From Pancytospora philotis (Eukaryota > Microsporidia): a DNA stretch of 64,000 nucleotides. Below, piece by piece: positions 1 through 64,000 of the stretch; within the stretch, counting starts at the first letter, position 1; every line of letters begins with the position of its first letter. The notes below the pieces were generated by a model. The model was not told where the DNA came from. It saw only the letters and a list, made by a program, of their open reading frames with translations, and searched no databases. The stretch spans positions 1-64,000 of the forward strand of contig JALRLY010000268.1 of the NCBI GenBank assembly GCA_023647555.1. Direction: 5' to 3'. The translations under genes were made by a program, and so were the position numbers.

Positions 1-420
1 TATATGAGCGACGAGCGCAACACCAACATCACTGCGTATTTTGCCATTTGTTTGATCTACACTACCAATGCTATTTTCAATAGCCGTATACAGGGAATCG
101 ATCTGGCCTATGACAGGATGTTCAAGTTTTTCTTCAACGAAACTCAAACGGGGAATGCGCATCCGCGCATAAGAGAAGTGATGGGAGAGCCCGGCCTGAT
201 GGAAAGGCTGCCTTGGACCTTTTACTACCGCATATTTGACGATTTTTGCAGGAAGGGCGAAGACATCGACATCAGAAATATAGGCATAACGGTGCAGCTA
301 TTATTTGCGTTTCCGGATGAGAAGTACCATACTGTCAAAAAGATAGCTGGGCGGAACAATAACATTAACTTGCTTAAACTGCTCGATTTCAGGTTTGTTG
401 CGCCTTCGCCCAACATATGA
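1..420 (+). CDS. Hypothetical protein, 5' end beyond the window
   Basis: The frame is open from the first base of the window. An ATG lies at position 4, but the codon before it is in frame, so the true start may lie outside. From that ATG the protein is 138 residues. It has an early hydrophobic stretch (about residues 9-25) and an aromatic-rich middle, and I recognise no family. Codon use is far less biased to G/C third positions than in the large housekeeping genes to the right (NOT1, for example). That suggests a weakly expressed or lineage-specific gene rather than a core one. The 271 bp that follow, up to SPC25, hold nothing I can identify. Confidence 0.5.
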   Translation, partial: YMSDERNTNITAYFAICLIYTTNAIFNSRIQGIDLAYDRMFKFFFNETQTGNAHPRIREVMGEPGLMERLPWTFYYRIFDDFCRKGEDIDIRNIGITVQLLFAFPDEKYHTVKKIAGRNNNINLLKLLDFRFVAPSPNI

Positions 421-691
421 AGCCGTTGCTAAAGACGTCGCTGAAACGCACTGGCAGTTAAGTACCGAAGTAAAGTTGTTGAGCGTTGCTCGCATTTTTG
501 TTATCCTGGTTGATTAGTGCAAGTTCTGCAGCGTAGTGTATGATAAAGAGAAGCTGTCCAGCATCTCATGAGCACTATAGTCCGAATCACATTACTGATC
601 GGCACCCGCGTATCAATATGGTACACCCAACAAGTTTATTTTTACAGACCTGATCCCAGCCATAGCACCGCATATGCATATGCATAGTCGG

Positions 692-1381
692 CTACACGCG
701 CATCCTAAATTCGTTCCGCACAGAGCGTATGAACTCGTAGAAGTCGCCGCCCTCCTTGAACATGTAGTTCAGCTTCTCCAGATTCAGCTCGGGCACGCAG
801 TCGGTGATTGCGCCGCCGGTGCTGAAATCGATGACCAGGTAGCACTCCGCGCCGAGGTAGAAGAACTCGAGCTTGAGCGCCCGGTCCTTGACCCTGGAAA
901 TGTCGATCCCCATGTACCTCCGGTAGCTCTCGCCGGCGCTCTTCAGCTCCGTGATCTTGGCCTCGTGCTTTTTCCTCATGACGAGCAGCTTCGTCTGCAG
1001 GCTGTCGCGCTTCCCCTCGGCGTCAGCCTTCAGCTCCAGCAGCCGCGCGTTCGTCTGCGCGAGCCCCTCGATCTGCGCCTGCAGCTGCTGGTTGTCGGCC
1101 TCGAGCCGCGCGAGCTCCTGCACGTCCTTCTCCCTGATGCCCTGGACCGAGGCCCGGCGCTCGATCAGCGTGTGCGTCTGCGCCCTGAGGTCCTCGAGCA
1201 TCTTCGTGAGCCGCAGCACCTCGCCGTTGAGCCTGCGCTCCTCGAGGCCCTGCGTCTCGTTCATCCGCGCGAACTTCCGCTTGAGGTCGTTGACCCTGTT
1301 CGTCATGTTCTCGGACACGTCCGCCGCCAGCTTCCTGACGGCCTTCGCCGCCGAGTCCTCGCATTCGTAGCCGCCCGACAT
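692..1381 (-). CDS. SPC25: Kinetochore protein Spc25 (Ndc80 complex)
   Basis: This 229-residue protein has a long coiled coil (about residues 20-145, leucine/glutamate/arginine heptads) followed by a globular C-terminal domain. That is the Spc25 layout. The globular part opens with a Y-R-R-Y-M-G-I-D-I segment like the family's conserved YxxxLGLxI entry. It closes with an LNYMFKEGGDFYEFIRSVRNEF helix, the counterpart of the LN..nDf..Fik.mR..F ending of Spc25. With Spc24 it anchors Ndc80-Nuf2 to the inner kinetochore. An AT-box (AAAATTTTT, 1400-1408) lies 18 bp upstream of the ATG. Assignment rests on domain order and C-terminal pattern; another Spc24/25-type subunit is the main alternative. 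Confidence 0.72.
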   Translation of the reverse strand: MSGGYECEDSAAKAVRKLAADVSENMTNRVNDLKRKFARMNETQGLEERRLNGEVLRLTKMLEDLRAQTHTLIERRASVQGIREKDVQELARLEADNQQLQAQIEGLAQTNARLLELKADAEGKRDSLQTKLLVMRKKHEAKITELKSAGESYRRYMGIDISRVKDRALKLEFFYLGAECYLVIDFSTGGAITDCVPELNLEKLNYMFKEGGDFYEFIRSVRNEFRMRV

Positions 1382-1399
1382 CGAAGGCGTAGGTAAACT

Positions 1400-1408
1400 A
1401 AAATTTTT
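1400..1408 (-). promoter_or_regulatory. AT-box upstream of SPC25
   Basis: A nine-base A4T5 block in an otherwise mixed leader, 18 bp before the start codon. It is one of the clearest single-copy examples of the palindromic AT element that recurs in this window. Confidence 0.5.
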
Positions 1409-1630
1409 ATTGACACTCCAGCGCGCGTACCGGGAAGCGCCAATGCCGGGGTGTAAAAACTGCTAGACGGTGATGCTGGCGCTTGCAATGTATAGATTTG
1501 GAAACTGCATTTTAATTGTAGTGTGAGTCTTTGCTGTGCATGTGAGACCGCACACCGGTCAGAGGTGGCGATACACGGTAATCGATAGATTTTCTACCGC
1601 TGGAGACACTAAATTATCAGAAAATAGAAA

Positions 1631-2602
1631 TCAAGACTGATCTTCGCTAGTCCCGCATAAGGCACACCCCATGGGACTCAAGCTAAAAGCTGAGATGAAC
1701 GCGGCGGAAGACAGTTTAGCGGCGGCGCTCGAAGAGAAATCGAGTCTGCGCAGCTCGGCAAGCATCAGCAGCGCGGTGTTCTCGTCGCAAGTGCTGCTGC
1801 ATTCAGCATCGGGCTCCGTGATACGCTGCATAAGCGGCGAAGCTACAGCGGGTGTATCCTTTATATCCGGTGCTTCATCTGTGTCAGGTAATGCCTCGCA
1901 TTGTTTGCTGCCGCGCGCCGTGTGCGACAGTGCCGCGGGGGCTGCGTCTGCGCCGTGCATGCGCCGTGTGTAGCAGCGCGAGAAGAACAGCGCGCCGGTC
2001 GCGAAGTCGCTGCGCACCAGCAGCCCTTCGAAAAAGGCCCTGGCCGGCGGCGCCCTGCAGCCCTGGAAATGCGACATGAGCCTGCTCTTTGGGTCGTCTT
2101 CGAAGCTTTCGATCTCGGCCGTGCTCACATAGGGATATGCCCTTTTGGCACTGAAATTCGACCAGGTAGAGCTGAAGCACGTGCGGCGCCTGAGCGCGTT
2201 TCGCACGCTGCTCTGCGTGCCGGCGGCGCAGTGGCCCTGGCAGCCCGAGCAGCGGTCCTTGAAGATCCCGGCCCAGAACGAGTGGAGAGCGCGTGCATCT
2301 AGAATGTTCTTGTCGGCGTTGGCTGCGCTGCTTCCGAATATAGGCTCGGGCTTGGGGTGGCTGAAGCATACGACCAGCCCGGGCAGTGCGCCCAGGACCG
2401 CCGAGGCGAAGGTGCGCGACACGCCGCGGCAGCAGCCGGTGGAGTCCAGCAGGGCCAGGTAGGTTGTCCCGTTGCGGGTCTGCGTCAGCAAGGCAGTAGC
2501 AATAACGCCGTCGCAGAACAGAATGTACAGCGCATAGCCCGCGTCCCGCGTGCAGGTGACGGCCAGTGCACGTCTACAACCCACTACGCAGCTGCACGCC
2601 AT
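1631..2602 (-). CDS. RTT109: Histone H3-K56 acetyltransferase Rtt109
   Basis: Rtt109 acetylates H3 Lys56 (with Asf1) and H3 Lys9/27 (with Vps75) on newly made histones. The 323-residue protein shows the fungal signature blocks in order: an LALLDSTGCCRG strand, a PEPIFGSSAANADKNILD block matching the PEYLFpxSxxNxxKHxLxxxxLxxWW region, and FEDDPKSRL. The last contains the acidic pair and the lysine that is autoacetylated in yeast Rtt109. It continues into an FFEGLLVRSDFATGALFF segment. The start is placed at 2602, not the upstream in-frame ATG at 2677, because 2677 overlaps the end of the RVB2 gene and an AT-box (2613-2621) sits 11 bp before 2602. A cysteine-rich insert (CSGCQGHC) splits the middle. 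The C-terminal third is low-complexity. Confidence 0.8.
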   Translation of the reverse strand: MACSCVVGCRRALAVTCTRDAGYALYILFCDGVIATALLTQTRNGTTYLALLDSTGCCRGVSRTFASAVLGALPGLVVCFSHPKPEPIFGSSAANADKNILDARALHSFWAGIFKDRCSGCQGHCAAGTQSSVRNALRRRTCFSSTWSNFSAKRAYPYVSTAEIESFEDDPKSRLMSHFQGCRAPPARAFFEGLLVRSDFATGALFFSRCYTRRMHGADAAPAALSHTARGSKQCEALPDTDEAPDIKDTPAVASPLMQRITEPDAECSSTCDENTALLMLAELRRLDFSSSAAAKLSSAAFISAFSLSPMGCALCGTSEDQS

Positions 2603-2612
2603 CCGGATGGAT

Positions 2613-2621
2613 AAAATATTT
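2613..2621 (-). promoter_or_regulatory. AT-box deciding the RTT109 start
   Basis: AAAATATTT in the 65-bp gap between RVB2 and RTT109. It lies inside the longer open frame, so it argues for initiation at 2602 rather than 2677. Confidence 0.5.
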
Positions 2622-2667
2622 CTGTGCTCTTTTTGCACTGCATACAACTCAATAATACAGCTATCGG

Positions 2668-3798
2668 TTATTCGCATTTATTTACGGATTGTGCGGCCCG
2701 GAAGAGCCCGCTCGATTTCGCAATGAGCTCGGTGGACAGCCGCCCAGCCTCGGTGCTGAGGTACATGATTTGCATCGCGTGGCTCAGCCCGTGCTGCTGC
2801 GCCAGCGCACCCAGCATCTCACCCGCCTCGTCGCTGAGCTCGATGCGCAGGAAGCGCGCACGGGCGGCGAATATGCTCGCCAGGGCGGCGGGGGTCGGCG
2901 CCTCGATGCGCAGGACGAAGGCCTTGTCCTTCAGTAACTGCGGCGCCTTCTCGCACAGCAGAACGACCAGCGGCGCGAACTCAGCGTTCTTGTAGTCGGC
3001 GATCAGGCCGAGCAGCGGCGCGGCCAGCGCATCCGCGTCGTGGATGACCAGCACGCCCTTGCTGACCGTCGCCTTGTCCTCGGTGACCCACGTTCTCACC
3101 TTCCGGTCCACCTCGGCCTGCACCCCCGGCGAGACGTGCACGCGCCTGTACAGCAGCTCCTCCGCCTCCTCTTTGTAGTTGATGACGTCCAGCTCGTCGA
3201 GCGACAGGTCGGTGCTCACCGTCTCGGTCTTGATGCACTCGCCCTCGGGCAGCTCCACGACCGGCACGAAGCTGACCTCCTGCGCGGCCCTCGTGGCTGC
3301 CGACCGGCCGAGCTTCGTGACGAACCCGGACTCCTTGTATATCCTCACCACGCTGCCGACGCCCGCGCGCTCCTTCTCCAGCTCGGCGCCTATTCTGTGC
3401 CCGATGTCGAACACGGACTCCATGTCCACCGTCTTGAGCGTGAGCTTGGACGCGCTCATCGCCACGATCTCGCCCTCGATGACCTTGAGGTTCTCGCGGA
3501 AGCTCAGCCGCACCGCGCGCCGCATCAGCTTGCCCACCTCCTGGTGGCCGCCCGCCGCGAAGTCGTGCGCTCCGACCCAGAGCGGCTTGGCGCCCTCGGC
3601 CTTCAGCGCCTCCGCGAGGAACGCGCTCTTGCAGGCGCTCGCCGGCCCCTCGAGCACGGCGATCGCAGCCTTCGGCGACTCGACGAGCCTGCGCACGAGA
3701 CTGGCCATCTGCGCGGTGTTCGCGTGGTGCACGTACCCATCCTCCTGCTCGGAGATATGCGCGTGCGATCTGAGGCGCAGCGCGTTTTCGTACCTCAT
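2668..3798 (-). CDS. RVB2: RuvB-like protein 2 (Rvb2/reptin), degenerate ATPase
   Basis: Rvb1 and Rvb2 form the AAA+ ring of INO80, SWR1 and R2TP. Family membership is clear from the OB-fold insertion region: IEGEIVAMSASKLTLKTVD, then GHRIGAELEKERAGVGSVV, FVTKLGRS and, later, LSLDELDVINYK. The last is the Rvb2 form (Rvb1 has DVANARPQG). The ATPase motifs are eroded. Walker A is GPASACKS (51-58; expected GPPGTGKT), Walker B is VLVIHDAD (249-256; expected VLFIDEVH), and sensor 1 ATN is replaced by CEK. At 376 residues it is shorter than the usual 460-470. An AT-box is at 3820-3827, and CCC directly precedes the ATG. No frameshift or stop interrupts it, so it looks like a functional pseudo-ATPase rather than a pseudogene. 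Confidence 0.82.
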   Translation of the reverse strand: MRYENALRLRSHAHISEQEDGYVHHANTAQMASLVRRLVESPKAAIAVLEGPASACKSAFLAEALKAEGAKPLWVGAHDFAAGGHQEVGKLMRRAVRLSFRENLKVIEGEIVAMSASKLTLKTVDMESVFDIGHRIGAELEKERAGVGSVVRIYKESGFVTKLGRSAATRAAQEVSFVPVVELPEGECIKTETVSTDLSLDELDVINYKEEAEELLYRRVHVSPGVQAEVDRKVRTWVTEDKATVSKGVLVIHDADALAAPLLGLIADYKNAEFAPLVVLLCEKAPQLLKDKAFVLRIEAPTPAALASIFAARARFLRIELSDEAGEMLGALAQQHGLSHAMQIMYLSTEAGRLSTELIAKSSGLFRAAQSVNKCE

Positions 3799-4136
3799 GG
3801 GCTCGTGCGCTGCAGCGGCAAAAATTTATGGCTATCGCGGGTGTATCGCGGGTGTGATGGTGTAGCGCTGTGCAGACAACGCATTTGGCAGAATTGCTCT
3901 GTGCAAAATGAAGTTAATTGTGTACAAATTAAGGGTGGAGTATGAAGACTGAATAGCATACGCGTGTATGATTCATTTAAATTGCATCCGCAACGCTAGT
4001 AAATACAGTACAATTTGTTCTATCAGTATCCACCGCAGTGTACTTTTTCTACCTTTCATCCCCACACAATAGCACACCCACCCGGCGCATCCCCCAACAT
4101 AGCCCCGCAGCGACCGCACACGCGCCGTGTTAGTAG

Positions 4137-4149
4137 AAAATTTTTGGGG
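4137..4149 (+). promoter_or_regulatory. AT-box plus G-run of NOT1
   Basis: AAAATTTTTGGGG, 31 bp before the chosen ATG and inside the longer open frame. It marks the boundary between leader and coding sequence. Confidence 0.5.
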
Positions 4150-4179
4150 AGACTAAAAACGCGGGCGGCGAGGGCCCTA

Positions 4180-7100
4180 ATGGACGAGCGGTTCGTGACG
4201 ATGCACAGCCTCACGCAGATCATCGACCGCATGTACCCTGAGATGATAACGCGGCAGGAGGTGGTGAAGATGCTGCAGATGCTCAAGCGGCACCGCAAGG
4301 TGTCGCTCAAGGAGATTGCCGATCTGATTCTGTACATCGCGGACACGTCGCACCGGGAGTGGAACGTGGAGGTGATTCTGAGCGGGATCAACGAGTCGTT
4401 CGAGAGCATCAACTGGCGCGGCGTGTACGAGAAGTTCGTGGAGGAGGATCTCAAGATCTGGAACGCCGAGTATCTCTACACGCTCGTGGACTGCTGGGTG
4501 CGCGTGTCGGGGATCATCACCGTGCCGTACGAGGTGTTTTTCCGGCCGTGGAGGAACGTGGAGAACCAGATCGATTTCTTGCGGATTCTGCTGGAGAGCG
4601 ACGAGAAGCGCACGCAGGTGTATTCCAACATATTCTTTGAGAAGATCGTGACGAAGGAGGAGGTCCACACCTCCAAGTTCAAGAAGACGCTCGAGTACGA
4701 GAGCAATCTGAATTCGGTGGAGCTGTTCAAATGCATCCGGGATCTGCAGGCGCGCGGGCTGATCGATCTCGTGCGCGCCGCCTCGCCCGAGTACTGCGCG
4801 CTCGGCCTCGCGTCGGTGCGGCCGTTCTGCGAGGACGTGTTCGACGATCTGTTCGTGTCGTTCTGCGACAGCGCGGCCTCGAGCTTTGTGCTGCACATGC
4901 TGTTCACCAAGTTCCAGGCGGACATTCTGCATGTGTTCCGACGCGTCTCCGACCGCATCTCCCTGACGCGCATCCTCGACATCTTTCTCGAGCACAAGAT
5001 GCTGCCCGTGGTGACTGAGATCCTGGAGCCCAAGGACCTCTGCTTCGACATCATCATCCTCTCGTCGCGGCGAGACCATCTCAACCTGGAGGTGTGGCTC
5101 AGCAACAACCTGGACAACTGCGCGGAGGACTTCGTCGACTATCTCTGCCGCAAGCTGCCGCTCACCGGCACGGGCGCGGCCGAGCCGCCGAAGGACGACG
5201 CGGAGATCTTCCCGTTCGACCGGAACCTGGTCGGCTGCGTGCTTTCTGTGCTGTCGGAGGCGAAGCTCAGCGAGGCGCTGCAGCTGCGCGTCGGCGAGAT
5301 GAAGCGGCGCATGCTCGAGTCGAGCGTGCTTGACCGCACGAGCGCGCTCGACCGCGCCACGCAGTTCATTTCGGAGATCATCAACTCGCACGTGGGCGTG
5401 GACGAGTCCATCGCGCGGCTGGAGGCGCTGATCCGCGGGGACGGGCAGTCGCTCACCTTTGCAAAGAGCGTGTTCGGGCTGCTGATTGACAACTATTCGA
5501 GCCTGTACAAGCTGCCCAACTCGGACATGCTCGCGGTGTTCTTCGGCGAGCTGATCAAGCGCCGGATATTTCTCAAGCCGTTCATGAAGGTCGCTCTCCA
5601 GCTCATCAAGAAATCGCTCTCCTTTCCCGACCGCGAGCGGGAGTACGCGTTCGCCTTCTGCATCCTGGAGGTGTTCCTCGCGGATAATCCCGAGTTCTTC
5701 GCCGAGATCGAGAGCATTGAGACTGTGCGCACTAGTCTGATCAGAAAGGAGATGATTCTTGTCGATGAGTCATCGCAGACGGGCGTAGAGCTCGACACGC
5801 TGCTCGAGGTTGCGCTCAACCGCGAGGGCCTGGCCGAGTACGCGCGCAACGAGGACCGGGACTGGAAGGAGCTGTGCAGGCGCGGCGACGGGAAGAAGAA
5901 GGACGTGTCCGTCGGGATCGAGGCCTACCTCGCGCGCTTTACCACTGCCGGTGCCTCAGAGAGCGGCTCGGTGGACGACGGCAACGCGGGCGGCTTTCCT
6001 GCGTGCGGCGAGGAGAAGTACCCCAGGGACCTGCTGCTTGTGTTCCACATGCTGCGCTCGCTGCCCAAGAACCAGCAGTTCTTCATGCGGCTGGCCGAGC
6101 ACGAGGGCCCCGAGTTCTGCTCCCTTCTAGTCTCTGTGGGCTTCAAGACCCTAACCAACAGCTTTCTCTACCGCATCGAGGACGAGGCCGAGTACTTCAG
6201 ACGGCTCGGCACTTTCCTCGGCGCGCTGACGATCGCGAAGAACAAGATGATCAGCCTCGATGCGTTCGACTTCAAGAGCTTCATCCTAAAGTGCATAGAG
6301 TACCGGCGGATCACAGTCTGTGTGTACTTCACGGCGCATTTCCTGCGGGAGGGCAAGCGCGGGATCCTCTACGTGCCGCACAACCCGTGGCTGATGGCGA
6401 TCCTGGATCTGCTTGCGGAGCTCTACGTCTGCACGCTCGTCAGCATACGCACGGTGATCAGCGATGTCTTTGAGCACTTCGGGCTGAAGATGGTGGTGCG
6501 GCCGGTGACGCGCACGAAGGAGTACCTCGTGAAGTACGTGGTGTCGTACGACGGCGTGCTGCGGCAGGTGATTTCTGCGGCGCTGGACTTTTCCGTGCGC
6601 GAGATTTCGAACAAGGTCGTGCGCTCGTCGCTGGGCGTGACGAAGGTGACGGCGGTGCAGATCTTCAAGCGCATCATCAGGGGCGCTGCGCCGGACACAG
6701 CCTGTGCGGGCTGCTCGAGCAAGCACGACGCATGCGAGGATGCCGAGGCGTGCGGCGGCATCGCCGAGTTCTTCCGCTGCGGCGCGCGCAACTTCTTCAT
6801 TTTCCGGAACCTGTTCGTGAATCTTTCGCGCGCGCTCGTGCACATTTCAGCGCAGGAGCCGCTCAAGGCCTCGATCTGCGGCAACGTGACGCACTTTCTG
6901 AAGCTGAGCATGAACGAGCTGGCGCCGGACGAGATTTACCAGATCGCGATGGCCAACCTCAAGGGGTGCTGCGCGTTTATTGAGAAGGTGTGTGTCACGC
7001 AGGTGAACGAGATCGCCCCGGACGTGTACAAGGAGATGCTGCGCGAGCTGGAGACGGAGAGCAGCATGCGCATGTGCACCGAAGAGGAGAACGGCCCGGC

Positions 7101-8772
7101 CACCATACACAACATGGTGCAGCAGATGGGCTGCGTGAGCAACCTGGACATCATCAGCGAGTCGCGCTTCGTGGAGAAGACGCACGTGCGCTCCATCGAG
7201 AACGCGGAGTACCAGGAGATCAAGAGCTATTTGCTGCAGCTCGGGCGGCGCATGCCGCTGCGGCGGAACAACTTCATCGGCGACGAGTGGCCGCTGCTCC
7301 TCGGCGAGAACCGCGACGAGCACGTAAAGAGCGTCATTCTTTTCCTCGAGTCTGCGCCCGACCGCGATGCGCAGTGCCTCAGCATCTGCAAGTACCTCGT
7401 CGGGCACGCCATAAAGGTCGGCTGCCGCGATGCGTTCCTTTTCGATCTGATCGTGCGGGTCTTCGAGATTTCGCCCAAGACGAAGCGCGAGGTCGTGGGG
7501 TGGCTGATCTACTCCGACGACTCGAAGCGCCACAACATCCTTCTGATCCGGACATTCGTGGAGTACGACCTCATCAACCTCGAGGAGTTCGACCAGGCGC
7601 TCTCGCGCAGCCTGAAGAGCGACGATCTCAAGGCCGTCTCGTTCGTGCTCGACCTCCTCGCCGCGCTCATGCTGGGCTCGGTGCAGCTCTGCACCGTCTA
7701 CGACTTCATCCACACAATAGAGACACTCAACCGTATGAACGACAACCCGCGCGTCTTCGACTTCTTCAAGCACATCGAGCTCGGCATGATGAAATTCGCG
7801 GACTCGTCCGACACGAGCTTCGACACGGCGCTCAAGACCATCCGGCTGAACGCGCCGCCCGCTGCGATCCGCGCGGCCTTCAGCGCAAAGTACACGCTGA
7901 ATCTGCCAGCGGCCTTCAAGGCGGCCTGGCACCATTTCGTGCTCTACACGGGCGCCTACCGCTTCTTCAAGGTCGATCTCCTCGCAGTCTTGGCCAAGGA
8001 CGCGCTCCAGCCGGCGCTCAAAGAGGCGCTCGGGCTGCTCGTGCAGGCGTACTCCAAGCGGCACTACCTCTTCTTCATGTTCTTCTGCCGCTTTCTTTGC
8101 AAGGTCCTTGATGAGGTCGATGACACGCCAGAGAATAGAGTCCTCTTCTTCAAGCTGCTTGAGCTGCTCGTGCCCTCCTCCCTGCCTGGCTTCGCCGCCC
8201 AGTTCTTCGAGGTCATCGACCACCGCTTCGTTACCAAGTTCCTGGCACGCGGCGAGGCGTTCTTCCTCTACCGCGAGCTGCTCGAGCTGCTGGCCGCGAA
8301 CGCGCGCTACGAGCAGCTCGTCACAGCCTTCTTCGTAAAGAACAACAGCTTCACGAAGAAATACAACCTGTACCTCTCGTATCTCTGCCCATCCGAGTAC
8401 CCGGCGCTCAAGAACCTCTTCAACCAGACCAGGGCGGGCGCAGTCATAGAGAAGGCGTCGAACCCGTTCTTCGCCGCGTACTACAACCTGTCCAAGCACC
8501 TCAGCGTGAGCACCAGCTACGACATCCTCATCGACAATCTGAACGAGCACAACTCAGTCACCATATACGCCCTGGACCGCCTCGCAAGCATACTCGATCT
8601 GGCGCAGGGAGCGCACCGCGAAGAGATCGTGCTCGCGCTCCTCATCCGCCGGGCCGCGGCCAACACCCCGCAGGGCATCGTGCTTGCGTGCGAGGAGCTG
8701 TTCGCCCGGCCGAAGATCCGCGAGATCGCCGACCGGTACAACGAGCTGTTTTTCAAGGACAGCATCAAATAA
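4180..8772 (+). CDS. NOT1: CCR4-NOT complex scaffold Not1
   Basis: Not1 is the scaffold of the CCR4-NOT deadenylase. The 1530-residue protein aligns by eye in several blocks. One is the MIF4G-like block with LGALTIAKNKMISLDAFDF and NPWLMAILDLLAELY (human CNOT1 has LGLITLARN and NPWTMGILSLLAELY). Next is the CAF40-binding DUF3819 region with repeated AALDFSVREI and a LFVNLSRALVHISAQEPLK helix. The C-terminal Not1 superfamily domain has a CPSEYPALKNLFNQ segment matching the IPPNCIQLRNLILSA region. The open frame begins at 4015, but the start at 4180 is preferred: an AT-box followed by GGGG lies at 4137-4149, and GGGCCCTA directly precedes this ATG. Divergently transcribed from RVB2. The stop codon is embedded in an AATAAA. 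Confidence 0.85.
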   Translation: MDERFVTMHSLTQIIDRMYPEMITRQEVVKMLQMLKRHRKVSLKEIADLILYIADTSHREWNVEVILSGINESFESINWRGVYEKFVEEDLKIWNAEYLYTLVDCWVRVSGIITVPYEVFFRPWRNVENQIDFLRILLESDEKRTQVYSNIFFEKIVTKEEVHTSKFKKTLEYESNLNSVELFKCIRDLQARGLIDLVRAASPEYCALGLASVRPFCEDVFDDLFVSFCDSAASSFVLHMLFTKFQADILHVFRRVSDRISLTRILDIFLEHKMLPVVTEILEPKDLCFDIIILSSRRDHLNLEVWLSNNLDNCAEDFVDYLCRKLPLTGTGAAEPPKDDAEIFPFDRNLVGCVLSVLSEAKLSEALQLRVGEMKRRMLESSVLDRTSALDRATQFISEIINSHVGVDESIARLEALIRGDGQSLTFAKSVFGLLIDNYSSLYKLPNSDMLAVFFGELIKRRIFLKPFMKVALQLIKKSLSFPDREREYAFAFCILEVFLADNPEFFAEIESIETVRTSLIRKEMILVDESSQTGVELDTLLEVALNREGLAEYARNEDRDWKELCRRGDGKKKDVSVGIEAYLARFTTAGASESGSVDDGNAGGFPACGEEKYPRDLLLVFHMLRSLPKNQQFFMRLAEHEGPEFCSLLVSVGFKTLTNSFLYRIEDEAEYFRRLGTFLGALTIAKNKMISLDAFDFKSFILKCIEYRRITVCVYFTAHFLREGKRGILYVPHNPWLMAILDLLAELYVCTLVSIRTVISDVFEHFGLKMVVRPVTRTKEYLVKYVVSYDGVLRQVISAALDFSVREISNKVVRSSLGVTKVTAVQIFKRIIRGAAPDTACAGCSSKHDACEDAEACGGIAEFFRCGARNFFIFRNLFVNLSRALVHISAQEPLKASICGNVTHFLKLSMNELAPDEIYQIAMANLKGCCAFIEKVCVTQVNEIAPDVYKEMLRELETESSMRMCTEEENGPATIHNMVQQMGCVSNLDIISESRFVEKTHVRSIENAEYQEIKSYLLQLGRRMPLRRNNFIGDEWPLLLGENRDEHVKSVILFLESAPDRDAQCLSICKYLVGHAIKVGCRDAFLFDLIVRVFEISPKTKREVVGWLIYSDDSKRHNILLIRTFVEYDLINLEEFDQALSRSLKSDDLKAVSFVLDLLAALMLGSVQLCTVYDFIHTIETLNRMNDNPRVFDFFKHIELGMMKFADSSDTSFDTALKTIRLNAPPAAIRAAFSAKYTLNLPAAFKAAWHHFVLYTGAYRFFKVDLLAVLAKDALQPALKEALGLLVQAYSKRHYLFFMFFCRFLCKVLDEVDDTPENRVLFFKLLELLVPSSLPGFAAQFFEVIDHRFVTKFLARGEAFFLYRELLELLAANARYEQLVTAFFVKNNSFTKKYNLYLSYLCPSEYPALKNLFNQTRAGAVIEKASNPFFAAYYNLSKHLSVSTSYDILIDNLNEHNSVTIYALDRLASILDLAQGAHREEIVLALLIRRAAANTPQGIVLACEELFARPKIREIADRYNELFFKDSIK

Positions 8773-8810
8773 ATGTAAGCATTAAGATTTAATTTTCTTT
8801 AAACAACCGT

Positions 8811-9794
8811 CTAGAGGTACTCCATGGCCCGCTGCTCTTTCTCGTGTGTGTCCAGGCCGGCGGCGTAAAGCAGCACGATGTCCTTCTCCGTGCAGTCCCC
8901 GCAGTCCTTGAGGATCCGCTGCACGTAATCGGCGCGTATCTCCTTCGGCTCGCTCTTGAGGTAGGCCAGGCACTTCACGAGCGCTGCGAGCTCCGTTGCC
9001 GGTTTGAGGGACTTGTAGAAGGCGCGCAGCTCGGCGCGGCTGCGGCCCCAGTTCGAGACAAACTTGAGCAGCTCGTTCTCCTGCGAGCCGCGGACGAAGT
9101 TCTTCATGAAGTGGACCGGCGTGCTTAAGCAGTCCTGCTTCCCCTCGTTGAGCAGGGTAATCTCGCGCTCCCTCTTCGTGGGGCTCGGGATGTCTGCGCC
9201 GCCGAGGTTCCTCAGCTGCTTAGCGACGGCCTCGCAGCCGCCTGAGTACTTGCCGTCGAGCTTGTGCAGCTGCTCGCTGAAGCCCTCGCTGTCGGCTGCG
9301 TGGCAGTACGCGGTATTGTACTCGAACTCAGCGGCGCACGCGCGGTCCTTGAAGCTGGGCTTGCTGATGGGCGTCTCTATGCTGCCGCTGTACCGGGGCG
9401 CCATGTACGACGGCCTGAAGCGCCCGCTCTCGCTGAGCTGCGCCATCGCCTCCATAGCGGCAAGATTCACCGCAAACTCCTCCGCCCGGCCGACACTGGA
9501 CAGCAGCTTGTGCGCACGCGCGTAGTAGCCCAGGTTGTACAGGCACTGCGCGGTAAGCACCGTGCAGCCCTCCCCCGACAGCCGCTTCAGCACCGACAGC
9601 GCCTTCTTGAACCTCCGCAGGCTGTACAGCACGTACGCGTGCTCGAAGGTCCCCTTCTCGACGAGCTCGAGGGCCGTGTCGTACCGCCCGAGCTGTATCG
9701 CAGCAACGGCCCGGTGCTTGTTGAAGCGCTCGTCACACACCGCCAGAACGCCCTCGTGGTCCTGCGCCTCGATGCATGCGCGGATGCGGTCCAT
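8811..9794 (-). CDS. SRP72: Signal recognition particle subunit SRP72 (TPR part)
   Basis: SRP72 binds SRP68 through its TPR superhelix and contacts SRP RNA through a C-terminal basic motif. This 327-residue protein carries TPR units: AAIQLGRYDTALELVEKG, HAYVLYSLRRFKKALSVLKR and AQCLYNLGYYARAHKLL. An EFEYNTAYCHAA segment follows, matching the ELLYNTACxL element of SRP72. It is about half the usual length and ends soon after the TPR region, so the long lysine-rich RNA-binding tail is missing. An AT-box is at 9817-9825. It is convergent with NOT1, the stops being about 40 bp apart. Confidence 0.72.
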   Translation of the reverse strand: MDRIRACIEAQDHEGVLAVCDERFNKHRAVAAIQLGRYDTALELVEKGTFEHAYVLYSLRRFKKALSVLKRLSGEGCTVLTAQCLYNLGYYARAHKLLSSVGRAEEFAVNLAAMEAMAQLSESGRFRPSYMAPRYSGSIETPISKPSFKDRACAAEFEYNTAYCHAADSEGFSEQLHKLDGKYSGGCEAVAKQLRNLGGADIPSPTKREREITLLNEGKQDCLSTPVHFMKNFVRGSQENELLKFVSNWGRSRAELRAFYKSLKPATELAALVKCLAYLKSEPKEIRADYVQRILKDCGDCTEKDIVLLYAAGLDTHEKEQRAMEYL

Positions 9795-9994
9795 AATGAG
9801 GCGCTCCCGGCAATTTAAAAATTTTACGGTGCGCGCTCCCGCAGCGATGTGAATTCCAACGATCGGCCGGGTAATCGCTAGCCAAAGTAATAATGACTAA
9901 ACAAGGAAATAAAATAAGACGGGTAGGACGCACATTTATTCCACAGCTGCTACCATTTTAGCATTAATAAATGTAGACCCACAAATGCGCCGAC

Positions 9995-11098
9995 TCAGAA
10001 TAGCAGGAACCTGGTGCCGGTCTTTGCGCAGTAGTTGCGAATGATCGAGCCGGTCCTGAGCACAAAGAGCCCGAAGGAGAAGCCCATCGCCACGTACCTC
10101 AGCGCATACATGTACCCCTTGGCGCTCAGCGAAAGGTGGAACATGGCCAGCGCGAGGTACGCGGAGAAGAAGACGTTCGAGTCCGGGCTGCGCTGCAGCA
10201 CGAGCGAAAGCGCCTCCTCGACGTAGCAGAGCGAGAAGTTCAGCATGCTGATGAACACCAGCGACCAGCACGCGGCCCGGCTGTCGGCCGCGGCGGACAC
10301 GAAGCAGGACAGCAGCACGCAGAAGAAGATGGCGATGCTGTAGAGCGAGTGGAAGAAGCCGCCGTAGCGCTCCTTCTGCAGCTTGTGCAGCACGACCGTC
10401 AGGAGCTCGGCCCAGGCGTAGGCCAGCGAGCATATGAGTATCGCGTGCACGTAGCTCTGCTTGAGCGGCACCGCGAAGAGCACGAGCTCGCCGCGGATGG
10501 CCCTGGAGAACAGCGGCGTGAAGAACGAGGCGGCGTGCATGAGCATGACGAACACGAGCCCCTCGGAGCATCCGGAGACGTAGTTGAACGCGAACACGCC
10601 GGTGTACTTGTGCTGCACCGCGCCGAAGAAGAACATGGTGTAGATGTTCAGCAGGAGCAGGACCATCGTGGTGCTGAAGCCTATCCTGAACGTGGACGAG
10701 AGGCCCAGCGTGATGCACATGCACGCGCACGAGTCCACGCCGTGGTCGAGCAGGTACCCCAGCGTGCTGGAGCGGTCCGTCCGCCGCGCGTGGATGCCGT
10801 CGACGCCGTCGGCCACGAAGAAGAGCACAAGGCAGAGGAGGTTGACGAGGACCAGGAACGGCGGCGGGCTGCTGAGCGAGCGGTCGAACAGGAAGGTGCA
10901 CGCCGCGCCGACGAGCATGGCCACGAGCCCGAAGATCGTGATCTGGTTGGGGAGGACCTTCGTGGGCACGCGCTGCTGGACCCGCGAGAAAAGGCCAGCA
11001 AGGACGAAGTTCTGCAGTATCGAGTTGTCCGCGCACGTGTATGTGAAATTCACAAGATGCTTCATCTCCCCCAGGTTGAAGTCCTTGATCGGAAACAT
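9995..11098 (-). CDS. EPT1: CDP-ethanolamine/choline phosphotransferase
   Basis: This multi-pass membrane enzyme transfers phosphoethanolamine or phosphocholine from the CDP-alcohol to diacylglycerol in the last Kennedy-pathway step in the ER. The diagnostic CDP-alcohol phosphotransferase motif DG-x2-AR-x8-G-x3-D-x3-D is complete: DGIHARR, then G and DHGVDSC, at about residues 99-123. About nine or ten hydrophobic segments surround it, and a LPNQITIFGL entry helix precedes it, as in yeast Ept1/Cpt1. The length (367) fits the family. An AT-box is at 11107-11115, 8 bp from the ATG. Ethanolamine versus choline preference cannot be decided from sequence. Confidence 0.87.
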   Translation of the reverse strand: MFPIKDFNLGEMKHLVNFTYTCADNSILQNFVLAGLFSRVQQRVPTKVLPNQITIFGLVAMLVGAACTFLFDRSLSSPPPFLVLVNLLCLVLFFVADGVDGIHARRTDRSSTLGYLLDHGVDSCACMCITLGLSSTFRIGFSTTMVLLLLNIYTMFFFGAVQHKYTGVFAFNYVSGCSEGLVFVMLMHAASFFTPLFSRAIRGELVLFAVPLKQSYVHAILICSLAYAWAELLTVVLHKLQKERYGGFFHSLYSIAIFFCVLLSCFVSAAADSRAACWSLVFISMLNFSLCYVEEALSLVLQRSPDSNVFFSAYLALAMFHLSLSAKGYMYALRYVAMGFSFGLFVLRTGSIIRNYCAKTGTRFLLF

Positions 11099-11365
11099 TC
11101 GAGGCCAAAATTTTTATCAGAGTAATCATTGTGTGACGAAAGGAGGCAAGATCAAAAAGCGCACCAGAGAAATACATGCGATATTTTGTGCTGTAGCTTT
11201 TATTTGAGAATGCTAGCCTTGGCAGGCTCCTACTAGCGCATTTCTACTTACGATACTGATCATCGTATCATGCAATACAGCTAATATGGCTGTAGAAATA
11301 CCCGAATGTGCTTCAGCACTTTTCGTAGCTGGAATATAAAAGAAGATCGACAACCTGCAATAAAT

Positions 11366-13951
11366 TTACTGCCTCCTGCTTAGGTCCTCAACAATCGTCT
11401 CGATGCGCGCAGCACAGTCGACAGGCGCGGCACCCTGCACAACGCCCTTGATTACCCGGAAGCCGTTGGCAGAAACCTCATCGTTGAGGCGCGTGGCGAG
11501 CATCTGGCTGTCCTTGCACGAGGCGATTACGTCGAGGTCGCCGGCCTTCCTAAGGACGCACAGGCCATCGACGGCAGACTCCTTGAGGCGGCTGGCAATA
11601 GACGCAGCGAGGCGCGAAAACTCCTTCTTCGAGACAGCGCTGGAAACCACCGCCTCGTGCTTTAACAGCGCGAACGCGGGCTTGGTCTTGAGCTTGAAGG
11701 CAAGGACGGCCTCGTCGAAGGCCCGCAGCGTTTCCTTAACCTCGCTGTCCGCCCTCTCCTGGTTCTGCTTCATGTTGCTGTAGTTCTGCGCCTCGATCTC
11801 GCTCTTGGCAGAGAGCGACAGCGGCACGCCGATCGTAACGACCTCTCCACGCGCAAGAGCCGCGCGCAGCTGCTCGGCGTTGGCATCGAGCTCGTCCGCA
11901 AGCGCGCCGGTGACGGCCTGGATGCGCCGGATGCTCGCCTTGATGCCGGTCTCCTTGACCAGGCGCACCTTGCGGATCTCGGCGGTGGACTCGACATGCG
12001 TGCCGCCGCAGACATCCTTAACGGTTGTCTCGCCGTTCGAGAAGCTCACAACGCGCACGCCGTTCGAGTAGTCGCCATCCTCGAGCTGCAGACCGCTCTC
12101 GACGGCATCCGCGTGGGCGATGACCTCGGTCGTCTTGACAGCATTGCTCTGGATGAACGCGTTCATCTGCGCCTCGAGGTCCTTCAGCACCTCGTCGCTG
12201 AGCTTGCTGCCGTCGAAATCGAACCGGCACTTTTCGCTGTCCACGAGCGACCCGCGCTGCGCAGTCTTGAAGAACGAGCGCAGGAAGTAGTACAGAATGT
12301 GGCAGACGGAGTGGTTGGCGCGCACCTTCGCCCGCGTGTCCTCGTCGAACTCGAGCCGCGCGGTGCTAGAAATGCGCCCTGTTTCGAGCGTTCCGCGGTG
12401 CAGCACGCATCCGCGCACGATCTGCGTGTCTGCCACGGTGAACTCGCCCACCGTCTCATCGCCCTCAAGGAAACGGATGGTTCCCACATCGCCGACCTGT
12501 CCGCCCTTCTCGCCGTAGAAGCAAGTGCGGTCGAACACGAGGTGCAGCTCCTGCGGGCCGGGCGCCAGCGCGCTCCACTCCACCAGCTCGTTGTCGCGGA
12601 CAGCGGCCTGCAGAGTCGCCACCACACCGTTCTCGGTGTACTTGAAGCTATCGTCGGTCTTGGCGCAGCCGAAGTCGACCGTTACCACCGACTTGGATGC
12701 CCTGTTCTGCTCCTGCTCGCGCTGCACGCACGCCTCGAAGCCGTCCAGCGAAATCGGGATCTTCTTCTCCTCCGCGATCAGCACGGTGAGGTCCTTGGGG
12801 AAGCCGTAGGTGGCGTACAGCAGATACACATCCGCAGCATCGAGCCGGCCCTTCTTGCGGACGATGGCGTCGAGCTGCAGCGAGCCCTTGTGCAGCGCGT
12901 TCGTGAACAGCCGCTCCTCCGCGCGGACCAGCTCGATGTCGATCTCGATCTCCATCACCTCGGCCGCGTGCTGCACGATCAGCGGCAGAATCCCGGCCTC
13001 GAGGCCCAGGACGTTGTAGGCATAGCGCGCGGCGCGCCGCAGAATGCGCCGCAGCACGTACCCAACGCCGTCGGCCGCAAAGGCCACGCGGTCGTGGATG
13101 CACACGGCCATCGTGCGCGCGTGGTCGGAGAGGACCCGGAACGCCACGTCCGTGTTGCTGGACGTATCGCCGAACGTGTGCTCGCACTTGGACTCGATGA
13201 AGCCGATGATGCTCTTGAACGAGTCGATCTGGTAGTTCGAAGTCACGCCCATCAGGATGCTCAGCAGCCGCTCGAAGCCGATGCCGGTGTCGATGTTGCG
13301 CCGCTTCAGCGGAACGAGCCCGCTCGGCGTGCGGTTGTACTCCATGAACACGATGTTCCAGATCTCGATCACGTCGGGGTCGTCCTGGTTCACGAGATGG
13401 CTCGCGTCGCGGCCGCCCACGCGGTCGTAGTGTATCTCGGTGCAGGGCCCGCACGGGCCGAACTCGCCCATCTCCCAGAAATTGTCCTTGAAGGACGCGC
13501 TGAGAATCCGCGAGTCGTCCAGGTGCCGCTGCCACAGCCCGCGCGACTCCTTGTCCATCTCCTCGTAGATCGTCACGTAGATCCGGTCCCTGTCCAGCCC
13601 GAGGTCGCTGATCAGGAACTCGTACGCATACTCGATCGCCTCGCTCTTGAAGTAGTCGCCGAAGGACCAGTTGCCGAGCATCTCGAAGAACGTGTGGTGG
13701 TAGTTGTCCTTGCCCACGTCGTCCAGGTCGTTGTGCTTCCCGCCCGCGCGGATGCAGCGCTGCACGGTGCAGACGCGCTCGTGCTTCGCCTCCTCGCCGA
13801 GGAACACGCCCTTGAACTGCACCATCCCGCTGTTGGTGAAGAGCAGCGTGGGGTCGTTCGGCGGCACCACGGAGATCCCGGGAAGGACGGTGTGGCGGCG
13901 GCGCTCGAAGAAATCGACGAAGCGCTGTCTCAGCCGCTTGCTAGTCCACAT
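11366..13951 (-). CDS. ALA1: Alanyl-tRNA synthetase, cytosolic
   Basis: This class II enzyme charges tRNA-Ala and clears mischarged Ser/Gly. The 861-residue chain has the catalytic core with PNDPTLLFTNSGMVQFKGVF and HTFFEMLGNWSFGDYFK. The editing domain shows zinc-ligand pairs in HSVCH and CGGTH. A C-terminal C-Ala-like part begins with a coiled segment near residue 700. There is no organellar targeting extension. Two AT-boxes lie in the leader (13958-13965 and 13968-13976). The stop codon TAA is part of an AGTAAATT 3' element (11363-11370). Length and motif set are those of ordinary eukaryotic AlaRS. Confidence 0.95.
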   Translation of the reverse strand: MWTSKRLRQRFVDFFERRRHTVLPGISVVPPNDPTLLFTNSGMVQFKGVFLGEEAKHERVCTVQRCIRAGGKHNDLDDVGKDNYHHTFFEMLGNWSFGDYFKSEAIEYAYEFLISDLGLDRDRIYVTIYEEMDKESRGLWQRHLDDSRILSASFKDNFWEMGEFGPCGPCTEIHYDRVGGRDASHLVNQDDPDVIEIWNIVFMEYNRTPSGLVPLKRRNIDTGIGFERLLSILMGVTSNYQIDSFKSIIGFIESKCEHTFGDTSSNTDVAFRVLSDHARTMAVCIHDRVAFAADGVGYVLRRILRRAARYAYNVLGLEAGILPLIVQHAAEVMEIEIDIELVRAEERLFTNALHKGSLQLDAIVRKKGRLDAADVYLLYATYGFPKDLTVLIAEEKKIPISLDGFEACVQREQEQNRASKSVVTVDFGCAKTDDSFKYTENGVVATLQAAVRDNELVEWSALAPGPQELHLVFDRTCFYGEKGGQVGDVGTIRFLEGDETVGEFTVADTQIVRGCVLHRGTLETGRISSTARLEFDEDTRAKVRANHSVCHILYYFLRSFFKTAQRGSLVDSEKCRFDFDGSKLSDEVLKDLEAQMNAFIQSNAVKTTEVIAHADAVESGLQLEDGDYSNGVRVVSFSNGETTVKDVCGGTHVESTAEIRKVRLVKETGIKASIRRIQAVTGALADELDANAEQLRAALARGEVVTIGVPLSLSAKSEIEAQNYSNMKQNQERADSEVKETLRAFDEAVLAFKLKTKPAFALLKHEAVVSSAVSKKEFSRLAASIASRLKESAVDGLCVLRKAGDLDVIASCKDSQMLATRLNDEVSANGFRVIKGVVQGAAPVDCAARIETIVEDLSRRQ

Positions 13952-13957
13952 GCGGCT

Positions 13958-13976
13958 AAATTTTTAGAAAAATTTT
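13958..13976 (-). promoter_or_regulatory. Tandem AT-boxes of ALA1
   Basis: AAATTTTT and AAAAATTTT separated by two bases, ending 6 bp before the ATG. A doubled element is also seen upstream of YAK1, eS21 and uL11. Confidence 0.5.
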
Positions 13977-14227
13977 GCGCGTCACTAGTCGTAACGGGCC
14001 TTTCGCGACCACGGCGCGTAGCTACAAAAAAGCGACAATAAATGCTGGATGATCGTGATACCTTACTATTCATTTGTATTTTTTACATTCTTTGGGGCTA
14101 TCGCATCAGGAATGGCACCGGCTCGCGTTCTTCGCCTGCTGGCCGCTCTCGTGCCTCTGCCTACGCCGCTCTCGTCTTTTGGCACGCGCGCAAACACGCG
14201 TATCTGCGCTGAAAATATTTGCGCCAT

Positions 14228-15097
14228 ATGAAGCAGTACAAGCTGGTGTACGACCCCGCCGACAAGGTGGAGCGCTGCATCTTCAGCAACATCCACATCG
14301 CGCAGCTCGCGGAGCCCGTTTCGATCGCGCGCGAGGAGCCCGTGCAGATCGAGGAGCAGGAGTTCAGCAAGAAGAAGAGCGAGGTGCTCGACTACGAGGA
14401 CGAGGCGTACGCGGAGCTCAAGAGCAAGGAGCAGCTGCCCTACGTGGTCAGCGACGGGGACTCGCGCTGCTACGCCGGCAAGCTGCAGAGCGTGGACGAC
14501 AGCGGCAGCGTGTACTTCGCCTTCATCAACATGGGCAGCTACCTCAAGCTCGTGCCCGTCAGCAGGTGGTACGGCTTCGTGCAGAAGAACCACTTCGCCG
14601 ACGGGAACGTCGAGGGCCTGGACAAGAGCCTGAACACCTTCGACTTCGCCAACGACGACTCCAGCGCGAGCGACCAGGAGATCGACTACGAGGCCGAGTT
14701 CGACGACGATGACGGCGACGAGCAGATCGTCGAGGTCTCGCGGGAAAAGCGCCTGACGCTGTCCGGCAAGGAGCTGCAGGGGATCCTCGAGACGTACGAG
14801 AGGGAGGAGACCGAGGCCGATGCGGCCAAGGCGCAGGCCATGGAGGGCAGCGAGGCGCCCGCCGACGAGGGCGAGCCCAAGCGGATGAAGACCAACCCGG
14901 CGCTCACGAAGGACGAAATCAGGAAGATCTTCGGGAAGGGCAAGATATCGGTCAAGGACCTGCTCAAGAGCATCAAGGGCAAGTTCAAGCTCGAGGACGC
15001 CGAGAAGACCATGATCCGCGAGTTCATCCACGACAGCTGTGTCTTCGAAACAGACCCTATCACCTCTGAGAAGCTGTTCAAGCTGAAAAAGCTGTAG
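14228..15097 (+). CDS. TFG1: TFIIF large subunit (RAP74/Tfg1)
   Basis: TFIIF binds RNA polymerase II and helps build the pre-initiation complex. The 289-residue protein has an N-terminal beta-rich dimerisation region with a Y-L-K-L-V-P-V-S-R-W-Y-G-F segment, like the VYPADEWYNF element of RAP74. An acidic centre follows (DDDDGDEQ), then a C-terminal winged-helix domain: LTKDEIRKIFGKGKISVKDL, then FKLEDAEKTMIREF. That pattern matches the RAP74 C-terminal domain that recruits the Fcp1 phosphatase. The start is the ATG at 14228; the three codons before it are not preceded by another ATG. The AT-box AAAATATTT is at 14212-14220. The charged linker is much shorter than in yeast or human. Confidence 0.75.
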   Translation: MKQYKLVYDPADKVERCIFSNIHIAQLAEPVSIAREEPVQIEEQEFSKKKSEVLDYEDEAYAELKSKEQLPYVVSDGDSRCYAGKLQSVDDSGSVYFAFINMGSYLKLVPVSRWYGFVQKNHFADGNVEGLDKSLNTFDFANDDSSASDQEIDYEAEFDDDDGDEQIVEVSREKRLTLSGKELQGILETYEREETEADAAKAQAMEGSEAPADEGEPKRMKTNPALTKDEIRKIFGKGKISVKDLLKSIKGKFKLEDAEKTMIREFIHDSCVFETDPITSEKLFKLKKL

Positions 15098-15363
15098 GCG
15101 CTACTGTAATAAAGTGCGTCATTTTGCATTTGGCATGCCGCTTCTTCACGTCCCCCTAGTAAATTAAAACTATTTTTAGACTTTTAATATTCGACCAGGC
15201 GGTATTTTATTAGCAGTAGTATTTTGGCAGTCATCGCATCGAAACTCTGCTGAGTCTTTCTGTTCAGTATCCACGGTTTATAGACGCGCATTTCCGCGCG
15301 CGCAATCCCCGCGCCTCTCACGCCGTGTGTTTCATGGCGACTTTCAAACAGTTTCAAGTTACC

Positions 15364-15371
15364 ATATAAAA
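15364..15371 (+). promoter_or_regulatory. TATA-like element of the secreted gene
   Basis: ATATAAAA 20 bp before the start codon. If transcription begins about 25-30 bp downstream of it, the mRNA would have almost no 5' leader. Confidence 0.4.
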
Positions 15372-15391
15372 CTGTAAGAGCAGGCACGCTA

Positions 15392-16276
15392 ATGCTCACC
15401 GCACTACTCGCGCTGCAGAGTCTGCTCACGCCCGCCACGGTGAGAGCTGTCGACATTGACTCGGGATCCAGTTCCTACGAGTATATTCACGACGAAATGG
15501 CCGCCCAGACTTTCTCGAATGCCAAGACCGGGCCGAACAAAAGTTCCGCCTGCGGAGAAGAGGGGTATACCAGCATAATCGCGATGACAGTTCACTTGGA
15601 GGACCACGTCCGCAGCTATATCAAATCGGTCATGCAAAACAAAAATCCTGCGGCCGTGAAGAACCTCTCGCCCAAGGAGGCCGAATACGAGGTGAGCGCA
15701 CTGTACGTCAGCGGCATCTGCAACGACCTCAACAAGGTGCTGCGTCCCATGCGTGTTCAGATCGAATGCGGGGTTTCCAAGATTTCGCTCAACCAGGTGA
15801 GCGGTGAGAACATAGACGCTTCGTGCGAACTTACGAATCCGGCCCGCGAGCGCACGCTGAAACTGAAAGAATCGCTGAAAGCCCAGACCAACGGCAACAC
15901 TGGCATCCAGCTGGGCATATATAGCTGTCCGAAGAACGACAGAGAATACGACCTTATGTTCGCTACGCGGAATTCTAAGTGCGGCAAGGTCATGGGCGTA
16001 ATCTGGAACGGATACGAAACAACGCAGAGGCTCTTCAAATCGATATTCATGAAGGCGCTCGCGGAAGCACCGGGGCTCTATATCACCGCACACAACACCA
16101 TCGACACCGCCAATCTGCAAGCGCTATGCAAGTGGACCGAGTCTTGCCTCAGCGAGGTTGAGAGTCCGCTTGGCAGGCTGCTGTATGGCGAGTATACGGT
16201 CGTTCCGGACGTGAAACCCGAGGGATTCGTTACGGACCAGTACGAAAAGACTATGAAATGGCGTTCGAAGATGTGA
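15392..16276 (+). CDS. Secreted protein of unknown function
   Basis: This 294-residue protein has an N-terminal signal peptide (hydrophobic residues 2-12, likely cleavage after TVRA near 19) and no later membrane helix. It has eight cysteines, so disulfides are plausible. I do not recognise the family. The order of a long helix (SIIAMTVHLEDHVRSY), an NDLNKVLRPMRVQI segment and a later cysteine pair is loosely reminiscent of a reprolysin-type metalloprotease fold, but there is no HExxH zinc motif, so protease activity is not supported. No AT-box is present; a TATA-like ATATAAAA (15364-15371) lies 20 bp before the ATG. Codon bias is weak compared with neighbours. Confidence 0.6.
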   Translation: MLTALLALQSLLTPATVRAVDIDSGSSSYEYIHDEMAAQTFSNAKTGPNKSSACGEEGYTSIIAMTVHLEDHVRSYIKSVMQNKNPAAVKNLSPKEAEYEVSALYVSGICNDLNKVLRPMRVQIECGVSKISLNQVSGENIDASCELTNPARERTLKLKESLKAQTNGNTGIQLGIYSCPKNDREYDLMFATRNSKCGKVMGVIWNGYETTQRLFKSIFMKALAEAPGLYITAHNTIDTANLQALCKWTESCLSEVESPLGRLLYGEYTVVPDVKPEGFVTDQYEKTMKWRSKM

Positions 16277-16413
16277 TAGTAAATTAATTAAAGCTACTCG
16301 CGGTCTTTTAGTGTATGAGGTTACCAAACATGCGGACTTGGTTCGAGCACCGTATATTGAAGTGCCAAGCCTTCTACACAGTAACTATTAAATGCGTTTA
16401 TTTCGATATTAAA

Positions 16414-18117
16414 TTATGAGCTAGCCGCGTTCTGTAGCGTCTCGCACAGCTTAGCGCGGTCGGACACCTCCTCGACACGCCCGGGCTCCACGAGAAGTAT
16501 CCTGTCAAAGTACCTGAGAAGCTCGAGGTTGTGCACGATCGCCACCACCGTGAGGCCGCTGTACTTCCTTATCTGCTCGAAGATCTGCTCCTCGGCGCGC
16601 TTGTCGAGGTTGGCGGTCGGCTCGTCCATGACCAGAATCGGCGTTCTGCGCATCAGCGCGCGCAGAAACACGATCTTCTGCTTCTCGCCGCCGCTCAGCC
16701 GGAATCCCTGCTCGCCCACGTGCGTCATGTAGCCCTCGTCGAGCCGGCCCATCGAGGCGTGCAGCCCGAGCTCCTCGGACAGCCTGAGCACCTCCTCGTC
16801 GCTCGCCTTGGGCGCGCCGTACTTGATGTTGTACATCACCGTGTCGTTGAACAGATGCGCGTCCTGCGGGACGTACGCTATGAGCTCGCGCAGGTGCCCG
16901 TCGGGCATATCGTCGGTGCTCTGCCCGTCGATGCGCACGCTGCCGACGGCGCCCGGGCGGACGCGCAGCAGCGTCTGGAGCAGCGACGACTTGCCCACGC
17001 CGTTTCGGCCGACAATCGCAACCTTGTCGCCCTTGGCAATCGCAAAAGTGACGCCGGACAGGAGGATCCTATCCCGCGCGCGCACCTCCATCCCGCTGAC
17101 CGCTATGCTGCTCTCAAAGCGCGGCGCAGTCGTGACGGCACCGCCGCGCGCCCGTTTGCTGAGCTCGACGAGTCGCATATTGACCAGCGCGGACTGGTAC
17201 TTTCCGTACATGAAGCCGAAGTTGTTCAGGCTCCTCACGAGCACCTCGATGATGCCGATGAAGAGCGCCAGGTCCTCCGTGCCGATGCGCGGGATGAAGA
17301 TGCCCAGCACGGCGATGGCGATGATGACGATCGACAGCCCGCACCAGATGCTCCGCTGTGCGAGGTTCAGCACGTATTTCGAGCGCTCCAGCTCGGTCGA
17401 GTGGGCCTCGAGCTTCGCCAGCGCGGCGTCGTACCGCTCCTCCTCGAAGGCAGCGTTGTTGTAGGCGTGGACCGTGTCGTGGTTGAGCAGCCCGTCGAGC
17501 TGGACGCACGACACCCTGTTCTGCGCCGCGTTGATCTCCGCGCGCATCACGTTGCGCCGGCTGGTTATGCGCACGGTGGCCACCGCGTAGGCCACGATCG
17601 CGGCGTTGATGAGAAGCATCGGAATGAGTCCGATGTGCAGGATCACGCTCGCGCTCACGAAGACGACCGTGATGAGCGTCGGGAAGAAGTTGAGCGTGAA
17701 CACGTCGATGATGTCCTGCGCCGCCTGCGCGCGCTTCGCGATGGCGTTCTGGATCGATCCCTTGCCGTGCCGCTTGAACTCGGCGGGCTGGAGCGACACG
17801 AAGTGGCCGTAGGCGTGCTTGCTGGCCAGCCGGTAGCCCACCTGCCCCGCCCGGCATATGAAGTACGACTGCAGCTCGCCGATCACCACGCTGAGCACAT
17901 ACACCAGCGCGTACATCAGCAGCGCCTCGCGTATCCCGACGCCGGTTTTGATCGCCGATGAGATCCGCTTGTAGAGCCCCGCAACGCTCACCTCGAGGTA
18001 CTTGGCGAGCACCATCACCAGCATCGTGGGGAAGAGCATTTTGCGCGTCGCGGGAACGCCGACGACGTACTCCCGCCACACCTCGCCGAGAACTGCGCGG
18101 TTCGACGGCTTCAGCAT
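16414..18117 (-). CDS. ATM1: ATM1-like ABC half-transporter (ABCB7 type)
   Basis: Atm1 exports a glutathione-linked sulfur species from mitochondria or mitosomes for cytosolic iron-sulfur assembly. The 567-residue protein has an ABC transmembrane domain (about 30-330) containing DGLLNHDTVHAYNNAAFEEE, the Atm1 block (human ABCB7 has [20 protein letters not shown]). The nucleotide-binding domain has Walker A GRNGVGKSS, signature LSGGEKQ, Walker B ILVMDEPTANLD and an H-loop VAIVHN. An in-frame start at 18180 is possible, but an AAATATTT box falls inside that extension, so 18117 is preferred. A mitosomal location is inferred from the family. Confidence 0.82.
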   Translation of the reverse strand: MLKPSNRAVLGEVWREYVVGVPATRKMLFPTMLVMVLAKYLEVSVAGLYKRISSAIKTGVGIREALLMYALVYVLSVVIGELQSYFICRAGQVGYRLASKHAYGHFVSLQPAEFKRHGKGSIQNAIAKRAQAAQDIIDVFTLNFFPTLITVVFVSASVILHIGLIPMLLINAAIVAYAVATVRITSRRNVMRAEINAAQNRVSCVQLDGLLNHDTVHAYNNAAFEEERYDAALAKLEAHSTELERSKYVLNLAQRSIWCGLSIVIIAIAVLGIFIPRIGTEDLALFIGIIEVLVRSLNNFGFMYGKYQSALVNMRLVELSKRARGGAVTTAPRFESSIAVSGMEVRARDRILLSGVTFAIAKGDKVAIVGRNGVGKSSLLQTLLRVRPGAVGSVRIDGQSTDDMPDGHLRELIAYVPQDAHLFNDTVMYNIKYGAPKASDEEVLRLSEELGLHASMGRLDEGYMTHVGEQGFRLSGGEKQKIVFLRALMRRTPILVMDEPTANLDKRAEEQIFEQIRKYSGLTVVAIVHNLELLRYFDRILLVEPGRVEEVSDRAKLCETLQNAASS

Positions 18118-18442
18118 CTGTGTACTGGGCTCTGTTTTGCCAGTAAAATATTTGCGCCGCGTCTCAGATCGTGGACGCACCGGTAAACAGCATGCTACAC
18201 GGTAGCTCTAGGATACTAAGTCTGATCCGGGGTTTGAGAATCCCGCGTCGAGATCGACGCTGCCAGATCGTAGACAAAGCGCAGGCCACTGCAACAACAA
18301 TCGGCCCAGAACAGAGGAGCCGAAAGCGCCGCAGATGTCCAGACAATGTTGTAGAAAATGCAAGACAGTTCAGAGTAATCAAGTAAATTCAGTTTATCAA
18401 TACCCGTGCTAGTAAAAGCACTAACTGGCCAGCCGATGCTCC
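18118..18442. other. Intergenic gap between ATM1 and RPC2
   Basis: These 325 bp hold the ATM1 leader (AAATATTT near 18145-18152) and the 3' end of RPC2, with AGTAAATT near 18380. A perfect 6-bp hairpin lies at 18245-18260 (arms GCGTCG and CGACGC, loop AGAT), next to a weaker one. I see no gene. Confidence 0.4.
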
Positions 18443-21400
18443 TCACCTGAGCTCGATCTTGGGCAGGATGTTCATACACATCAGCTCCTGGAAGAGCAGC
18501 TTGCACGCGTACGGCATCTTGACCACCACCGGGTTGTTCCGCTTGCACAGCACGCAGCAGTTCTTGTACGAGATGATGCCGCAGTCCTTGCACACATGCG
18601 CCTCGAACACGTCCGAGGAGATCATCAGCCGCTCGTTCAGCAGCGAGGCCGCGCCGTAGCCGATCAGGCAGTCGCGCTCCATCTCGCCGAGGCGCAGGCC
18701 GCCGTCGCGCGAGCGCCCCTCCGTGGGCTGGCGCGTCAGGATCGCGCGCGGCCCGCGCGCGCGGCAGTGCATCTTGTCCGCAACCATGTGCTTGAGGCGC
18801 TGGTAGAAGATCGGCCCGTAGAAGACGTACGCCTCGAACGGCTCGCCGGTCGTCCCGCTCGTGAACACGTCCTTGCCGGAGTAGCTGAAGCCGTTGCGGC
18901 TCAGCGTGTCGCACACCGCACGCACCTCGTTGTTCTTGAACGCGGTCGCGTCCGCGTAGCCGCCCTCGACAAGCGCCGCCTTGCCGCTGATGAGCTCGAG
19001 CATCTTCCCGACGGTCATCCGCGACGGAAAGCCGTGCGGGTTCATGATTATGTCGGGGTTGAGGCCGTGCTCGTTGAACGGCATGTCGACCTGCGGGACC
19101 ACGAGCCCGACGACGCCCTTCTGCCCGTGCCGGCTGCTGAACTTGTCGCCGATCTCGGGCACGCGCGTCTCGCGCGTCACGATCTTGATGATGCTCTCGC
19201 TCTCGTTCTTGGTGATCATGACCTTGTCGACGCGCGCGGGCAGGCCGTGGTGCCGCGCGTTGGTCACCGTGTTCGTCGCGGGCGACATCTTGCTCACCGT
19301 GACGCTGCCCTCCTCGAGCGTCGCGCCCGGGCTCACGATCCCGTCGCCGCCCGGCCCGGGCACCAGCTGCTCCGACTGCCCGCCGGGGTACTTCTTGATC
19401 GGCACGATGCTCGTCTTGTACACCTCGACGCGCGCCAGGCCGCGGTCTATCGATCCGCGGTTGAGGATAAGCGCGTCCTCGATGTCGTAGCCGCTGTAGC
19501 TCATGACGGCCACCATCGCGTTGAGCCCGGTCGGTATGCGGTTGTACTTCACGATGTCGAGGGTCTTGGAGGCCGCCATGGGCCGCTGCGTGTAGTTCAG
19601 CTGCAGGATCATCGAGTCGAAGCGCTTCTTCACGTTCGTCGCGATGTGGCCGATGCCCTGCTTGCCCATGGCGCACTGGTACGTGTTCCGCGGGCTCTGG
19701 TTGTGGTGCGGGAAGGGGACCAGCCCGGCCACGTACCCCAGGATCGTGAACTCGGAAAGCTCGAGATGCGTCGTCTCCGCGGTGATGTCGCCCGGCAGGA
19801 ACGCGAGGCGGCAGTCGTTCTCCTCCTGCGCGTCCAGGTACTCGATCTTGCCCTCCCTGATCAGGTCGGTGAACGTCTTGTAGCGGATCTGCTCGCGCGT
19901 CAGCAGAATCCCGAGCTGCGCGAGCATGTCGCGCTCCCGCGCAAAGTCGCGCTGCCCGCTGAAGTTGTCGCAGCTGCCCGCGCCGCGTCTCCCGCCCTCC
20001 GCCGCGAAGTACTCGCGCACGCGCTTCTGGTCGACGATTATGAGCGGCCGGCACATGCGCCCGTTGTCGGTCGATATGAAAATGCTGCGCTCCTTCGCGT
20101 TGGTGAAGATCGACACGAAGCAGCTGAAGCCGCCGCGCCGGCGCTCGGCCCTGAACAGCCGCACGAGCGTCGCGGGCTGCGTGCTGAGCCCGAAGATCGC
20201 GCCGTTGATGTAGACCAGGTGCGCGCTGCCCTGGTAGAACTCCTTCCCGTGGCACTCGTCGATCCTGCGCACGCCGTAGCCCGCGAGCACCTCCTCGATG
20301 CGCGCCGGGTCGCAGTCCGTCGTGATCTCCGTGAGCAGCGCCAGGTTCTTGACCAGCCCGCAGCTCTCGCCCTCGGGCGTGTCAGCCGGGCAGAACATGC
20401 CCCACGAGGACGTGTGCAGCGCGCGCGGCCCACTCACCTTCCGCGTCTTCTCGAAGTGGCTGTTGATCTTGGTCATCATCCCGAGCGCGCAGATGTACGA
20501 GTAGCGCGTCACGATGCTCGTCACGCCGCTGCGCTCCATGCGGAAGCGCTTCAGGTTCCACACGCCCGACGAGATCGCGCGGTTCAGCGAGGCCGTCACG
20601 CCGCTCGTCTGCAGGTTGAAGAACGTGAGCGCGTCGAACTCGGAGGTCCGCGTCCGCTTGCTGAGGATCTTGTCGATCGACTTCTTGAGCTCGAAGTTGA
20701 ACTTCTTGAACGTGTCCTCGAACAGAATCGAAAGCAGCTGCCCGGCGAGCTCGAAGCGCTTGTTGCCGAGGAAGTCCTTGTCGTCGGGCGCCAGCACGCC
20801 GAGCTTCGCCTGCGCGAGCCGCCGGATCATCAGGCAGAGGTAGACGCCCTTGTTGCGCAGCGAGAGCCCCACGCCGATGTTCGGGAACACCTTCTCGGCC
20901 AGCAGCGCGCGCACCTCCGCCATCCGGTCCGCGTCCGGGCCCATCTTCACGTACTTGGCGAGGTACAGGATCGCCTGGTCCTCGCGGAAGACCTTGCCGG
21001 CCGCGAGCTCCTCGAAGCTCGGGCTCAGCACGTCGAAGAGCTCGCGCCCCACGACCTCGCAGATGCTCTGGTCGTCGCCGATCCCCATCGCGCGCGCAAC
21101 GACCAGCGCGGGCACCTCCTCGGTGAAGATCGTGTTCTGCACGAAGAAGCACTCGTTGCGCAGCACCACGTTCGTCTTGCCCTTGTGGTGGATGCTCGAG
21201 GACGTGACGCCCGCGTAGAGCCCCTTCGGCCCCGTCTCGAGGATGATGCGGTTCTTGGAGAGCTGCTCCTGGATCATGATGACGCGCTCGATGCCCTTGA
21301 TGATGAAGTACCCGCCGTTGTCGATCTGGCAATCCTTCGACTCGCGCACCCGCCGGCGCTGCGTCGCGCTGCTCTCGATGAGCGCGCGCGCAGGCGCGGC

Positions 21401-21787
21401 GAGGTGGCAGCGCGCGCTGCGCAGCATCACGGGAATCTTGCCCATCAGCAGGTCGCGCTTCACCACGATCTGCTTGTTCTTCACATACTCGACATCGACG
21501 TAGATGTTCGCGGCGTACGTCAGGTCGCGGTTCCGGCACTCCAGCGGGTAGACCGTGTTCTCCATCATGTTCTCGGTGATCGTGGGCGAGCCGACGCGGA
21601 TGTCGAGGTACTTGAGGTAGAAGGTGTGGTCGATGTCGGAGTCCACGATGTTGTTGGCCTCCATGATCTGGCGGATGTCGTGCTCGATGAAGTGGTTGAA
21701 CGAGTCGATGTGCTGGCGCACCAGGCACTTCTCCCTGAAGAAAAGCTTGATGAGGTCATAGTTTTGGTCGGTATCGCCACCGGTCAT
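18443..21787 (-). CDS. RET1: RNA polymerase III second-largest subunit
   Basis: This is the RPC2/C128 subunit of Pol III, which makes tRNA, 5S and other small RNAs. The 1114-residue chain is complete from the protrusion to the anchor. Pol III rather than Pol II or I is shown by the opening KCLVRQHIDSFNHFIEHDI, by GGYFIIKGIERVIMIQEQLS, and by the long GDKFSSRHGQKGVVGLVVPQ active-site region. The C-terminus has GEMERDCLIGYGA and a CxxC-x8-CxxC zinc site, and ends in PYACKLLFQELMCMNI. The AT-box AAAATTTTT is at 21799-21807, 11 bp from the ATG, followed by a GCCC run. The codon bias is extreme even for this window, which produces a long open antisense frame. Confidence 0.95.
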   Translation of the reverse strand: MTGGDTDQNYDLIKLFFREKCLVRQHIDSFNHFIEHDIRQIMEANNIVDSDIDHTFYLKYLDIRVGSPTITENMMENTVYPLECRNRDLTYAANIYVDVEYVKNKQIVVKRDLLMGKIPVMLRSARCHLAAPARALIESSATQRRRVRESKDCQIDNGGYFIIKGIERVIMIQEQLSKNRIILETGPKGLYAGVTSSSIHHKGKTNVVLRNECFFVQNTIFTEEVPALVVARAMGIGDDQSICEVVGRELFDVLSPSFEELAAGKVFREDQAILYLAKYVKMGPDADRMAEVRALLAEKVFPNIGVGLSLRNKGVYLCLMIRRLAQAKLGVLAPDDKDFLGNKRFELAGQLLSILFEDTFKKFNFELKKSIDKILSKRTRTSEFDALTFFNLQTSGVTASLNRAISSGVWNLKRFRMERSGVTSIVTRYSYICALGMMTKINSHFEKTRKVSGPRALHTSSWGMFCPADTPEGESCGLVKNLALLTEITTDCDPARIEEVLAGYGVRRIDECHGKEFYQGSAHLVYINGAIFGLSTQPATLVRLFRAERRRGGFSCFVSIFTNAKERSIFISTDNGRMCRPLIIVDQKRVREYFAAEGGRRGAGSCDNFSGQRDFARERDMLAQLGILLTREQIRYKTFTDLIREGKIEYLDAQEENDCRLAFLPGDITAETTHLELSEFTILGYVAGLVPFPHHNQSPRNTYQCAMGKQGIGHIATNVKKRFDSMILQLNYTQRPMAASKTLDIVKYNRIPTGLNAMVAVMSYSGYDIEDALILNRGSIDRGLARVEVYKTSIVPIKKYPGGQSEQLVPGPGGDGIVSPGATLEEGSVTVSKMSPATNTVTNARHHGLPARVDKVMITKNESESIIKIVTRETRVPEIGDKFSSRHGQKGVVGLVVPQVDMPFNEHGLNPDIIMNPHGFPSRMTVGKMLELISGKAALVEGGYADATAFKNNEVRAVCDTLSRNGFSYSGKDVFTSGTTGEPFEAYVFYGPIFYQRLKHMVADKMHCRARGPRAILTRQPTEGRSRDGGLRLGEMERDCLIGYGAASLLNERLMISSDVFEAHVCKDCGIISYKNCCVLCKRNNPVVVKMPYACKLLFQELMCMNILPKIELR

Positions 21788-21798
21788 GTGGGGCGGGC

Positions 21799-21807
21799 AA
21801 AATTTTT
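21799..21807 (-). promoter_or_regulatory. AT-box of the Pol III subunit gene
   Basis: AAAATTTTT followed by GCCCGCCCC in the direction of transcription, ending 11 bp before the ATG: the AT-box and C-run together in one short leader. Confidence 0.5.
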
Positions 21808-22095
21808 AAATTCTCAGATTTTACGACGCGACCGAGCTGCGCCGCGGGGCCTGCCTTTGCCCCGTGCCGCTGCGTGCTGGTAGTCGTTCGCTCTCTATGC
21901 TGTAGCAGGCATTGCTACTGCAGTCTGTCGGAGATAATGGAAGTACATTGGTTACTGGCGTGCAGCGATGCTTCTATTCAGGCCTGCATTTGAGCGCTTC
22001 GCAAACGCGGAGATGTTTTTTCACTGCAGCCTGCGGCCTCGGACGCCTTCGGCTGCGCGCCCTTTGCCTTGTTAAAAGAGCGTGCCCGGGATCCC

Positions 22096-22245
22096 ATGCA
22101 GGAGGATGCCGAGCTCACAGAAATACAGGACCTGCTCAAGGAAACGGACAGACTTCTGCGGAGCGTCGAGAAGAATTCCAAGTTCATCACACAGCACGTA
22201 GAGACCGCAATCTCCACACACCGCTCCCAGGTGAATATGCCGTAG
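22096..22245 (+). CDS. Small coiled-coil protein, 49 residues
   Basis: An ATG directly preceded by CCC opens a 49-residue frame ending at TAG. The product is almost entirely one amphipathic helix with heptad leucine/isoleucine/valine positions (LTEIQDLLKETDRLLRSVEK). The size and helical character recall tiny subunits of kinetochore or vesicle-tethering assemblies, such as the DASH or BLOC small subunits, but there is no specific match I can defend. It lies between RPC2 (divergent) and the next unknown gene. The CCC start signal and the coherent amphipathic pattern are the reasons for keeping it; the 308 bp before it and 249 bp after it show nothing else. Confidence 0.4.
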   Translation: MQEDAELTEIQDLLKETDRLLRSVEKNSKFITQHVETAISTHRSQVNMP

Positions 22246-22494
22246 TGCGGCGCAGACAGCTCTTACATTTTATTAAACTCATCGCAACTTCTGTGCTGTT
22301 TATTTTATCTCTAGCACTTCGAGCGGTAGGTTCGGGTCGGTAAGTGATGCTGGTTAACTACAGTCACAAGAGTCGTGTGAATGGTTTGGACAGCACAGGT
22401 TGCAGGACCGGCTCATCAGTGTGCGACTTTGCGCCTTCCCGCGCGGCCTGGCGGACTTCGACGCTTTTTCAGCATTTGCACGAAAGCCCACGCC

Positions 22495-23511
22495 ATGCGA
22501 ATAGAAATACGCACAGAGGAGCACATGCCAGAGCTCGAGGCCACCGCAGCGCTGTTCGAACTGCTCCGCGCCCCGGAGGACAGCTTGGATTTTCACACTG
22601 GAGCGCCAACAGGCCAGAGCGCAGACGATGCTGGCGCCGCATCCGATGCCAATGATCGCGAGGAGAGTAAAACCACAATCAGCATCGACATCCGCTCGAG
22701 CGGGGACCAGCGCACGATTTCCATCGACTGCCTGGACACCCGGGTGCAGACCGGCGCCGCAGACTTTGTCGGAACTCTGAACCGGCTGGTGGCCAGTGCG
22801 ATGGGCTACAGCGGGGTGCTGCTGCACGGTCTGCGCGTCAAAGACAGCACCGGCAACAGAATCAAGCCGGTCATCGCGGTGTACGTAGCATCCGACGTCC
22901 GGCTGCAGCTCCCGAGCGATATGGAGTTCACAAAGGAAAGCGCACCATCAGGCCGGCGGCCCGCCTGGCAGTGCGATCTCCGCGTGGCCTCGGACTCCCC
23001 GATCATCCTGAGTCTAGCTGAGAAGGCGCCGGTCCGCTTCACAGCTCCGGGATGCAGCCTGCTCTTCCACACGCGGGACGGCGTGCTGCTGGCCACCCCC
23101 GAGGTGCCCAAGCTGCCCCGCGTACTGGACGCCCTCACGTGCACGACGTTCCGCAGCGAGGTAGACCGCATGCTCGAGCAGGGCAGCTCGCGCTGTCTAG
23201 AGGTCATGCGCAGGATAGTCGCCACGCCCGAGCCCAGCGCCGCGGACGTCACTGAGTTCTACAAGCAGGCCGCCAAGACCCTGGATGCCGCGGAGCGCAG
23301 GCTGCTCATCGACATCGTGGAGAACTTCCCGGCGCTCCAGGACGGTAGAGACGCGTTTATCGAGGGCCTGCGAATCTACCTCGACAACGGACTGAGCACG
23401 GAGCGGCTCGTGATGTGCGACTACCTCAAAATCGTGCGGCGCAGGGCCATCAAGCAAAAATGCAGATTCAGCCTTAAGAGCTTCAGCGCCTACACCGGTG
23501 CTGATCAATGA
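22495..23511 (+). CDS. Unknown two-domain protein
   Basis: From the ATG at 22495 (after GCCCACGCC) the protein has 338 residues. An in-frame ATG at 22381 would add 38 residues of poor quality. The N-terminal half is beta-rich: alternating hydrophobic strands such as TISIDIRSSGDQRTISIDCL and PVIAVYVASDVRLQL, with an acidic insert near residue 45. The C-terminal third is helical and charged (KTLDAAERRLLIDIVENF, then ERLVMCDYLKIVRRRA). I recognise no family, and no signal peptide or membrane segment is present. The start lacks a clear AT-box. Confidence 0.6.
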   Translation: MRIEIRTEEHMPELEATAALFELLRAPEDSLDFHTGAPTGQSADDAGAASDANDREESKTTISIDIRSSGDQRTISIDCLDTRVQTGAADFVGTLNRLVASAMGYSGVLLHGLRVKDSTGNRIKPVIAVYVASDVRLQLPSDMEFTKESAPSGRRPAWQCDLRVASDSPIILSLAEKAPVRFTAPGCSLLFHTRDGVLLATPEVPKLPRVLDALTCTTFRSEVDRMLEQGSSRCLEVMRRIVATPEPSAADVTEFYKQAAKTLDAAERRLLIDIVENFPALQDGRDAFIEGLRIYLDNGLSTERLVMCDYLKIVRRRAIKQKCRFSLKSFSAYTGADQ

Positions 23512-23671
23512 TAACGACGGCTTTATTACCGGAGCTACAGCTTACGCATGCAGCGGCGCATTTCCAACACTATCTGCTTGGTCTGGCAAGAAGTAGAACA
23601 AATAAAGTACTTGAATGGTCTGTTTATTGGCGTGTGCACAATCATGTTTTAGCAATAGCCCAGCACCACGA

Positions 23672-23965
23672 CTAGCTGGCACGGGCCTTCCACAGGTAGA
23701 ACTGCTCCTCGGAGAGCTGTTCGTAGAAGGTGTTGTTGGCCAGCTCGTCGAGTATCCCGTCGGCAAGCAGCCGCTCCACGATCGGGACGCACTGGGGATA
23801 CAGCAGGTACTTGCAGTAATCGGGACTCTTGAAGTACAGAAGGTGCCTGAGGTATGCTTTGAAGGCTGCGTCCGCGAAGAAGCCGCGGTTGTAGAGCCAT
23901 TTGATGTAGTCGGGGTTGCACAGGAGCTGGACAAACTCGAGGTCCTTCTCGAACACCGACGGCAT
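23672..23965 (-). CDS. MED31: Mediator subunit Med31 (Soh1)
   Basis: Med31 is a small, highly conserved Mediator middle-module subunit. Nearly all of the 97-residue protein is the family's core. LEFVQLLCNPDYIKWLYNRG matches LEFVQCLANPxYLxxLAQRG. AYLRHLLYFKSPDYCKYLLY then matches NYLKYLLYWKEPEYAKYLxY, and PQCVPIVERLL matches PQCLxxLxLLQ. An AT-box lies at 23975-23981, 9 bp before the ATG. There is no extra N- or C-terminal extension. Confidence 0.92.
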   Translation of the reverse strand: MPSVFEKDLEFVQLLCNPDYIKWLYNRGFFADAAFKAYLRHLLYFKSPDYCKYLLYPQCVPIVERLLADGILDELANNTFYEQLSEEQFYLWKARAS

Positions 23966-24231
23966 GGCCCGCAGAAATTTTCGTGCGAAATGGCTGTGTC
24001 AGCCCGCAGCGCTTGTGGCCAGTGCGATACGCGGCGGAGGACTGCATGGAGCAGTACGATCCACGGATCCTTTAAGCTTAGCTAACGCTAGCAGCATCTA
24101 GGCCCGCCGTTTAAACGCCGTATCGCCAGCACGGCTGAAACACCGCCCGGCGGCCTTGTTTACTGCGCCGTGTTTGAGACGACATTGCGCTGTTACAGCT
24201 CAGAAATATCAAATATCCAGAAACACAGCCC

Positions 24232-24465
24232 ATGCATCTCAAACTCAAGAGCTTGACGGGGCGCGACAAGGACATCAGCGTGGACGGCTCGGCGTCGATC
24301 ATGGAGCTGAAGGAGAAGATCCACGAGAGCGAGCTGATCCCGCCCGAGCAGCAGCGCCTCGTGTGCAACGGCCGCATACTGGGCAAGGACAGCGACACGC
24401 TGTCGCAGTGCAAGATCAGCTCGGGCAACGTCATACACCTGGTCCTGGCGCTGCGCGGCGGCTGA
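24232..24465 (+). CDS. RUB1: NEDD8/Rub1-like ubiquitin-fold modifier
   Basis: This is a ubiquitin fold of 77 residues. NEDD8 rather than ubiquitin is indicated by the LALRGG ending: alanine at the position where ubiquitin has Arg72, the residue used by NEDD8 E1. IPPEQQRLVCNGRIL matches the IPPxQQRLIYSGKQM block. The gene stops directly after the Gly-Gly, so the translated protein is already mature and would need no C-terminal hydrolase. CCC directly precedes the ATG, with AAATAT-type boxes about 15-25 bp further up. A fast-evolving ubiquitin paralogue is the alternative. The HECT ligase at the right edge belongs to the wider ubiquitin system. Confidence 0.75.
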   Translation: MHLKLKSLTGRDKDISVDGSASIMELKEKIHESELIPPEQQRLVCNGRILGKDSDTLSQCKISSGNVIHLVLALRGG

Positions 24466-24583
24466 GTCTCGTTAACGACAATAAAGCTCATTCTCCGAGA
24501 CACTTCATTTTTCTTGTCCCGCCCGCTGCGCGCCGGCTGAGTGACCGAGTGAGTAGTGTTGTATCTGGAATACTGATATTTTT

Positions 24584-24665
24584 AGTGTGATGGCCGAGTG
24601 GTCTAAGGCGCTGGAATTAGGCTCCAGTCTATTCGTAGGCGGGGGTTCGAATCCCCTTCACACTA
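24584..24665 (+). tRNA. tRNA-Leu (anticodon UAG)
   Basis: An 82-nt cloverleaf. The acceptor stem AGTGTGA pairs with TCACACT (24658-24664), with A as discriminator. The D-arm includes GCCGAGTGG. The anticodon stem CTGGA/TCCAG encloses loop ATTAGGC, giving anticodon TAG. A class II long variable arm follows (about 24630-24640), then a T-arm GGGGG-TTCGAAT-CCCCT. There is no intron and no encoded CCA. The internal Pol III promoter boxes are present: A box in GGCCGAGTGG, B box GGTTCGAATCC. Confidence 0.95.
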
Positions 24666-25024
24666 TTTTAGCGGCTGTATTTTCAAAGCGGCGGGAGCGC
24701 TCCCACCGCTGGTCGCTCCGCTGCGCCCCACCAGTGTCTGTACAGCGAAGGTCGGTGCCGCGCTGCCATATCCCTCAACTCATTGGGATGCAGCAAAAAA
24801 ATGAACGAATCTGTGAAATTGCATATTGACATCTGAAATGCGCGGCGCTCTGCGCAAACACAGCATAAATGCAGTACGTGAGCGCTACAAATGGGCAGGC
24901 GTATGCTCTTTTGCTGCTGGTAGCGCATTTAAAACCTCAAAGACGCTGTCCATGTGCAAAAATCTGCAGCAGCGCCGCGAGGCCGCCGCGTGCGCCGATA
25001 GGAGCGGCGCGTTTTGCGCTGCCC
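24666..25024. other. Gap after tRNA-Leu
   Basis: The first bases after the tRNA are ATTTT, a plausible Pol III terminator. The rest carries no frame with coding character and no AT-box. Confidence 0.4.
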
Positions 25025-25438
25025 ATGATCACAGACCCGATGGTAGAAGGGAGCACCAAAAAATTTGAGTCGAAGCTGGACTTGGACTACGACAGCTTCC
25101 TGACCAAGAAGATCGACAAGTGCGTGGCCTGCGGCGACATTTACTACGCCGGCGCGCGGCCGCCCCACGCGTGCGCGAGGCAGCAGGGCGCGCAGGGCCA
25201 TGACGCGACCCGCAGGCCTACAGACAGCGCGCACAGCACCATCCAGCGGGCGAGCTACGCGGGAGACGCGCGTGCGAAGGAGCCGGCCGATGGCTTCTGC
25301 GTGCGCAGCGCCATCTATTCCATATGGAAGGCAGACGGCTTCCGCCGGCACGCGGCGCCTGCCGAGGACTGCCCAAGCAGCAGCGAGGAGCAGTGCAAGG
25401 ACAAGTTCTCCTTCAGTCCGTATGACAACTTCTTTTAG
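25025..25438 (+). CDS. Hypothetical protein with CxxC/HxC motif
   Basis: The start at 25025 is chosen because CCC directly precedes this ATG. The frame stays open 52 codons upstream without coding character, and an ATG six codons in is another option. The 137-residue product has KCVACGDIYYAGARPPHAC near residues 32-50, a possible zinc site of the CxxC-x12-HxC kind. A low-complexity middle follows, and the end is acidic and aromatic (FSFSPYDNFF). No family recognised. It lies 360 bp after the tRNA, on the same strand as SEC6. Confidence 0.5.
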   Translation: MITDPMVEGSTKKFESKLDLDYDSFLTKKIDKCVACGDIYYAGARPPHACARQQGAQGHDATRRPTDSAHSTIQRASYAGDARAKEPADGFCVRSAIYSIWKADGFRRHAAPAEDCPSSSEEQCKDKFSFSPYDNFF

Positions 25439-25777
25439 TTGCCTGCCTAAACTGTATAGTATCGCTGCTCGCTCTGCGCGTGCTTCCGCCAGGACTGATC
25501 CCAGACGGATCGCGCCGCAGCACCGTAGCAGCGCTGGCCTGGCTGCCCATAGACGAGCTGGGCGCGCGTTGTTAATATTGACCAGTATGGCGGTGCGGGG
25601 CGGCCGCTGGAGCGGGACAGTCCGCAGCCGCCGCCAAAGCTCCTTTAGTTAAATTATTCCTACTACTATGCAGCGATAGGCTGGCTGCGCAGGCCGGGCG
25701 CGGTTCGCCGCAATAGAGCCCGCATTTTTCGCGTTGGCGCGTCCGCGGCGCTGATACGGCGGCGCAAATGCGTGCCC
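25439..25777. other. Leader region of SEC6
   Basis: The gap is GC-rich, with no open frame longer than about 25 codons that has a start signal. A short T-rich block (near 25724) is the only AT-box candidate. Otherwise nothing seen. Confidence 0.35.
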
Positions 25778-27853
25778 ATGGAGAAGGCGATTTTTGAGTT
25801 GTCCGAGAAGCTGCGGCACCCGAGCGACATCGGCACCAAGCTCGCAGTCGTGGAGAAGACGGCCAAGTCCGACTACGAGCACCACGAGGAGAAGTTCCGG
25901 GAGAAGATGGCGCAGGGCTACGGCGAGATCGAGGCCGTGCGCAGCAAGATTGCCCGGCTGTCGGCCGTGTTCCAGCAGTTCTGGAGCGACGAGACGAGCG
26001 CGGTCGAGATCCTGCGCAACTTCAAGGCGCTGATACGGAACTACGAGTCGGTCAAGACCGTCTGCAAGACGCACCAGCGCTTCCTGAAGATCAAGGGCTT
26101 CCTGGAGAGCCTGCAGTCGGCGGAGGAGAGCTGCGCGGCGGAGGACGTCCTGGAGTACCACAAGGCGGTGTACGCCAAGGAGGAGTTCATGTGCGAGCTC
26201 GTGCTGTACAACGACGGGCTGTCGCAGGAGAACTACGCGCGTGTGCAGCGCGCGATCGGCGCGATCACCAAGACCAGCGCGGAGTTCACGACGGTGCTTG
26301 TGGAGCTGGCCTCCGACATCCGCGCCAACCAGGAGTCGCTGCGCCACCTGAACGAGATCGTGTCGCGCGAGGAGGCGCGCGACGAGCTGACGCGCCAGGC
26401 AAACGAGGGCGACGAGGGCAAGGATCCCGAGCTGCAGGAGATCGCGCGCATGTACCCGCAGTACGTGATGCGCAAGCCGAAGGAGCTGCGCAGGAAGATC
26501 GTGGCGGTGATCCGCGACGCGATCCGCGGCAAGTTCGCGGAGATCGACACGAGCCAGGCGTACGTGGGCAAGCTCGACTTCGTGCTCGAGGACATCGCGT
26601 TTGTGCACGGGATGGAGCAGCTGGACTTCTTCGGGCTCGACGAGGCGATCGAGGAGTACCACACGAGCCTCAAGCGGCTGATCGACTCGACGCTCGAGCG
26701 GCTCGACGCCGGCGAGATACTCGCGCTCATCGAGTACAAGACCAACTACTACAACACGATCGAGGCGCGCTACGGACGCGTCGCGGAGGCGCTAGGCCCG
26801 CGGCTCGTCGACAACGAGGAGGAGCTGCTCGAGATCTACGCCCGGACCGCGTCGTCCAAGCTGGGCAGCTGGATCGAGAACATCACGACGGCCGAGATCG
26901 AGAAGTTCCAGACGCGCGACGGCGAGCTGAGCAAGGACGAGGACGGGCATCTGGTCTCCACCGGCTTCATCTCGCTGCTGCAGCTCATCAAGGTGCAGCT
27001 CGAGCCCATCGCGTTCAGCAAGAAGGTCTTCCTGCACATGGCGAACGCCGTCAAGAGCCACTGCGCGGCCTTCCGCACGAAGATCGTCGCGGAGGTCAAG
27101 CACGACTACAAGCGCGTGCTCGCCAACAAGCACAAGCCCGGATTCGAGGACTACTGCATCATGTTCGGAAACTCTGGCCTGCTGCTCACGCAGTACATCA
27201 CGTCGCTGCCGCAGTGCCAGAGCCCGGAGATCCGCGACCTGGGGAACACGTTCATCGACATTCTGCACGGGAGCAACCACATCCTCGCGAAGTACGTCAT
27301 GCACGTCTCGGCGCCGGCCGTCGCGGGCTTCTTCACCGACGGCTGGGAAAACGCGCAGCAGGTCTTCGTTGTGACGCTGGAGGACTTCCTCGAGGACTAC
27401 ACGGCGGTCATGGCGGACTTCTCGTTCACCACCTTCGTGCTCGAGCTCTGCTCCGCGATCCTGAAGGCGTACGTCGGGCGCCTGTGCTCCAAGCAGCTGC
27501 GTCTGAAGTCGGGCCAGGGCGCCGGCCTGAAGCGCGACCACGATGCCATCCTGGGCCTGGTGCTGCGGTACGTCGAGAAGGAGACGGCCGAGGAGGCGCT
27601 CGCGCCGCTGCTGCGTCTTGCGCCCATCCTGGACGCCACGAGCGAGGAGCTGATCCTCGTGGAGGTCAAGTCGCTGAAGCTGGCAGATTCTGGCATCAAG
27701 TGCGACGAACTGATCAGCATCATCGACCGGCGCAGGGACCTGGCGGAGAGCTTCAAGAGAGCCATCTTCGACAAGATAAAGGATGTGTTCAAGGAGAAGC
27801 GCACCAAGCGCAAGCCCAAGACCTTCGTATCCAGGTTCCTGTCCGGGCAGTAG
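25778..27853 (+). CDS. SEC6: Exocyst complex subunit Sec6
   Basis: Sec6 is a rod-shaped exocyst subunit tethering secretory vesicles at the plasma membrane and binding SNAREs. The 691-residue, almost fully helical protein begins with a coiled coil and a block ARLSAVFQQFWSDETS. It then carries IRNYESVKTVCKTHQRFLKI, the counterpart of the ESLKDVKDAVVQHSQLxxxV element. The Sec6 superfamily helical bundles follow to the end. The start is the ATG at 25778, directly after GTGCCC. The stop is followed by AGTAAATT (27865-27872) and AATAAA. Assigned from the N-terminal pattern, overall length and helix content; another exocyst-type CATCHR protein cannot be fully excluded. Confidence 0.75.
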   Translation: MEKAIFELSEKLRHPSDIGTKLAVVEKTAKSDYEHHEEKFREKMAQGYGEIEAVRSKIARLSAVFQQFWSDETSAVEILRNFKALIRNYESVKTVCKTHQRFLKIKGFLESLQSAEESCAAEDVLEYHKAVYAKEEFMCELVLYNDGLSQENYARVQRAIGAITKTSAEFTTVLVELASDIRANQESLRHLNEIVSREEARDELTRQANEGDEGKDPELQEIARMYPQYVMRKPKELRRKIVAVIRDAIRGKFAEIDTSQAYVGKLDFVLEDIAFVHGMEQLDFFGLDEAIEEYHTSLKRLIDSTLERLDAGEILALIEYKTNYYNTIEARYGRVAEALGPRLVDNEEELLEIYARTASSKLGSWIENITTAEIEKFQTRDGELSKDEDGHLVSTGFISLLQLIKVQLEPIAFSKKVFLHMANAVKSHCAAFRTKIVAEVKHDYKRVLANKHKPGFEDYCIMFGNSGLLLTQYITSLPQCQSPEIRDLGNTFIDILHGSNHILAKYVMHVSAPAVAGFFTDGWENAQQVFVVTLEDFLEDYTAVMADFSFTTFVLELCSAILKAYVGRLCSKQLRLKSGQGAGLKRDHDAILGLVLRYVEKETAEEALAPLLRLAPILDATSEELILVEVKSLKLADSGIKCDELISIIDRRRDLAESFKRAIFDKIKDVFKEKRTKRKPKTFVSRFLSGQ

Positions 27854-28175
27854 CTGCAGCGACGAGTAAATTTTTAATAAAGCATCATTGCTGTCCGCTC
27901 GTTGCGTAGGCTTCTGTTCTCTATACGTCATTTCTAGAGTTTAAAGAAGCACAGCCTAGGAGCTTCTTGGTAGTGGTTGTACTAACACGAGGTTGGATAT
28001 GATATTGCTTTGCTGGCGAAGGTCCGCAGACACCCATGTAGGCCATTATACGGAAGGACGCACAAAATCAGCCTAGAAACATTTTGTAGTATTTTTATTA
28101 AATGGCAATGCACAGGCGGTATGGAACTCCATGGCCAACGATAAAGCTCACAAGCACGAAAACACACGCGCTAGG
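27854..28175. other. Convergent gap between SEC6 and RFC1
   Basis: It contains the 3' signals of both genes (AGTAAATT at 27865, AATAAA near 27877) and no frame with a start signal. Confidence 0.4.
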
Positions 28176-29903
28176 CTATTCATCATCGGACGCTGAATCA
28201 TCCTGCTCTTTGGGCGCAACGTATGTCAGAACGCGGTTGATCTTCTTGCATTCGCGTGTGAGCGCATTTTTGGTCTTAGCCGGGATGCTTTTGAAGGTCC
28301 CGCCGAGCATCGCGTTCAGCTCCACGAAGTCGTCCTTGAGCAGCCCCGTCTGCACGATGAGGTCGACGCACGCCTTCAGGTCGTCCTGCCTGAGACAGGC
28401 CATGAACTGCTGGTCGAGTATGTAGAGCGCGTAGTTGCTGAGCTCGTGCCGCTCCATGCGGTACGCGCAGCGCGCCTGCACCTCGCCGAGGATGCGCTGG
28501 TGCTTGCGCAGTCGCGACATCTGGCCGAAGTAGCCGGGGAAGTCGATCCGCGTGTTCAGGGCGAGCCCGCGCGTCGGGTACACGCAGCTGAGAAAGGCGT
28601 GGTGCGGCATCAGCGACCAGTCCTGCTCGGCACCGTGGATGTATGTGTCGTGCATATCGGCCAGGCTGATCGACTCCGCGGCCCGCTGCAGCGCCGCGAG
28701 CTCCATCCGGCAGTGCGTGTAGTTCTCGTGCACGAACAGCGGGAGAAAGGCGTAGTCCTCGAAATACGCGTCGATCTTGTCGCTGATCTTACGGCGCGAG
28801 AAGAGGTCGGTGGTCAGCTCGAAAGGCCCGCGCGCCTGGTTCTTGGACGTCAGGCTGCCGAACAGCCCCTGCGCTGCGACCTGCTCGCGCGCAACCAGGC
28901 TCTGGAGGGTGTTCAGTATGTAGCGCATGTCGCTGTTGCAGCTGGCGATGACCTCATTGAGGACATGGTCGGCAAGGCTCTTCTGCTCGGCCCGCAGGAT
29001 CTCCTTGACGCGCGGGAGCACCGTCCGCGCATCGAGCTTGCGGAAGCGCACGTCCAGGCAGTGGCCGGCGAGCGTGCGCATCTTCGGATGCGACCTGTCG
29101 TTGCATATGCAGATGATCGGCATCTTCGCGCGCTTGATGATGCCGATGAGCTCGGGAATCCCGCCGCGGTCGCTCGACATGCCGTCGACCTCGTCCATGA
29201 TCAGCACCCTGCTCTGCACCGTCAGGTCTCTGCTGATCGTGCGGCTGTCGGACAGGGCGCCGACCATCTCCGCCAAGCTGCTCTTGTTCCGCAGGTCGCT
29301 GGCGTTGAACTCGATCGCCTCGAGCCCGTTCAGCGCGCACAGCAGATGGGCGGTGCTCGTCTTGCCGACGCCCGGCGGGCCGCTCAGCAGGGCAGCCTTG
29401 CTCTGCGAAACGCCCCGCAGATACTCGTCGAGCTGCGCAACCGCGGACGCGTTGCCGAGCAGCTCGCCGCGCGTCTTCGGCCGGTACTTCTCGGACCAGG
29501 GCTGGGAGCGCGCGGGCGCCTCCGTGTTCCTTTGCTCCGAGTGCGCGGAAAAGTCGCAGCTGTCGGTGTACTCGCTGCTGCTCACAGCGTTGGAAGCACG
29601 CACAGGGCTCGGCGATGCGCTGTTTATCGTGGTGCTGATGACGCCGCTGAGTGCCGGGCGCGCGCGCTCGACCAGCGTGGTGAACTTATCCTCGTCGAGG
29701 ACCTTCAAGCCGAGGCCGCGCGCTTTCTCAATTTTTGCGGCGCCCGGCTCGGCGCCGGCGACGAGATGCGTGGTCTTGCCGGAGATGCTGGTGGTGACGC
29801 GCGCGCCGAGCGTGGTTGCCATCCTGCGCGCCTCGTCCCTGGGCATCTTCATCTCGCCCGTGAACACGAAGACATAGCCGTCCAGCGGGCACTTCTCGGC
29901 CAT
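28176..29903 (-). CDS. RFC1: Replication factor C large subunit (Rfc1)
   Basis: Rfc1 is the large subunit of the clamp loader that opens PCNA. The 575-residue protein has an N-terminal BRCT domain (about 5-80: DGYVFVFTGEM, then GARVTTSISGKTTHLVAG), a linker, and an AAA+ domain opening with PWSEKYRPKTRGELLGN. Walker A is GPPGVGKTST and Walker B is VLIMDEVDGMS. The RFC1 collar domain follows, and the C-terminus is acidic. The start at 29903 is chosen because an AAATTT box (29923-29928) lies between it and the upstream open-frame ATG. It is shorter than yeast Rfc1 (861), mainly through loss of the basic N-terminal tail. Confidence 0.92.
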   Translation of the reverse strand: MAEKCPLDGYVFVFTGEMKMPRDEARRMATTLGARVTTSISGKTTHLVAGAEPGAAKIEKARGLGLKVLDEDKFTTLVERARPALSGVISTTINSASPSPVRASNAVSSSEYTDSCDFSAHSEQRNTEAPARSQPWSEKYRPKTRGELLGNASAVAQLDEYLRGVSQSKAALLSGPPGVGKTSTAHLLCALNGLEAIEFNASDLRNKSSLAEMVGALSDSRTISRDLTVQSRVLIMDEVDGMSSDRGGIPELIGIIKRAKMPIICICNDRSHPKMRTLAGHCLDVRFRKLDARTVLPRVKEILRAEQKSLADHVLNEVIASCNSDMRYILNTLQSLVAREQVAAQGLFGSLTSKNQARGPFELTTDLFSRRKISDKIDAYFEDYAFLPLFVHENYTHCRMELAALQRAAESISLADMHDTYIHGAEQDWSLMPHHAFLSCVYPTRGLALNTRIDFPGYFGQMSRLRKHQRILGEVQARCAYRMERHELSNYALYILDQQFMACLRQDDLKACVDLIVQTGLLKDDFVELNAMLGGTFKSIPAKTKNALTRECKKINRVLTYVAPKEQDDSASDDE

Positions 29904-30086
29904 AAGGGTCGGCCGCGCGCTGAAATTTCGCCAACTTTTGCGTAACTTGGGCTGCGTCGGATTGCAGAGCAGCTGCGCTGCAGCCCGGATGCAATGGAGC
30001 CGCGCCGAGCGCCTGCCCAGCAAAATAAACTAGAGCCGATTGTCTATTAAACCAGGATTTATTAACAGACCACACCGCCGCCAGCC

Positions 30087-30650
30087 TCACTTGTCCAGGC
30101 CAGCCTTCTCCCTGCCGAAGTTCCACAGCCAGGTCACGAGCCTGCTGAAGTAGGTCTTGGTGACGCGGCGCGAGCCGTCCACGAACATGAAGTCCTCCGC
30201 CGCGCTCATCGTGAAGAAGAAGCAGAACGGCGTCGCCCAGATGAGCACGAAGCACAGCGCGACGTTCAGCAGGTTTGACGTGTTCTTGATGAACATCCGG
30301 ATGAGCAGGAAGTGGTTGACCAGCGACGCGAGCACGCCGTATATGAACTTGGGGTCCTCGGGCTTCACGACCGGGTACACCTCGAAGAAGCAGTTGAAGG
30401 CGTACTGGATCGAGAGGCTGAAGAGCACGTGCCAGAGCGGCATGCCGATGAACATCATGTAGATGTGCAGCCCCATGACCGTGTACACGACCGTCTGGAG
30501 CGTGTCCTTCATCGCGTACGTGTTGTCCCCGATGTAGTCTATGAAGCGCGCGACGGCGATGCCGAACACGATTATCAGCGCAATCACGAACACGAAGAGG
30601 AACGAATTCCTAAAAAACTCATAGATCATGAGGGTGAAAAATTGTGCCAT
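30087..30650 (-). CDS. SVP26: SVP26/TEX261-family membrane protein
   Basis: This is a four- to five-helix membrane protein of 187 residues. YPVVKPEDPKFIYGVLASLV, followed directly by NHFLLIRMF, is the family hallmark (human TEX261 has FPFxxLTSPxFIxSxxLVxxNHFLWFxxF). In yeast, Svp26 is an ER-to-Golgi cargo adaptor for type II mannosyltransferases. A C-terminal cytosolic tail contains TKTYFSRLVTWLWNFGREKA. No AT-box lies close to the ATG, as for several other secretory-pathway genes here. Confidence 0.83.
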   Translation of the reverse strand: MAQFFTLMIYEFFRNSFLFVFVIALIIVFGIAVARFIDYIGDNTYAMKDTLQTVVYTVMGLHIYMMFIGMPLWHVLFSLSIQYAFNCFFEVYPVVKPEDPKFIYGVLASLVNHFLLIRMFIKNTSNLLNVALCFVLIWATPFCFFFTMSAAEDFMFVDGSRRVTKTYFSRLVTWLWNFGREKAGLDK

Positions 30651-31053
30651 TTTGAGAAGCGAAACAAAGGGCCGCGGCAGCGCCGCGCATGCGGCGAATG
30701 CTACGGCACAAGTGCTAAAATATCTGCCAGCGGGCCAGCACTATCGCCTGCTTTGTGCCATTTCTGGCGATAGTGCGCTGACAGCGATGGATGGAAAGCG
30801 CGCGATGCGTATAATAGCCTTTGAACTCTGATGCGTGCTGCGGAGGCGCCTGTGCCTGGGGGCATCGGGCGCGGTCGTGCGACTCAGGCGCGGCGATGAG
30901 CTGTAGTATACAACATGCTGCGACACAAACAAGCATGCACCAGCCAATAAAGGACGCTGGCAAGCAGCAGATAACGAGCCTGACTGCCGCACTCGTACGC
31001 ATGCTCGCGGCGCGGCCAATTCCAACATACCTGGCGTACAAAATTGCCCACCC
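30651..31053. other. Divergent gap between SVP26 and GDI
   Basis: These 403 bp contain the GDI start signals (AAAATT about 12 bp before the ATG, then CCCACCC). The reverse strand holds a 95-codon frame (30715-31002) with one hydrophobic segment but no good start signal or family resemblance, so I do not call it. Confidence 0.35.
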
Positions 31054-32079
31054 ATGGAGGAGGATTTTTTCGACGTCGCGGTCGAGGGGACCACGCTCAG
31101 CGACTGCCAGTATCCGGAGGCCGGGAGCCGCGTGATCGTGCTAGACAGGGCCGGGAATTACGGGACCACGTACACGGCGCTGAGCAGGCTGCAGACATCG
31201 CCGTACATCAGCGGCCTCGTCGCTGCAAAGCCGGCGCCCGAAAAGATAACGGTGGAGGCTCTCCCGTTTGTGCTGCGGCCCACGAACCCGCTTGTGCAGG
31301 CCTACCTAGCGAAGCCGTTCGGCTCGGAGCTCGAGTACGTGCGCATCGGCGATGTGTTCTTCATCGATGCGCGCTCTGCGTGCGTGCGGCTGCCGAACAG
31401 CAAGACGGACATCGTGGAGATGGGGGAGCTGAGCAACGCGGACCGCCTGCTGCTGCACGAGGCGGTGCGCAGCCGCGACATCGTCCCCTTCAAGCGGCAT
31501 GTCATCCGGAGCTACAGCGAGGACGACGTGCTGTACAAGATCTTCGCGCGCTACAACGTCTTCGGAAACGACTTCCTCGCGCGCTTCGGCGGCGCGCAGT
31601 TTGTGTATCCCGTCTACGGGCTCGGCGAGATCTCCGAGAACATCAGCCTCACCAACTCGCTCAACGGGTACGCGTACCTGCTGAACAGCGGCATCGAGAT
31701 GGCCGAGGTGTCCGACCGCGGCGAGTACCGCTACAGGTTCACGTGCGAGTACGGTGCGCTGTACACGAAGCGCTTCGTGCGGCAGCAGCTCCGCGAGAAG
31801 ACGTCCTACGTGCGCATGCTGCACGTCCACGCCGCGCGGTGCCGCGGGAACTTCCTGGCCTATCTCGAGGCCGACGAGCTCGTGAGGATCATCGGCCTGG
31901 ACAGCAAGACGAAGACGTGCGCGCCGGACGTGCAGATCCTCTACTTCATCAAGGACCGCAGCCCCGTCTCACAGGAGAACATAGAGCAGTTCGGGGTGAC
32001 GCACGAGGGCACCGTCGTAGACCTTGCCTACAAGACGGTGTACGACGTGGGCCAGTTCGACGGCCCCGTGTGCATTTAG
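31054..32079 (+). CDS. GDI1: Rab GDP-dissociation inhibitor, shortened
   Basis: GDI extracts and recycles prenylated Rab GTPases. The best block is FARYNVFGNDFLARFGGAQF-VYPVYGLGEI and then SLNGYAYLLN. It matches the [20 protein letters not shown] and IYGGTYMLN sequence that forms the Rab-binding platform. The N-terminal FAD-like strand is recognisable (FFDVAVEGTTLSDC, then VIVLDRAGNYG), but the helix between (ILSGLLSVNGKKV in GDI) is cut to a few residues. At 341 residues it is about 100 shorter than typical GDI. The size favours GDI over Rab escort protein, which is longer, but one protein could serve both roles. CCC precedes the ATG. Confidence 0.78.
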   Translation: MEEDFFDVAVEGTTLSDCQYPEAGSRVIVLDRAGNYGTTYTALSRLQTSPYISGLVAAKPAPEKITVEALPFVLRPTNPLVQAYLAKPFGSELEYVRIGDVFFIDARSACVRLPNSKTDIVEMGELSNADRLLLHEAVRSRDIVPFKRHVIRSYSEDDVLYKIFARYNVFGNDFLARFGGAQFVYPVYGLGEISENISLTNSLNGYAYLLNSGIEMAEVSDRGEYRYRFTCEYGALYTKRFVRQQLREKTSYVRMLHVHAARCRGNFLAYLEADELVRIIGLDSKTKTCAPDVQILYFIKDRSPVSQENIEQFGVTHEGTVVDLAYKTVYDVGQFDGPVCI

Positions 32080-32333
32080 CGCGGCGAGCCTTGGGCTGTC
32101 CCGGGCCGGCGCTGCGCCCTCCAGTAAATTTCTAAGGCATTTTGATTCATGTTAATTAATACAGATGGCGACTGCTGCAGTAGCACTATTACTTGCTGAC
32201 GTGCAGTTTATCAGCACAAGCAGTGTATCCTCGCGCAAGGCCCGGCCTCCGGCAAATTTTGCTCCACACCGCCTTTCGCGTGCCCGCATCACCATTGGTG
32301 TCTTGCGCGCGAAAATATTACCGCTGGCCCAGG

Positions 32334-33179
32334 ATGCACAAGATATCGCTCGTCCCCGACACGAACGTGCTGATCTCGAACCTCGACGTCATCCAGCAGA
32401 TACACAGCCACGGGTTTGCGTTCATGTGCACCCTCAACATCAGCCGGATCGTGCTCGGCGAGCTCGACTACCAGAAGGCGCGGAGCAAGCCCGCGCGCGA
32501 CGCGATCAAGTTCATCGACGCGGTGGCCGACTCGCTCAGGGTGGAGCTGGAGGGGCGTGTGGACGACCGGAAGATCGACGTGGAGGTCGCGTACAGAGAG
32601 GGCGTCGATGCTCGGAACAACGACGACAAGATCCTCAACTACGCGCTCACGCTCGAGAACCCGATCCTGCTGACCAACGACGTGTCCTTTGCCCTGAAGT
32701 GCAGCGCGCACAACGTGCAGACCATAAACCTCAACAAGTACAAGGCCGAGGACGCCATCGCGATGATAAGCGAGCGGCTTGCTTACGCGCTGAGCACGCC
32801 TACGTACTCCGCGGCGCCCGCCCCGGCTCCAAGCCCGGTCCCAGCGCCAGCGCTAGCGCAGCCTGCTATGCAAAGCCCGGACGACGACACGCTGCCGCGG
32901 CTGATGGAGGGCCTCAAAAACACTCTCGAGCCGACAGTCCACCGTATTCTCCTTGCACGCCTCGGGCCAGGCTACTACGCGCACATGCCCGGCGCGCCGA
33001 GCCTCGTCTATTATCTCGAGCTCGTGCTGCAGAACTTCAGCTACTTCGAGCCCTACTTTCCCGCAGCGACGTGCCCCGTCATCGTCCGACTACTCGCAGC
33101 CATCAGTAAAAATGACTTGAAAGCGGCCGAAAAGTATGCCAAGGTTATTTTTACTGTGTGCGGGCGCATCCCCGGCTAG
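32334..33179 (+). CDS. PIN-domain endoribonuclease, Swt1-like
   Basis: Residues 1-150 form a PIN nuclease domain. The metal-binding acidic positions are recognisable in VPDTNVLISNL, LGELDYQK, NNDDKILNYAL and LLTNDVSFALKC. The order and the ELDYQKxxS element resemble Swt1, a nuclear mRNA-surveillance nuclease. A 20-residue Ala/Pro linker (APAPAPSPVPAPALAQP) follows. A C-terminal helical region (about 185-281) could correspond to the HEPN-like tail of Swt1. The AT-box AAAATATT is at 32312-32319, 14 bp before the chosen ATG. Other PIN families (Nob1, Utp24, Smg6-type) have additional motifs not seen here. Confidence 0.65.
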   Translation: MHKISLVPDTNVLISNLDVIQQIHSHGFAFMCTLNISRIVLGELDYQKARSKPARDAIKFIDAVADSLRVELEGRVDDRKIDVEVAYREGVDARNNDDKILNYALTLENPILLTNDVSFALKCSAHNVQTINLNKYKAEDAIAMISERLAYALSTPTYSAAPAPAPSPVPAPALAQPAMQSPDDDTLPRLMEGLKNTLEPTVHRILLARLGPGYYAHMPGAPSLVYYLELVLQNFSYFEPYFPAATCPVIVRLLAAISKNDLKAAEKYAKVIFTVCGRIPG

Positions 33180-33513
33180 CTGCATGCGGCGTTTTGACTC
33201 TTCAGGGCCTGGATGTACAACATCCGTACTTGCTGTATGTGGGAATACTGAAATATTAAATTTAATTAGCACCGATCATTTATTTGTGTGATTTTTTATT
33301 AAGCAGCTTAGCACGATCTGGTTAAGGTCTCTGCGACGGCTCGCGAAGGCGCATGTTCGATGCGCCTCCTGACAGCATGCCGTATTTACGGCCGGTGATG
33401 CGTCCGAGATGCACGTGAGAGCTTTGGACACCATCGACTCATTCAGCCCCGTCCACTCCCGCTTGCTCTGCAAAATTTTAATATTGAGTGCGGACGGAAA
33501 TTGCCGCCGTTTA
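33180..33513. other. Gap with two adjacent hairpins
   Basis: A perfect 8-bp inverted repeat (33347-33354 with 33360-33367, loop GTTCG) is followed after 11 bases by a 5-bp hairpin (33379-33383 with 33388-33392, loop ATTT). The AT-box AAAATTTT at 33472-33479 belongs to the downstream gene. No coding frame is supported; a structured RNA is possible. Confidence 0.4.
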
Positions 33514-34146
33514 ATGGTGAAGGAGGGGATTAAAAGCGAAGTGGTGATTGCGCAGCAGAAATGCGCAAAGGGCAGTTCCACGGGATTTATGGCCCACATG
33601 TGCGCGTCAGCGCTGCTCTACCGGCAAATGGATATGCGGCACGCGGGGGCTGGTGCAGCCGCTGCGCTGTCCTACGCATTCATCCTCAACATGTTCGTGG
33701 TACTGGAGATGGCGCTGGTCCTCCCGCTGTTCTACGGCGTGCCGTTCGAGCCGCTGCAGATACTTCTGGCGGTGTTTGTGTACGCCGCTCTCTATCTAAC
33801 TTACTGTGTTATTTCCAGCCGCGTGCTCCGGCTCTGCGCGATCCCGCTGAGCTGCACACAGACACTGGCGGTGTGCGTGTGCAGTCTCACGCATCTGCCG
33901 CTCATGCTCATCGCCGCCGAGATCAGATTCGTGCCGTCGGAGTACATGGTGGCTGCGCTGGTGGCGTACTCGAGCAGCTTCGTCGCGAAGAATACAATAC
34001 ACAGGCGAGCGTGTGCTTCGTTGTTCGCGAACTGCGTGCACACGCTTTTCATCGTGGTTACGCAGTACGCCATGGTCCATTTCTACAAGGGCACGCTTTA
34101 CTATGCGCCTGCGCATGCTGCCGCGCTTATTAGCATGCTACAGTGA
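33514..34146 (+). CDS. Multi-pass membrane protein, unknown
   Basis: From the ATG at 33514 (34 bp after an AT-box) the protein has 210 residues. It has about five hydrophobic segments, beginning with ALSYAFILNMFVVLEMALVL and including LLAVFVYAALYLTYCVI and MVAALVAYSSSFVA. The layout of five helices in about 200 residues resembles Yip1-type membrane proteins, which work with Rab GTPases. However, the diagnostic DLYGP-type motif of that family is not apparent, so the call stays open. An upstream in-frame ATG at 33409 lies before the AT-box. Codon bias is weak. Confidence 0.6.
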   Translation: MVKEGIKSEVVIAQQKCAKGSSTGFMAHMCASALLYRQMDMRHAGAGAAAALSYAFILNMFVVLEMALVLPLFYGVPFEPLQILLAVFVYAALYLTYCVISSRVLRLCAIPLSCTQTLAVCVCSLTHLPLMLIAAEIRFVPSEYMVAALVAYSSSFVAKNTIHRRACASLFANCVHTLFIVVTQYAMVHFYKGTLYYAPAHAAALISMLQ

Positions 34147-34288
34147 TTAGCAGCTGGACTATTAAATCTGTTAGAGTATTCGCTCTGAGATGTTGCTATA
34201 TTGTGCAGCTTGCGCGCTTTACTCTAATCACCGCAGCTTGGCGGCCTGCTGCCTGCTTGCGTAAATATTTTGAGCACCGCTCCACCGC

Positions 34289-35875
34289 ATGGACGCGCCG
34301 GGCTCGGCCGACGGCTGCATTGTGTGCCGATTCCAAAGAACGAAGGCTGCGCGCGGCACGAAGCGCCCAGCTGAAGCGGGCGTAAGTAAGAGGCCCAAGA
34401 CAGAAGCGTGCCACTGCACCGAACAGCGAGCGTGCTGCTGCACAGCGGCGGGGCTCGGACGAGGCGAGGTCTCAGCCGAAGATCCACCAGCGGAGGCCGC
34501 CCATGGTTACGACCGACTGGCGCTCTCTATTTCTGACAGGATGGTGCTGGCCAGAATGGGCGTAGATCGCTTCCCCAGAGTGGTTCAGAAGAGCATTCCG
34601 CAGCGTGTCTCTGAGCAGTTCGGGCCCGAGTTCATGCAGACATACGCGCTGTTTGCGAAGCACTTGGATCTGTTCCTCGACACGGGCAGTCTCAGCATGC
34701 CTACGCTCGAGGCCTTTGCCGCCGTGCTCTGCCGGAGCTACCGCGATGAGGCAACAGACGCGCTGGTCGATGCGCTGAGTAAAAAAGGCCCAGAAAGCTG
34801 CAAGTCCGCCCAGGCTGACCTCCTGCATCTGCACATCCTTGTGTACGCTCACTGCCTGCGGCACGGCCTGGATGCGAAGCTGTTCAGAAACCGCATCATC
34901 GAGGCCGGATACCTCTTCAAGCCGTGCCGCCGCTTTCCGCTTGCGTGGGCCGACGACTCCTTCATCAACAAGTACATCGTGCACATGCGCGGCGTCTCGG
35001 GCGACGCCGACGAGGCGCTGTTCCTCAACCAGCTGTATCTGGCCGGCCCGCACGACAAACAGCTCCTGCAGGCCTTTGCCGAGCGCCTGCCCGAGGCACT
35101 GGCTCTGGTGCACGACGAGCACGTATTCTCGTTCCTGCTCCACGTGTTCGCGCACCAAACGGTGATGTTCGCGTACCTCAACGAGGCGCAGCTCTACCAG
35201 CTCATCGTGACGTACTACAAAAACAGCCACAAGCCGGAGCATCTGGCTATTCTGCTCGACTGTCTGGCGGACAGGCTCGACAGCACGGAGATCGGCGCTG
35301 CGATTGCGAGCGAATTTTCCGAGCTGAAGCTGACGGCGCAGAAGTACGCGAAGTTGCAGAACGCCATGCAGATACGCGGCCTCACCTCGATCGGCGGCTA
35401 CGAGGGCTACTTCGTCGAGCATGCAGACTCGTTCAATGCCGTGGCGTACGGCTTCGACGAGCTTGCGCGCCTTCAGCGCCTTGCCAAGCCGTACGGCAGG
35501 GAGTGCGAGATAGTGGGTGCTCTATGTGCACTATACAGGGTGATTAAGCCCGCATTTCTCGCGCGGTTCATTAAAGCGCTCAACAAAATGCTGATAGAGG
35601 CGCTGGGCGCGGTCGGTGCGGGCAGCGAAGCATTCCCTATGCTCAACAAAGCTTGCTGGGACACGCTGTCGGAGGTCGTGCTCACCACGCAGCGTCTCGG
35701 CGTGGAGGACTGCGACATGAAGAGCAAGAAGGCGCGCGGCGGCGTCAGGCTCTCCGAGCTGTCGAAGCAGGCGAGCGCACTGGTCGCAGTCATCACCGGC
35801 ATCGAGGAGAAAGCCGCAGCGCTGGGGATCATAGACCTCGTGCGGCTCAAGAGCAGAGGATTCAAAATATCATGA
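34289..35875 (+). CDS. Unknown alpha-helical protein with basic Cys-rich N-terminus
   Basis: The 528-residue protein begins with a short basic region holding cysteine clusters (CIVCRF, then CHCTEQRACCC) and a likely nuclear signal (KRPAEAGVSKRPK). From about residue 80 it is entirely helical with repeated leucine/alanine patterns, suggesting an alpha-solenoid. I do not recognise the family; nucleolar or RNA-associated HEAT-like proteins are possible. An AT-box AAATATTTT (34263-34271), 17 bp before the ATG, supports this start and places the gene with the informational set. It ends 70 bp from the stop of the convergent EDC4-like gene. Confidence 0.6.
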   Translation: MDAPGSADGCIVCRFQRTKAARGTKRPAEAGVSKRPKTEACHCTEQRACCCTAAGLGRGEVSAEDPPAEAAHGYDRLALSISDRMVLARMGVDRFPRVVQKSIPQRVSEQFGPEFMQTYALFAKHLDLFLDTGSLSMPTLEAFAAVLCRSYRDEATDALVDALSKKGPESCKSAQADLLHLHILVYAHCLRHGLDAKLFRNRIIEAGYLFKPCRRFPLAWADDSFINKYIVHMRGVSGDADEALFLNQLYLAGPHDKQLLQAFAERLPEALALVHDEHVFSFLLHVFAHQTVMFAYLNEAQLYQLIVTYYKNSHKPEHLAILLDCLADRLDSTEIGAAIASEFSELKLTAQKYAKLQNAMQIRGLTSIGGYEGYFVEHADSFNAVAYGFDELARLQRLAKPYGRECEIVGALCALYRVIKPAFLARFIKALNKMLIEALGAVGAGSEAFPMLNKACWDTLSEVVLTTQRLGVEDCDMKSKKARGGVRLSELSKQASALVAVITGIEEKAAALGIIDLVRLKSRGFKIS

Positions 35876-35945
35876 TCGGTTCCATCACAAGCATTCTGCC
35901 GATCCAAGGAGCAATAAAACGTGTGTGTAGACTAAATTAAATTTA

Positions 35946-38204
35946 CTAGCTGAGATTGCCGATGCGCCTTTTTATCTTTTTACAAATGAAATCGACGAGG
36001 CTGCCGAGCTCAGCATATATCGGCGTGTCGGCGGGCACCAGCTCCTTGGTGTATCGCAGCACGATGCTCAGGGACTGCAGGCTGTCGATCGTAAGATCGC
36101 CGATTTCTATGTCGACGAGCGCATCGTAGAGCAGCTTCGCGTGCGCCTCCTTGAAGGACTTCTTCATCAGCGCATGCAGCTTCGCGATAAATAGCGCCAG
36201 CGTATTCGGGTTCACATCCTCGAGCGTCCCGGGCTGGATCAGCGCAAGCAGCGACTCGAACTCGTGCCCCTTTAGCTTGACCAGCTCCGAGAGGGCGAGG
36301 CTGTACTTCCCGGCGGCGAGCAGCTTCTTGAACGACGCGCTCTTGCCCTGGAAGGGGTCCAGCTTCGACGACACGTCCATCTTGCGCACCTCGGCGACCA
36401 CCTGCAGACGCATCTCGTTGATCGCAGCCTCTATGCTCGGCACGAGTGCCCGGGCAATCAGATCCTTGATGAACTCCTCGTTTTTGAGCACAGCATTTTC
36501 AACAGCCGCAAAGACAGCATCCTGGATCTCCGACGAGAACGCGTCGCCGCACACCGCCTTTTTGGCGGCCTGTTTGCCCTTTGGCGTGGCGCCCTTTTCC
36601 TTGGCAGCCTTCGCTGTCGGGGGCCGCGCCTGCACGCTCGGAGCAGCCCGAGGCGCGTCCGGCTCGAGGACCAGGCCGGTTGCGAGATCCTGTGAAATCC
36701 CGTCGAGCGGGCTGTCATCGTGCGCTACGCCAGGCGGCGCGTCTTCGCCATTCTCATCTACGAAGGGAACAAACGCCGCGCCCTGCGTGTACTTCTCGAG
36801 CTGCTCGAAAATATGCGAGCGGGCCTCCTGGCTGTCCCCGCGCGGCACCTCCTCAGGCATGTCAACACACGTGTCGCGCACCGGGAAGATTTTGGCCAGC
36901 GGATCGACGGGCTCGGCGCGGCCCATCTCGGCGTCCTCCCGCCGGTCGATCAGCGCCTTCTTGACCGCGTCGAACAGGTAGTTGCGCGGCGTGTTCTGCG
37001 CGCCGAGCTCCTCGGCGCTGACCCGCAGGGCCTCGAGGCCGTAGTCTAGGGAGCCGTACGGCGGCTCCAGCGCGGCATCGCACTCCATGTGCCCGCACTC
37101 GGCATTCAGGAGCGACGCGGCGGCATCCTCATTCGGGATGCCTAGCTCGCGCTCGTTATCGAGCTGCGCGCTGGCCTCGCCCACCTGCTCCATGGGGCTC
37201 GCAGGTCTGCAATTTTTATCGTAAAAATTATACTCAAGAGGGGCGTAGAGGCCCTCCGAGGACATGACCGTGCGGTCTATCAGCGCGTATATGTTGACCG
37301 CGCCGTCGGCCGGCGCGACATCGAAGCCCGGCACGTACTCTTCGACCGTGACCACGTCGAGGCACTTGAGGCCGCCGCGCGCGATCGCGAGCACGTAGAA
37401 CTTGTCCTCGTTCTGCACGACAACGTTCGCGCCGGCGCACCGCACGGTGCACTCGTATTTGGTGCGGATGGTGAACGTGCTCAGCAGCTGCATCTGGCTG
37501 CTGTAGAGGTTGATCTCGATTCCGGCGCTATCGGGCCCGTACACGGGAGCGCCGAGGGCGTCGCTGCCGCAGGGCCTGTTGAACGCGCTCGCAACGACCA
37601 CGTGCTGGGCGTCGGACCACGCGAAGAAGCCGCGCGCATGCAGCGGCTCACCGCGCGCGTTGTAGAGCTCGCCGTCCACGGCGTAGAGGAAGGAGCCATT
37701 GGCCGCGAATATGCTCACGCCCGCCGCCTTGATGTGGGGGCGCACGTGCTTCCCGATGACCCGCTCGCCCTCGAAGCAGACCTCGTTGATGAAGAACGCG
37801 TCGTCCTTCTTGAAGAGGTAGAACACCCGGCCGGCCGAGCAGATGACCTGCCGCACGTTCTTCGTAACGCACTGCTTGGGGCCGCTGCTGATCTCGTCGC
37901 AGTCGACGCACTCGAGCTTAGACATGCTGTTGAGCGTGATCGCGTAGCGCCGCCCGCCGGCGCTCTGCATGATGTACAGCGCCGTGATGGCGTACGGCAT
38001 CGACAGGAACGGCTCGGTCTGCTCCGCGCTCGTCACGTAGCAGCGGCCGTCGAACGTGTAGAAAAACGCGTTGCTGCTCACCGTTATCGCCGGGCTGCTA
38101 TTTTTAACTACGACCGGCTTCTCGATGTAGCACATTTTAACCTCGGTGCTTTCGGCGTTTTTGAGAGCCTGTCTGTGTAGAATTTCGTGAATTCTCGAAT
38201 TCAT
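35946..38204 (-). CDS. EDC4: EDC4/Ge-1-like mRNA decapping scaffold
   Basis: EDC4 bridges Dcp1-Dcp2 and XRN1 in P-bodies. The 752-residue chain has a beta-rich N-terminal half (about 30-330) with spaced strand patterns fitting a WD40 propeller. An acidic, low-complexity linker follows, then a helical C-terminus. In that part, FIKDLIARALVPSIEAAINE and KKLLAAGKYSLALSELVKLK match Ge-1's FxxxLxxxVxPxIExxxxE and LIxxxxYExAFxxAL. The chain continues with the small alpha-alpha repeats of the Ge-1 end. An AT-box (38210-38217) sits 5 bp from the ATG after CCC. The stop TAG overlaps an AGTAAATT element. NOT1, another mRNA-decay scaffold, is also in the window. Family assignment is based on architecture and the C-terminal block. 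Confidence 0.6.
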   Translation of the reverse strand: MNSRIHEILHRQALKNAESTEVKMCYIEKPVVVKNSSPAITVSSNAFFYTFDGRCYVTSAEQTEPFLSMPYAITALYIMQSAGGRRYAITLNSMSKLECVDCDEISSGPKQCVTKNVRQVICSAGRVFYLFKKDDAFFINEVCFEGERVIGKHVRPHIKAAGVSIFAANGSFLYAVDGELYNARGEPLHARGFFAWSDAQHVVVASAFNRPCGSDALGAPVYGPDSAGIEINLYSSQMQLLSTFTIRTKYECTVRCAGANVVVQNEDKFYVLAIARGGLKCLDVVTVEEYVPGFDVAPADGAVNIYALIDRTVMSSEGLYAPLEYNFYDKNCRPASPMEQVGEASAQLDNERELGIPNEDAAASLLNAECGHMECDAALEPPYGSLDYGLEALRVSAEELGAQNTPRNYLFDAVKKALIDRREDAEMGRAEPVDPLAKIFPVRDTCVDMPEEVPRGDSQEARSHIFEQLEKYTQGAAFVPFVDENGEDAPPGVAHDDSPLDGISQDLATGLVLEPDAPRAAPSVQARPPTAKAAKEKGATPKGKQAAKKAVCGDAFSSEIQDAVFAAVENAVLKNEEFIKDLIARALVPSIEAAINEMRLQVVAEVRKMDVSSKLDPFQGKSASFKKLLAAGKYSLALSELVKLKGHEFESLLALIQPGTLEDVNPNTLALFIAKLHALMKKSFKEAHAKLLYDALVDIEIGDLTIDSLQSLSIVLRYTKELVPADTPIYAELGSLVDFICKKIKRRIGNLS

Positions 38205-38701
38205 GGGGTAAAAATTTCAGCCGGGTAAACAAAGCACGGGCCTGTGTGCGCCAGCGGGCCCGCGCCGGCGGTGTTCAGGCGGCGCCCTGCTGTGATTTGC
38301 AGAGTGCATCGCCATATAAGTTCTATCCTCCGTAGCTTTGAGTAATGCGCCGCGGCGCTAAGCCCCAGCGCCGCTGGATATCACAAACAGTCTCAGCAGG
38401 TATTCAAATATCTATGCGTAGTAAGAGGCGTGCTAAATGAAGCATCCTTAACAGCGCCTGCGCGTAAGAGACGCACTACAAATAGTCCTCGCAGCACCAG
38501 ACTCTGTACCAAGCGATTTGCAGGCTAGTAATTTACTCGAAGGGGGACGCTTGCTTTGCGCATCCGGTAGACGTATAGCTTACAGTCTGGTAATCAGCAC
38601 CCGGCTAGCCATTCCCACACTTGAGCTACAGGCGCATGCTGCCGCGCAGCGGTAGAAAATTTTTAAAGAGCGGCCTTAAAAAAATTTGCAGCTGGGAGGG
38701 C
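38205..38701. other. Long gap with strong hairpin before eS21
   Basis: These 497 bp form one of the longest gaps in the window. A perfect 8-bp hairpin (GCGGCGCT at 38352-38359, AGCGCCGC at 38367-38374, loop 7 nt) lies about 40 bp after a CATATAAG sequence. AT-boxes at 38656-38664 and 38678-38687 belong to the eS21 gene. No coding frame with a start signal is seen, and no tRNA or 5S signature. Confidence 0.4.
38656..38687 (+). promoter_or_regulatory. Doubled AT-box of eS21
   Basis: AAAATTTTT at 38656-38664 and A7T3 at 38678-38687, the second ending 14 bp before the ATG. Confidence 0.5.
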
Positions 38702-38914
38702 ATGTACTTTGAGAGGAGGATGTGCGACTTCACGGCCCGCCCGATTGCTGCGAACGACCGCTCGAGCGTGCAGATTCTCCTTGCCGAGCTGGACACCGCC
38801 GGCCGCATGACCGAGAACGTCGAGATCATCGACATCTGCGGGAGCATTAGAGAGAACGGACAGTGCGACGCGCTGCTGCTTGAGCACAACAGGAGCAAAC
38901 TCAGTAGCCAATAA
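38702..38914 (+). CDS. RPS21: 40S ribosomal protein eS21
   Basis: eS21 is a small-subunit surface protein. The 70-residue product contains ARPIAANDRSSVQILLAELD and IIDICGSIRENGQCDALL. These match the NRIIxAKDHASVQIxVAEVD and YALCGxVRxxGExDDSL blocks of eukaryotic eS21. Translation is placed at the ATG at 38702, downstream of both AT-boxes and directly after GGGAGGGC. The N-terminus is short and basic. The stop codon is embedded in AATAAA. Confidence 0.88.
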   Translation: MYFERRMCDFTARPIAANDRSSVQILLAELDTAGRMTENVEIIDICGSIRENGQCDALLLEHNRSKLSSQ

Positions 38915-39093
38915 ATATTGAATACTATGGCGTTTTTTGGTGCTGTTGCTATTTTTGTTCTATTTCTGCTGCGCTGTGTAGTCTTGTTGCAGCGTTTTCG
39001 GCCATATCGGACTTATACGGCGCCGCGCCGCCAGCGCGCGAGCTACTTAGAGTAAAAATTTGCGCTGTAAAATCGGCGCGCACCTAAGCCCAT

Positions 39094-42000
39094 ATGGAGC
39101 GGATTCTGGATCTGGAGGGAGGCTTTTCGATCGAGCTCTTCGACGGGGTGGTTGCGGCTGCGCTGAGCTCGTTCGTCGACAACAAGGAGGAGGCCGAGAA
39201 GGTGCTGCTGCGGTTCAAGGAGCTGCCCGGCTCGTGGACGAAGATCGATTTCATCCTGAAGAACTCGGAGAAGCAGCAGAGCAAGTTCGTGGCGCTGCAG
39301 ATCCTGGAGGACAACGTGAAGGTGCGCTGGTCGCTCTTCAGCGAGGAGATGCGCGCGGGGCTGCGCCAGTACGTGTTCACGACCGTGATCGAGCGCGCCG
39401 CGCACCCGCCGGACATCGTGCTGAACAAGTTCAACACCGTGCTGATCGAGATTGCGAAGAAGGACTGGCCGCAGAAGTGGAGCAGCTTCATCGCCGATCT
39501 GATAACCGTGTCGCAGTCCACGTCGATGGCCGTGGCGCGGAACACGCTGAAGATCCTGCAGATGATGAACGAGCAGATCTTCGAGGCCGAGGACGGGATC
39601 ACGACGACGCGCAAGCGGCTGCTGCGCGCCACGCTGCAGCAGGAGTACTTCTCGATCTTCCGGTTCATTTCGCTGGTGCTGAAGTACTCCGAGTCGCAGG
39701 AGCTGGACGACCAGCTGCTCGAGAACTGCCTGAATGCGTTCCGCTCGTTCTGCAAGTCGATGCCGCTCGAGTTCGTGTTCAACACGGAGATCGTGGACCA
39801 CGTGCTCGTGCATCTGAACTCGCCGCACTCGATCGCTGCGATCGACTGCCTGCTCGAGATTGTGGAGCTGGAGCGCGGCGAGTTCATCGGCGCCGAGGAG
39901 CACGGGCTGGTGGTGCCCGGCGCGTCGCCGCAGACCGGCCCGCTGGCGGCGGCCCGGCCGAGCGTGTCGCTCGACAAGATATCGCTGATCCACAACGAGC
40001 TGCTGGCGTTTTTCAAGATGTATCTGGAGAAGTTTGCCGAGGGCGAGAAGCTGGCGGGCGCGTACCAGCGCATGGGCGAGTCCGAGCGGATTTTCGTGCG
40101 GAAGTACGCGAGGATCTTCGCTGCGCTGTACGCGCTGTGGTTCAACGAGCTCGACCAGGAGCGGGTGCACCAGGGGCTCGGCTACCTCGTGGAGATCAGC
40201 AAGATCGACGATGCGAATCTGTTCAAGACGGTGTTCCCGATGTGGGCGAAGTTCGTCTACGAGATGTACACGGAGTATCCGCTGCGCGTGCACACTGCGC
40301 AGCCGCTCAGCCGGCAGCGTTTCGCGGGCGTGCTGCAGGCGATGCTGCCCGTGTTCGTGCAGAACATGCCGAAGCCCGAGGAGGTGTTCGTGCTGCTCAA
40401 CGACCTGGGCGAGGTCGTGAAGGACCGCAAGGTCGAGACCGCCGAGATCGACTTCTACCGGCAGATGAAGAGCAACCTGCTGTTCCTTTCCTATTTGATC
40501 GAGGATTTCCTGAAGGACTACTTCATCCGCAAGGTCGAGAAGCATATTAACATGAACACGGCCGGGATGGACATCAACGCTGCGTACCGGAGCCTGAGCC
40601 AGATCTGCTGGGCGGTCGGCTCGCTCGCGGGCGCGCTGGAGGAGAGCGAGGAGCGCAACTTCTTCGTGTCGGTGATTAACAGCCTGCTCACGATCTGCGA
40701 GATCCGCTCGCGGCGCGAGGAGAAGGCGATCATCGCATCGAGCATCATGTTCATCATCGGGCAGTACTACCGCTTCCTGAAGTTCAACAACGAGTTTTTC
40801 TTCGTGGTGATCCGCAAGCTGTTCGAGTTCATGAACGAGACGTACGAGGGCATCAAGGAGATGGCGTGCGACAACTTCTTCAAGATCTGCGAGCGCTGCC
40901 CGAACCAGTTCTTCGTGAAGCGCAACGGCGCGTACATCATCGACACGGTCATCGGCGAGATCGGCTCTGTCACCTGCAACCTCGATTTCTATCTGCAGCG
41001 CGTCGTGCTCGAGGGCTTCCTCACTGTGATCAAGAACGGGCCGCGGAAGGACATCGCGTACGTGCGCGCGCTCTACGAGATGCTTACGAACCACGTGGTC
41101 CTCACCAGCGCGTACATCGACGGCATCCACACGGCGGTCAACGACCGCGCGCAGCTCATGCTTGCATCGCACGTGATCGAGTCGTACGCGCTCGGCTTCA
41201 AGATCGTGCCAGATCTGTTCGTCGGCTTCGCATCGCTCGACACTTTCCTTGTCTTCTACGCGAAATGCGCGGAGAGCGACAGCAAGGGCATGCAGATCCT
41301 CAAGAAGGGCATTGCCGGGCTGCTCGAGGCGGCGGTGTGCTCGAACTGCGTGGACCACGACGCCCTCAACAAGCTGTGCGCCTCGGTGCTCGTCGACTAC
41401 AAAGTCTCGCACAACCCATCGCTGCTCGCACTGGGCGCGGCGATCGTGGAGAACAGCGGGCTCTCGAGCACCGTCGACACGTCGTCCATCCAGCGGCTGC
41501 AGTTCTTCATCTCGGGCCTGATCGCGCCGTCGATCCCGTACGTGGCGAAGGCCGACGAGCACACCGACCTCTCCATCGCGTTCTACAAGTTCCTCACCGC
41601 GCTGGTCGATAACGCGTTCGGCATCTTCTTCCCGCTCGTCATGGAGTCGCAGATCTTCGAGCCGATGGTCAACGCCGTCCTCTTCTCCCTCACGACGCTG
41701 CGCGAGATCTCGTCGCTTGCTCTCCAGCTGCTGCACAAGATCTACGAGGCCTGTCTCGCGAACCGGATCTACTTCTTCTTCAGCCGCTTCCTGCTGGTCA
41801 CGCTCGAGAATCTGCTCGGGCTGATCTTCGACAAGGACATGAAGAGCAGCTACTCGCTGCAGGCCGGGCTGCTCTTCTTCCTGGTGTCGTCCCTCAACTC
41901 GATCCCGTCCATCAACAACTCCGGCAACAACGTAGCCATCGTCAAGGAGTACGTCACCGGGCTGTTCACGAAGAACTTCTCGAACCTCACGCCCAACTCG

Positions 42001-42162
42001 ATCAACGTGTTTGTCGAGGGGCTGATCGAGATCAAGGAGCTCGGGCTCTTCCGTGAGCACCTCGACGACTTCAACGTCAAGGTCTACGAGTACGGCACAG
42101 ACGAGGACGCCTCCGCGGAGCTCGAGCTCCTGAAGGAGCGCGTCGCAAAGAGTAACAGTTAG
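39094..42162 (+). CDS. CRM1: Exportin-1 (Crm1)
   Basis: Crm1 exports leucine-rich NES cargoes and ribosomal subunits with Ran-GTP. The 1022-residue HEAT-repeat protein has the importin-beta N-terminal domain with FKELPGSWTKIDFILKNS and SKFVALQILEDNVKVRW. The CRIME region follows (KKDWPQKWSSFI). The NES-groove region contains KAIIASSIMFIIGQYYRFL and EGIKEMACDNFFKICERCPN. Cys592 in MACDNF aligns with the leptomycin-reactive Cys528 of human CRM1. The end is the long CRM1 C-terminal domain, with no acidic tail beyond it. An AT-box at 39054-39061 and CCCAT directly before the ATG define the start. Confidence 0.93.
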   Translation: MERILDLEGGFSIELFDGVVAAALSSFVDNKEEAEKVLLRFKELPGSWTKIDFILKNSEKQQSKFVALQILEDNVKVRWSLFSEEMRAGLRQYVFTTVIERAAHPPDIVLNKFNTVLIEIAKKDWPQKWSSFIADLITVSQSTSMAVARNTLKILQMMNEQIFEAEDGITTTRKRLLRATLQQEYFSIFRFISLVLKYSESQELDDQLLENCLNAFRSFCKSMPLEFVFNTEIVDHVLVHLNSPHSIAAIDCLLEIVELERGEFIGAEEHGLVVPGASPQTGPLAAARPSVSLDKISLIHNELLAFFKMYLEKFAEGEKLAGAYQRMGESERIFVRKYARIFAALYALWFNELDQERVHQGLGYLVEISKIDDANLFKTVFPMWAKFVYEMYTEYPLRVHTAQPLSRQRFAGVLQAMLPVFVQNMPKPEEVFVLLNDLGEVVKDRKVETAEIDFYRQMKSNLLFLSYLIEDFLKDYFIRKVEKHINMNTAGMDINAAYRSLSQICWAVGSLAGALEESEERNFFVSVINSLLTICEIRSRREEKAIIASSIMFIIGQYYRFLKFNNEFFFVVIRKLFEFMNETYEGIKEMACDNFFKICERCPNQFFVKRNGAYIIDTVIGEIGSVTCNLDFYLQRVVLEGFLTVIKNGPRKDIAYVRALYEMLTNHVVLTSAYIDGIHTAVNDRAQLMLASHVIESYALGFKIVPDLFVGFASLDTFLVFYAKCAESDSKGMQILKKGIAGLLEAAVCSNCVDHDALNKLCASVLVDYKVSHNPSLLALGAAIVENSGLSSTVDTSSIQRLQFFISGLIAPSIPYVAKADEHTDLSIAFYKFLTALVDNAFGIFFPLVMESQIFEPMVNAVLFSLTTLREISSLALQLLHKIYEACLANRIYFFFSRFLLVTLENLLGLIFDKDMKSSYSLQAGLLFFLVSSLNSIPSINNSGNNVAIVKEYVTGLFTKNFSNLTPNSINVFVEGLIEIKELGLFREHLDDFNVKVYEYGTDEDASAELELLKERVAKSNS

Positions 42163-42318
42163 TTCTGGTCAATAAAATTTATATGGTGCATTTTATTTTG
42201 GATCGATGCGGCATTTTGTCCAGATGGTGCTGCTTTCTGATCAGTGATAGCATTTAAGACTTATGGACAAGGTGACAGATTGAATGTTCGGATATTTGTA
42301 GTAGCTAAAGCTTCACAT

Positions 42319-42609
42319 TCACGCTGTGTTACAGTCTTCATCCGTGCTGCTACTGCGATCTACAGCATCGAGCATGCATTTGAGCTGCTGGAAATACTCA
42401 AGGTTGATCGGGATGCTTGTCTCTGATTCTGCTTTCTGTCTTATCCTCACATCAAACGGCACAAGCCTGGAGTGCGGGTTGCGCCACATGGACACGACCT
42501 CCGGGACGCGGCAGCGGCGCCGTTTATTCTTTGTGCAGACAGTCGCTTTTGCTTCTGTTTTATTTTCACAGCTTACGTGCCGCGCACAGTTTGGCGCGCT
42601 CTTCTTCAT
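42319..42609 (-). CDS. Small basic hypothetical protein
   Basis: An ATG directly preceded by GGACCC opens a 96-residue frame. Upstream in-frame ATGs at 42633 and 42756 lack such a signal. The product has a basic patch (KNKRRRCRVPEVVSMWRNPH), a short helical stretch (INLEYFQQLKCMLDAVD) and an acidic serine-rich end (SSSTDED). It looks like a small nucleic-acid-associated or regulatory protein, but no family is recognised. It lies between CRM1 (convergent) and TPI1 (same strand). Kept because of the start signal and the non-random composition. Confidence 0.42.
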   Translation of the reverse strand: MKKSAPNCARHVSCENKTEAKATVCTKNKRRRCRVPEVVSMWRNPHSRLVPFDVRIRQKAESETSIPINLEYFQQLKCMLDAVDRSSSTDEDCNTA

Positions 42610-42703
42610 GGGTCCGCCGCCTCCAGGACGCATTACCGTACAATAGATGATGCTAAAGTAGTGTTTCTTGTGGACGAGTATTTGTTGAATGAGCACGCTA
42701 CGC

Positions 42704-43444
42704 CTAGTTGCTTGATTTGCCGCATGCCGCTGCGCGCACTTTGTGCGCAATGGCACCGAATTCCTCGCCGAGCGACGCGTTGCCGACCAGCACGCCGTCG
42801 ATGCTCCTTATGGCGATGATGCTGGTGACATTTTTCTCGGTGACAGCACCGCCGTACAGGACCCGCCCGGAAACGCCGTACGAGGCCATCCAGTCGTGGA
42901 TGTGCTCGGCAACCTCCTGTATCTGCGCGACGCCGGCGCCCAGCACGCTCCCGATGGCCCACAACGGCTCGTACGCGATGTCAACCGAACTATCGCTGCA
43001 GCCGCCCAGCGAGTCCCGCAGCTGCTCGTGCAGGAACTCAATGTGAGTGCCGGCCGAGCGGCAGTCGGCTGTCTCGCCTACGCAGAGGACTGGCCGCAGC
43101 CCGTGCTGCAGACACTGCTTGAGCTTCTGCGCCACCATCTGGCTGCTTTCGCCGAAATGCGTGCGCCGCTCGCTGTGCCCGATTATGGCATACTCAACCG
43201 CGTTCTCGCGCAGCATGGCGGCGCTGACCTCGCCGGTGTACGTCCCCGCCTCGTGCCTACCGACGTCCTGCGCGGCGATGCGCAGGAAGGCAGGGAATTC
43301 GTGGCGCGCCTGCGCGATGTAGATGCTGGGCACCGCGATAAAGGCGTCGAGGCCCGCAAACTGCTCCTCCCTGAGGCGGCCGAGAAATTTGAACGTGTCT
43401 TTGCTGCAGCACTCCTTCCAGTTTCCGCCCACCAGCTTCTTCAT
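42704..43444 (-). CDS. TPI1: Triosephosphate isomerase
   Basis: This glycolytic enzyme interconverts dihydroxyacetone phosphate and glyceraldehyde 3-phosphate. The catalytic set is complete in 246 residues: GGNWK with Lys10, IIGHSERR with His90, and AYEPLWAIG with Glu159, plus the phosphate-binding YGGAV and DGVLVGNASL. The mobile loop 6 is atypical: IGSVLGA where nearly all TPIs have IGTGKTA. That may alter lid closure. No AT-box is present; a TATA-like AAATAAA (43462-43468, minus strand) lies 17 bp before the ATG. Confidence 0.96.
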   Translation of the reverse strand: MKKLVGGNWKECCSKDTFKFLGRLREEQFAGLDAFIAVPSIYIAQARHEFPAFLRIAAQDVGRHEAGTYTGEVSAAMLRENAVEYAIIGHSERRTHFGESSQMVAQKLKQCLQHGLRPVLCVGETADCRSAGTHIEFLHEQLRDSLGGCSDSSVDIAYEPLWAIGSVLGAGVAQIQEVAEHIHDWMASYGVSGRVLYGGAVTEKNVTSIIAIRSIDGVLVGNASLGEEFGAIAHKVRAAACGKSSN

Positions 43445-43629
43445 GGCCGTAGTTTCCCTGGTTTATTTGTCTGCGCTGATCTCTGCCTGCTGAAACTGTA
43501 ATAACAGATCTTGAGCCTGTCGTGCCGCAAATAAGCAAGGTCGCACCGTCTGCATTTGCACGGCATGCCAGCGCCCGATGGTCTTCTCGCGTCTCTTCTC
43601 GTTAAATAATTTCGCGCGCCGCAGCCCAT

Positions 43630-44259
43630 ATGGCCGAGCAGGAGTGCCCGCTCTGCAAAAGCGACGCGTATCTGAACCCGAACATCAAAATACTCATAAG
43701 CCCGTGCTTCCACCGGCTGTGCGAGCAGTGCGTCTACCGCCTCTTCTCGCACGGCTACGCCCCTTGTCCCGAGTGCCAGACGCCGCTCCGCCGGATCAAC
43801 TTCATCACCTCGACCTTCGAGGACGTCGAGATAGAGCGGGAGATACGCATGCGAAAGCTCCTGACCGCGCACTTTGCGAGGAAGCGCGAGGAGTTCGCGA
43901 GCATCCAGGACTTCAACGACTACCTCGAGGAGTTCGAGAACTTGGTCTTCGCGATGCTCGCCGTCAAGAGCGATGCGCTGGTCAAGGAGCGGATCGCGGA
44001 GATCAAGGCCGCGCCGAGCGTGCTCAACCCCGCGGTCGCGCAGTCCAAGTCGGCGCACGACTCTGCGGGCGACGAGCCCCCAAGAAAGCGCAGAGCGGCC
44101 GATGATCTGTGGAGGTGTATGCAGCTCCTGCTGCCGCAGCGCCCGCCGATCAGCTCTGATGTGCACATAATGCCGGGTATGCTGGCGCCCTCGCTCTCGG
44201 CTGGCCTGGGGAAGTCGGTCGTGGTCGGCTTTATCATCGAGTCGCTATTCAGCAACTAG
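43630..44259 (+). CDS. TFB3: TFIIH/CAK subunit MAT1 (Tfb3)
   Basis: MAT1 assembles the CDK-activating kinase and ties it to TFIIH. The 209-residue protein starts with a RING finger: CPLC (6-9), a CFHRLCEQC centre, and CPEC. The MAT1-specific LRRINFITSTFEDVEIEREI and DFNDYLEEFENLVF helices follow. A shortened C-terminus ends in SLSAGLGKSVVVGFIIESLF, corresponding to the CDK7-cyclin H-binding tail ([20 protein letters not shown] in human). It is about 100 residues shorter than human MAT1, chiefly in the middle coiled region. CCCAT precedes the ATG, and a split AT-box (AAATAATTT) lies about 25 bp up. Confidence 0.88.
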   Translation: MAEQECPLCKSDAYLNPNIKILISPCFHRLCEQCVYRLFSHGYAPCPECQTPLRRINFITSTFEDVEIEREIRMRKLLTAHFARKREEFASIQDFNDYLEEFENLVFAMLAVKSDALVKERIAEIKAAPSVLNPAVAQSKSAHDSAGDEPPRKRRAADDLWRCMQLLLPQRPPISSDVHIMPGMLAPSLSAGLGKSVVVGFIIESLFSN

Positions 44260-44514
44260 CCGTCTGAGGCTCCATGCCAGAGTTGCCGTACAACTGTGCC
44301 ACCGACGTCGCTGCAAGCACTGCATTTGTAAATAAAGGTACGGTTAGAGTAAAGAGAACAATCCACACCTACCAGGCTTACTTTCCATAAGCTAGAATTC
44401 AACGCCAAGGTTACGGGCATTGTCAATTTAGTGCATCTCAATAAATTTACTAGGTGGTGCTCTCGCAATAGATTCCTCAAACCCGCCGCATGCGCGCAGC
44501 AGCTCTAAACGCTG

Positions 44515-44955
44515 CTAGAGATCGAGGAAGTCATCAATGTAGTCTTCCAGGTTGTCGATTATGAGGCTCTGCTGGGCCGGCGTGAGGCCTTTGGTGAGCC
44601 CTTCAACGTCTTTTGACGCGTGCTTGGTGCCGAAGCTGGCTTTGGACCGCTTGCTCGCCCGCCCGAGCCCCATGTGCGGAAAGAGCGCGGCCATGTACGC
44701 CTCGCCGTGTGTGTTGTAGTAGTAATTGAAGCGCTCCTGCGTGCATCCCAGCTCCGCTACGGCGGCCGGGATTTCTAGCCGCGTTTCGCTCGAAACATGC
44801 ATGTTGTTCGTGAGAAAGAGCGTCACTCGGCCATTCTTGCGGTGGATGCTCTGGTTCTCCTCCGGAATGCCGTACTTTTCCGCGATCGCTGCGCTGATGT
44901 CCTCGCAGCCCGAGTCAACCTCAATGTTCTCGTGGAAAAAATTGTTGATCTTCAT
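44515..44955 (-). CDS. Hypothetical protein, 146 residues
   Basis: The start is set at 44955 because GCCCCG directly precedes that ATG. The frame is open further up (to 45150), but that part reads like non-coding sequence. The protein opens with MKINNFFHENIEVDSGCEDI, has strand-rich middle parts and a basic segment (ASKRSKASFGTKHASK). It ends in an acidic amphipathic helix (DNLEDYIDDFLDL). No family recognised. AGTAAATT (minus strand, 44444-44451) 64 bp after the stop is a likely 3' signal. Confidence 0.5.
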   Translation of the reverse strand: MKINNFFHENIEVDSGCEDISAAIAEKYGIPEENQSIHRKNGRVTLFLTNNMHVSSETRLEIPAAVAELGCTQERFNYYYNTHGEAYMAALFPHMGLGRASKRSKASFGTKHASKDVEGLTKGLTPAQQSLIIDNLEDYIDDFLDL

Positions 44956-45247
44956 CGGGGCTTCCAATCCGCGCATTGTCTCGTGCGGCAGCGAGAGCCG
45001 CACTCGCTCTAGGCAGATACTGTGCAAACGGCCGCGCAAGCATCGCAGTTGCAATATGCACAGATCTATTCTGGTAGTGCATAATGTATCAGCTGTGATA
45101 TGCATGCTTGGTGCCGCCCGCGCCACCGATGCGTCCTGCGGCCCGCGCATCTCCAGCGTGGGAGCGGAAAACTCTCCAAAATTAAGCAGTAAATGATTGA
45201 TCCTGAGCCAAAATTTTAGAAAAATTTACTTTCTTCCTGTCCCAGCC

Positions 45248-46459
45248 ATGAAGCGCTTCCTGACTAACCCGTCGGAATGCGTGTTCAACCCGCACGACAA
45301 CGTGGACGGCAACCTGGTGGCTGCGAAGGGCGACAGCATCGTCAAATCCGACGCCGTGCAGTACATGATTGTGGAGCTCCTCGGCGTGGGCACCTTCGGG
45401 CAGGTGTTCCGCTGCGTGAGCAACGAGGGCAACGAGGTCGCCATCAAGGTGGTGAAGGGCGCGAACAAGTACTACCAGTACGAGATGAACGAGGTGCGGA
45501 TCCTGAAGAAGTTCAAGGACGCGGGGCTGACCGACTACTTCGTCGAGCTGCACGACGCGTTCATTTACAAGAACCACCTCTGCATCGTGCTCGAGCTCCT
45601 CGGGAAGAACATGTACGACCTGGGCAAGATCCTGCGCTTCAACGGGATGGAGTTCTACAGCGTGCAGCAGATTCTGCGGCAGGTGCTGGAGGGCCTCGGC
45701 GTGCTGCACAGCATGGGCATCACGCACTGCGACATCAAGCCAGAGAACATCCTCGTGGCCGATTTCTACAGCGAGAAGATCAAAATTGTGGACTTCGGCT
45801 CGTCGACGACGCGGCCGCTCTCGACCGTCTACTACGTGCAGTCGCGCTACTACCGCGCGCCGGAGGTCATCCTCGGGATCCCGTACAGCATGGTGGTCGA
45901 CGTGTGGTCGCTCGGCTGCATCGCCTACGAGCTGCTCATGGGCCATCCGCTCTTTCCCGGGCGCGACAACGCCGACCAGATCTACCTCGTCCACGAGTTC
46001 TGCCCCGCGGGGCTGCCGCTCTTCATGCTTGAGCACGGCGCGCACTCCCACCACTACTTCAAGAAGGAGAGCGGCTTCTTCGGCCGCTACAACCCCAGCC
46101 CGGTGACGCTCCACGAGGTCGTCGGGCGCATCCGCGCGAAGTTCCACGGCGTCCCCGAGATCGAGCTCTTCATCGACCTCCTCGTGCAGATGCTCAACCC
46201 CTCGTACCTCGAGCGCCCGTCGCCGCGCGCGGTGCTGAGTCATCCGTTCTTCGAGATCTCGCGCCCCGTGCTCAACTCCCCGTTCCCGCGCGAGCGCCTG
46301 TCGCGCTCGTCCAGCGCGAAGAACACGGGCGGCGCGGGAAGAGCCCGGAAGATGTCCATGTACGATTACTCAAACACCCAGACCAGCACGCTGCCGCTGC
46401 AGCGCAAGGGCTCGGTCTACGACCCGTCCCTGGAGAATCGCGACAACTGCTTGCCCTAG
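45248..46459 (+). CDS. YAK1: Yak1/DYRK-family protein kinase
   Basis: This serine/threonine kinase of 403 residues has the glycine loop GVGTFGQVF (46-54), Lys67 in VAIK, a catalytic loop HCDIKPEN (160-167; the HCD form is typical of DYRK/Yak) and DFG (182-184). The activation segment SSTTRPLSTVYYVQSRYYRA-PE aligns Tyr196 with the autophosphorylated second tyrosine of DYRK YxY. A CMGC insert follows. The C-terminal tail (about 340-403) is serine-rich and contains two copies of RKxSxYD (RKMSMYD and RKGSVYD), plausible protein kinase A sites; yeast Yak1 opposes PKA. Doubled AT-boxes are at 45210-45217 and 45220-45227, with CCC near the ATG. Confidence 0.83.
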   Translation: MKRFLTNPSECVFNPHDNVDGNLVAAKGDSIVKSDAVQYMIVELLGVGTFGQVFRCVSNEGNEVAIKVVKGANKYYQYEMNEVRILKKFKDAGLTDYFVELHDAFIYKNHLCIVLELLGKNMYDLGKILRFNGMEFYSVQQILRQVLEGLGVLHSMGITHCDIKPENILVADFYSEKIKIVDFGSSTTRPLSTVYYVQSRYYRAPEVILGIPYSMVVDVWSLGCIAYELLMGHPLFPGRDNADQIYLVHEFCPAGLPLFMLEHGAHSHHYFKKESGFFGRYNPSPVTLHEVVGRIRAKFHGVPEIELFIDLLVQMLNPSYLERPSPRAVLSHPFFEISRPVLNSPFPRERLSRSSSAKNTGGAGRARKMSMYDYSNTQTSTLPLQRKGSVYDPSLENRDNCLP

Positions 46460-46644
46460 CCGGCTGCCTGCACAGCAAGAACGCGATTGTTGGGAAACAG
46501 AGCGCGATGCTGAGTCCGCGCGCATGCACGCCTGCTGCTGTTGCTTTGCTGTTACGGATATGCACAGCCGCCGCATCTAGTAAATACTTCTGAAAGCTGT
46601 ATTATGCCCAACGTTTTATTGAAAATCCACGGCGCGCTCCTGGC

Positions 46645-47478
46645 TCAGTGGCCGTCGTCCGCCACCAGCGACTTGAGGAGCGCGATCTCCTCGGCGTACT
46701 TATCGCCGTCGGGCGTTTCTAGCACCATCGGGATGTCCTCGAAGTGGCTGCTGTTCATGATGTACCGGAACGCCTCCAGGCCGATGTGGCCCTTCCCGAT
46801 CTGCTCGTGCCGGTCCTTGCGCGCGCCGAGCGGAAACTTGCTGTCGTTCAGATGCATGGCCTTGAGGTAGCCCAGCCCGACCGTCCGGTCGAACTGCTGC
46901 ATGGTCGCCTCGAAGGCCTCCGCGGTCCGGATATCGTAGCCGGCGGCGAACATGTGGCACGTGTCGAGCGTGACCCCGATGCGGCTCTTGTCGTCCACGC
47001 GCGCGATCATAAACGCCAACTCCTCGAAGGTCTTGCCGCACACGTTGCCCTGCCCGGCCATGTTCTCCAGCAGCACGACGACGTCCGCGACCTCGGCATG
47101 CGCCCTGTTTATCTGCGCAGCGATCGCCGCCAGCGCCTCGTCGCCGCGCTGCTTGACGTCGGAGCCGGGGTGGATGTTGTAGTAGCGAATCCCGAGCGCC
47201 TTGCAGCGCTGCATGTCGTCGATCAGGTTCGCGTAGCTCCGCTCGACGATCTCGGGGTTGGCGAGGTTCACGAGGTACGACCCGTGCGGCAGCAGCCGCT
47301 CCGGGTGCCGGACTTTGTCCTTGAAGTCCTGCACGGCGCTCTCCTCCAGCGGCTTCGTGGCCAGGCGCCGCTGGCTCTTGAGGAACAGCGCGCACGCCTC
47401 GCACTTAAGCCCTTCCATCTGCATCTGCAGCTTGCCCAGCCCCTTGGCGATGGACAGATGCGCACCCAGCAGCTTCAT
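46645..47478 (-). CDS. APN1: Endonuclease IV-type AP endonuclease (Apn1)
   Basis: This zinc enzyme cleaves abasic sites and 3'-blocked ends in base-excision repair. All metal-ligand blocks are visible in the 277-residue TIM barrel: LGAHLSIAKG, LPHGSYLVNLA, NIHPGSD, LLENMAGQGNVCG, TLDTCHMFAAGYD, MHLNDSKFPLGARKDRHEQI, GKGHIG and VLETPDG. The start at 47478 drops an unconvincing 17-residue extension; AGAATTT lies about 30 bp before it. The protein lacks the lysine-rich nuclear tail of yeast Apn1. Confidence 0.94.
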   Translation of the reverse strand: MKLLGAHLSIAKGLGKLQMQMEGLKCEACALFLKSQRRLATKPLEESAVQDFKDKVRHPERLLPHGSYLVNLANPEIVERSYANLIDDMQRCKALGIRYYNIHPGSDVKQRGDEALAAIAAQINRAHAEVADVVVLLENMAGQGNVCGKTFEELAFMIARVDDKSRIGVTLDTCHMFAAGYDIRTAEAFEATMQQFDRTVGLGYLKAMHLNDSKFPLGARKDRHEQIGKGHIGLEAFRYIMNSSHFEDIPMVLETPDGDKYAEEIALLKSLVADDGH

Positions 47479-47819
47479 GGTAGGGGCGGTCTCCAGCTGC
47501 TCAAATTCTCTTCCGACCGTGATTTGCATTCAGAATGCAGGGCCGGGCAGCATGCAAAGACCCGTTGTCAAGTAGCTCGCATGCAGTCTATCTGTCGTAC
47601 CGCCATCCGCTGTAACCTCGCCGCAGTGAAGCATCCGCATCTTCCCCATTAGTGCTTCGTGCTCATCCATTGACCCACTAAGCCAATCACTGCGGCCCAG
47701 GTACCTGCCGCCCGCTGGCCAATCGCGCCGCAGCCTGTTTGCCGCCCGCGCCTATAGACCGGCCACTGACCAATGGAGCAGCCGGCCACGAAAATATTGC
47801 GAAAGCCGCACCCCTTTGC
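47479..47819. other. Divergent gap between APN1 and the syntaxin
   Basis: It holds the leaders of both genes; AAAATATT at 47791-47798 belongs to the syntaxin. No other gene seen. Confidence 0.4.
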
Positions 47820-48647
47820 ATGCGGGACTTTCTGAAGCGTGCCGAGGAGATCAGCTCCAAGATACGCCGCCTGGAGGAATACGCCGACGAGATCCACATC
47901 TACATCGCGCAGAAGCAGAACAGCGTGCTCAACGAAAACGAGGAGGACGCGATCGACACGAAAATCGACGCGGCGACCGATCTCTTCACCGCGCTGAGCG
48001 TGAAGGTCAAGATGAGCATCAAGAAGGACCAGGACGAGACGCTCGACATGAAGCAGAAGGGCGGCAAGAAGGGCATCATCGAGACGCGCGAGCTGTACAA
48101 CTTCCGGCACAGCCGCGACCTGGCGAACGTCACGCGGAAGTACCAGAGCATCCAGTGCGAGTACAAGGAGAAGGAGAACGCGAAGCTGCGCGACACGTTC
48201 CTGATAGCGAACCCCGACGCGACGGAGGAGGACCTGCAGCTGCTGACCGACGGGATGCACGGCGAGGCGCAGCTGGCGTCCGCGTTCGCGCTCGGCTCCC
48301 GCTCGACGCAGGCCGTGCTGCTCCAGGCGAAGAACAGGAACAAGAAGATCGGCAAGATCGCCGAGAAGGTCGAGGTGCTCGTGCAGCTCCTCAAGGACAT
48401 AGACAGACTTGTGAAGAACACCCGGCCGAGCATAGACAACATTGCGCTGAACATGGAGTCGGCTGAGGCGCACACCACGAAGGCGGTGGGCCAGCTGACC
48501 GCCGCGGCCGCGTACCAGAGGCGCGCCATGTTCATCAAGCGCATAATATTCGCCGTGGTGATAGTGTGCATCATTCTTTTGGGACTGTACTTCTTTAGTG
48601 TCTTCTACAGGCGCCCGTCGAAAAAACTAGTTGGTGCTCGGCTATAA
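47820..48647 (+). CDS. SSO1: Plasma-membrane-type syntaxin (Qa-SNARE, Sso1-like)
   Basis: This is a tail-anchored Qa-SNARE of 275 residues. A three-helix Habc-like domain (1-160) contains RELYNFRHSRDLANVTRKYQ and ENAKLRDTFLIANPDATEED (compare the RxxxxxFRQxxxxRxxRQxxIVNPxAT pattern of syntaxin 1). The SNARE motif spans about 172-230, with a membrane anchor at 241-261 (RIIFAVVIVCIILLGLYFF). In an ungapped alignment the zero-layer glutamine (LVESQGEMIDRI) falls at Thr201 in LVKNTRPSIDNI, and Pro203 is two residues on. Unusually, about 14 residues follow the anchor. With SEC6 it would act in exocytosis. AT-box AAAATATT lies 21 bp before the ATG. Confidence 0.85.
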   Translation: MRDFLKRAEEISSKIRRLEEYADEIHIYIAQKQNSVLNENEEDAIDTKIDAATDLFTALSVKVKMSIKKDQDETLDMKQKGGKKGIIETRELYNFRHSRDLANVTRKYQSIQCEYKEKENAKLRDTFLIANPDATEEDLQLLTDGMHGEAQLASAFALGSRSTQAVLLQAKNRNKKIGKIAEKVEVLVQLLKDIDRLVKNTRPSIDNIALNMESAEAHTTKAVGQLTAAAAYQRRAMFIKRIIFAVVIVCIILLGLYFFSVFYRRPSKKLVGARL

Positions 48648-49247
48648 TGAAGAGCGCAGGCCGTGGAGCGCGATGAGTATGTACGAATAAGTAAATTGCT
48701 CGTGTATTTGGGTTTTCTGCCGCGTGTCGATGGATGACGTGTTGTTTGTTGCGCTATAAAAATGCACGCCGTAACGCAGCCGTCCTTGCGCAGGGGTCTT
48801 TACCAATGACGGCTTACGGAGGTAGATTGGATGCTAGATCCGGAAATCCGAATGATGGCAGAACGGTGGGTCTTCCGTGGCCCAAGCCGCGTGCGGCAAT
48901 ACTGGCAACCGCAGCTGTGTGCTATTTTATAATTCAATGGTGTATTATGCACGATCCAGTTCTTGTGCTGTGTCCGTGCTTTGTTTAAAAGCGTGCAGTG
49001 CATATTTGCGCTCGGTTTCAACTATTAGTGGCATTGCCACAGCTGCTGCCTAAGAAACGAAACGCCACCAATACTCCTGCAACTTCGCTGTGTAAGCGCA
49101 ACGCAAACTAATTTTTCTGATGATAAACTATGGCTGTAATAATTCTGTCAACTTCTTAATAGCGCGCTTTAAACTCCCAGTGCAGACAGAAACGCGCTCG
49201 GACGCGCCTGTACAAGTAAAACTGGTCAGTTACGATAATTTATTCTT
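48648..49247. ncRNA. Candidate structured RNA in a 600-bp convergent gap
   Basis: The gap lies between two 3' ends, so no protein-gene promoter is expected in it. A TATA box (TATAAAAA, 48755-48762) is followed by a compound hairpin: CCGTAA (48769-48774) with TTACGG (48814-48819), and inside it GCCGTC (48779-48784) with GACGGC (48808-48813), with a 4-nt bulge on one side. Further short hairpins follow, such as ACGG/CCGT and GCCG/CGGC around 48860-48900. I tried RNase P, SRP, U2, U3 and U6 signatures and could not establish any. The boundaries and strand are uncertain, the plus strand being favoured by the TATA orientation. Confidence 0.35.
48755..48762 (+). promoter_or_regulatory. TATA box in the convergent gap
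   Basis: TATAAAAA, with no protein start codon of quality downstream. It is the best promoter candidate for the putative RNA. Confidence 0.35.
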
Positions 49248-51608
49248 TCATACGTCCACCGCCTCTTCCGGCTCTATGGAGTCCTCCAAGCGGCACATCG
49301 TGACGACGCCGTCGGTGGTGCCGATGCTGTACTGCCCCGGGAACGACGGCTCGAACTCGGCCTCTGGGTCCGTGTCCGTGAGCAAAATGACCTGCTTCTC
49401 GATGCGCGAGAAGATCTTCCGGAGGTTGTACAGCTTGTAGCCCTTGCTGTCTGTGAGCTGGCGCACGTGCTCCTCGTAGGTGTCCGAGTCGATCTCCTTC
49501 GCCAGCAGCTGCAGCGTGAAGCGCCGCACCTCCGCCAGCCGGTCAGGCACGTGGAAGTCCGCCTGGTAGCCGATGGCCACGGCGGCGGGGTTCGAGTGCA
49601 GCGGCTCGAAGTGCATCTCCTGCAGCTCCGCGAGCCGCATGTACACGGTGAGCACGTACAGACAGAGCGCGTAGTAGTCAAAGTGGGTGGTGAAGATCGA
49701 CCCCTCGGTGGTCAGCCTGGCCAGCACGCTGTCGAAGAAGGCCATCTGCTTCTCCACCGATATCTTGCGGCACCCGATGTTCTCGTTGGTCGTCGCCAGC
49801 GTGCGGTACAGGTCCCTGATGAACTCGAGCACGGACGGGTCGCTGGGCCGCGCAGAGAAGGGCGTGCAAGACTCGGCGTGCACGTTCCGCAGCGCGATGA
49901 CGGCACGCTCGTCGGCCTTGAAGAGCACACCGCGCGTATCGTACGCCTTGTAGTAGTTCTCGTCCACCACGCAGCGCCAGAATTTCTTTCTTCTGCGGTG
50001 CAGCGCGAGGTTCTCCTTGTAGACCTTGTGCAGCCGCTTGAGCACGACCGGAATCGCGCGCCGCGGGTTCGCCAGGATCGCCTCCAGCACCTCGCTGCTC
50101 TTCGACTCGTACACGCGCCGGAACGTCTCCTTGATGAGCGCAGCGGACATCTCGATGTCGTCCATGTCCAGCCGCGACTCGCCCATGTGCGTGTACAGCT
50201 CCTCGAGCTTGCTGATCAGGTACTTCAGCCGGTCCAGGTGCAGGTCGCTCTCGGAGCGCTCGTCGTTCACGCGCGCCAGCAGCTCCTCGGAGCTGTTCTT
50301 GTGCCGGAACACGTAGCTGTCCTCAGACTCGAGGATCGACACGCTCACGCACATGTTGTTCAGCACCTCGCGCGCAAGCGGGGCGCCGGTCCCGAGCGTG
50401 ATCGGCGCGGGGTAGATCTTGTAGGAGCCCACCTTCTCGTAGTCCTTGAACCTCTTGATGTCGTAGCAGCCGGTGGGCTCCTCGTACTTGATGAAGGCCT
50501 TGAACGCCCGCATGCTCTCCTTGTCGCCGATGATCGGCTCGAGCATGAAGATGAGATCGTCGAGGCCGATGAAGTTCTGGTTGTAGAAGTTGAGGATGCG
50601 GAGGAAGTCCTCGAGCACGCCCTTCGCCGACAGCACGTCCTTGACGCCCCGCAGCGGGTCGGCATCGCCCGCCACGGCCGCCTCGCCGGTCGGGCGGAAG
50701 TTGCGCTCGAAGCGCTCGATGAGCTCGGGCGTGTCGACAAGCAGCGCGGAGACGTGGCTCAGCAGCTTGTCGAAGCCGTTCTTGGAGTTCTGCAGCAGCT
50801 CGATGAACTGCCGGTACACAATCGGCTTGGCCGCGTACTTCCGCTTCACGAGCTGGATGAAGTCGTTCGCCATCTGCTGCTTGGAGCCGTCGGCGTCGCA
50901 GCTCCCGGGCTGCGGCTGCTTGCTCTTCGGCGAGTGCTGCACAGGTGACGGCGGCATCGACGAGCGCGCCATGTAATGCGGCGGCGGCATGGGCACCGCG
51001 GGGCGGCCGAGCGGCATCGCGCCCGGCGGCGCCATCCGGCCCATCGGCATCTGCTGCGCGGCGTAGCCCTGCATGCGGTACGGCGGGTACTTCTCGCGCT
51101 CGCGCTCAGGCACGGGCGGCGCCGCGTAGCTGCGGCCCTCGCTGTAGCGCAGGTGGTTCGGCAGATACTCGTCGAACTGCCGCACGAGAAAGGGCTTCTC
51201 CTTGAAGAGAATGCGCACCGCCTTGCAGACCTCGTCGGCATCGATCTTGCCGAACTTGAAGTCGCGCATCGTCTCGAGGAAGCTGTCGTACACGGGCAGC
51301 GACTCGGCGTACTCCTCCTTGATCCGGTTCAGAAACACCATCGCATCGGTCAAGTCGGAGTCCTCGGACATGCCCGTGCGCGCGGCCCCGTGCATCGGGC
51401 CCTGGCGCATCATGTGCTCGGCGCCCGGCCGCGGCGCCATCCCCGCCTGCGCCATCCCGGACGGGTAGTAGCGCATCGGCGGCGCGCCCGCGTCCGGGAA
51501 CTCCTCCACGCTCCTGCCCGGCTTCTCGTCGCTGCTCGGGTACGCCCCCGGCCTCTTCCTTCCCTCGTTCTCGGAGCTGACGTACATCTTATCCTGATCA
51601 CTCGACAT
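49248..51608 (-). CDS. SIN3: Sin3 histone deacetylase corepressor
   Basis: Sin3 is the scaffold of Rpd3-type deacetylase complexes. In 786 residues the order is: a disordered Met/Pro/Gly/Arg-rich N-terminus; PAH1 (DAMVFLNRIKEEYAESLPVY-DSFLETM, about 89-150); a proline/methionine linker; PAH2 (DFIQLVKRKYAAKPIVYRQF, about 250-310); a degenerate PAH3-like unit; and the Sin3 interaction/HID domain. The HID contains KVGSYKIYPAPITLGTG, REVLNNMCVSV, SEDSYVFRHKN and DERSESDLHLDRL, closely matching SYRxLPxx, REVLND, EDSxFVxxKKNxYEE and EDERxExD. The AT-box A5T5 (51662-51671) is 53 bp from the ATG. The chain is half the length of yeast Sin3. Confidence 0.9.
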   Translation of the reverse strand: MSSDQDKMYVSSENEGRKRPGAYPSSDEKPGRSVEEFPDAGAPPMRYYPSGMAQAGMAPRPGAEHMMRQGPMHGAARTGMSEDSDLTDAMVFLNRIKEEYAESLPVYDSFLETMRDFKFGKIDADEVCKAVRILFKEKPFLVRQFDEYLPNHLRYSEGRSYAAPPVPEREREKYPPYRMQGYAAQQMPMGRMAPPGAMPLGRPAVPMPPPHYMARSSMPPSPVQHSPKSKQPQPGSCDADGSKQQMANDFIQLVKRKYAAKPIVYRQFIELLQNSKNGFDKLLSHVSALLVDTPELIERFERNFRPTGEAAVAGDADPLRGVKDVLSAKGVLEDFLRILNFYNQNFIGLDDLIFMLEPIIGDKESMRAFKAFIKYEEPTGCYDIKRFKDYEKVGSYKIYPAPITLGTGAPLAREVLNNMCVSVSILESEDSYVFRHKNSSEELLARVNDERSESDLHLDRLKYLISKLEELYTHMGESRLDMDDIEMSAALIKETFRRVYESKSSEVLEAILANPRRAIPVVLKRLHKVYKENLALHRRRKKFWRCVVDENYYKAYDTRGVLFKADERAVIALRNVHAESCTPFSARPSDPSVLEFIRDLYRTLATTNENIGCRKISVEKQMAFFDSVLARLTTEGSIFTTHFDYYALCLYVLTVYMRLAELQEMHFEPLHSNPAAVAIGYQADFHVPDRLAEVRRFTLQLLAKEIDSDTYEEHVRQLTDSKGYKLYNLRKIFSRIEKQVILLTDTDPEAEFEPSFPGQYSIGTTDGVVTMCRLEDSIEPEEAVDV

Positions 51609-51983
51609 GAGGGGCTCGGATTATCACAAGTACACGAACTAATATAGTGCGATTAGAGAGTAAAAATTTTTGGGATCAGCGCTGTCGTGGCGCGCCGCAG
51701 CGCGGGCGGCGGCGTATCCGCTCCGTGGGCCGGCGTGTGCGGCGATGCGTCCGTGTGTATTTTTATCTGCGGGCCGTTTTTGCTGGAGCTTTTCGTGCTC
51801 CGTGTCGTTTCAGCTCGCGCGCATTTGGTATGTCTGCAGGCTGGCCTGCATCACTCCGGCCATTGTCTCCCACAGTAGCCGGTTTTCTGGCGCGTGCCGG
51901 CCCACGGCGCGGGATCGGCGTCGACCGGCTGACAAAGAAGCAGAAGATGAGTGAGCTGCGCTTAACTAATATTTTTTATTGAA
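51609..51983. other. Leader of SIN3 and 3' side of the first lectin gene
   Basis: The gap contains the SIN3 AT-box at 51662-51671 and AT-rich sequence near 51965-51980. No further gene seen. Confidence 0.4.
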
Positions 51984-52502
51984 CTAAAAGTGGTACGGGC
52001 TTCTAAATATAGGCGGCTGCGGAATCATGGGTGGTTGTATAACCATGGGCCTAGCCCCTCCTCTCTCGAAGTCTTCCCTTTCAATCACCCTGAACATCTG
52101 CATCGGGCTGTGCGACATGCAGGGGGTGAATCCCAGCCTAACTTCCTCCTTGAGCTCGTTATCCAGCAGCGTCAGGCACATGCCGCCGTGCATCACCCGC
52201 ACTTTTTTGTCTATGTCCTGCAGCGTGAAGATCGACTCGCCCGAGCTCTCATGCGTACACGGGCCAACCTGCCCGGGATTGCTAGAGCTGTCGCAGAGCA
52301 GCTGTTTGCCGGTACGGAAATGCACGCTCTGGTCTGGTATATTGAACTCGACATCCGCTAGGCTTTTGCGCTGCAGCGCCCTGTTGACGCCCCTGAAGCC
52401 ATTTTCTGTCGCCACCACCTGGCGATCGGGCATGGTCCACGGCGTGAAGATCTTTCCCCCGAGCACCCCGGCGCTGTATATAAGCAGCCCAGAGATTCGC
52501 AT
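51984..52502 (-). CDS. Secreted ricin-B-type lectin-like protein 1
   Basis: The 172-residue protein starts with a signal peptide (MRISGLLIYSAGVLG). The rest fits a diverged beta-trefoil: strand-turn units with cysteine pairs, such as GKQLLCDSSSNPGQVGPC and HGGMCLTLLDNELKEEVRLG followed by FTPC and a hydrophobic FRVI. These resemble the CLxxxxxxxxxxVxLxxCxxxxxQxW repeat of ricin-B lectins. Microsporidia are known to encode secreted or spore-associated proteins of this fold. The C-terminal tail is proline-rich (QPPMIPQPP). The start at 52502 drops an upstream extension with no start signal. A CAATAAAA element (52523-52530, minus strand) lies 20 bp up. Sugar-binding residues cannot be judged. 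Confidence 0.65.
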   Translation of the reverse strand: MRISGLLIYSAGVLGGKIFTPWTMPDRQVVATENGFRGVNRALQRKSLADVEFNIPDQSVHFRTGKQLLCDSSSNPGQVGPCTHESSGESIFTLQDIDKKVRVMHGGMCLTLLDNELKEEVRLGFTPCMSHSPMQMFRVIEREDFERGGARPMVIQPPMIPQPPIFRSPYHF

Positions 52503-52931
52503 GTGCTGGAGCCATGCGCTGGTTTTATTGCGTGTCGGACTTTGAAACGCTTCTGCTTCAGCCGCTGATTGGCCCGGTCGGGCGTTGCAGAGGCACAAAC
52601 AGTGGCGCGACAAACAGCACTTAGCTGGCGTGCGCTTCCTTACATGCAACTGCTGGTCCTGTCTTCACTTATTCGTCTTTACGTTCTCATGCCAGCGCTG
52701 TAGCGCCCGAACAATCGCTGAGAGGCAGTTCTAAGGCGGTGGTTTCGTAGCCTTGCTGCACGTTATACAGGCAGCGCTTAGTTCGGGCCTGCACTCTGCA
52801 GTGCGCCAAGCTCGCACTTTTTTATGACTAGCGCGCTATGCAGTGGCGTATCCAAAGTATTTTTGACTAAATTCAGAAACGTTTTAAACTGTTTATTTGC
52901 CGTGTAGAAAAGGCAGTAGTTGGTAAACAGC
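52503..52931. other. Shared divergent promoter of two lectin genes
   Basis: This 429-bp gap lies between ricin-B-like gene 1 (left) and the L-type lectin (right). TATA-like sequence is at 52523-52530 (minus strand) and AT-rich sequence at 52858-52900 (plus strand). There is no AAAATTTT box. Confidence 0.45.
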
Positions 52932-54143
52932 ATGCTCGGCGCGCTCTTTGCCAGTCTCCTGCATCTGCACAGCTCGCCCGCCGATGCCAAGGCGCACAAC
53001 TTGGGCGTGACTGAACGGCTCGTCGACGGCATCCGCTACTTCGTCGGCACGAAGGACAGCAGCATTGAGATACAGAACGTGGTAGAAAAGAACGAGCGGC
53101 TGTACATGCGGAGCGGGCTCGAGACCCATGCGCTCATGCGCTGGGAGAACCCGTGCGCGACCGACAACTGGGCATTCTCATTCGCGTTCAACAAGCCGCA
53201 CCTGGCCAGCGACGAGATTGCGGGCATCTACCTGCGCTACACCGCGGAGCCGCAGCTCATCGGCAACTTCAAGGGCGGAGCCTCTGTCTACGACGGGCTG
53301 ATGCTCGGCTTCGAAATGCACGGCGCCGTGCCCAGCGTTGCGTACGCGATGAACAAAGGAAAGGACTACGACGCGGCCGCGGCCAAGAAGGTGGTGAGCT
53401 ACGATGAGATCACGCCTGCGCGGCTCAGGGACGTAGAGGACCTCACGTTCAAGATCATCAGCACGAGCAAGAACCTGAAGGTGGAGGTGTACGGCGGCGA
53501 CGAGTTGATCTACGACAACTTCCGCGTGTACACCACCGGCGAGCTCGGCGTGAACAAGGCGGGCGGCTACTTCTCGATAGTGGCCAACTACGCCGGCGTG
53601 TCTTCTGCCAAGGCTTTCGAGCTCAGGTCCGCGGAGCTGTTCGAGAGGGCCGAGGGCACCGACTATGCCACGGCCAAGTCCCACACCAAGGCCCTCAGCA
53701 AGCGCCTGCGGCCGATCGAGGATATCAACCACCACGACGTCGATACTACGATGCTTATCCACCATGGCGAGGCCGCCATACACTCGGTGAAGACGCTGCT
53801 CGGCGACCTGCCCGACACCAAGCTGATCGTGATGCACGGAGAAGTCTCGCAGCAGCTCCATGCGCTGGACGCGCAGCTCAACAGGCTCGAGGAGGCGCTC
53901 GGGAAGCGCGCCAAGAGCGGGCTGAGCAGCGCGCGGCTCAACGCGTTCGACCTCAGGATCAAGAGGATCCAGCGGTCGGTGAGCGACTTCCAGTTCTTCG
54001 TGCGGGAGAAGCTGCAGGAGCGCGCTCCGCAAGGCAGCTCCGTGCTCGAGCATCTTGTCTTCGCCGGCGGCGTTCTCGCACTGTACATCCTCGCAAGCAG
54101 AGAGCTCTCAGCGCTGCGAGCCGTACAAAACTTCAATAAATGA
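52932..54143 (+). CDS. L-type (ERGIC-53/Emp47-like) cargo lectin
   Basis: The chain is a type I membrane protein of 403 residues. It has a signal peptide (about 1-20, MLGALFASLLHLHSSPADA) and a leguminous-type lectin sandwich (about 25-220) with NWAFSFAFNKPH, GIYLRYTAEPQ, YDGLMLGFEMHG and a YDNFRVYTTGELGV strand. A coiled-coil stalk follows (LHALDAQLNRLEEALGKR), then a transmembrane segment near residue 375 (VLEHLVFAGGVLALYILA) and a short cytosolic tail. ERGIC-53 relatives carry glycoproteins from ER to Golgi. The tail ends FNK, without KKxx retrieval or FF export signals. The last two codons and stop form AATAAATGA, so the poly(A) signal is inside the coding end. Confidence 0.75.
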   Translation: MLGALFASLLHLHSSPADAKAHNLGVTERLVDGIRYFVGTKDSSIEIQNVVEKNERLYMRSGLETHALMRWENPCATDNWAFSFAFNKPHLASDEIAGIYLRYTAEPQLIGNFKGGASVYDGLMLGFEMHGAVPSVAYAMNKGKDYDAAAAKKVVSYDEITPARLRDVEDLTFKIISTSKNLKVEVYGGDELIYDNFRVYTTGELGVNKAGGYFSIVANYAGVSSAKAFELRSAELFERAEGTDYATAKSHTKALSKRLRPIEDINHHDVDTTMLIHHGEAAIHSVKTLLGDLPDTKLIVMHGEVSQQLHALDAQLNRLEEALGKRAKSGLSSARLNAFDLRIKRIQRSVSDFQFFVREKLQERAPQGSSVLEHLVFAGGVLALYILASRELSALRAVQNFNK

Positions 54144-54349
54144 GAGTATTGCTAGAAAATACCGTATTTTCAATTTTAAATGACCGGATGCTTCAGTTTT
54201 AACTGCCCAGATGCTCCAGCAAAACCACAACGCAGGTGGAGAAGCAAACACAGGGCAAAAATAGAATGCTGCACGGAATAGCGCATACGCCAAGGAAGCA
54301 CAGCAGCTACGCGCAGAAATACAAATTGGCCTCCACTAAGCTGTTATAT

Positions 54350-54907
54350 TTATTCATCTAAAAATGAAGGAAGCGAGTCCTGCTCAGCACCCATGTCGAA
54401 GAGCTCGGCGACCGCAGCTCTGCCGCCGTTGACCGCAGCAATGACCTCCTTGGGGCTCTTGCCGTCAACGAAGCAGCCCACAGAAAGGCAGGTGCCGAGC
54501 ACCTCCTTCACGGTACCGCGCAGCGTCCTGGAGCGCGAGTTGAAACGCACCTCGGCGGCGATCTTGAACAGATCGGTGAGCGCAAGGCTGCCGTTGTGCA
54601 GCGCAGGGACCTTGTCGGCGCCCTTCTTCTTCGGCTCGCGCTCCTCCTTGAGCCCCTTGATCACCAGCTGGGCGGTGGTCGGGTTGATCTCGCAGGTCGC
54701 CTTTCTGTCCTTCACCTTGAGGAGCACATGCACCTTCTGCAGCTTGTAGTCCTTGAGCGTGAGCTTCCTGATGTCCTCGCCGACGACCTTTCCGGGGATT
54801 TTGAGCGGGCCGACCTTCTGGGAGAACGTCGCGCCGGGCTGTTCGCCACCGACGACTCTGACGTTGAGGTACTCGGCATCTGGGTCCCTATCGACAATTC
54901 CGGCCAT
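54350..54907 (-). CDS. RPL12: 60S ribosomal protein uL11 (L12)
   Basis: uL11 forms the base of the GTPase-associated stalk. The 185-residue protein has the N-terminal domain with VVGGEQPGATFSQKVGPLKI and the C-terminal rRNA-binding domain with GTVKEVLGTCLSVGCFVDGK and SPKEVIAAVNGG. It extends about 20 residues beyond the usual eukaryotic end with an acidic, hydrophobic tail (ELFDMGAEQDSLPSFLDE). Doubled AT-boxes at 54924-54933 and 54935-54942, with CCCCA directly before the ATG, give one of the clearest start contexts in the window. Confidence 0.9.
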   Translation of the reverse strand: MAGIVDRDPDAEYLNVRVVGGEQPGATFSQKVGPLKIPGKVVGEDIRKLTLKDYKLQKVHVLLKVKDRKATCEINPTTAQLVIKGLKEEREPKKKGADKVPALHNGSLALTDLFKIAAEVRFNSRSRTLRGTVKEVLGTCLSVGCFVDGKSPKEVIAAVNGGRAAVAELFDMGAEQDSLPSFLDE

Positions 54908-55629
54908 TGGGGTAATTTTTCACAAAATTTTTTGAAAATTTTAAAATAACGATTGCGCACAACTGCAAGCGCAGCGAACCGATACGGGCGCTGGTGCAGA
55001 CCGCAGGAGAGCGGACTAGCTGCGGCGGCGCTGTTTTATCTGATGGGGATGCATTATGGTCGTAGAAACCTCCAGCACGGGACTAAAATCTAAGCTGATG
55101 CACAACGGCCAGCTGCACTCTTCTGCTGCTATTTTCGCTGCCATGCATTTCCAATGAGGCATCTCTGCCCGGGCGCAGCTGCTAATATGCCTCGGATAGG
55201 CCGCTGCGCGCCGCGCTTTTGGAGTACGGCCTCGCTTCAAAATTTCAGCCCACCCATCGGTCTGACGCGCAGCGCAGCTTGGATAATAGACCATACGGTC
55301 ATAGACAAGTACAGACATGCTATCAAAATCACGTGTGTGGTAGGCCAACCATAACCACGTTCGTCAAAACCGAAAAGACAGTGCTGTTTAATGCGCCCAT
55401 TCTATCTGTACCACTTTCTCCGTTGACTGATGCGCAGCAATGGCAGTATGCGTGTTTCTGCTTTTCTTACCAGTTTTCCCTGCGTAAGCAACTTATCTTG
55501 TCACTCAAGGCCTTTCTGCGCCGCCCCTGCTGCGCCTTACACACGGAGCGAAGTTGACGCGATTGAAGTGATGTAATTTGACAAACAATAAACTTTGATT
55601 AATTTTGCATACGTCGCCCAAATAGCCTA
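54908..55629. other. 722-bp divergent gap between uL11 and GPI3
   Basis: This is the longest gap in the window. The uL11 boxes are at the left end. Another AAAATTT block near 55238 is followed by CAGCCCACCC but by no ATG. On the minus strand a 48-codon frame (55016-55162) lacks a start signal. I see no gene I can defend; an RNA gene or an unrecognised small exon is possible. Confidence 0.35.
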
Positions 55630-56889
55630 ATGCGTATTAAAAGCACAGACGCGCCCAATCCAGGCATGTACAACATCGCACTGGTCACCGACTACTTCTA
55701 CCCGAACACCGGCGGGATCGAGACGCATGTCCGCACGATCGGCGAGGAGCTGTGCAACGCAGGGCACAGCGTGATCGTGATCACCCACAAGTACAAGCAC
55801 CACGAGGGGCTCATGCAGATCGGCCCGCTGCTCGTGTACTACCTCGACCTGCCCGTGGTCGCGTGCAACACCGTCTTCCCGACGCTGTTCGGGAGCTACG
55901 TGCTCTACAAGGAGATCTTCGAGCGGCACCGCATCGACATCGTGCACGGGCACCAGTCGCTGTCCACGATGTGCAACGAGGCGATCTACCACGCGAGCCA
56001 CCTCGGCATCCGCACCGTGATGACGGACCACTCCGTCTTCGAGTTCGGCAAGATCGAGCGCATCCTCTGCGACTCCCTCAGCTACCTCATATGCAAGAGC
56101 CTGGACCGCGCGATATGCGTGTCGAACACCGCGCGCCTCAACACCGCCAAGCGCACGTGTCTGCCGCTCGGGCTGATCAGGGTGATCCCCAACGGCGTGG
56201 ACCCGCGGCTCTTCTACCCCAAGCAGGCGGCGCGCACCGGGCGGATCCGCGTCCTGTTCTGCGCGCGCCTCGTGTTCCGCAAGGGCATCGATCTGCTGGC
56301 CGAGGCGCTGCCGCTGATCTGCAAGGACCCGCGCATCGAGGTCGTGATCGTGGGCGACGGGCCGAAGCGCGACGACGTGATGCAGATCGTCGACGAGGCG
56401 GAGCTGCACGAGCAGGTGAAGATCCTCGGCGAGATGAACTACAGGGAGATCCCGGACGTGATGCGCAGCGCCGACATCTTCCTCAACACGTCGCTCACCG
56501 AGACGTTCTGCACGTCGATCCTCGAGGCCGCGGCCTGCGGGCTGCTGGTGGTCAGCACGAACGTCGGCGGGATCCACGAGGTGCTCGACGACGGCGTCAT
56601 CTACTTCTGCAAGCCCACGCCGCGCGACATTGCCGCGCAGATATTCAGCGCGGCGGGCGACCTCCGGCACCACCGCCCCGACAAGCACTACCAGAAGATA
56701 TTCGAGAAGTACGACTGGAAGATGATCGCCGAGCAGACGCGGCGCGTGTACGACGAGATTCCGGAGCGCTCGCCAGACATGCGGACCGCGCTCCGAGCGT
56801 TCGTGCACAGGAGCGGGTTCTTCTACCGCTTCCTCACGTGGCTGGAATACGCGCAGCACAAGCTGCTGGGCGCGCTCAACATCTGCTAG
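55630..56889 (+). CDS. GPI3: GPI3/PIG-A N-acetylglucosaminyltransferase subunit
   Basis: This is the catalytic GT4 subunit of the enzyme that adds GlcNAc to phosphatidylinositol, the first GPI-anchor step, at the ER face. The 419 residues match PIG-A closely: LVTDYFYPNTGGIETHVRTI, GHSVIVITHKY, then HGHQSLSTMCNEAIYHA, TDHSVFEFGKIERI, RAICVSNTARLNT, VIPNGVDPRLFYP, and the GT4 EX7E block ETFCTSILEAAACGLLVVST. A C-terminal tail (about 385-410) has aromatic residues that would associate with the membrane. An in-frame ATG at 55666 just before the core is a second possible start. The enzyme implies that this organism makes GPI-anchored proteins. Confidence 0.93.
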   Translation: MRIKSTDAPNPGMYNIALVTDYFYPNTGGIETHVRTIGEELCNAGHSVIVITHKYKHHEGLMQIGPLLVYYLDLPVVACNTVFPTLFGSYVLYKEIFERHRIDIVHGHQSLSTMCNEAIYHASHLGIRTVMTDHSVFEFGKIERILCDSLSYLICKSLDRAICVSNTARLNTAKRTCLPLGLIRVIPNGVDPRLFYPKQAARTGRIRVLFCARLVFRKGIDLLAEALPLICKDPRIEVVIVGDGPKRDDVMQIVDEAELHEQVKILGEMNYREIPDVMRSADIFLNTSLTETFCTSILEAAACGLLVVSTNVGGIHEVLDDGVIYFCKPTPRDIAAQIFSAAGDLRHHRPDKHYQKIFEKYDWKMIAEQTRRVYDEIPERSPDMRTALRAFVHRSGFFYRFLTWLEYAQHKLLGALNIC

Positions 56890-56982
56890 TGCGCCCGGGC
56901 GGCGAGTGGACGTATTTGCATGGAAAGCCCGTGTCCGCGGCTGTAATTAAAAGAAAAGGCACTGAATGTAAATTTAAATTAA

Positions 56983-57804
56983 TTAGTGGGATGCACGGCC
57001 TGTTCGCGGCTCTTTATAGAACTCCTCTTTGTATTTTTCGGATGCCTCTAGCCCGCTCACTGGCGCTGCATAATAGTTTATGCTGCCGTACAGCGGACGT
57101 CCGATCAAGTTGCTCATATCCCCGACTTTGTTAAAGGCCGTGATGTAGTCCGAATCATTGCACGGGACCGCTAACAACTGGATAGAAGGCATGTATCGTT
57201 CTACGCTGCTCGGCTGACCGAACATATCTTGCTGGCGCAGACTTACGGTCGCGCTGGAGGATGGGTCGACTAATACCAGCGGAGGAGGCTGCATATGCGC
57301 ACGAAAACCGATGCAAGAGCCTCTTTCGTACATGATTTGCATCTGATTCATTCCATCGGGTTTACTGACGAGCCAGTGCGTGTTTTTCTCTTCAGCGTTG
57401 CACAGCTCTACCGGGATATCTCCGTATGCATTGCGTCCCCGCACGCACAGTGCGCGGTTGTCTTCCATCTTGAGCTGCACGGAATCGCGGTGGTGCACCG
57501 AATCGCTGCGGTGCACGGAACCGCTGCGGTGCACGGAACCGCTGTGGTGCACAGAATCGCTGTGGCGCCGCTTCCTGTATGAAAATGAGCTTTTATTTGG
57601 CACCACGCTGCTCGACTCCCATATCTTGCGCGGCAGATCGACGCGCTGCGCCACTATCTCGCTGTCCACGAGCATCAGATTCCTCCCGACCGCGGCTACA
57701 GTCATATTCCTGCCATAAAGTACAATTCCCAGGCCGTACATACCGTCGCGGAGCACGTACTGGCCTGCCCTTTGAATATCGAAGATATCTGGGACAATCC
57801 TCAT
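56983..57804 (-). CDS. Ricin-B-type lectin-like protein 2 with hexapeptide repeats
   Basis: This 273-residue protein shows diverged beta-trefoil units: NRALCVRGRNAYGDIPVELC followed by NAEEKNTHWLV, then YERGSCIGFR and LLAVPCND. They follow the C-L-x(n)-V-x-L-x-x-C-x(n)-W spacing of ricin-B repeats. Between the first and second parts sits a Ser/His/Arg repeat array (about residues 79-108) encoded by 57481-57570. No clear signal peptide follows the chosen start at 57804, so secretion is unproven. The longer open frame upstream (to 58008) lacks a start signal. GATATAAGG (57825-57832 region, minus strand) lies about 20 bp up. It shares a promoter region with ricin-B-like gene 3. Confidence 0.55.
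   Translation of the reverse strand: MRIVPDIFDIQRAGQYVLRDGMYGLGIVLYGRNMTVAAVGRNLMLVDSEIVAQRVDLPRKIWESSSVVPNKSSFSYRKRRHSDSVHHSGSVHRSGSVHRSDSVHHRDSVQLKMEDNRALCVRGRNAYGDIPVELCNAEEKNTHWLVSKPDGMNQMQIMYERGSCIGFRAHMQPPPLVLVDPSSSATVSLRQQDMFGQPSSVERYMPSIQLLAVPCNDSDYITAFNKVGDMSNLIGRPLYGSINYYAAPVSGLEASEKYKEEFYKEPRTGRASH
57481..57570 (-). repeat. Five 18-bp in-frame tandem repeats
   Basis: Five contiguous 18-bp units inside ricin-B-like gene 2 encode (H/R)(S/R)(D/G)SVH-type hexapeptides. The middle units differ by only one or two bases, which suggests recent slippage or unequal crossover. Confidence 0.85.
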
Positions 57805-58222
57805 GCGCGGTGCTGGGCGTTTCCTTATATCGCAATGTGTTTTAAAATGGCTGAATTGGAGATCGCTATCTGAAACACAATGCGATGGGCATCTCCGCCC
57901 AACCAGGCGCTCATCTCGCCGCGGCTGGCGCGCTAGGGACTCGAAGCACGTATTAGGGCCACGAACGCGATAATGTTGAGCATCTGGCGGGGCTATGGAC
58001 GCCAACAACGCAATTCATCAAAAGTGACTCTTTGGGGCCCTTTTACTTGCAGAGCGGCATCGGTATGTTGTTCCAGGCCGTGCCACGCTTTGCACATCAT
58101 GCTACACCAATTTCGGGCCGGACAATAGCCAGCCCGGCCTGCGCAGCGCCGATCCGTGTGTTTTATACTAAAACGAGTGTCGCAGGCGTGAAACATTTAT
58201 TTTCAGCGGGGCGGCCGGCCGC
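57805..58222. other. Shared divergent promoter of ricin-B-like genes 2 and 3
   Basis: This 418-bp gap lies between head-to-head genes. TATA-like sequences are at 57825-57832 (minus strand) and around 58162-58175 (TTTATACTAAAA, plus strand). There is no AAAATTTT box. Confidence 0.45.
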
Positions 58223-58714
58223 ATGCTGCGATTCATCGCTGCGCTGTTCATGCACCCCTGCGCCGGGTACTTCAAGCTTGCACCCGAGGGCCAGAATGAA
58301 TTCGTTCTGGCGCTGAGGCCCACGGGCGAGCTGTTCTATGCGACAATGGAGGAGATAACGAGGGACAGGCTGGATTTCTCTATCATGGAGACTGAGCACG
58401 GCTATCTGAAAACGGCCACGAGCAACCGGTTGTGCGGGCAGAGCCTCGAAAACGGCGTGACCAAGATCTACGGCTGCAAGTACAGCACCTACCGCAACGA
58501 ATGGATACTGCTCCATGACGACGACGAGGAGGACCGCGTGCAGATCTCCAATAGCGCCAGGACGCAGTGCATTGGCTACTCCGGCTTGACCAGCGCCGAC
58601 GGCACACGGGACGTGAAGATAGTGCCCTGCAACGGCGCTGCCACGCATTTCAAAATAATAGCGCCGTACATTGGGTACCCCGTGCGCCGTGCTACCCCCA
58701 CGGGCTCGTTGTAG
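58223..58714 (+). CDS. Secreted ricin-B-type lectin-like protein 3
   Basis: The 163-residue protein begins with a short hydrophobic signal peptide (MLRFIAALFMHPCAGYF). A compact beta-trefoil-like body follows: NRLCGQSLENGVTKIYGCKY followed by NEWILL, and RTQCIGYSGLTSADGTRDVK followed by IVPC. Both units keep the Cys-(n)-Cys plus aromatic spacing of ricin-B repeats and resemble the matching parts of ricin-B-like gene 2. It is small for three full repeats, so the first unit is probably degenerate. Codon bias is low compared with the neighbouring GlyRS. Confidence 0.6.
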   Translation: MLRFIAALFMHPCAGYFKLAPEGQNEFVLALRPTGELFYATMEEITRDRLDFSIMETEHGYLKTATSNRLCGQSLENGVTKIYGCKYSTYRNEWILLHDDDEEDRVQISNSARTQCIGYSGLTSADGTRDVKIVPCNGAATHFKIIAPYIGYPVRRATPTGSL

Positions 58715-59090
58715 CCGGCAGCGAGATCGCCTGCCTTTGCGCGGAGCAAGTCATAAGCTCGGTGTGACGACATTTTCACGGTCTCAGTGCCTAATGCGCG
58801 TTGTGGTTTGAGCGTAAATCTGTACGACAAATCGCTGCCCTAGAGTCAGAAAACTTCAAAATTAAACAACTCAAGATACAAATTCTGAATGGTGATACCG
58901 CCTACAATTTTACTATGCGAGTCACTTTGCACTTAACTGCAGTCGGGACGCAGTGCGCCTGTGCCCGTTTAGATCAGACGCCTCGCCCTAACCGAAAAGA
59001 GCGCAGAGGCGATGCTGAAGACCAGAGCTCGGCGCGCCGGTGCATACGGCGATCACAACGGCTGGAAATCTTTGAGAAAATTTTGGCCCA
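58715..59090. other. Leader of the glycyl-tRNA synthetase gene
   Basis: AT-rich sequence around 58850-58920 shows no coding frame. The right end holds the AT-box AAAATTTT at 59077-59084. Confidence 0.4.
59077..59084 (+). promoter_or_regulatory. AT-box of GRS1
   Basis: AAAATTTT followed by GGCCCA and the ATG; only 6 bp separate box and start, the most compact plus-strand example. Confidence 0.55.
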
Positions 59091-60983
59091 ATGGACAGCA
59101 AGGCCAAAGTCGAGGCGATTCTGAAGCAGCGCTTTTTTGTGACGCCGACCGCGTACCCGCTGCAGAACGGGTTTCTGGACTACGGGCCGCCGCTCGCGCA
59201 GATCAAGCTGCAGGTCCTTGCGGAGTTCCGGCGGGTATTTGTGGACGAGATCACGTACGAGATGGAGCCGAGCGCCGTCGTGCCCTACGAGGTGCTGAAG
59301 AACTCCGGCCACATCGACAAGTTCTGCGACGTGGTGCTCTCCGACGGCGCGAACACCGTGCGCGCCGACCACTTCATCGAGGAGAAGGTCGGCGATGCGG
59401 TCGTGCTGCCGGTCGATCTGGCCACGAACTACGCCGCGCTGCTGGAGGCGGTGGAGACGGCGAAGAAGGAGGCTATCATCGAGCGAAACAGCCGGCTGAT
59501 CAAGCAGAAGAAGCTCGAGGACGTCGCTGTCGGCGCTGCGCGGCTGGATATCGCCGCCGGGGCCTCCACGGAGCAGCTCAGCGCCGACGAGGTCGCGCGC
59601 ATCCTGTCCGCGCACCAGTGCGAGACGCGCAGCGTGTCCGACCTCACCAAGCTCGAGATTGATTTCGTCGTCAGGCTGCACAACCTGCACTCGCAGGACG
59701 CGCGGCCCTTCAACCCCAGCCGCGACTTCAACCTCGTCTTCAAGCTCAACGAGCAGCAGTTCCTGCGGCCCGAGATCGCGCAGTCGCAGTTCACCAACTT
59801 CCGCAAGATCTTCGATCTGAACAACGAGCGGCTGCCGTTCAGCAGCCTCGCGATCGGGCGCAGCTACCGCAACGAAATCAGCGCGCGCGGCGGGATGTAC
59901 CGCACGAAGGAGTTCGAGCAGGCGGAGATCGAGTACTTCTCCGAGAGCGGGCGGCACAGCGGCTTCGAGAGTGTGCGCGGCGTAGAGGTCGTGCTGTATC
60001 CGAACAGCCAGTCCGCGGCGTACGCCACGACCATCGGCGCCGCGTTCGATGCCGGGGTCATCACATCTGAGGCCATCTGCTACTTCGTCGCGAAGGCGCA
60101 GGAGTTCTTCCTCTGCCTCGGCATCGCACCCGCGACGCTGCGCTTCCGGCAGCACAATCCCAACGAGATGGCGCACTACGCCAACGACTGCTGGGACGCC
60201 GAGATCAGGACGATGGCGGGATGGATCGAATGTGCCGGCATTGCCGACCGCGGGACGTTCGACCTCACCTGCCACGCCAAGAACATCAACACCGCGGTGC
60301 GGAGGGACATCAGCCCGCGCACCGTGTACGTGCCGCAGATCAACAAGAAGGAGCTCGGCCAGGCGCTGCAGTCGCGGCTCAAGGCCCTCGAGGACATGCT
60401 CGCCGGGCTGTCCGAGGCGTACATCCAGGAGCACATGCGCGACGAGAAGCTCACCGTTCGCTTCGACGACAAGGACTACACGTTCGAGCTCAAGAAGAAG
60501 ACCGTCAACTGCGAGTTTTTCACGCCGCGCGTCATTGAGCCGTCCTTCGGGGTGTCGCGGATCCTGTATGCGCTGCTCGAGCAGGGCTTCAACGTGCGCG
60601 ATGAGCGGAACGTCCTGAGCCTGAGGCCCAAGCTGTGCTTCCTGCACTGCATGATCACGTGGCTGAAGTACCTCGATGAGTTCGCGCCGCTCGTCGCCGA
60701 GCTGAAGCGGGGATTCAAGGCGCGCGGGATCCGCTTCCAGACCAACGAGCGCAGCTGCTCTATTGGTAAGAAGTACTCGAGCTGCGACGAGATCGGCATC
60801 CCGTACTTCATCACGTTCGACTTCGACACGCCGAAGGACAACACGGTCACCGTGCGCGACCGCGACTCCATGGAGCAGATAAGGATTCCCGTCGCACTCG
60901 TTGGTGAGACCGTCAGCAAGCTCATAAGCGAAGAGTCCAGCTGGACGGAGCTCCGCCGCAAGTACGCCTTGCATACAGAGTAG
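59091..60983 (+). CDS. GRS1: Glycyl-tRNA synthetase
   Basis: This class IIa homodimeric enzyme charges tRNA-Gly and also makes Ap4A in eukaryotes. The 630 residues include RRFF-type start KQRFFVTPTAYPLQNGFLDY with GPP, KNSGHIDKFCDVV, the FNLVFKLNEQQFLRPEIAQS motif 2 region, FRNEI-type RSYRNEISARGGMYRTKEFE, and WIECAGIADRGTFDLTCH. The C-terminal anticodon-binding domain follows (about 500-630). The length fits the cytosolic enzyme without WHEP or targeting domains. Confidence 0.95.
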   Translation: MDSKAKVEAILKQRFFVTPTAYPLQNGFLDYGPPLAQIKLQVLAEFRRVFVDEITYEMEPSAVVPYEVLKNSGHIDKFCDVVLSDGANTVRADHFIEEKVGDAVVLPVDLATNYAALLEAVETAKKEAIIERNSRLIKQKKLEDVAVGAARLDIAAGASTEQLSADEVARILSAHQCETRSVSDLTKLEIDFVVRLHNLHSQDARPFNPSRDFNLVFKLNEQQFLRPEIAQSQFTNFRKIFDLNNERLPFSSLAIGRSYRNEISARGGMYRTKEFEQAEIEYFSESGRHSGFESVRGVEVVLYPNSQSAAYATTIGAAFDAGVITSEAICYFVAKAQEFFLCLGIAPATLRFRQHNPNEMAHYANDCWDAEIRTMAGWIECAGIADRGTFDLTCHAKNINTAVRRDISPRTVYVPQINKKELGQALQSRLKALEDMLAGLSEAYIQEHMRDEKLTVRFDDKDYTFELKKKTVNCEFFTPRVIEPSFGVSRILYALLEQGFNVRDERNVLSLRPKLCFLHCMITWLKYLDEFAPLVAELKRGFKARGIRFQTNERSCSIGKKYSSCDEIGIPYFITFDFDTPKDNTVTVRDRDSMEQIRIPVALVGETVSKLISEESSWTELRRKYALHTE

Positions 60984-61557
60984 GCTAGTATTAAAAGGTT
61001 TGCACGTATCTCATTTTGTGTTGTGTTCGTTATGCTGTTTATACAGCTTGTATGCATCTGTATAGTGTAATTGTAAAAGTGGTACGCTGGCTGTAAACAG
61101 GCACAATGCATTAAGTTTGAAAATCATGTTCATTCGCATGTCCTTTGTTTGCGGCGTATTTATTGTCCTGTAAGTTTAAGCGTAACCACTCTTAATATGG
61201 CAGCAGTTGCAATCAATAAAATATGCGTAACACGTATCATGGCACATAAATTGAGCGTCTACAATAGTCTTCATGCGATAGTACGCATCTGTAATAGGCA
61301 CTTAGCTGCAGTTTGTGCGTGCTTCTTTACTGTCGTTTGCATGGAACAGTATCGTTGCATTCTGTGTTTATTGCTGGGTTGCCGCTCTTGCTGCTGTTAT
61401 ATAGCAATTACTGCTTGCTTTAAGTCTCTGATTCATGCTGCTCAGCAGTATAACAGCTATTCAACACAAAGCGCTCGAATGCGCTGAGCGATACGAATAC
61501 TCTTTACATGCCGCGACTAAAAGTTTGCGATATCGACTTTCGGCCGCGCCAGCCCCA
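60984..61557. other. 574-bp AT-rich gap between GRS1 and IES6
   Basis: This gap is clearly richer in A+T than the coding regions. A cysteine-rich frame (61198-61487) has no start signal and no family resemblance. No tRNA or rRNA signature is seen. Confidence 0.4.
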
Positions 61558-61890
61558 ATGGACGGGACGGGTGCAAAGGACGTGTCGAGGTACAAGCTGA
61601 CGACGCGCGCCGCCACACCGGCGAAAAACAAGACGCTGAAGAACATGTATCGAGCCATGGTCGCGCAGGAGCATCCGTACCTCGCGCTCACCAAAATATC
61701 CGTCATGCCGCCGCGCCGGCTCTGCGATTTTACGGGGCTGCCTGCGCCGTACACGTGCCCGCGGACCTCCCTGCGGTTCTTCAACCTCTCTGTGTACAAG
61801 TACCTGCGGAGCCTGAGCTCCGAGCACAGCGAGAACTACTACAGCATTAAGATGTACGGCAAGAACCTCCAGAATGGTTCAAAGAAATAG
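61558..61890 (+). CDS. IES6: INO80-complex subunit Ies6 / YL1-C-domain protein
   Basis: The 110-residue protein has the YL1 C-terminal domain: PPRRLCDFTGLPAPYTCPRT, then SLRFFNLSVYKYLRSL, the family's CDITGLPAxYTDPxTxLRYxxxxxYxxI pattern. Upstream, KNKTLKNMYRAMVAQEHPYL corresponds to the KNLKQILxxE helix of INO80C/Ies6 rather than the long acidic N-terminus of Swc2/YL1. So Ies6 is favoured. Ies6 with Arp5 contacts the Rvb1/Rvb2 ring, and a degenerate RVB2 lies at the other end of this window. The start at 61558 is directly preceded by GCCCCA. An AGTAAATT element is at 61915-61922. Confidence 0.8.
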   Translation: MDGTGAKDVSRYKLTTRAATPAKNKTLKNMYRAMVAQEHPYLALTKISVMPPRRLCDFTGLPAPYTCPRTSLRFFNLSVYKYLRSLSSEHSENYYSIKMYGKNLQNGSKK

Positions 61891-62276
61891 GCAAGCCTTA
61901 TGCTGTCCATTTGAAGTAAATTAGTATGCGTTCGTCTATTTCTTTGTGTATTTTGCGCAGCAGTCCGCTGCTCAGCCGTGCTTTGTTCCGAAATCCCAAG
62001 TGCAAAGCTCGCTCATGGAATCGAGAAGAAATTAGCGAGTCTGTGCGTACACAGGCTGCTATTCAAATGAGTCTGCGGCTACTGGTAAACAATACGAGTT
62101 GCTCCTTCTTCCGATCATAATAGGAGTCTGCGAAAGGATTACTATCTGAGTATTCTTATGCTCAAAGCCCCTTACGCGGCGCGCTACGACAAAAGTAAAA
62201 ATTCATCGGAAATCGAGATTTTGTACAGCCTCGGCAGTTAAAAGCTGTGTATATTACTGTACATGCAATTAATTTA
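61891..62276. other. Convergent gap between IES6 and the HECT ligase
   Basis: It holds 3' signals (AGTAAATT at 61915-61922, and TAATAAATT at the HECT stop) and no supported gene. Confidence 0.4.
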
Positions 62277-64000
62277 TTAGATGAGGTAGAAGCCAGCCGT
62301 CAGCTTGAGCGCCTTGCTCAGTTTCCGCGCCAGCTTCTCTTTGGAGGAGTACTCGGGGAGCAGCAGGACGTTGAAGCAGGTCTGCGAGCTCGGGAGCCGC
62401 TCGGTGTCGCTGCCGTTCCGCAGAATGGTTAGGCGCAGGGACTGGGAGCCGCCCACCGGCAGCCGGTCGTTCCCGGTGATGAACTGCAGCAGCTTTTTCT
62501 TATACGCCGCGTCGTAGCCGTCGACGATCGCCCAGAGGTCCTGGATGACGCGCGTATCGCTTGTGTAGCCGTTGTACACCGCCGTGTCGCGGATGACCTT
62601 GAAGTCGAACTCCTCCACGCCGATGATGATTTTCTCCAGCTCGTGCGGGCGCATGCCCCTGATGCTCTCTTCGGAAACGGCCAAATAGAAGCCGCCCATG
62701 AAGGCACTGAACTCCTCGCTGATCCGCAGCTCGGTGTAGTAGCGGGCGTACGCCTGCTCGAACTGCTCCAGGTTCTCCCGCGTAACCGCAGTGCGCGCGC
62801 CGCCCGGAACCAGCTCCACGGGCTGGCTGTCGCCGTCCTGCACGGTGAAGAACAGCTCGGAAGCGCGCAGCTCCTCGTCGCTGCAGCTCTGCAGATTCGC
62901 GATGGAGCGGAAGTGCTCGGGCTCGAGCTCCTGCAGGTCCTCAAAGCCCAGCGGCAGCGCGAGCAGCTTCTTGAAGCCGATGAATGACAGCGGCACGTTG
63001 ATGACGATGTCGTTGTAGAGCGCCATGCCCATGATCCGGCCGATCAGCGCAAGCACGCCCAGGTCGGCGCCGGGGCGGAACCAGACGCGGTTATTCTTCG
63101 GCACGAATACGCGCGCATCGGAGGCGATCTCGCGGCTCAGCAGCTGGAAGTACTCCTTCCTGATGCCGCCCGAGTCCACGCCGTCCTCGCCGACGAACTG
63201 GATCTTCAGCTGCTTCTTCAGGCTGTCGGCCTCGAGCCGCTGCACGAGCGCAAGCGTGTCCTCGTAGACCCGGTCTCGGCGGATCGCCATGACGAGGTAC
63301 GGCTCGGTGACGCCCTCGAAGAGCGAGCGGAAGAAGGCGTCCTGCAGGCTGGACTTCATCGCCTCGCGGTTCGTCATCTTCAGGATCTCGGCCTTCATCT
63401 GCACTGGCACGATGAAGTGGTAGCGCAACGCGGTCTCGTAGGCGGAGCGCAGAAACTTGAACTCTGACTTGAGGCTGATGCGGCTGCAGAAGTTGGGGAG
63501 GTAGAACTTGTCGAAGCTCATCAGCCGCGTCTTCTCGTTGATGTCGTGGAGGATGCTCAGGATGCCCAGCAGACAGCGGACCTTCTGGCTCTCGCGGACG
63601 TCCGTGATGAGCGAGGCGTTGAGCGCGTTCGTGACCGCCTCCGTCGATCCCAGCACGTCCGAGCCGCACAGATTCAGCTGGAACAGGCACTGGGCGTGCG
63701 CGTCGCACTGGCACGCGTCCGCGAGGCGGTAGTTGATGACCGCGCCGCTGAACCGCTTGTAGAGGAAGTCGTAGACCTCCAGCAGTAGCGCGTAGTACAT
63801 CGGCTCGAGGCACGACGTCCTGGACACGGCCGCGAAGAGCCGGACGATAATCAGCGCGTTATTCATATTGGCTGCCTTTTGGAACTTCTTAAGCAGCAGG
63901 TGCAGAACGCCGACGAGGAGGAACACGTCCGTCGGCGAGAGCGTTCCTTTAAGCAGCGCGCAGTGCGCGTGCTCCAGCTCCTGGTACGGCAGGGCCCCGG
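62277..64000 (-). CDS. HECT-type E3 ubiquitin ligase, 5' end beyond the window
   Basis: The frame is open through the right edge; the apparent start at 63926 is a GTG codon inside the gene. About 574 residues are present. The C-terminal 350 are a full HECT domain: N-lobe IQFVGEDGVDSGGIRKEYFQ, and C-lobe ending LPVGGSQSLRL, then ERLPSSQTCFNVLLLPEYSS with the catalytic cysteine in TCFN. A helical region with CQCDAHAQC precedes it. The layout (helical N-terminus, no WW domains in view, terminal FYLI) fits the UBE3A/HECTD2/Hul4 type rather than Rsp5. The stop is part of TAATAAATT. Confidence 0.92.
   Translation of the reverse strand, partial: GALPYQELEHAHCALLKGTLSPTDVFLLVGVLHLLLKKFQKAANMNNALIIVRLFAAVSRTSCLEPMYYALLLEVYDFLYKRFSGAVINYRLADACQCDAHAQCLFQLNLCGSDVLGSTEAVTNALNASLITDVRESQKVRCLLGILSILHDINEKTRLMSFDKFYLPNFCSRISLKSEFKFLRSAYETALRYHFIVPVQMKAEILKMTNREAMKSSLQDAFFRSLFEGVTEPYLVMAIRRDRVYEDTLALVQRLEADSLKKQLKIQFVGEDGVDSGGIRKEYFQLLSREIASDARVFVPKNNRVWFRPGADLGVLALIGRIMGMALYNDIVINVPLSFIGFKKLLALPLGFEDLQELEPEHFRSIANLQSCSDEELRASELFFTVQDGDSQPVELVPGGARTAVTRENLEQFEQAYARYYTELRISEEFSAFMGGFYLAVSEESIRGMRPHELEKIIIGVEEFDFKVIRDTAVYNGYTSDTRVIQDLWAIVDGYDAAYKKKLLQFITGNDRLPVGGSQSLRLTILRNGSDTERLPSSQTCFNVLLLPEYSSKEKLARKLSKALKLTAGFYLI

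Follow-up and report, generated by a model that had tools for sequence, protein, structure and literature searches.

The window analysed here is a stretch of 64,000 nucleotides from Pancytospora philotis, a microsporidian parasite of nematodes. On its reverse strand, at 2668-3798, it carries a gene of 376 codons which runs from ATG to TAA with no internal stops and which encodes an Rvb2 (RuvB-like 2) protein. An earlier note on this DNA had placed and named the gene in the same way, and both the frame check and the profile comparisons bear it out. The Pfam TIP49 profile scores 112.5 bits (curated cut-off 23.8) and among solved chains those of Rvb2 are the best matches (1.4e-24), ahead of the best Rvb1 chain (5.7e-15). 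The TIP49_C AAA lid profile reaches 12.6 bits, below its cut-off of 24.5; the lid helices are visible in the structural model. The GC content at the three codon positions (0.666/0.419/0.915) falls within the values seen for five other window genes. The features to which we refer are as follows.

2668..3798, reverse strand: gene for Rvb2, a predicted pseudo-ATPase of 376 aa (TIP49 profile and Rvb2-chain matches, fold match of the model to Rvb chains)
3625..3648, reverse strand: Walker A equivalent, residues 51-58, GPASACKS (canonical GPPSTGKT), with K57 and S58 retained and Cys at the Gly before Lys
3199..3513, reverse strand: DII/OB-fold insert with its return strand, residues 96-200, the best conserved part
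3037..3051, reverse strand: Walker B equivalent from the alignment, residues 250-254, LVIHD (canonical LFIDE)
2944..2958, reverse strand: sensor 1 equivalent from the alignment, residues 281-285, LCEKA (canonical ASNRG)
2923..2943, reverse strand: residues 286-292, which in the alignment span the site of a deletion of the arginine-finger segment (15 alignment columns absent)
2776..2790, reverse strand: sensor 2 equivalent, residues 337-341, GLSHA (canonical GLRYA), Arg replaced by Ser
61558..61890, forward strand: likely Ies6, an INO80-complex subunit, 110 aa from the chosen ATG, with YL1_C at 61720-61806
1312-2550 of L002 (G000:C6): Rvb1 (P0004), 100% identical to the NCBI entry 'RuvB-like protein 1 [Pancytospora philotis]'

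Neighbouring genes match Spc25 (692-1381, reverse strand), NOT1 (4180-8772, forward strand; CNOT1 domains) and an SRP-type TPR domain (8811-9794, reverse strand). HAT_KAT11, the profile for histone acetyltransferases of the Rtt109/p300 type, is matched at 23.1 bits (cut-off 22.5) by the gene adjoining Rvb2 at 1634-2677 (reverse strand), whose longest frame begins within the 3' end of Rvb2.

The protein was aligned using MAFFT with Chaetomium Rvb2 (residues 60-438) and yeast Rvb2 (residues 28-314), and nine catalytic positions were compared (Chaetomium numbering): G77, G82, K83 and T84 of Walker A, D298 and E299 of Walker B, N328 of sensor 1, the arginine finger R352 and R399 of sensor 2. D298, N328 and R399 are among the pocket residues named in the available part of the Chaetomium structure paper (PMC4706439), and R352 was assigned as the finger by analogy with Arg358 of Rvb1 in the same text. 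At these positions P. philotis Rvb2 has G, C, K, S, H, D, E, K and S, identically under four MAFFT settings, where the letter at R352 in this and other finger-deleted proteins is a mere placement by the aligner. Three of the nine residues are retained, namely the first Gly, Lys57 and Ser58, with Ser counted for Thr. The earlier note had reported the loss of Walker A, Walker B and sensor 1. The second and third of these stand, since LVIHD replaces LFIDE, with H-D in place of the D-E pair, and LCE replaces ASN, with Glu in place of the sensor Asn. 'Lost Walker A' is an overstatement because Lys and Ser persist: GPASACKS departs from GxxxxGK[ST] at the Gly before Lys, and we reject a complete loss of the motif. 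Beyond what had been noted, a deletion removes the arginine-finger segment and Ser takes the place of the sensor-2 Arg. With these catalytic residues gone, hydrolysis is not to be expected, and the description of this Rvb2 as a natural pseudo-ATPase is supported at the level of sequence.

The remainder of the protein is recognizably that of an Rvb2. As had been noted, the OB insert and the Rvb2-specific blocks remain, the insert and a PEGEC neck block both being present in the alignment. Rvb chains are the best fold matches for the models of both P. philotis Rvb proteins, in which core and lid are folded as in Rvb; the strands of the OB insert are present in the Rvb2 model and its P-loop geometry survives (strand 46-50, loop residues 51-56, helix from 57). 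The protein thus resembles Rvb2/RUVBL2 of the INO80 core (Chaetomium, PDB entries 6FHS and 8OO7; yeast, PDB entry 8EU9) in its TIP49 domain, OB (DII) insert, PEGE neck and overall fold, but differs in lacking catalytic residues and the arginine-finger segment and in having an OB insert and lid that are shorter in the alignment.

Protein searches yielded at least six other Rvb2 proteins: one from P. epiphaga (P0006, annotated as partial), one from Glugoides intestinalis (P0007) and four of metagenomic origin. The first two protein searches for Rvb gave three and two matches among the best 7995 and 7996 candidates by shared words, and a region-limited one gave six, the query included, among 213. 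The matches listed include none from Encephalitozoon, Nematocida, Vittaforma or Enterocytozoon. Canonical Rvb entries exist for Encephalitozoon cuniculi. The comparison of Walker motifs that the earlier note had proposed could be made over seven proteins. All six relatives are degenerate, though not in the same way, and 24 of the 63 catalytic cells are retained across the seven, which are not independent rows since the Glugoides protein and meta0003 sit close together in the tree. Retention is uneven. In Walker A, G77 is present in 7/7, G82 in 6/7, K83 in 5/7 (Arg in the other two) and T84 in 2/7; elsewhere D298 is found in 1/7, E299 in 2/7, N328 in 1/7 and neither R352 nor R399 in any. The column of the Walker B Asp reads H, D, E, S, S, N, Y. 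The finger segment is deleted in six of the seven, while meta0009 retains part of it without the Arg. As the replacements vary by lineage they look like the product of relaxed constraint, whereas all seven lack the finger and the sensor-2 Arg, losses that may be ancestral to the set. The P-loop is under constraint: with the first Gly invariant, the Gly before Lys missing once and Lys or Arg always present, binding of nucleotide or phosphate may persist.

The OB insert is conserved across the seven proteins. Over columns identical in yeast and Chaetomium, conservation is 0.398 for DII with its linkers (94 columns), compared with 0.175 (45 columns) and 0.268 (81 columns) for the two core parts; a difference as large arose in 21 of 20000 permutations, with columns treated as independent. 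Yeast and Chaetomium Rvb2 show no such gap, their identities being 47/56 and 77/85 in the core parts and 86/105 in DII.

The other AAA genes of the genome serve as a control. A PF00004 search gave 20 scored matches from 30 candidates, several of them being domains of one gene; 19 of the 20 have GxxxxGK[ST] and 19 have a D[E/D] Walker B. The misses are shortened matches: that of L023 lies at a contig end and opens at position 32 of the profile, and that of L031 covers positions 1-47 only. Judged by these motifs, the decay of the Rvb pair is not shared by the other AAA matches scored. Degeneracy of different kinds in six relatives argues against a sequencing error, and with the other AAA genes intact we reject both error and pseudogene as accounts of Rvb2. 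A further comparison comes from Nosema ceranae, a microsporidian of another lineage, for which a primer pair has been published for a ruvb-like 1 helicase expressed during infection (PMC4320070, available in part). The Rvb1 of that species, known here from the primer, differs from that of P. philotis: translation of the primer gives PKGCGKTA, with which a canonical Walker A ends, and insofar as this P-loop is concerned the Pancytospora loss is derived.

The earlier note had offered two possibilities for the ring: that it depends on Rvb1 alone for ATP, or that it has become purely structural. The genome search with TIP49 found five places, two of which are Rvb proteins, the window gene and the Rvb1 gene listed above. 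The latter (P0004) matches Rvb1 chains best (1.3e-19; best Rvb2-type chain 1.2e-10). It has VVTK in place of the Walker B FIDE and IGQ in place of the sensor-1 ASN, and in the MAFFT alignment GDEAVCTN stands in the columns of the Rvb2 P-loops. The TIP49 match on this protein begins at profile position 101, beyond the P-loop. P-loop geometry is not preserved in the Rvb1 model, where only residues 81-82 separate the first strand from the helix that follows it. A profile-profile comparison of Rvb1 with Rvb2 left the P-loop region unaligned, and the Walker A call for Rvb1 accordingly draws on the MAFFT alignment, the model and the start of the TIP49 match. A metagenomic Rvb1 (P0005), 47% identical to that of P. 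philotis, has GAENVCRS, VVTK and TGE. The nucleotide pocket of Rvb1 looks abolished, and Rvb1 looks, from its residues, as dead as Rvb2. That Rvb1 too is without Walker A, Walker B and sensor 1 is new with respect to the earlier note. It contradicts the first of the two possibilities, the only other Rvb gene found being this one, and favours the second, which must be qualified in that Rvb2, unlike Rvb1, has a partial P-loop and may bind nucleotide.

A second, canonical RVB2 elsewhere in the genome would overturn this description, and none was found by TIP49 or TIP49_C in the 3.68 Mb (83 contigs) searched, which is less than the 4.2 and 4.6 Mb of published Pancytospora assemblies (PMC10393165, available in part). 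TIP49_C gave no gene at threshold in these 3.68 Mb, with 2/14 positive controls detected, and an NCBIfam comparison gave no useful match. The remaining three TIP49 places belong to AAA proteins of other kinds. Two of these (391 and 384 aa) have GPPGTGKT and MDE/IDE, and the third is Midasin-like (Midasin AAA lid; 26.6 bits, over the cut-off only together with its frame neighbours). On these grounds we reject a hidden canonical Rvb copy in the sequence searched.

The genome encodes partners for a ring of this kind. Four SNF2 genes were found, one ISWI-like, one INO80 and two others which we take to be CSB/Rad26-like and SMARCAL1-like; SWR1 is not among the four. The INO80 assignment (L007) follows from 608 bits to INO80 chains, compared with 447 to SRCAP and 428 to SWR1, and from the presence of a DBINO domain. 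Its motor motifs are intact (DDMGLGKT and LDEAQ). Between its lobes lies the insert whose counterpart in other species reaches into the Rvb ring; it measures about 114 aa (residues about 543-658), compared with 241 in Chaetomium. Within the window, the gene at 61558-61890 is likely Ies6 by its similarity: YL1_C scores 49.3 bits and the best solved relative is Ies6 (1.4e-7); a longer frame of 151 aa, starting at 61435, is possible. Arp5, with which Ies6 pairs in the known INO80 core, was not seen, a single actin-family gene being found in the genome search. For an INO80 with a motor and a likely Ies6, having no detectable actin-related protein would be unusual. The genome search also returned no matches for PIH1, FAT or PAPA-1 (Ies2), each run without a positive control, and none for zf-HIT, for which one control was detected, below the cut-off. 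HSP90 and Nop-domain proteins are present. In the available parts of two papers, INO80 is reported to occur in Encephalitozoon (PMC10158259) and in every species compared with Microsporidia sp. MB (PMC13174016); neither these parts nor that of PMC4320070 mention an inactive Rvb.

In our view, the data described above are probably best explained by a hydrolysis-dead Rvb1/Rvb2 hetero-ring that is kept as the scaffold of a reduced INO80 with an intact Snf2 motor. The two P. philotis proteins would be orthologues of the AAA+ proteins Rvb1 and Rvb2 that, to judge from their residues, can no longer hydrolyse ATP. They would presumably still form a hetero-ring, retained as the stator of the remodeler, while hydrolysis would be supplied by INO80's own Snf2 motor. 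The catalytic loss would have come after loss of the ATP-dependent clients (R2TP with the PIKK kinases, SWR1 and NuA4), and Rvb2 may still hold nucleotide as a static cofactor. On the simplest reading, the lineage would have dropped its turnover-dependent clients and retained the one for which a scaffold suffices. We count in favour of a scaffold that the OB insert, which mediates partner binding, is conserved above the core. Judging by entry titles, rings with apo Rvb2 have been solved, as has one called ADP-empty. The accessible text of one yeast study calls the ring of INO80 a stator and describes recombinant INO80 with mutant Rvb1/2 that positions +1 nucleosomes without the Rvb1/2 ATPase (PMC8163841); that mutant was made in the laboratory, whereas the loss in P. 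philotis is natural and occurs in several species. Counted against a scaffold are the constraint on the Rvb2 P-loop, the GEHSAGKS and LIIDD retained by P. epiphaga Rvb2, the lack of Arp5 and Ies2 among the genes seen and the short INO80 insert. To these we add Plasmodium falciparum RUVBL3, which is likewise an Rvb2-type protein of an intracellular parasite but which retains Walker A, Walker B and the sensors and hydrolyses ATP; its Walker A mutant does not complement yeast, so that the ATPase is needed there (PMC6053374, in the portion available).

Whether the scaffold would be empty or occupied divides two more specific forms of this explanation. In the first, a lineage of microsporidia that takes in at least Pancytospora and Glugoides would carry INO80 on a nucleotide-free, structural Rvb ring, with all sites dead and most or all of them empty after client loss (Rvb2 is the one subunit seen for Glugoides and P. 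epiphaga); we put this tentatively, at a little below an even chance. In the second, which is compatible with a scaffold and whose chance falls somewhat further short of even, the remnant P-loop of Rvb2 would bind ATP or ADP as a structural cofactor while Rvb1 is empty. The pattern of retained Walker A residues in the seven Rvb2 proteins (first Gly 7/7, Lys or Arg 7/7, Gly before Lys 6/7) argues for a loaded ring, as does P-loop geometry that is preserved in the Rvb2 model and not in that of Rvb1. The near loss of the metal-holding Walker B Asp (1/7), the complete loss of the sensor-2 Arg (0/7) and the Cys that P. philotis has at the Gly before Lys argue against it.

Conservation of the OB insert above the core would also suit an arrangement without a ring, in which Rvb1 and Rvb2 are each monomeric carriers of the insert and serve a client other than INO80. 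The deletion in 6/7 Rvb2 proteins of the arginine-finger segment, which lies at the interface, and the failure to find either Arp5 or Ies2 point the same way. Such an arrangement nevertheless seems unlikely to us, given that core and lid are Rvb-like in both models, that both subunits have been kept together and that an INO80 with its insert and a likely Ies6 are present. It is very improbable that these proteins are active ATPases with unusual residues. P. epiphaga Rvb2, with GxxxxGKS, IIDD and 5/9 catalytic residues, might be thought capable of slow turnover and P. philotis Rvb2 likewise, but the former is likewise missing both sensors and the arginine finger, and the latter lacks the Walker B Asp too. 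Least probable of all is that the gene is a pseudogene, an artefact of assembly or a paralogue accompanying a canonical copy: the difference between the sequence searched and the published assembly sizes leaves some room for it, but the frame is intact with coding base composition, seven Rvb2 proteins share a conserved OB insert, no other Rvb-like TIP49 or TIP49_C gene was found, and the other AAA genes are intact while both Rvb subunits are degenerate.

Natural pseudo-ATPase members of the AAA+ family that are kept for structure include ORC2/ORC3, clamp-loader subunits and the D1 ring of Pex1/Pex6, in which active sites persist elsewhere in the same assembly or protein. Dead AAA+ subunits are thus familiar, but in P. 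philotis both subunit kinds of the Rvb ring look dead, and a ring with the site lost from both would be new. In the available parts of the open-access literature searched we found no report of a natural Rvb pseudo-ATPase. The Rvb ring is normally essential and ATP-burning, and the role of its ATPase once it sits in a remodeler is unsettled, with yeast growth (PMC6053374) and +1 positioning (PMC8163841) giving different indications in the text available. RUVBL1 without ATPase activity does not support NMD, Fanconi or telomerase assembly, as related in PMC7707835 (part of the text). A lineage that has dropped both active sites while keeping the ring proteins and the INO80 motor would amount to a natural separation-of-function experiment. 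It predicts that Rvb ATP turnover serves other clients (R2TP/PIKK, snoRNP, SWR1, NuA4) or assembly rather than remodelling by INO80.

Three minor observations concern other proteins encountered in these searches. Glugoides intestinalis Rvb2 (P0007) is annotated as hypothetical protein GINT2_000514, and automatic annotation can thus miss degenerate Rvb proteins. The window also contains, at 28176-29903 on the reverse strand, an RFC1 homologue with a BRCT domain, an AAA domain (GPPGVGKT and LIMDEVD) and the RFC1 C-terminal domain. A two-domain AAA protein (730-aa frame), NSF- or Cdc48-like with Pfam and NCBIfam not deciding between the two, occurs twice on the same contig (G000:C59:7051-8286 and C59:32128-33363); the copies lie 25 kb from each other, have identical scores and are either a recent segmental duplication or an assembly duplicate.
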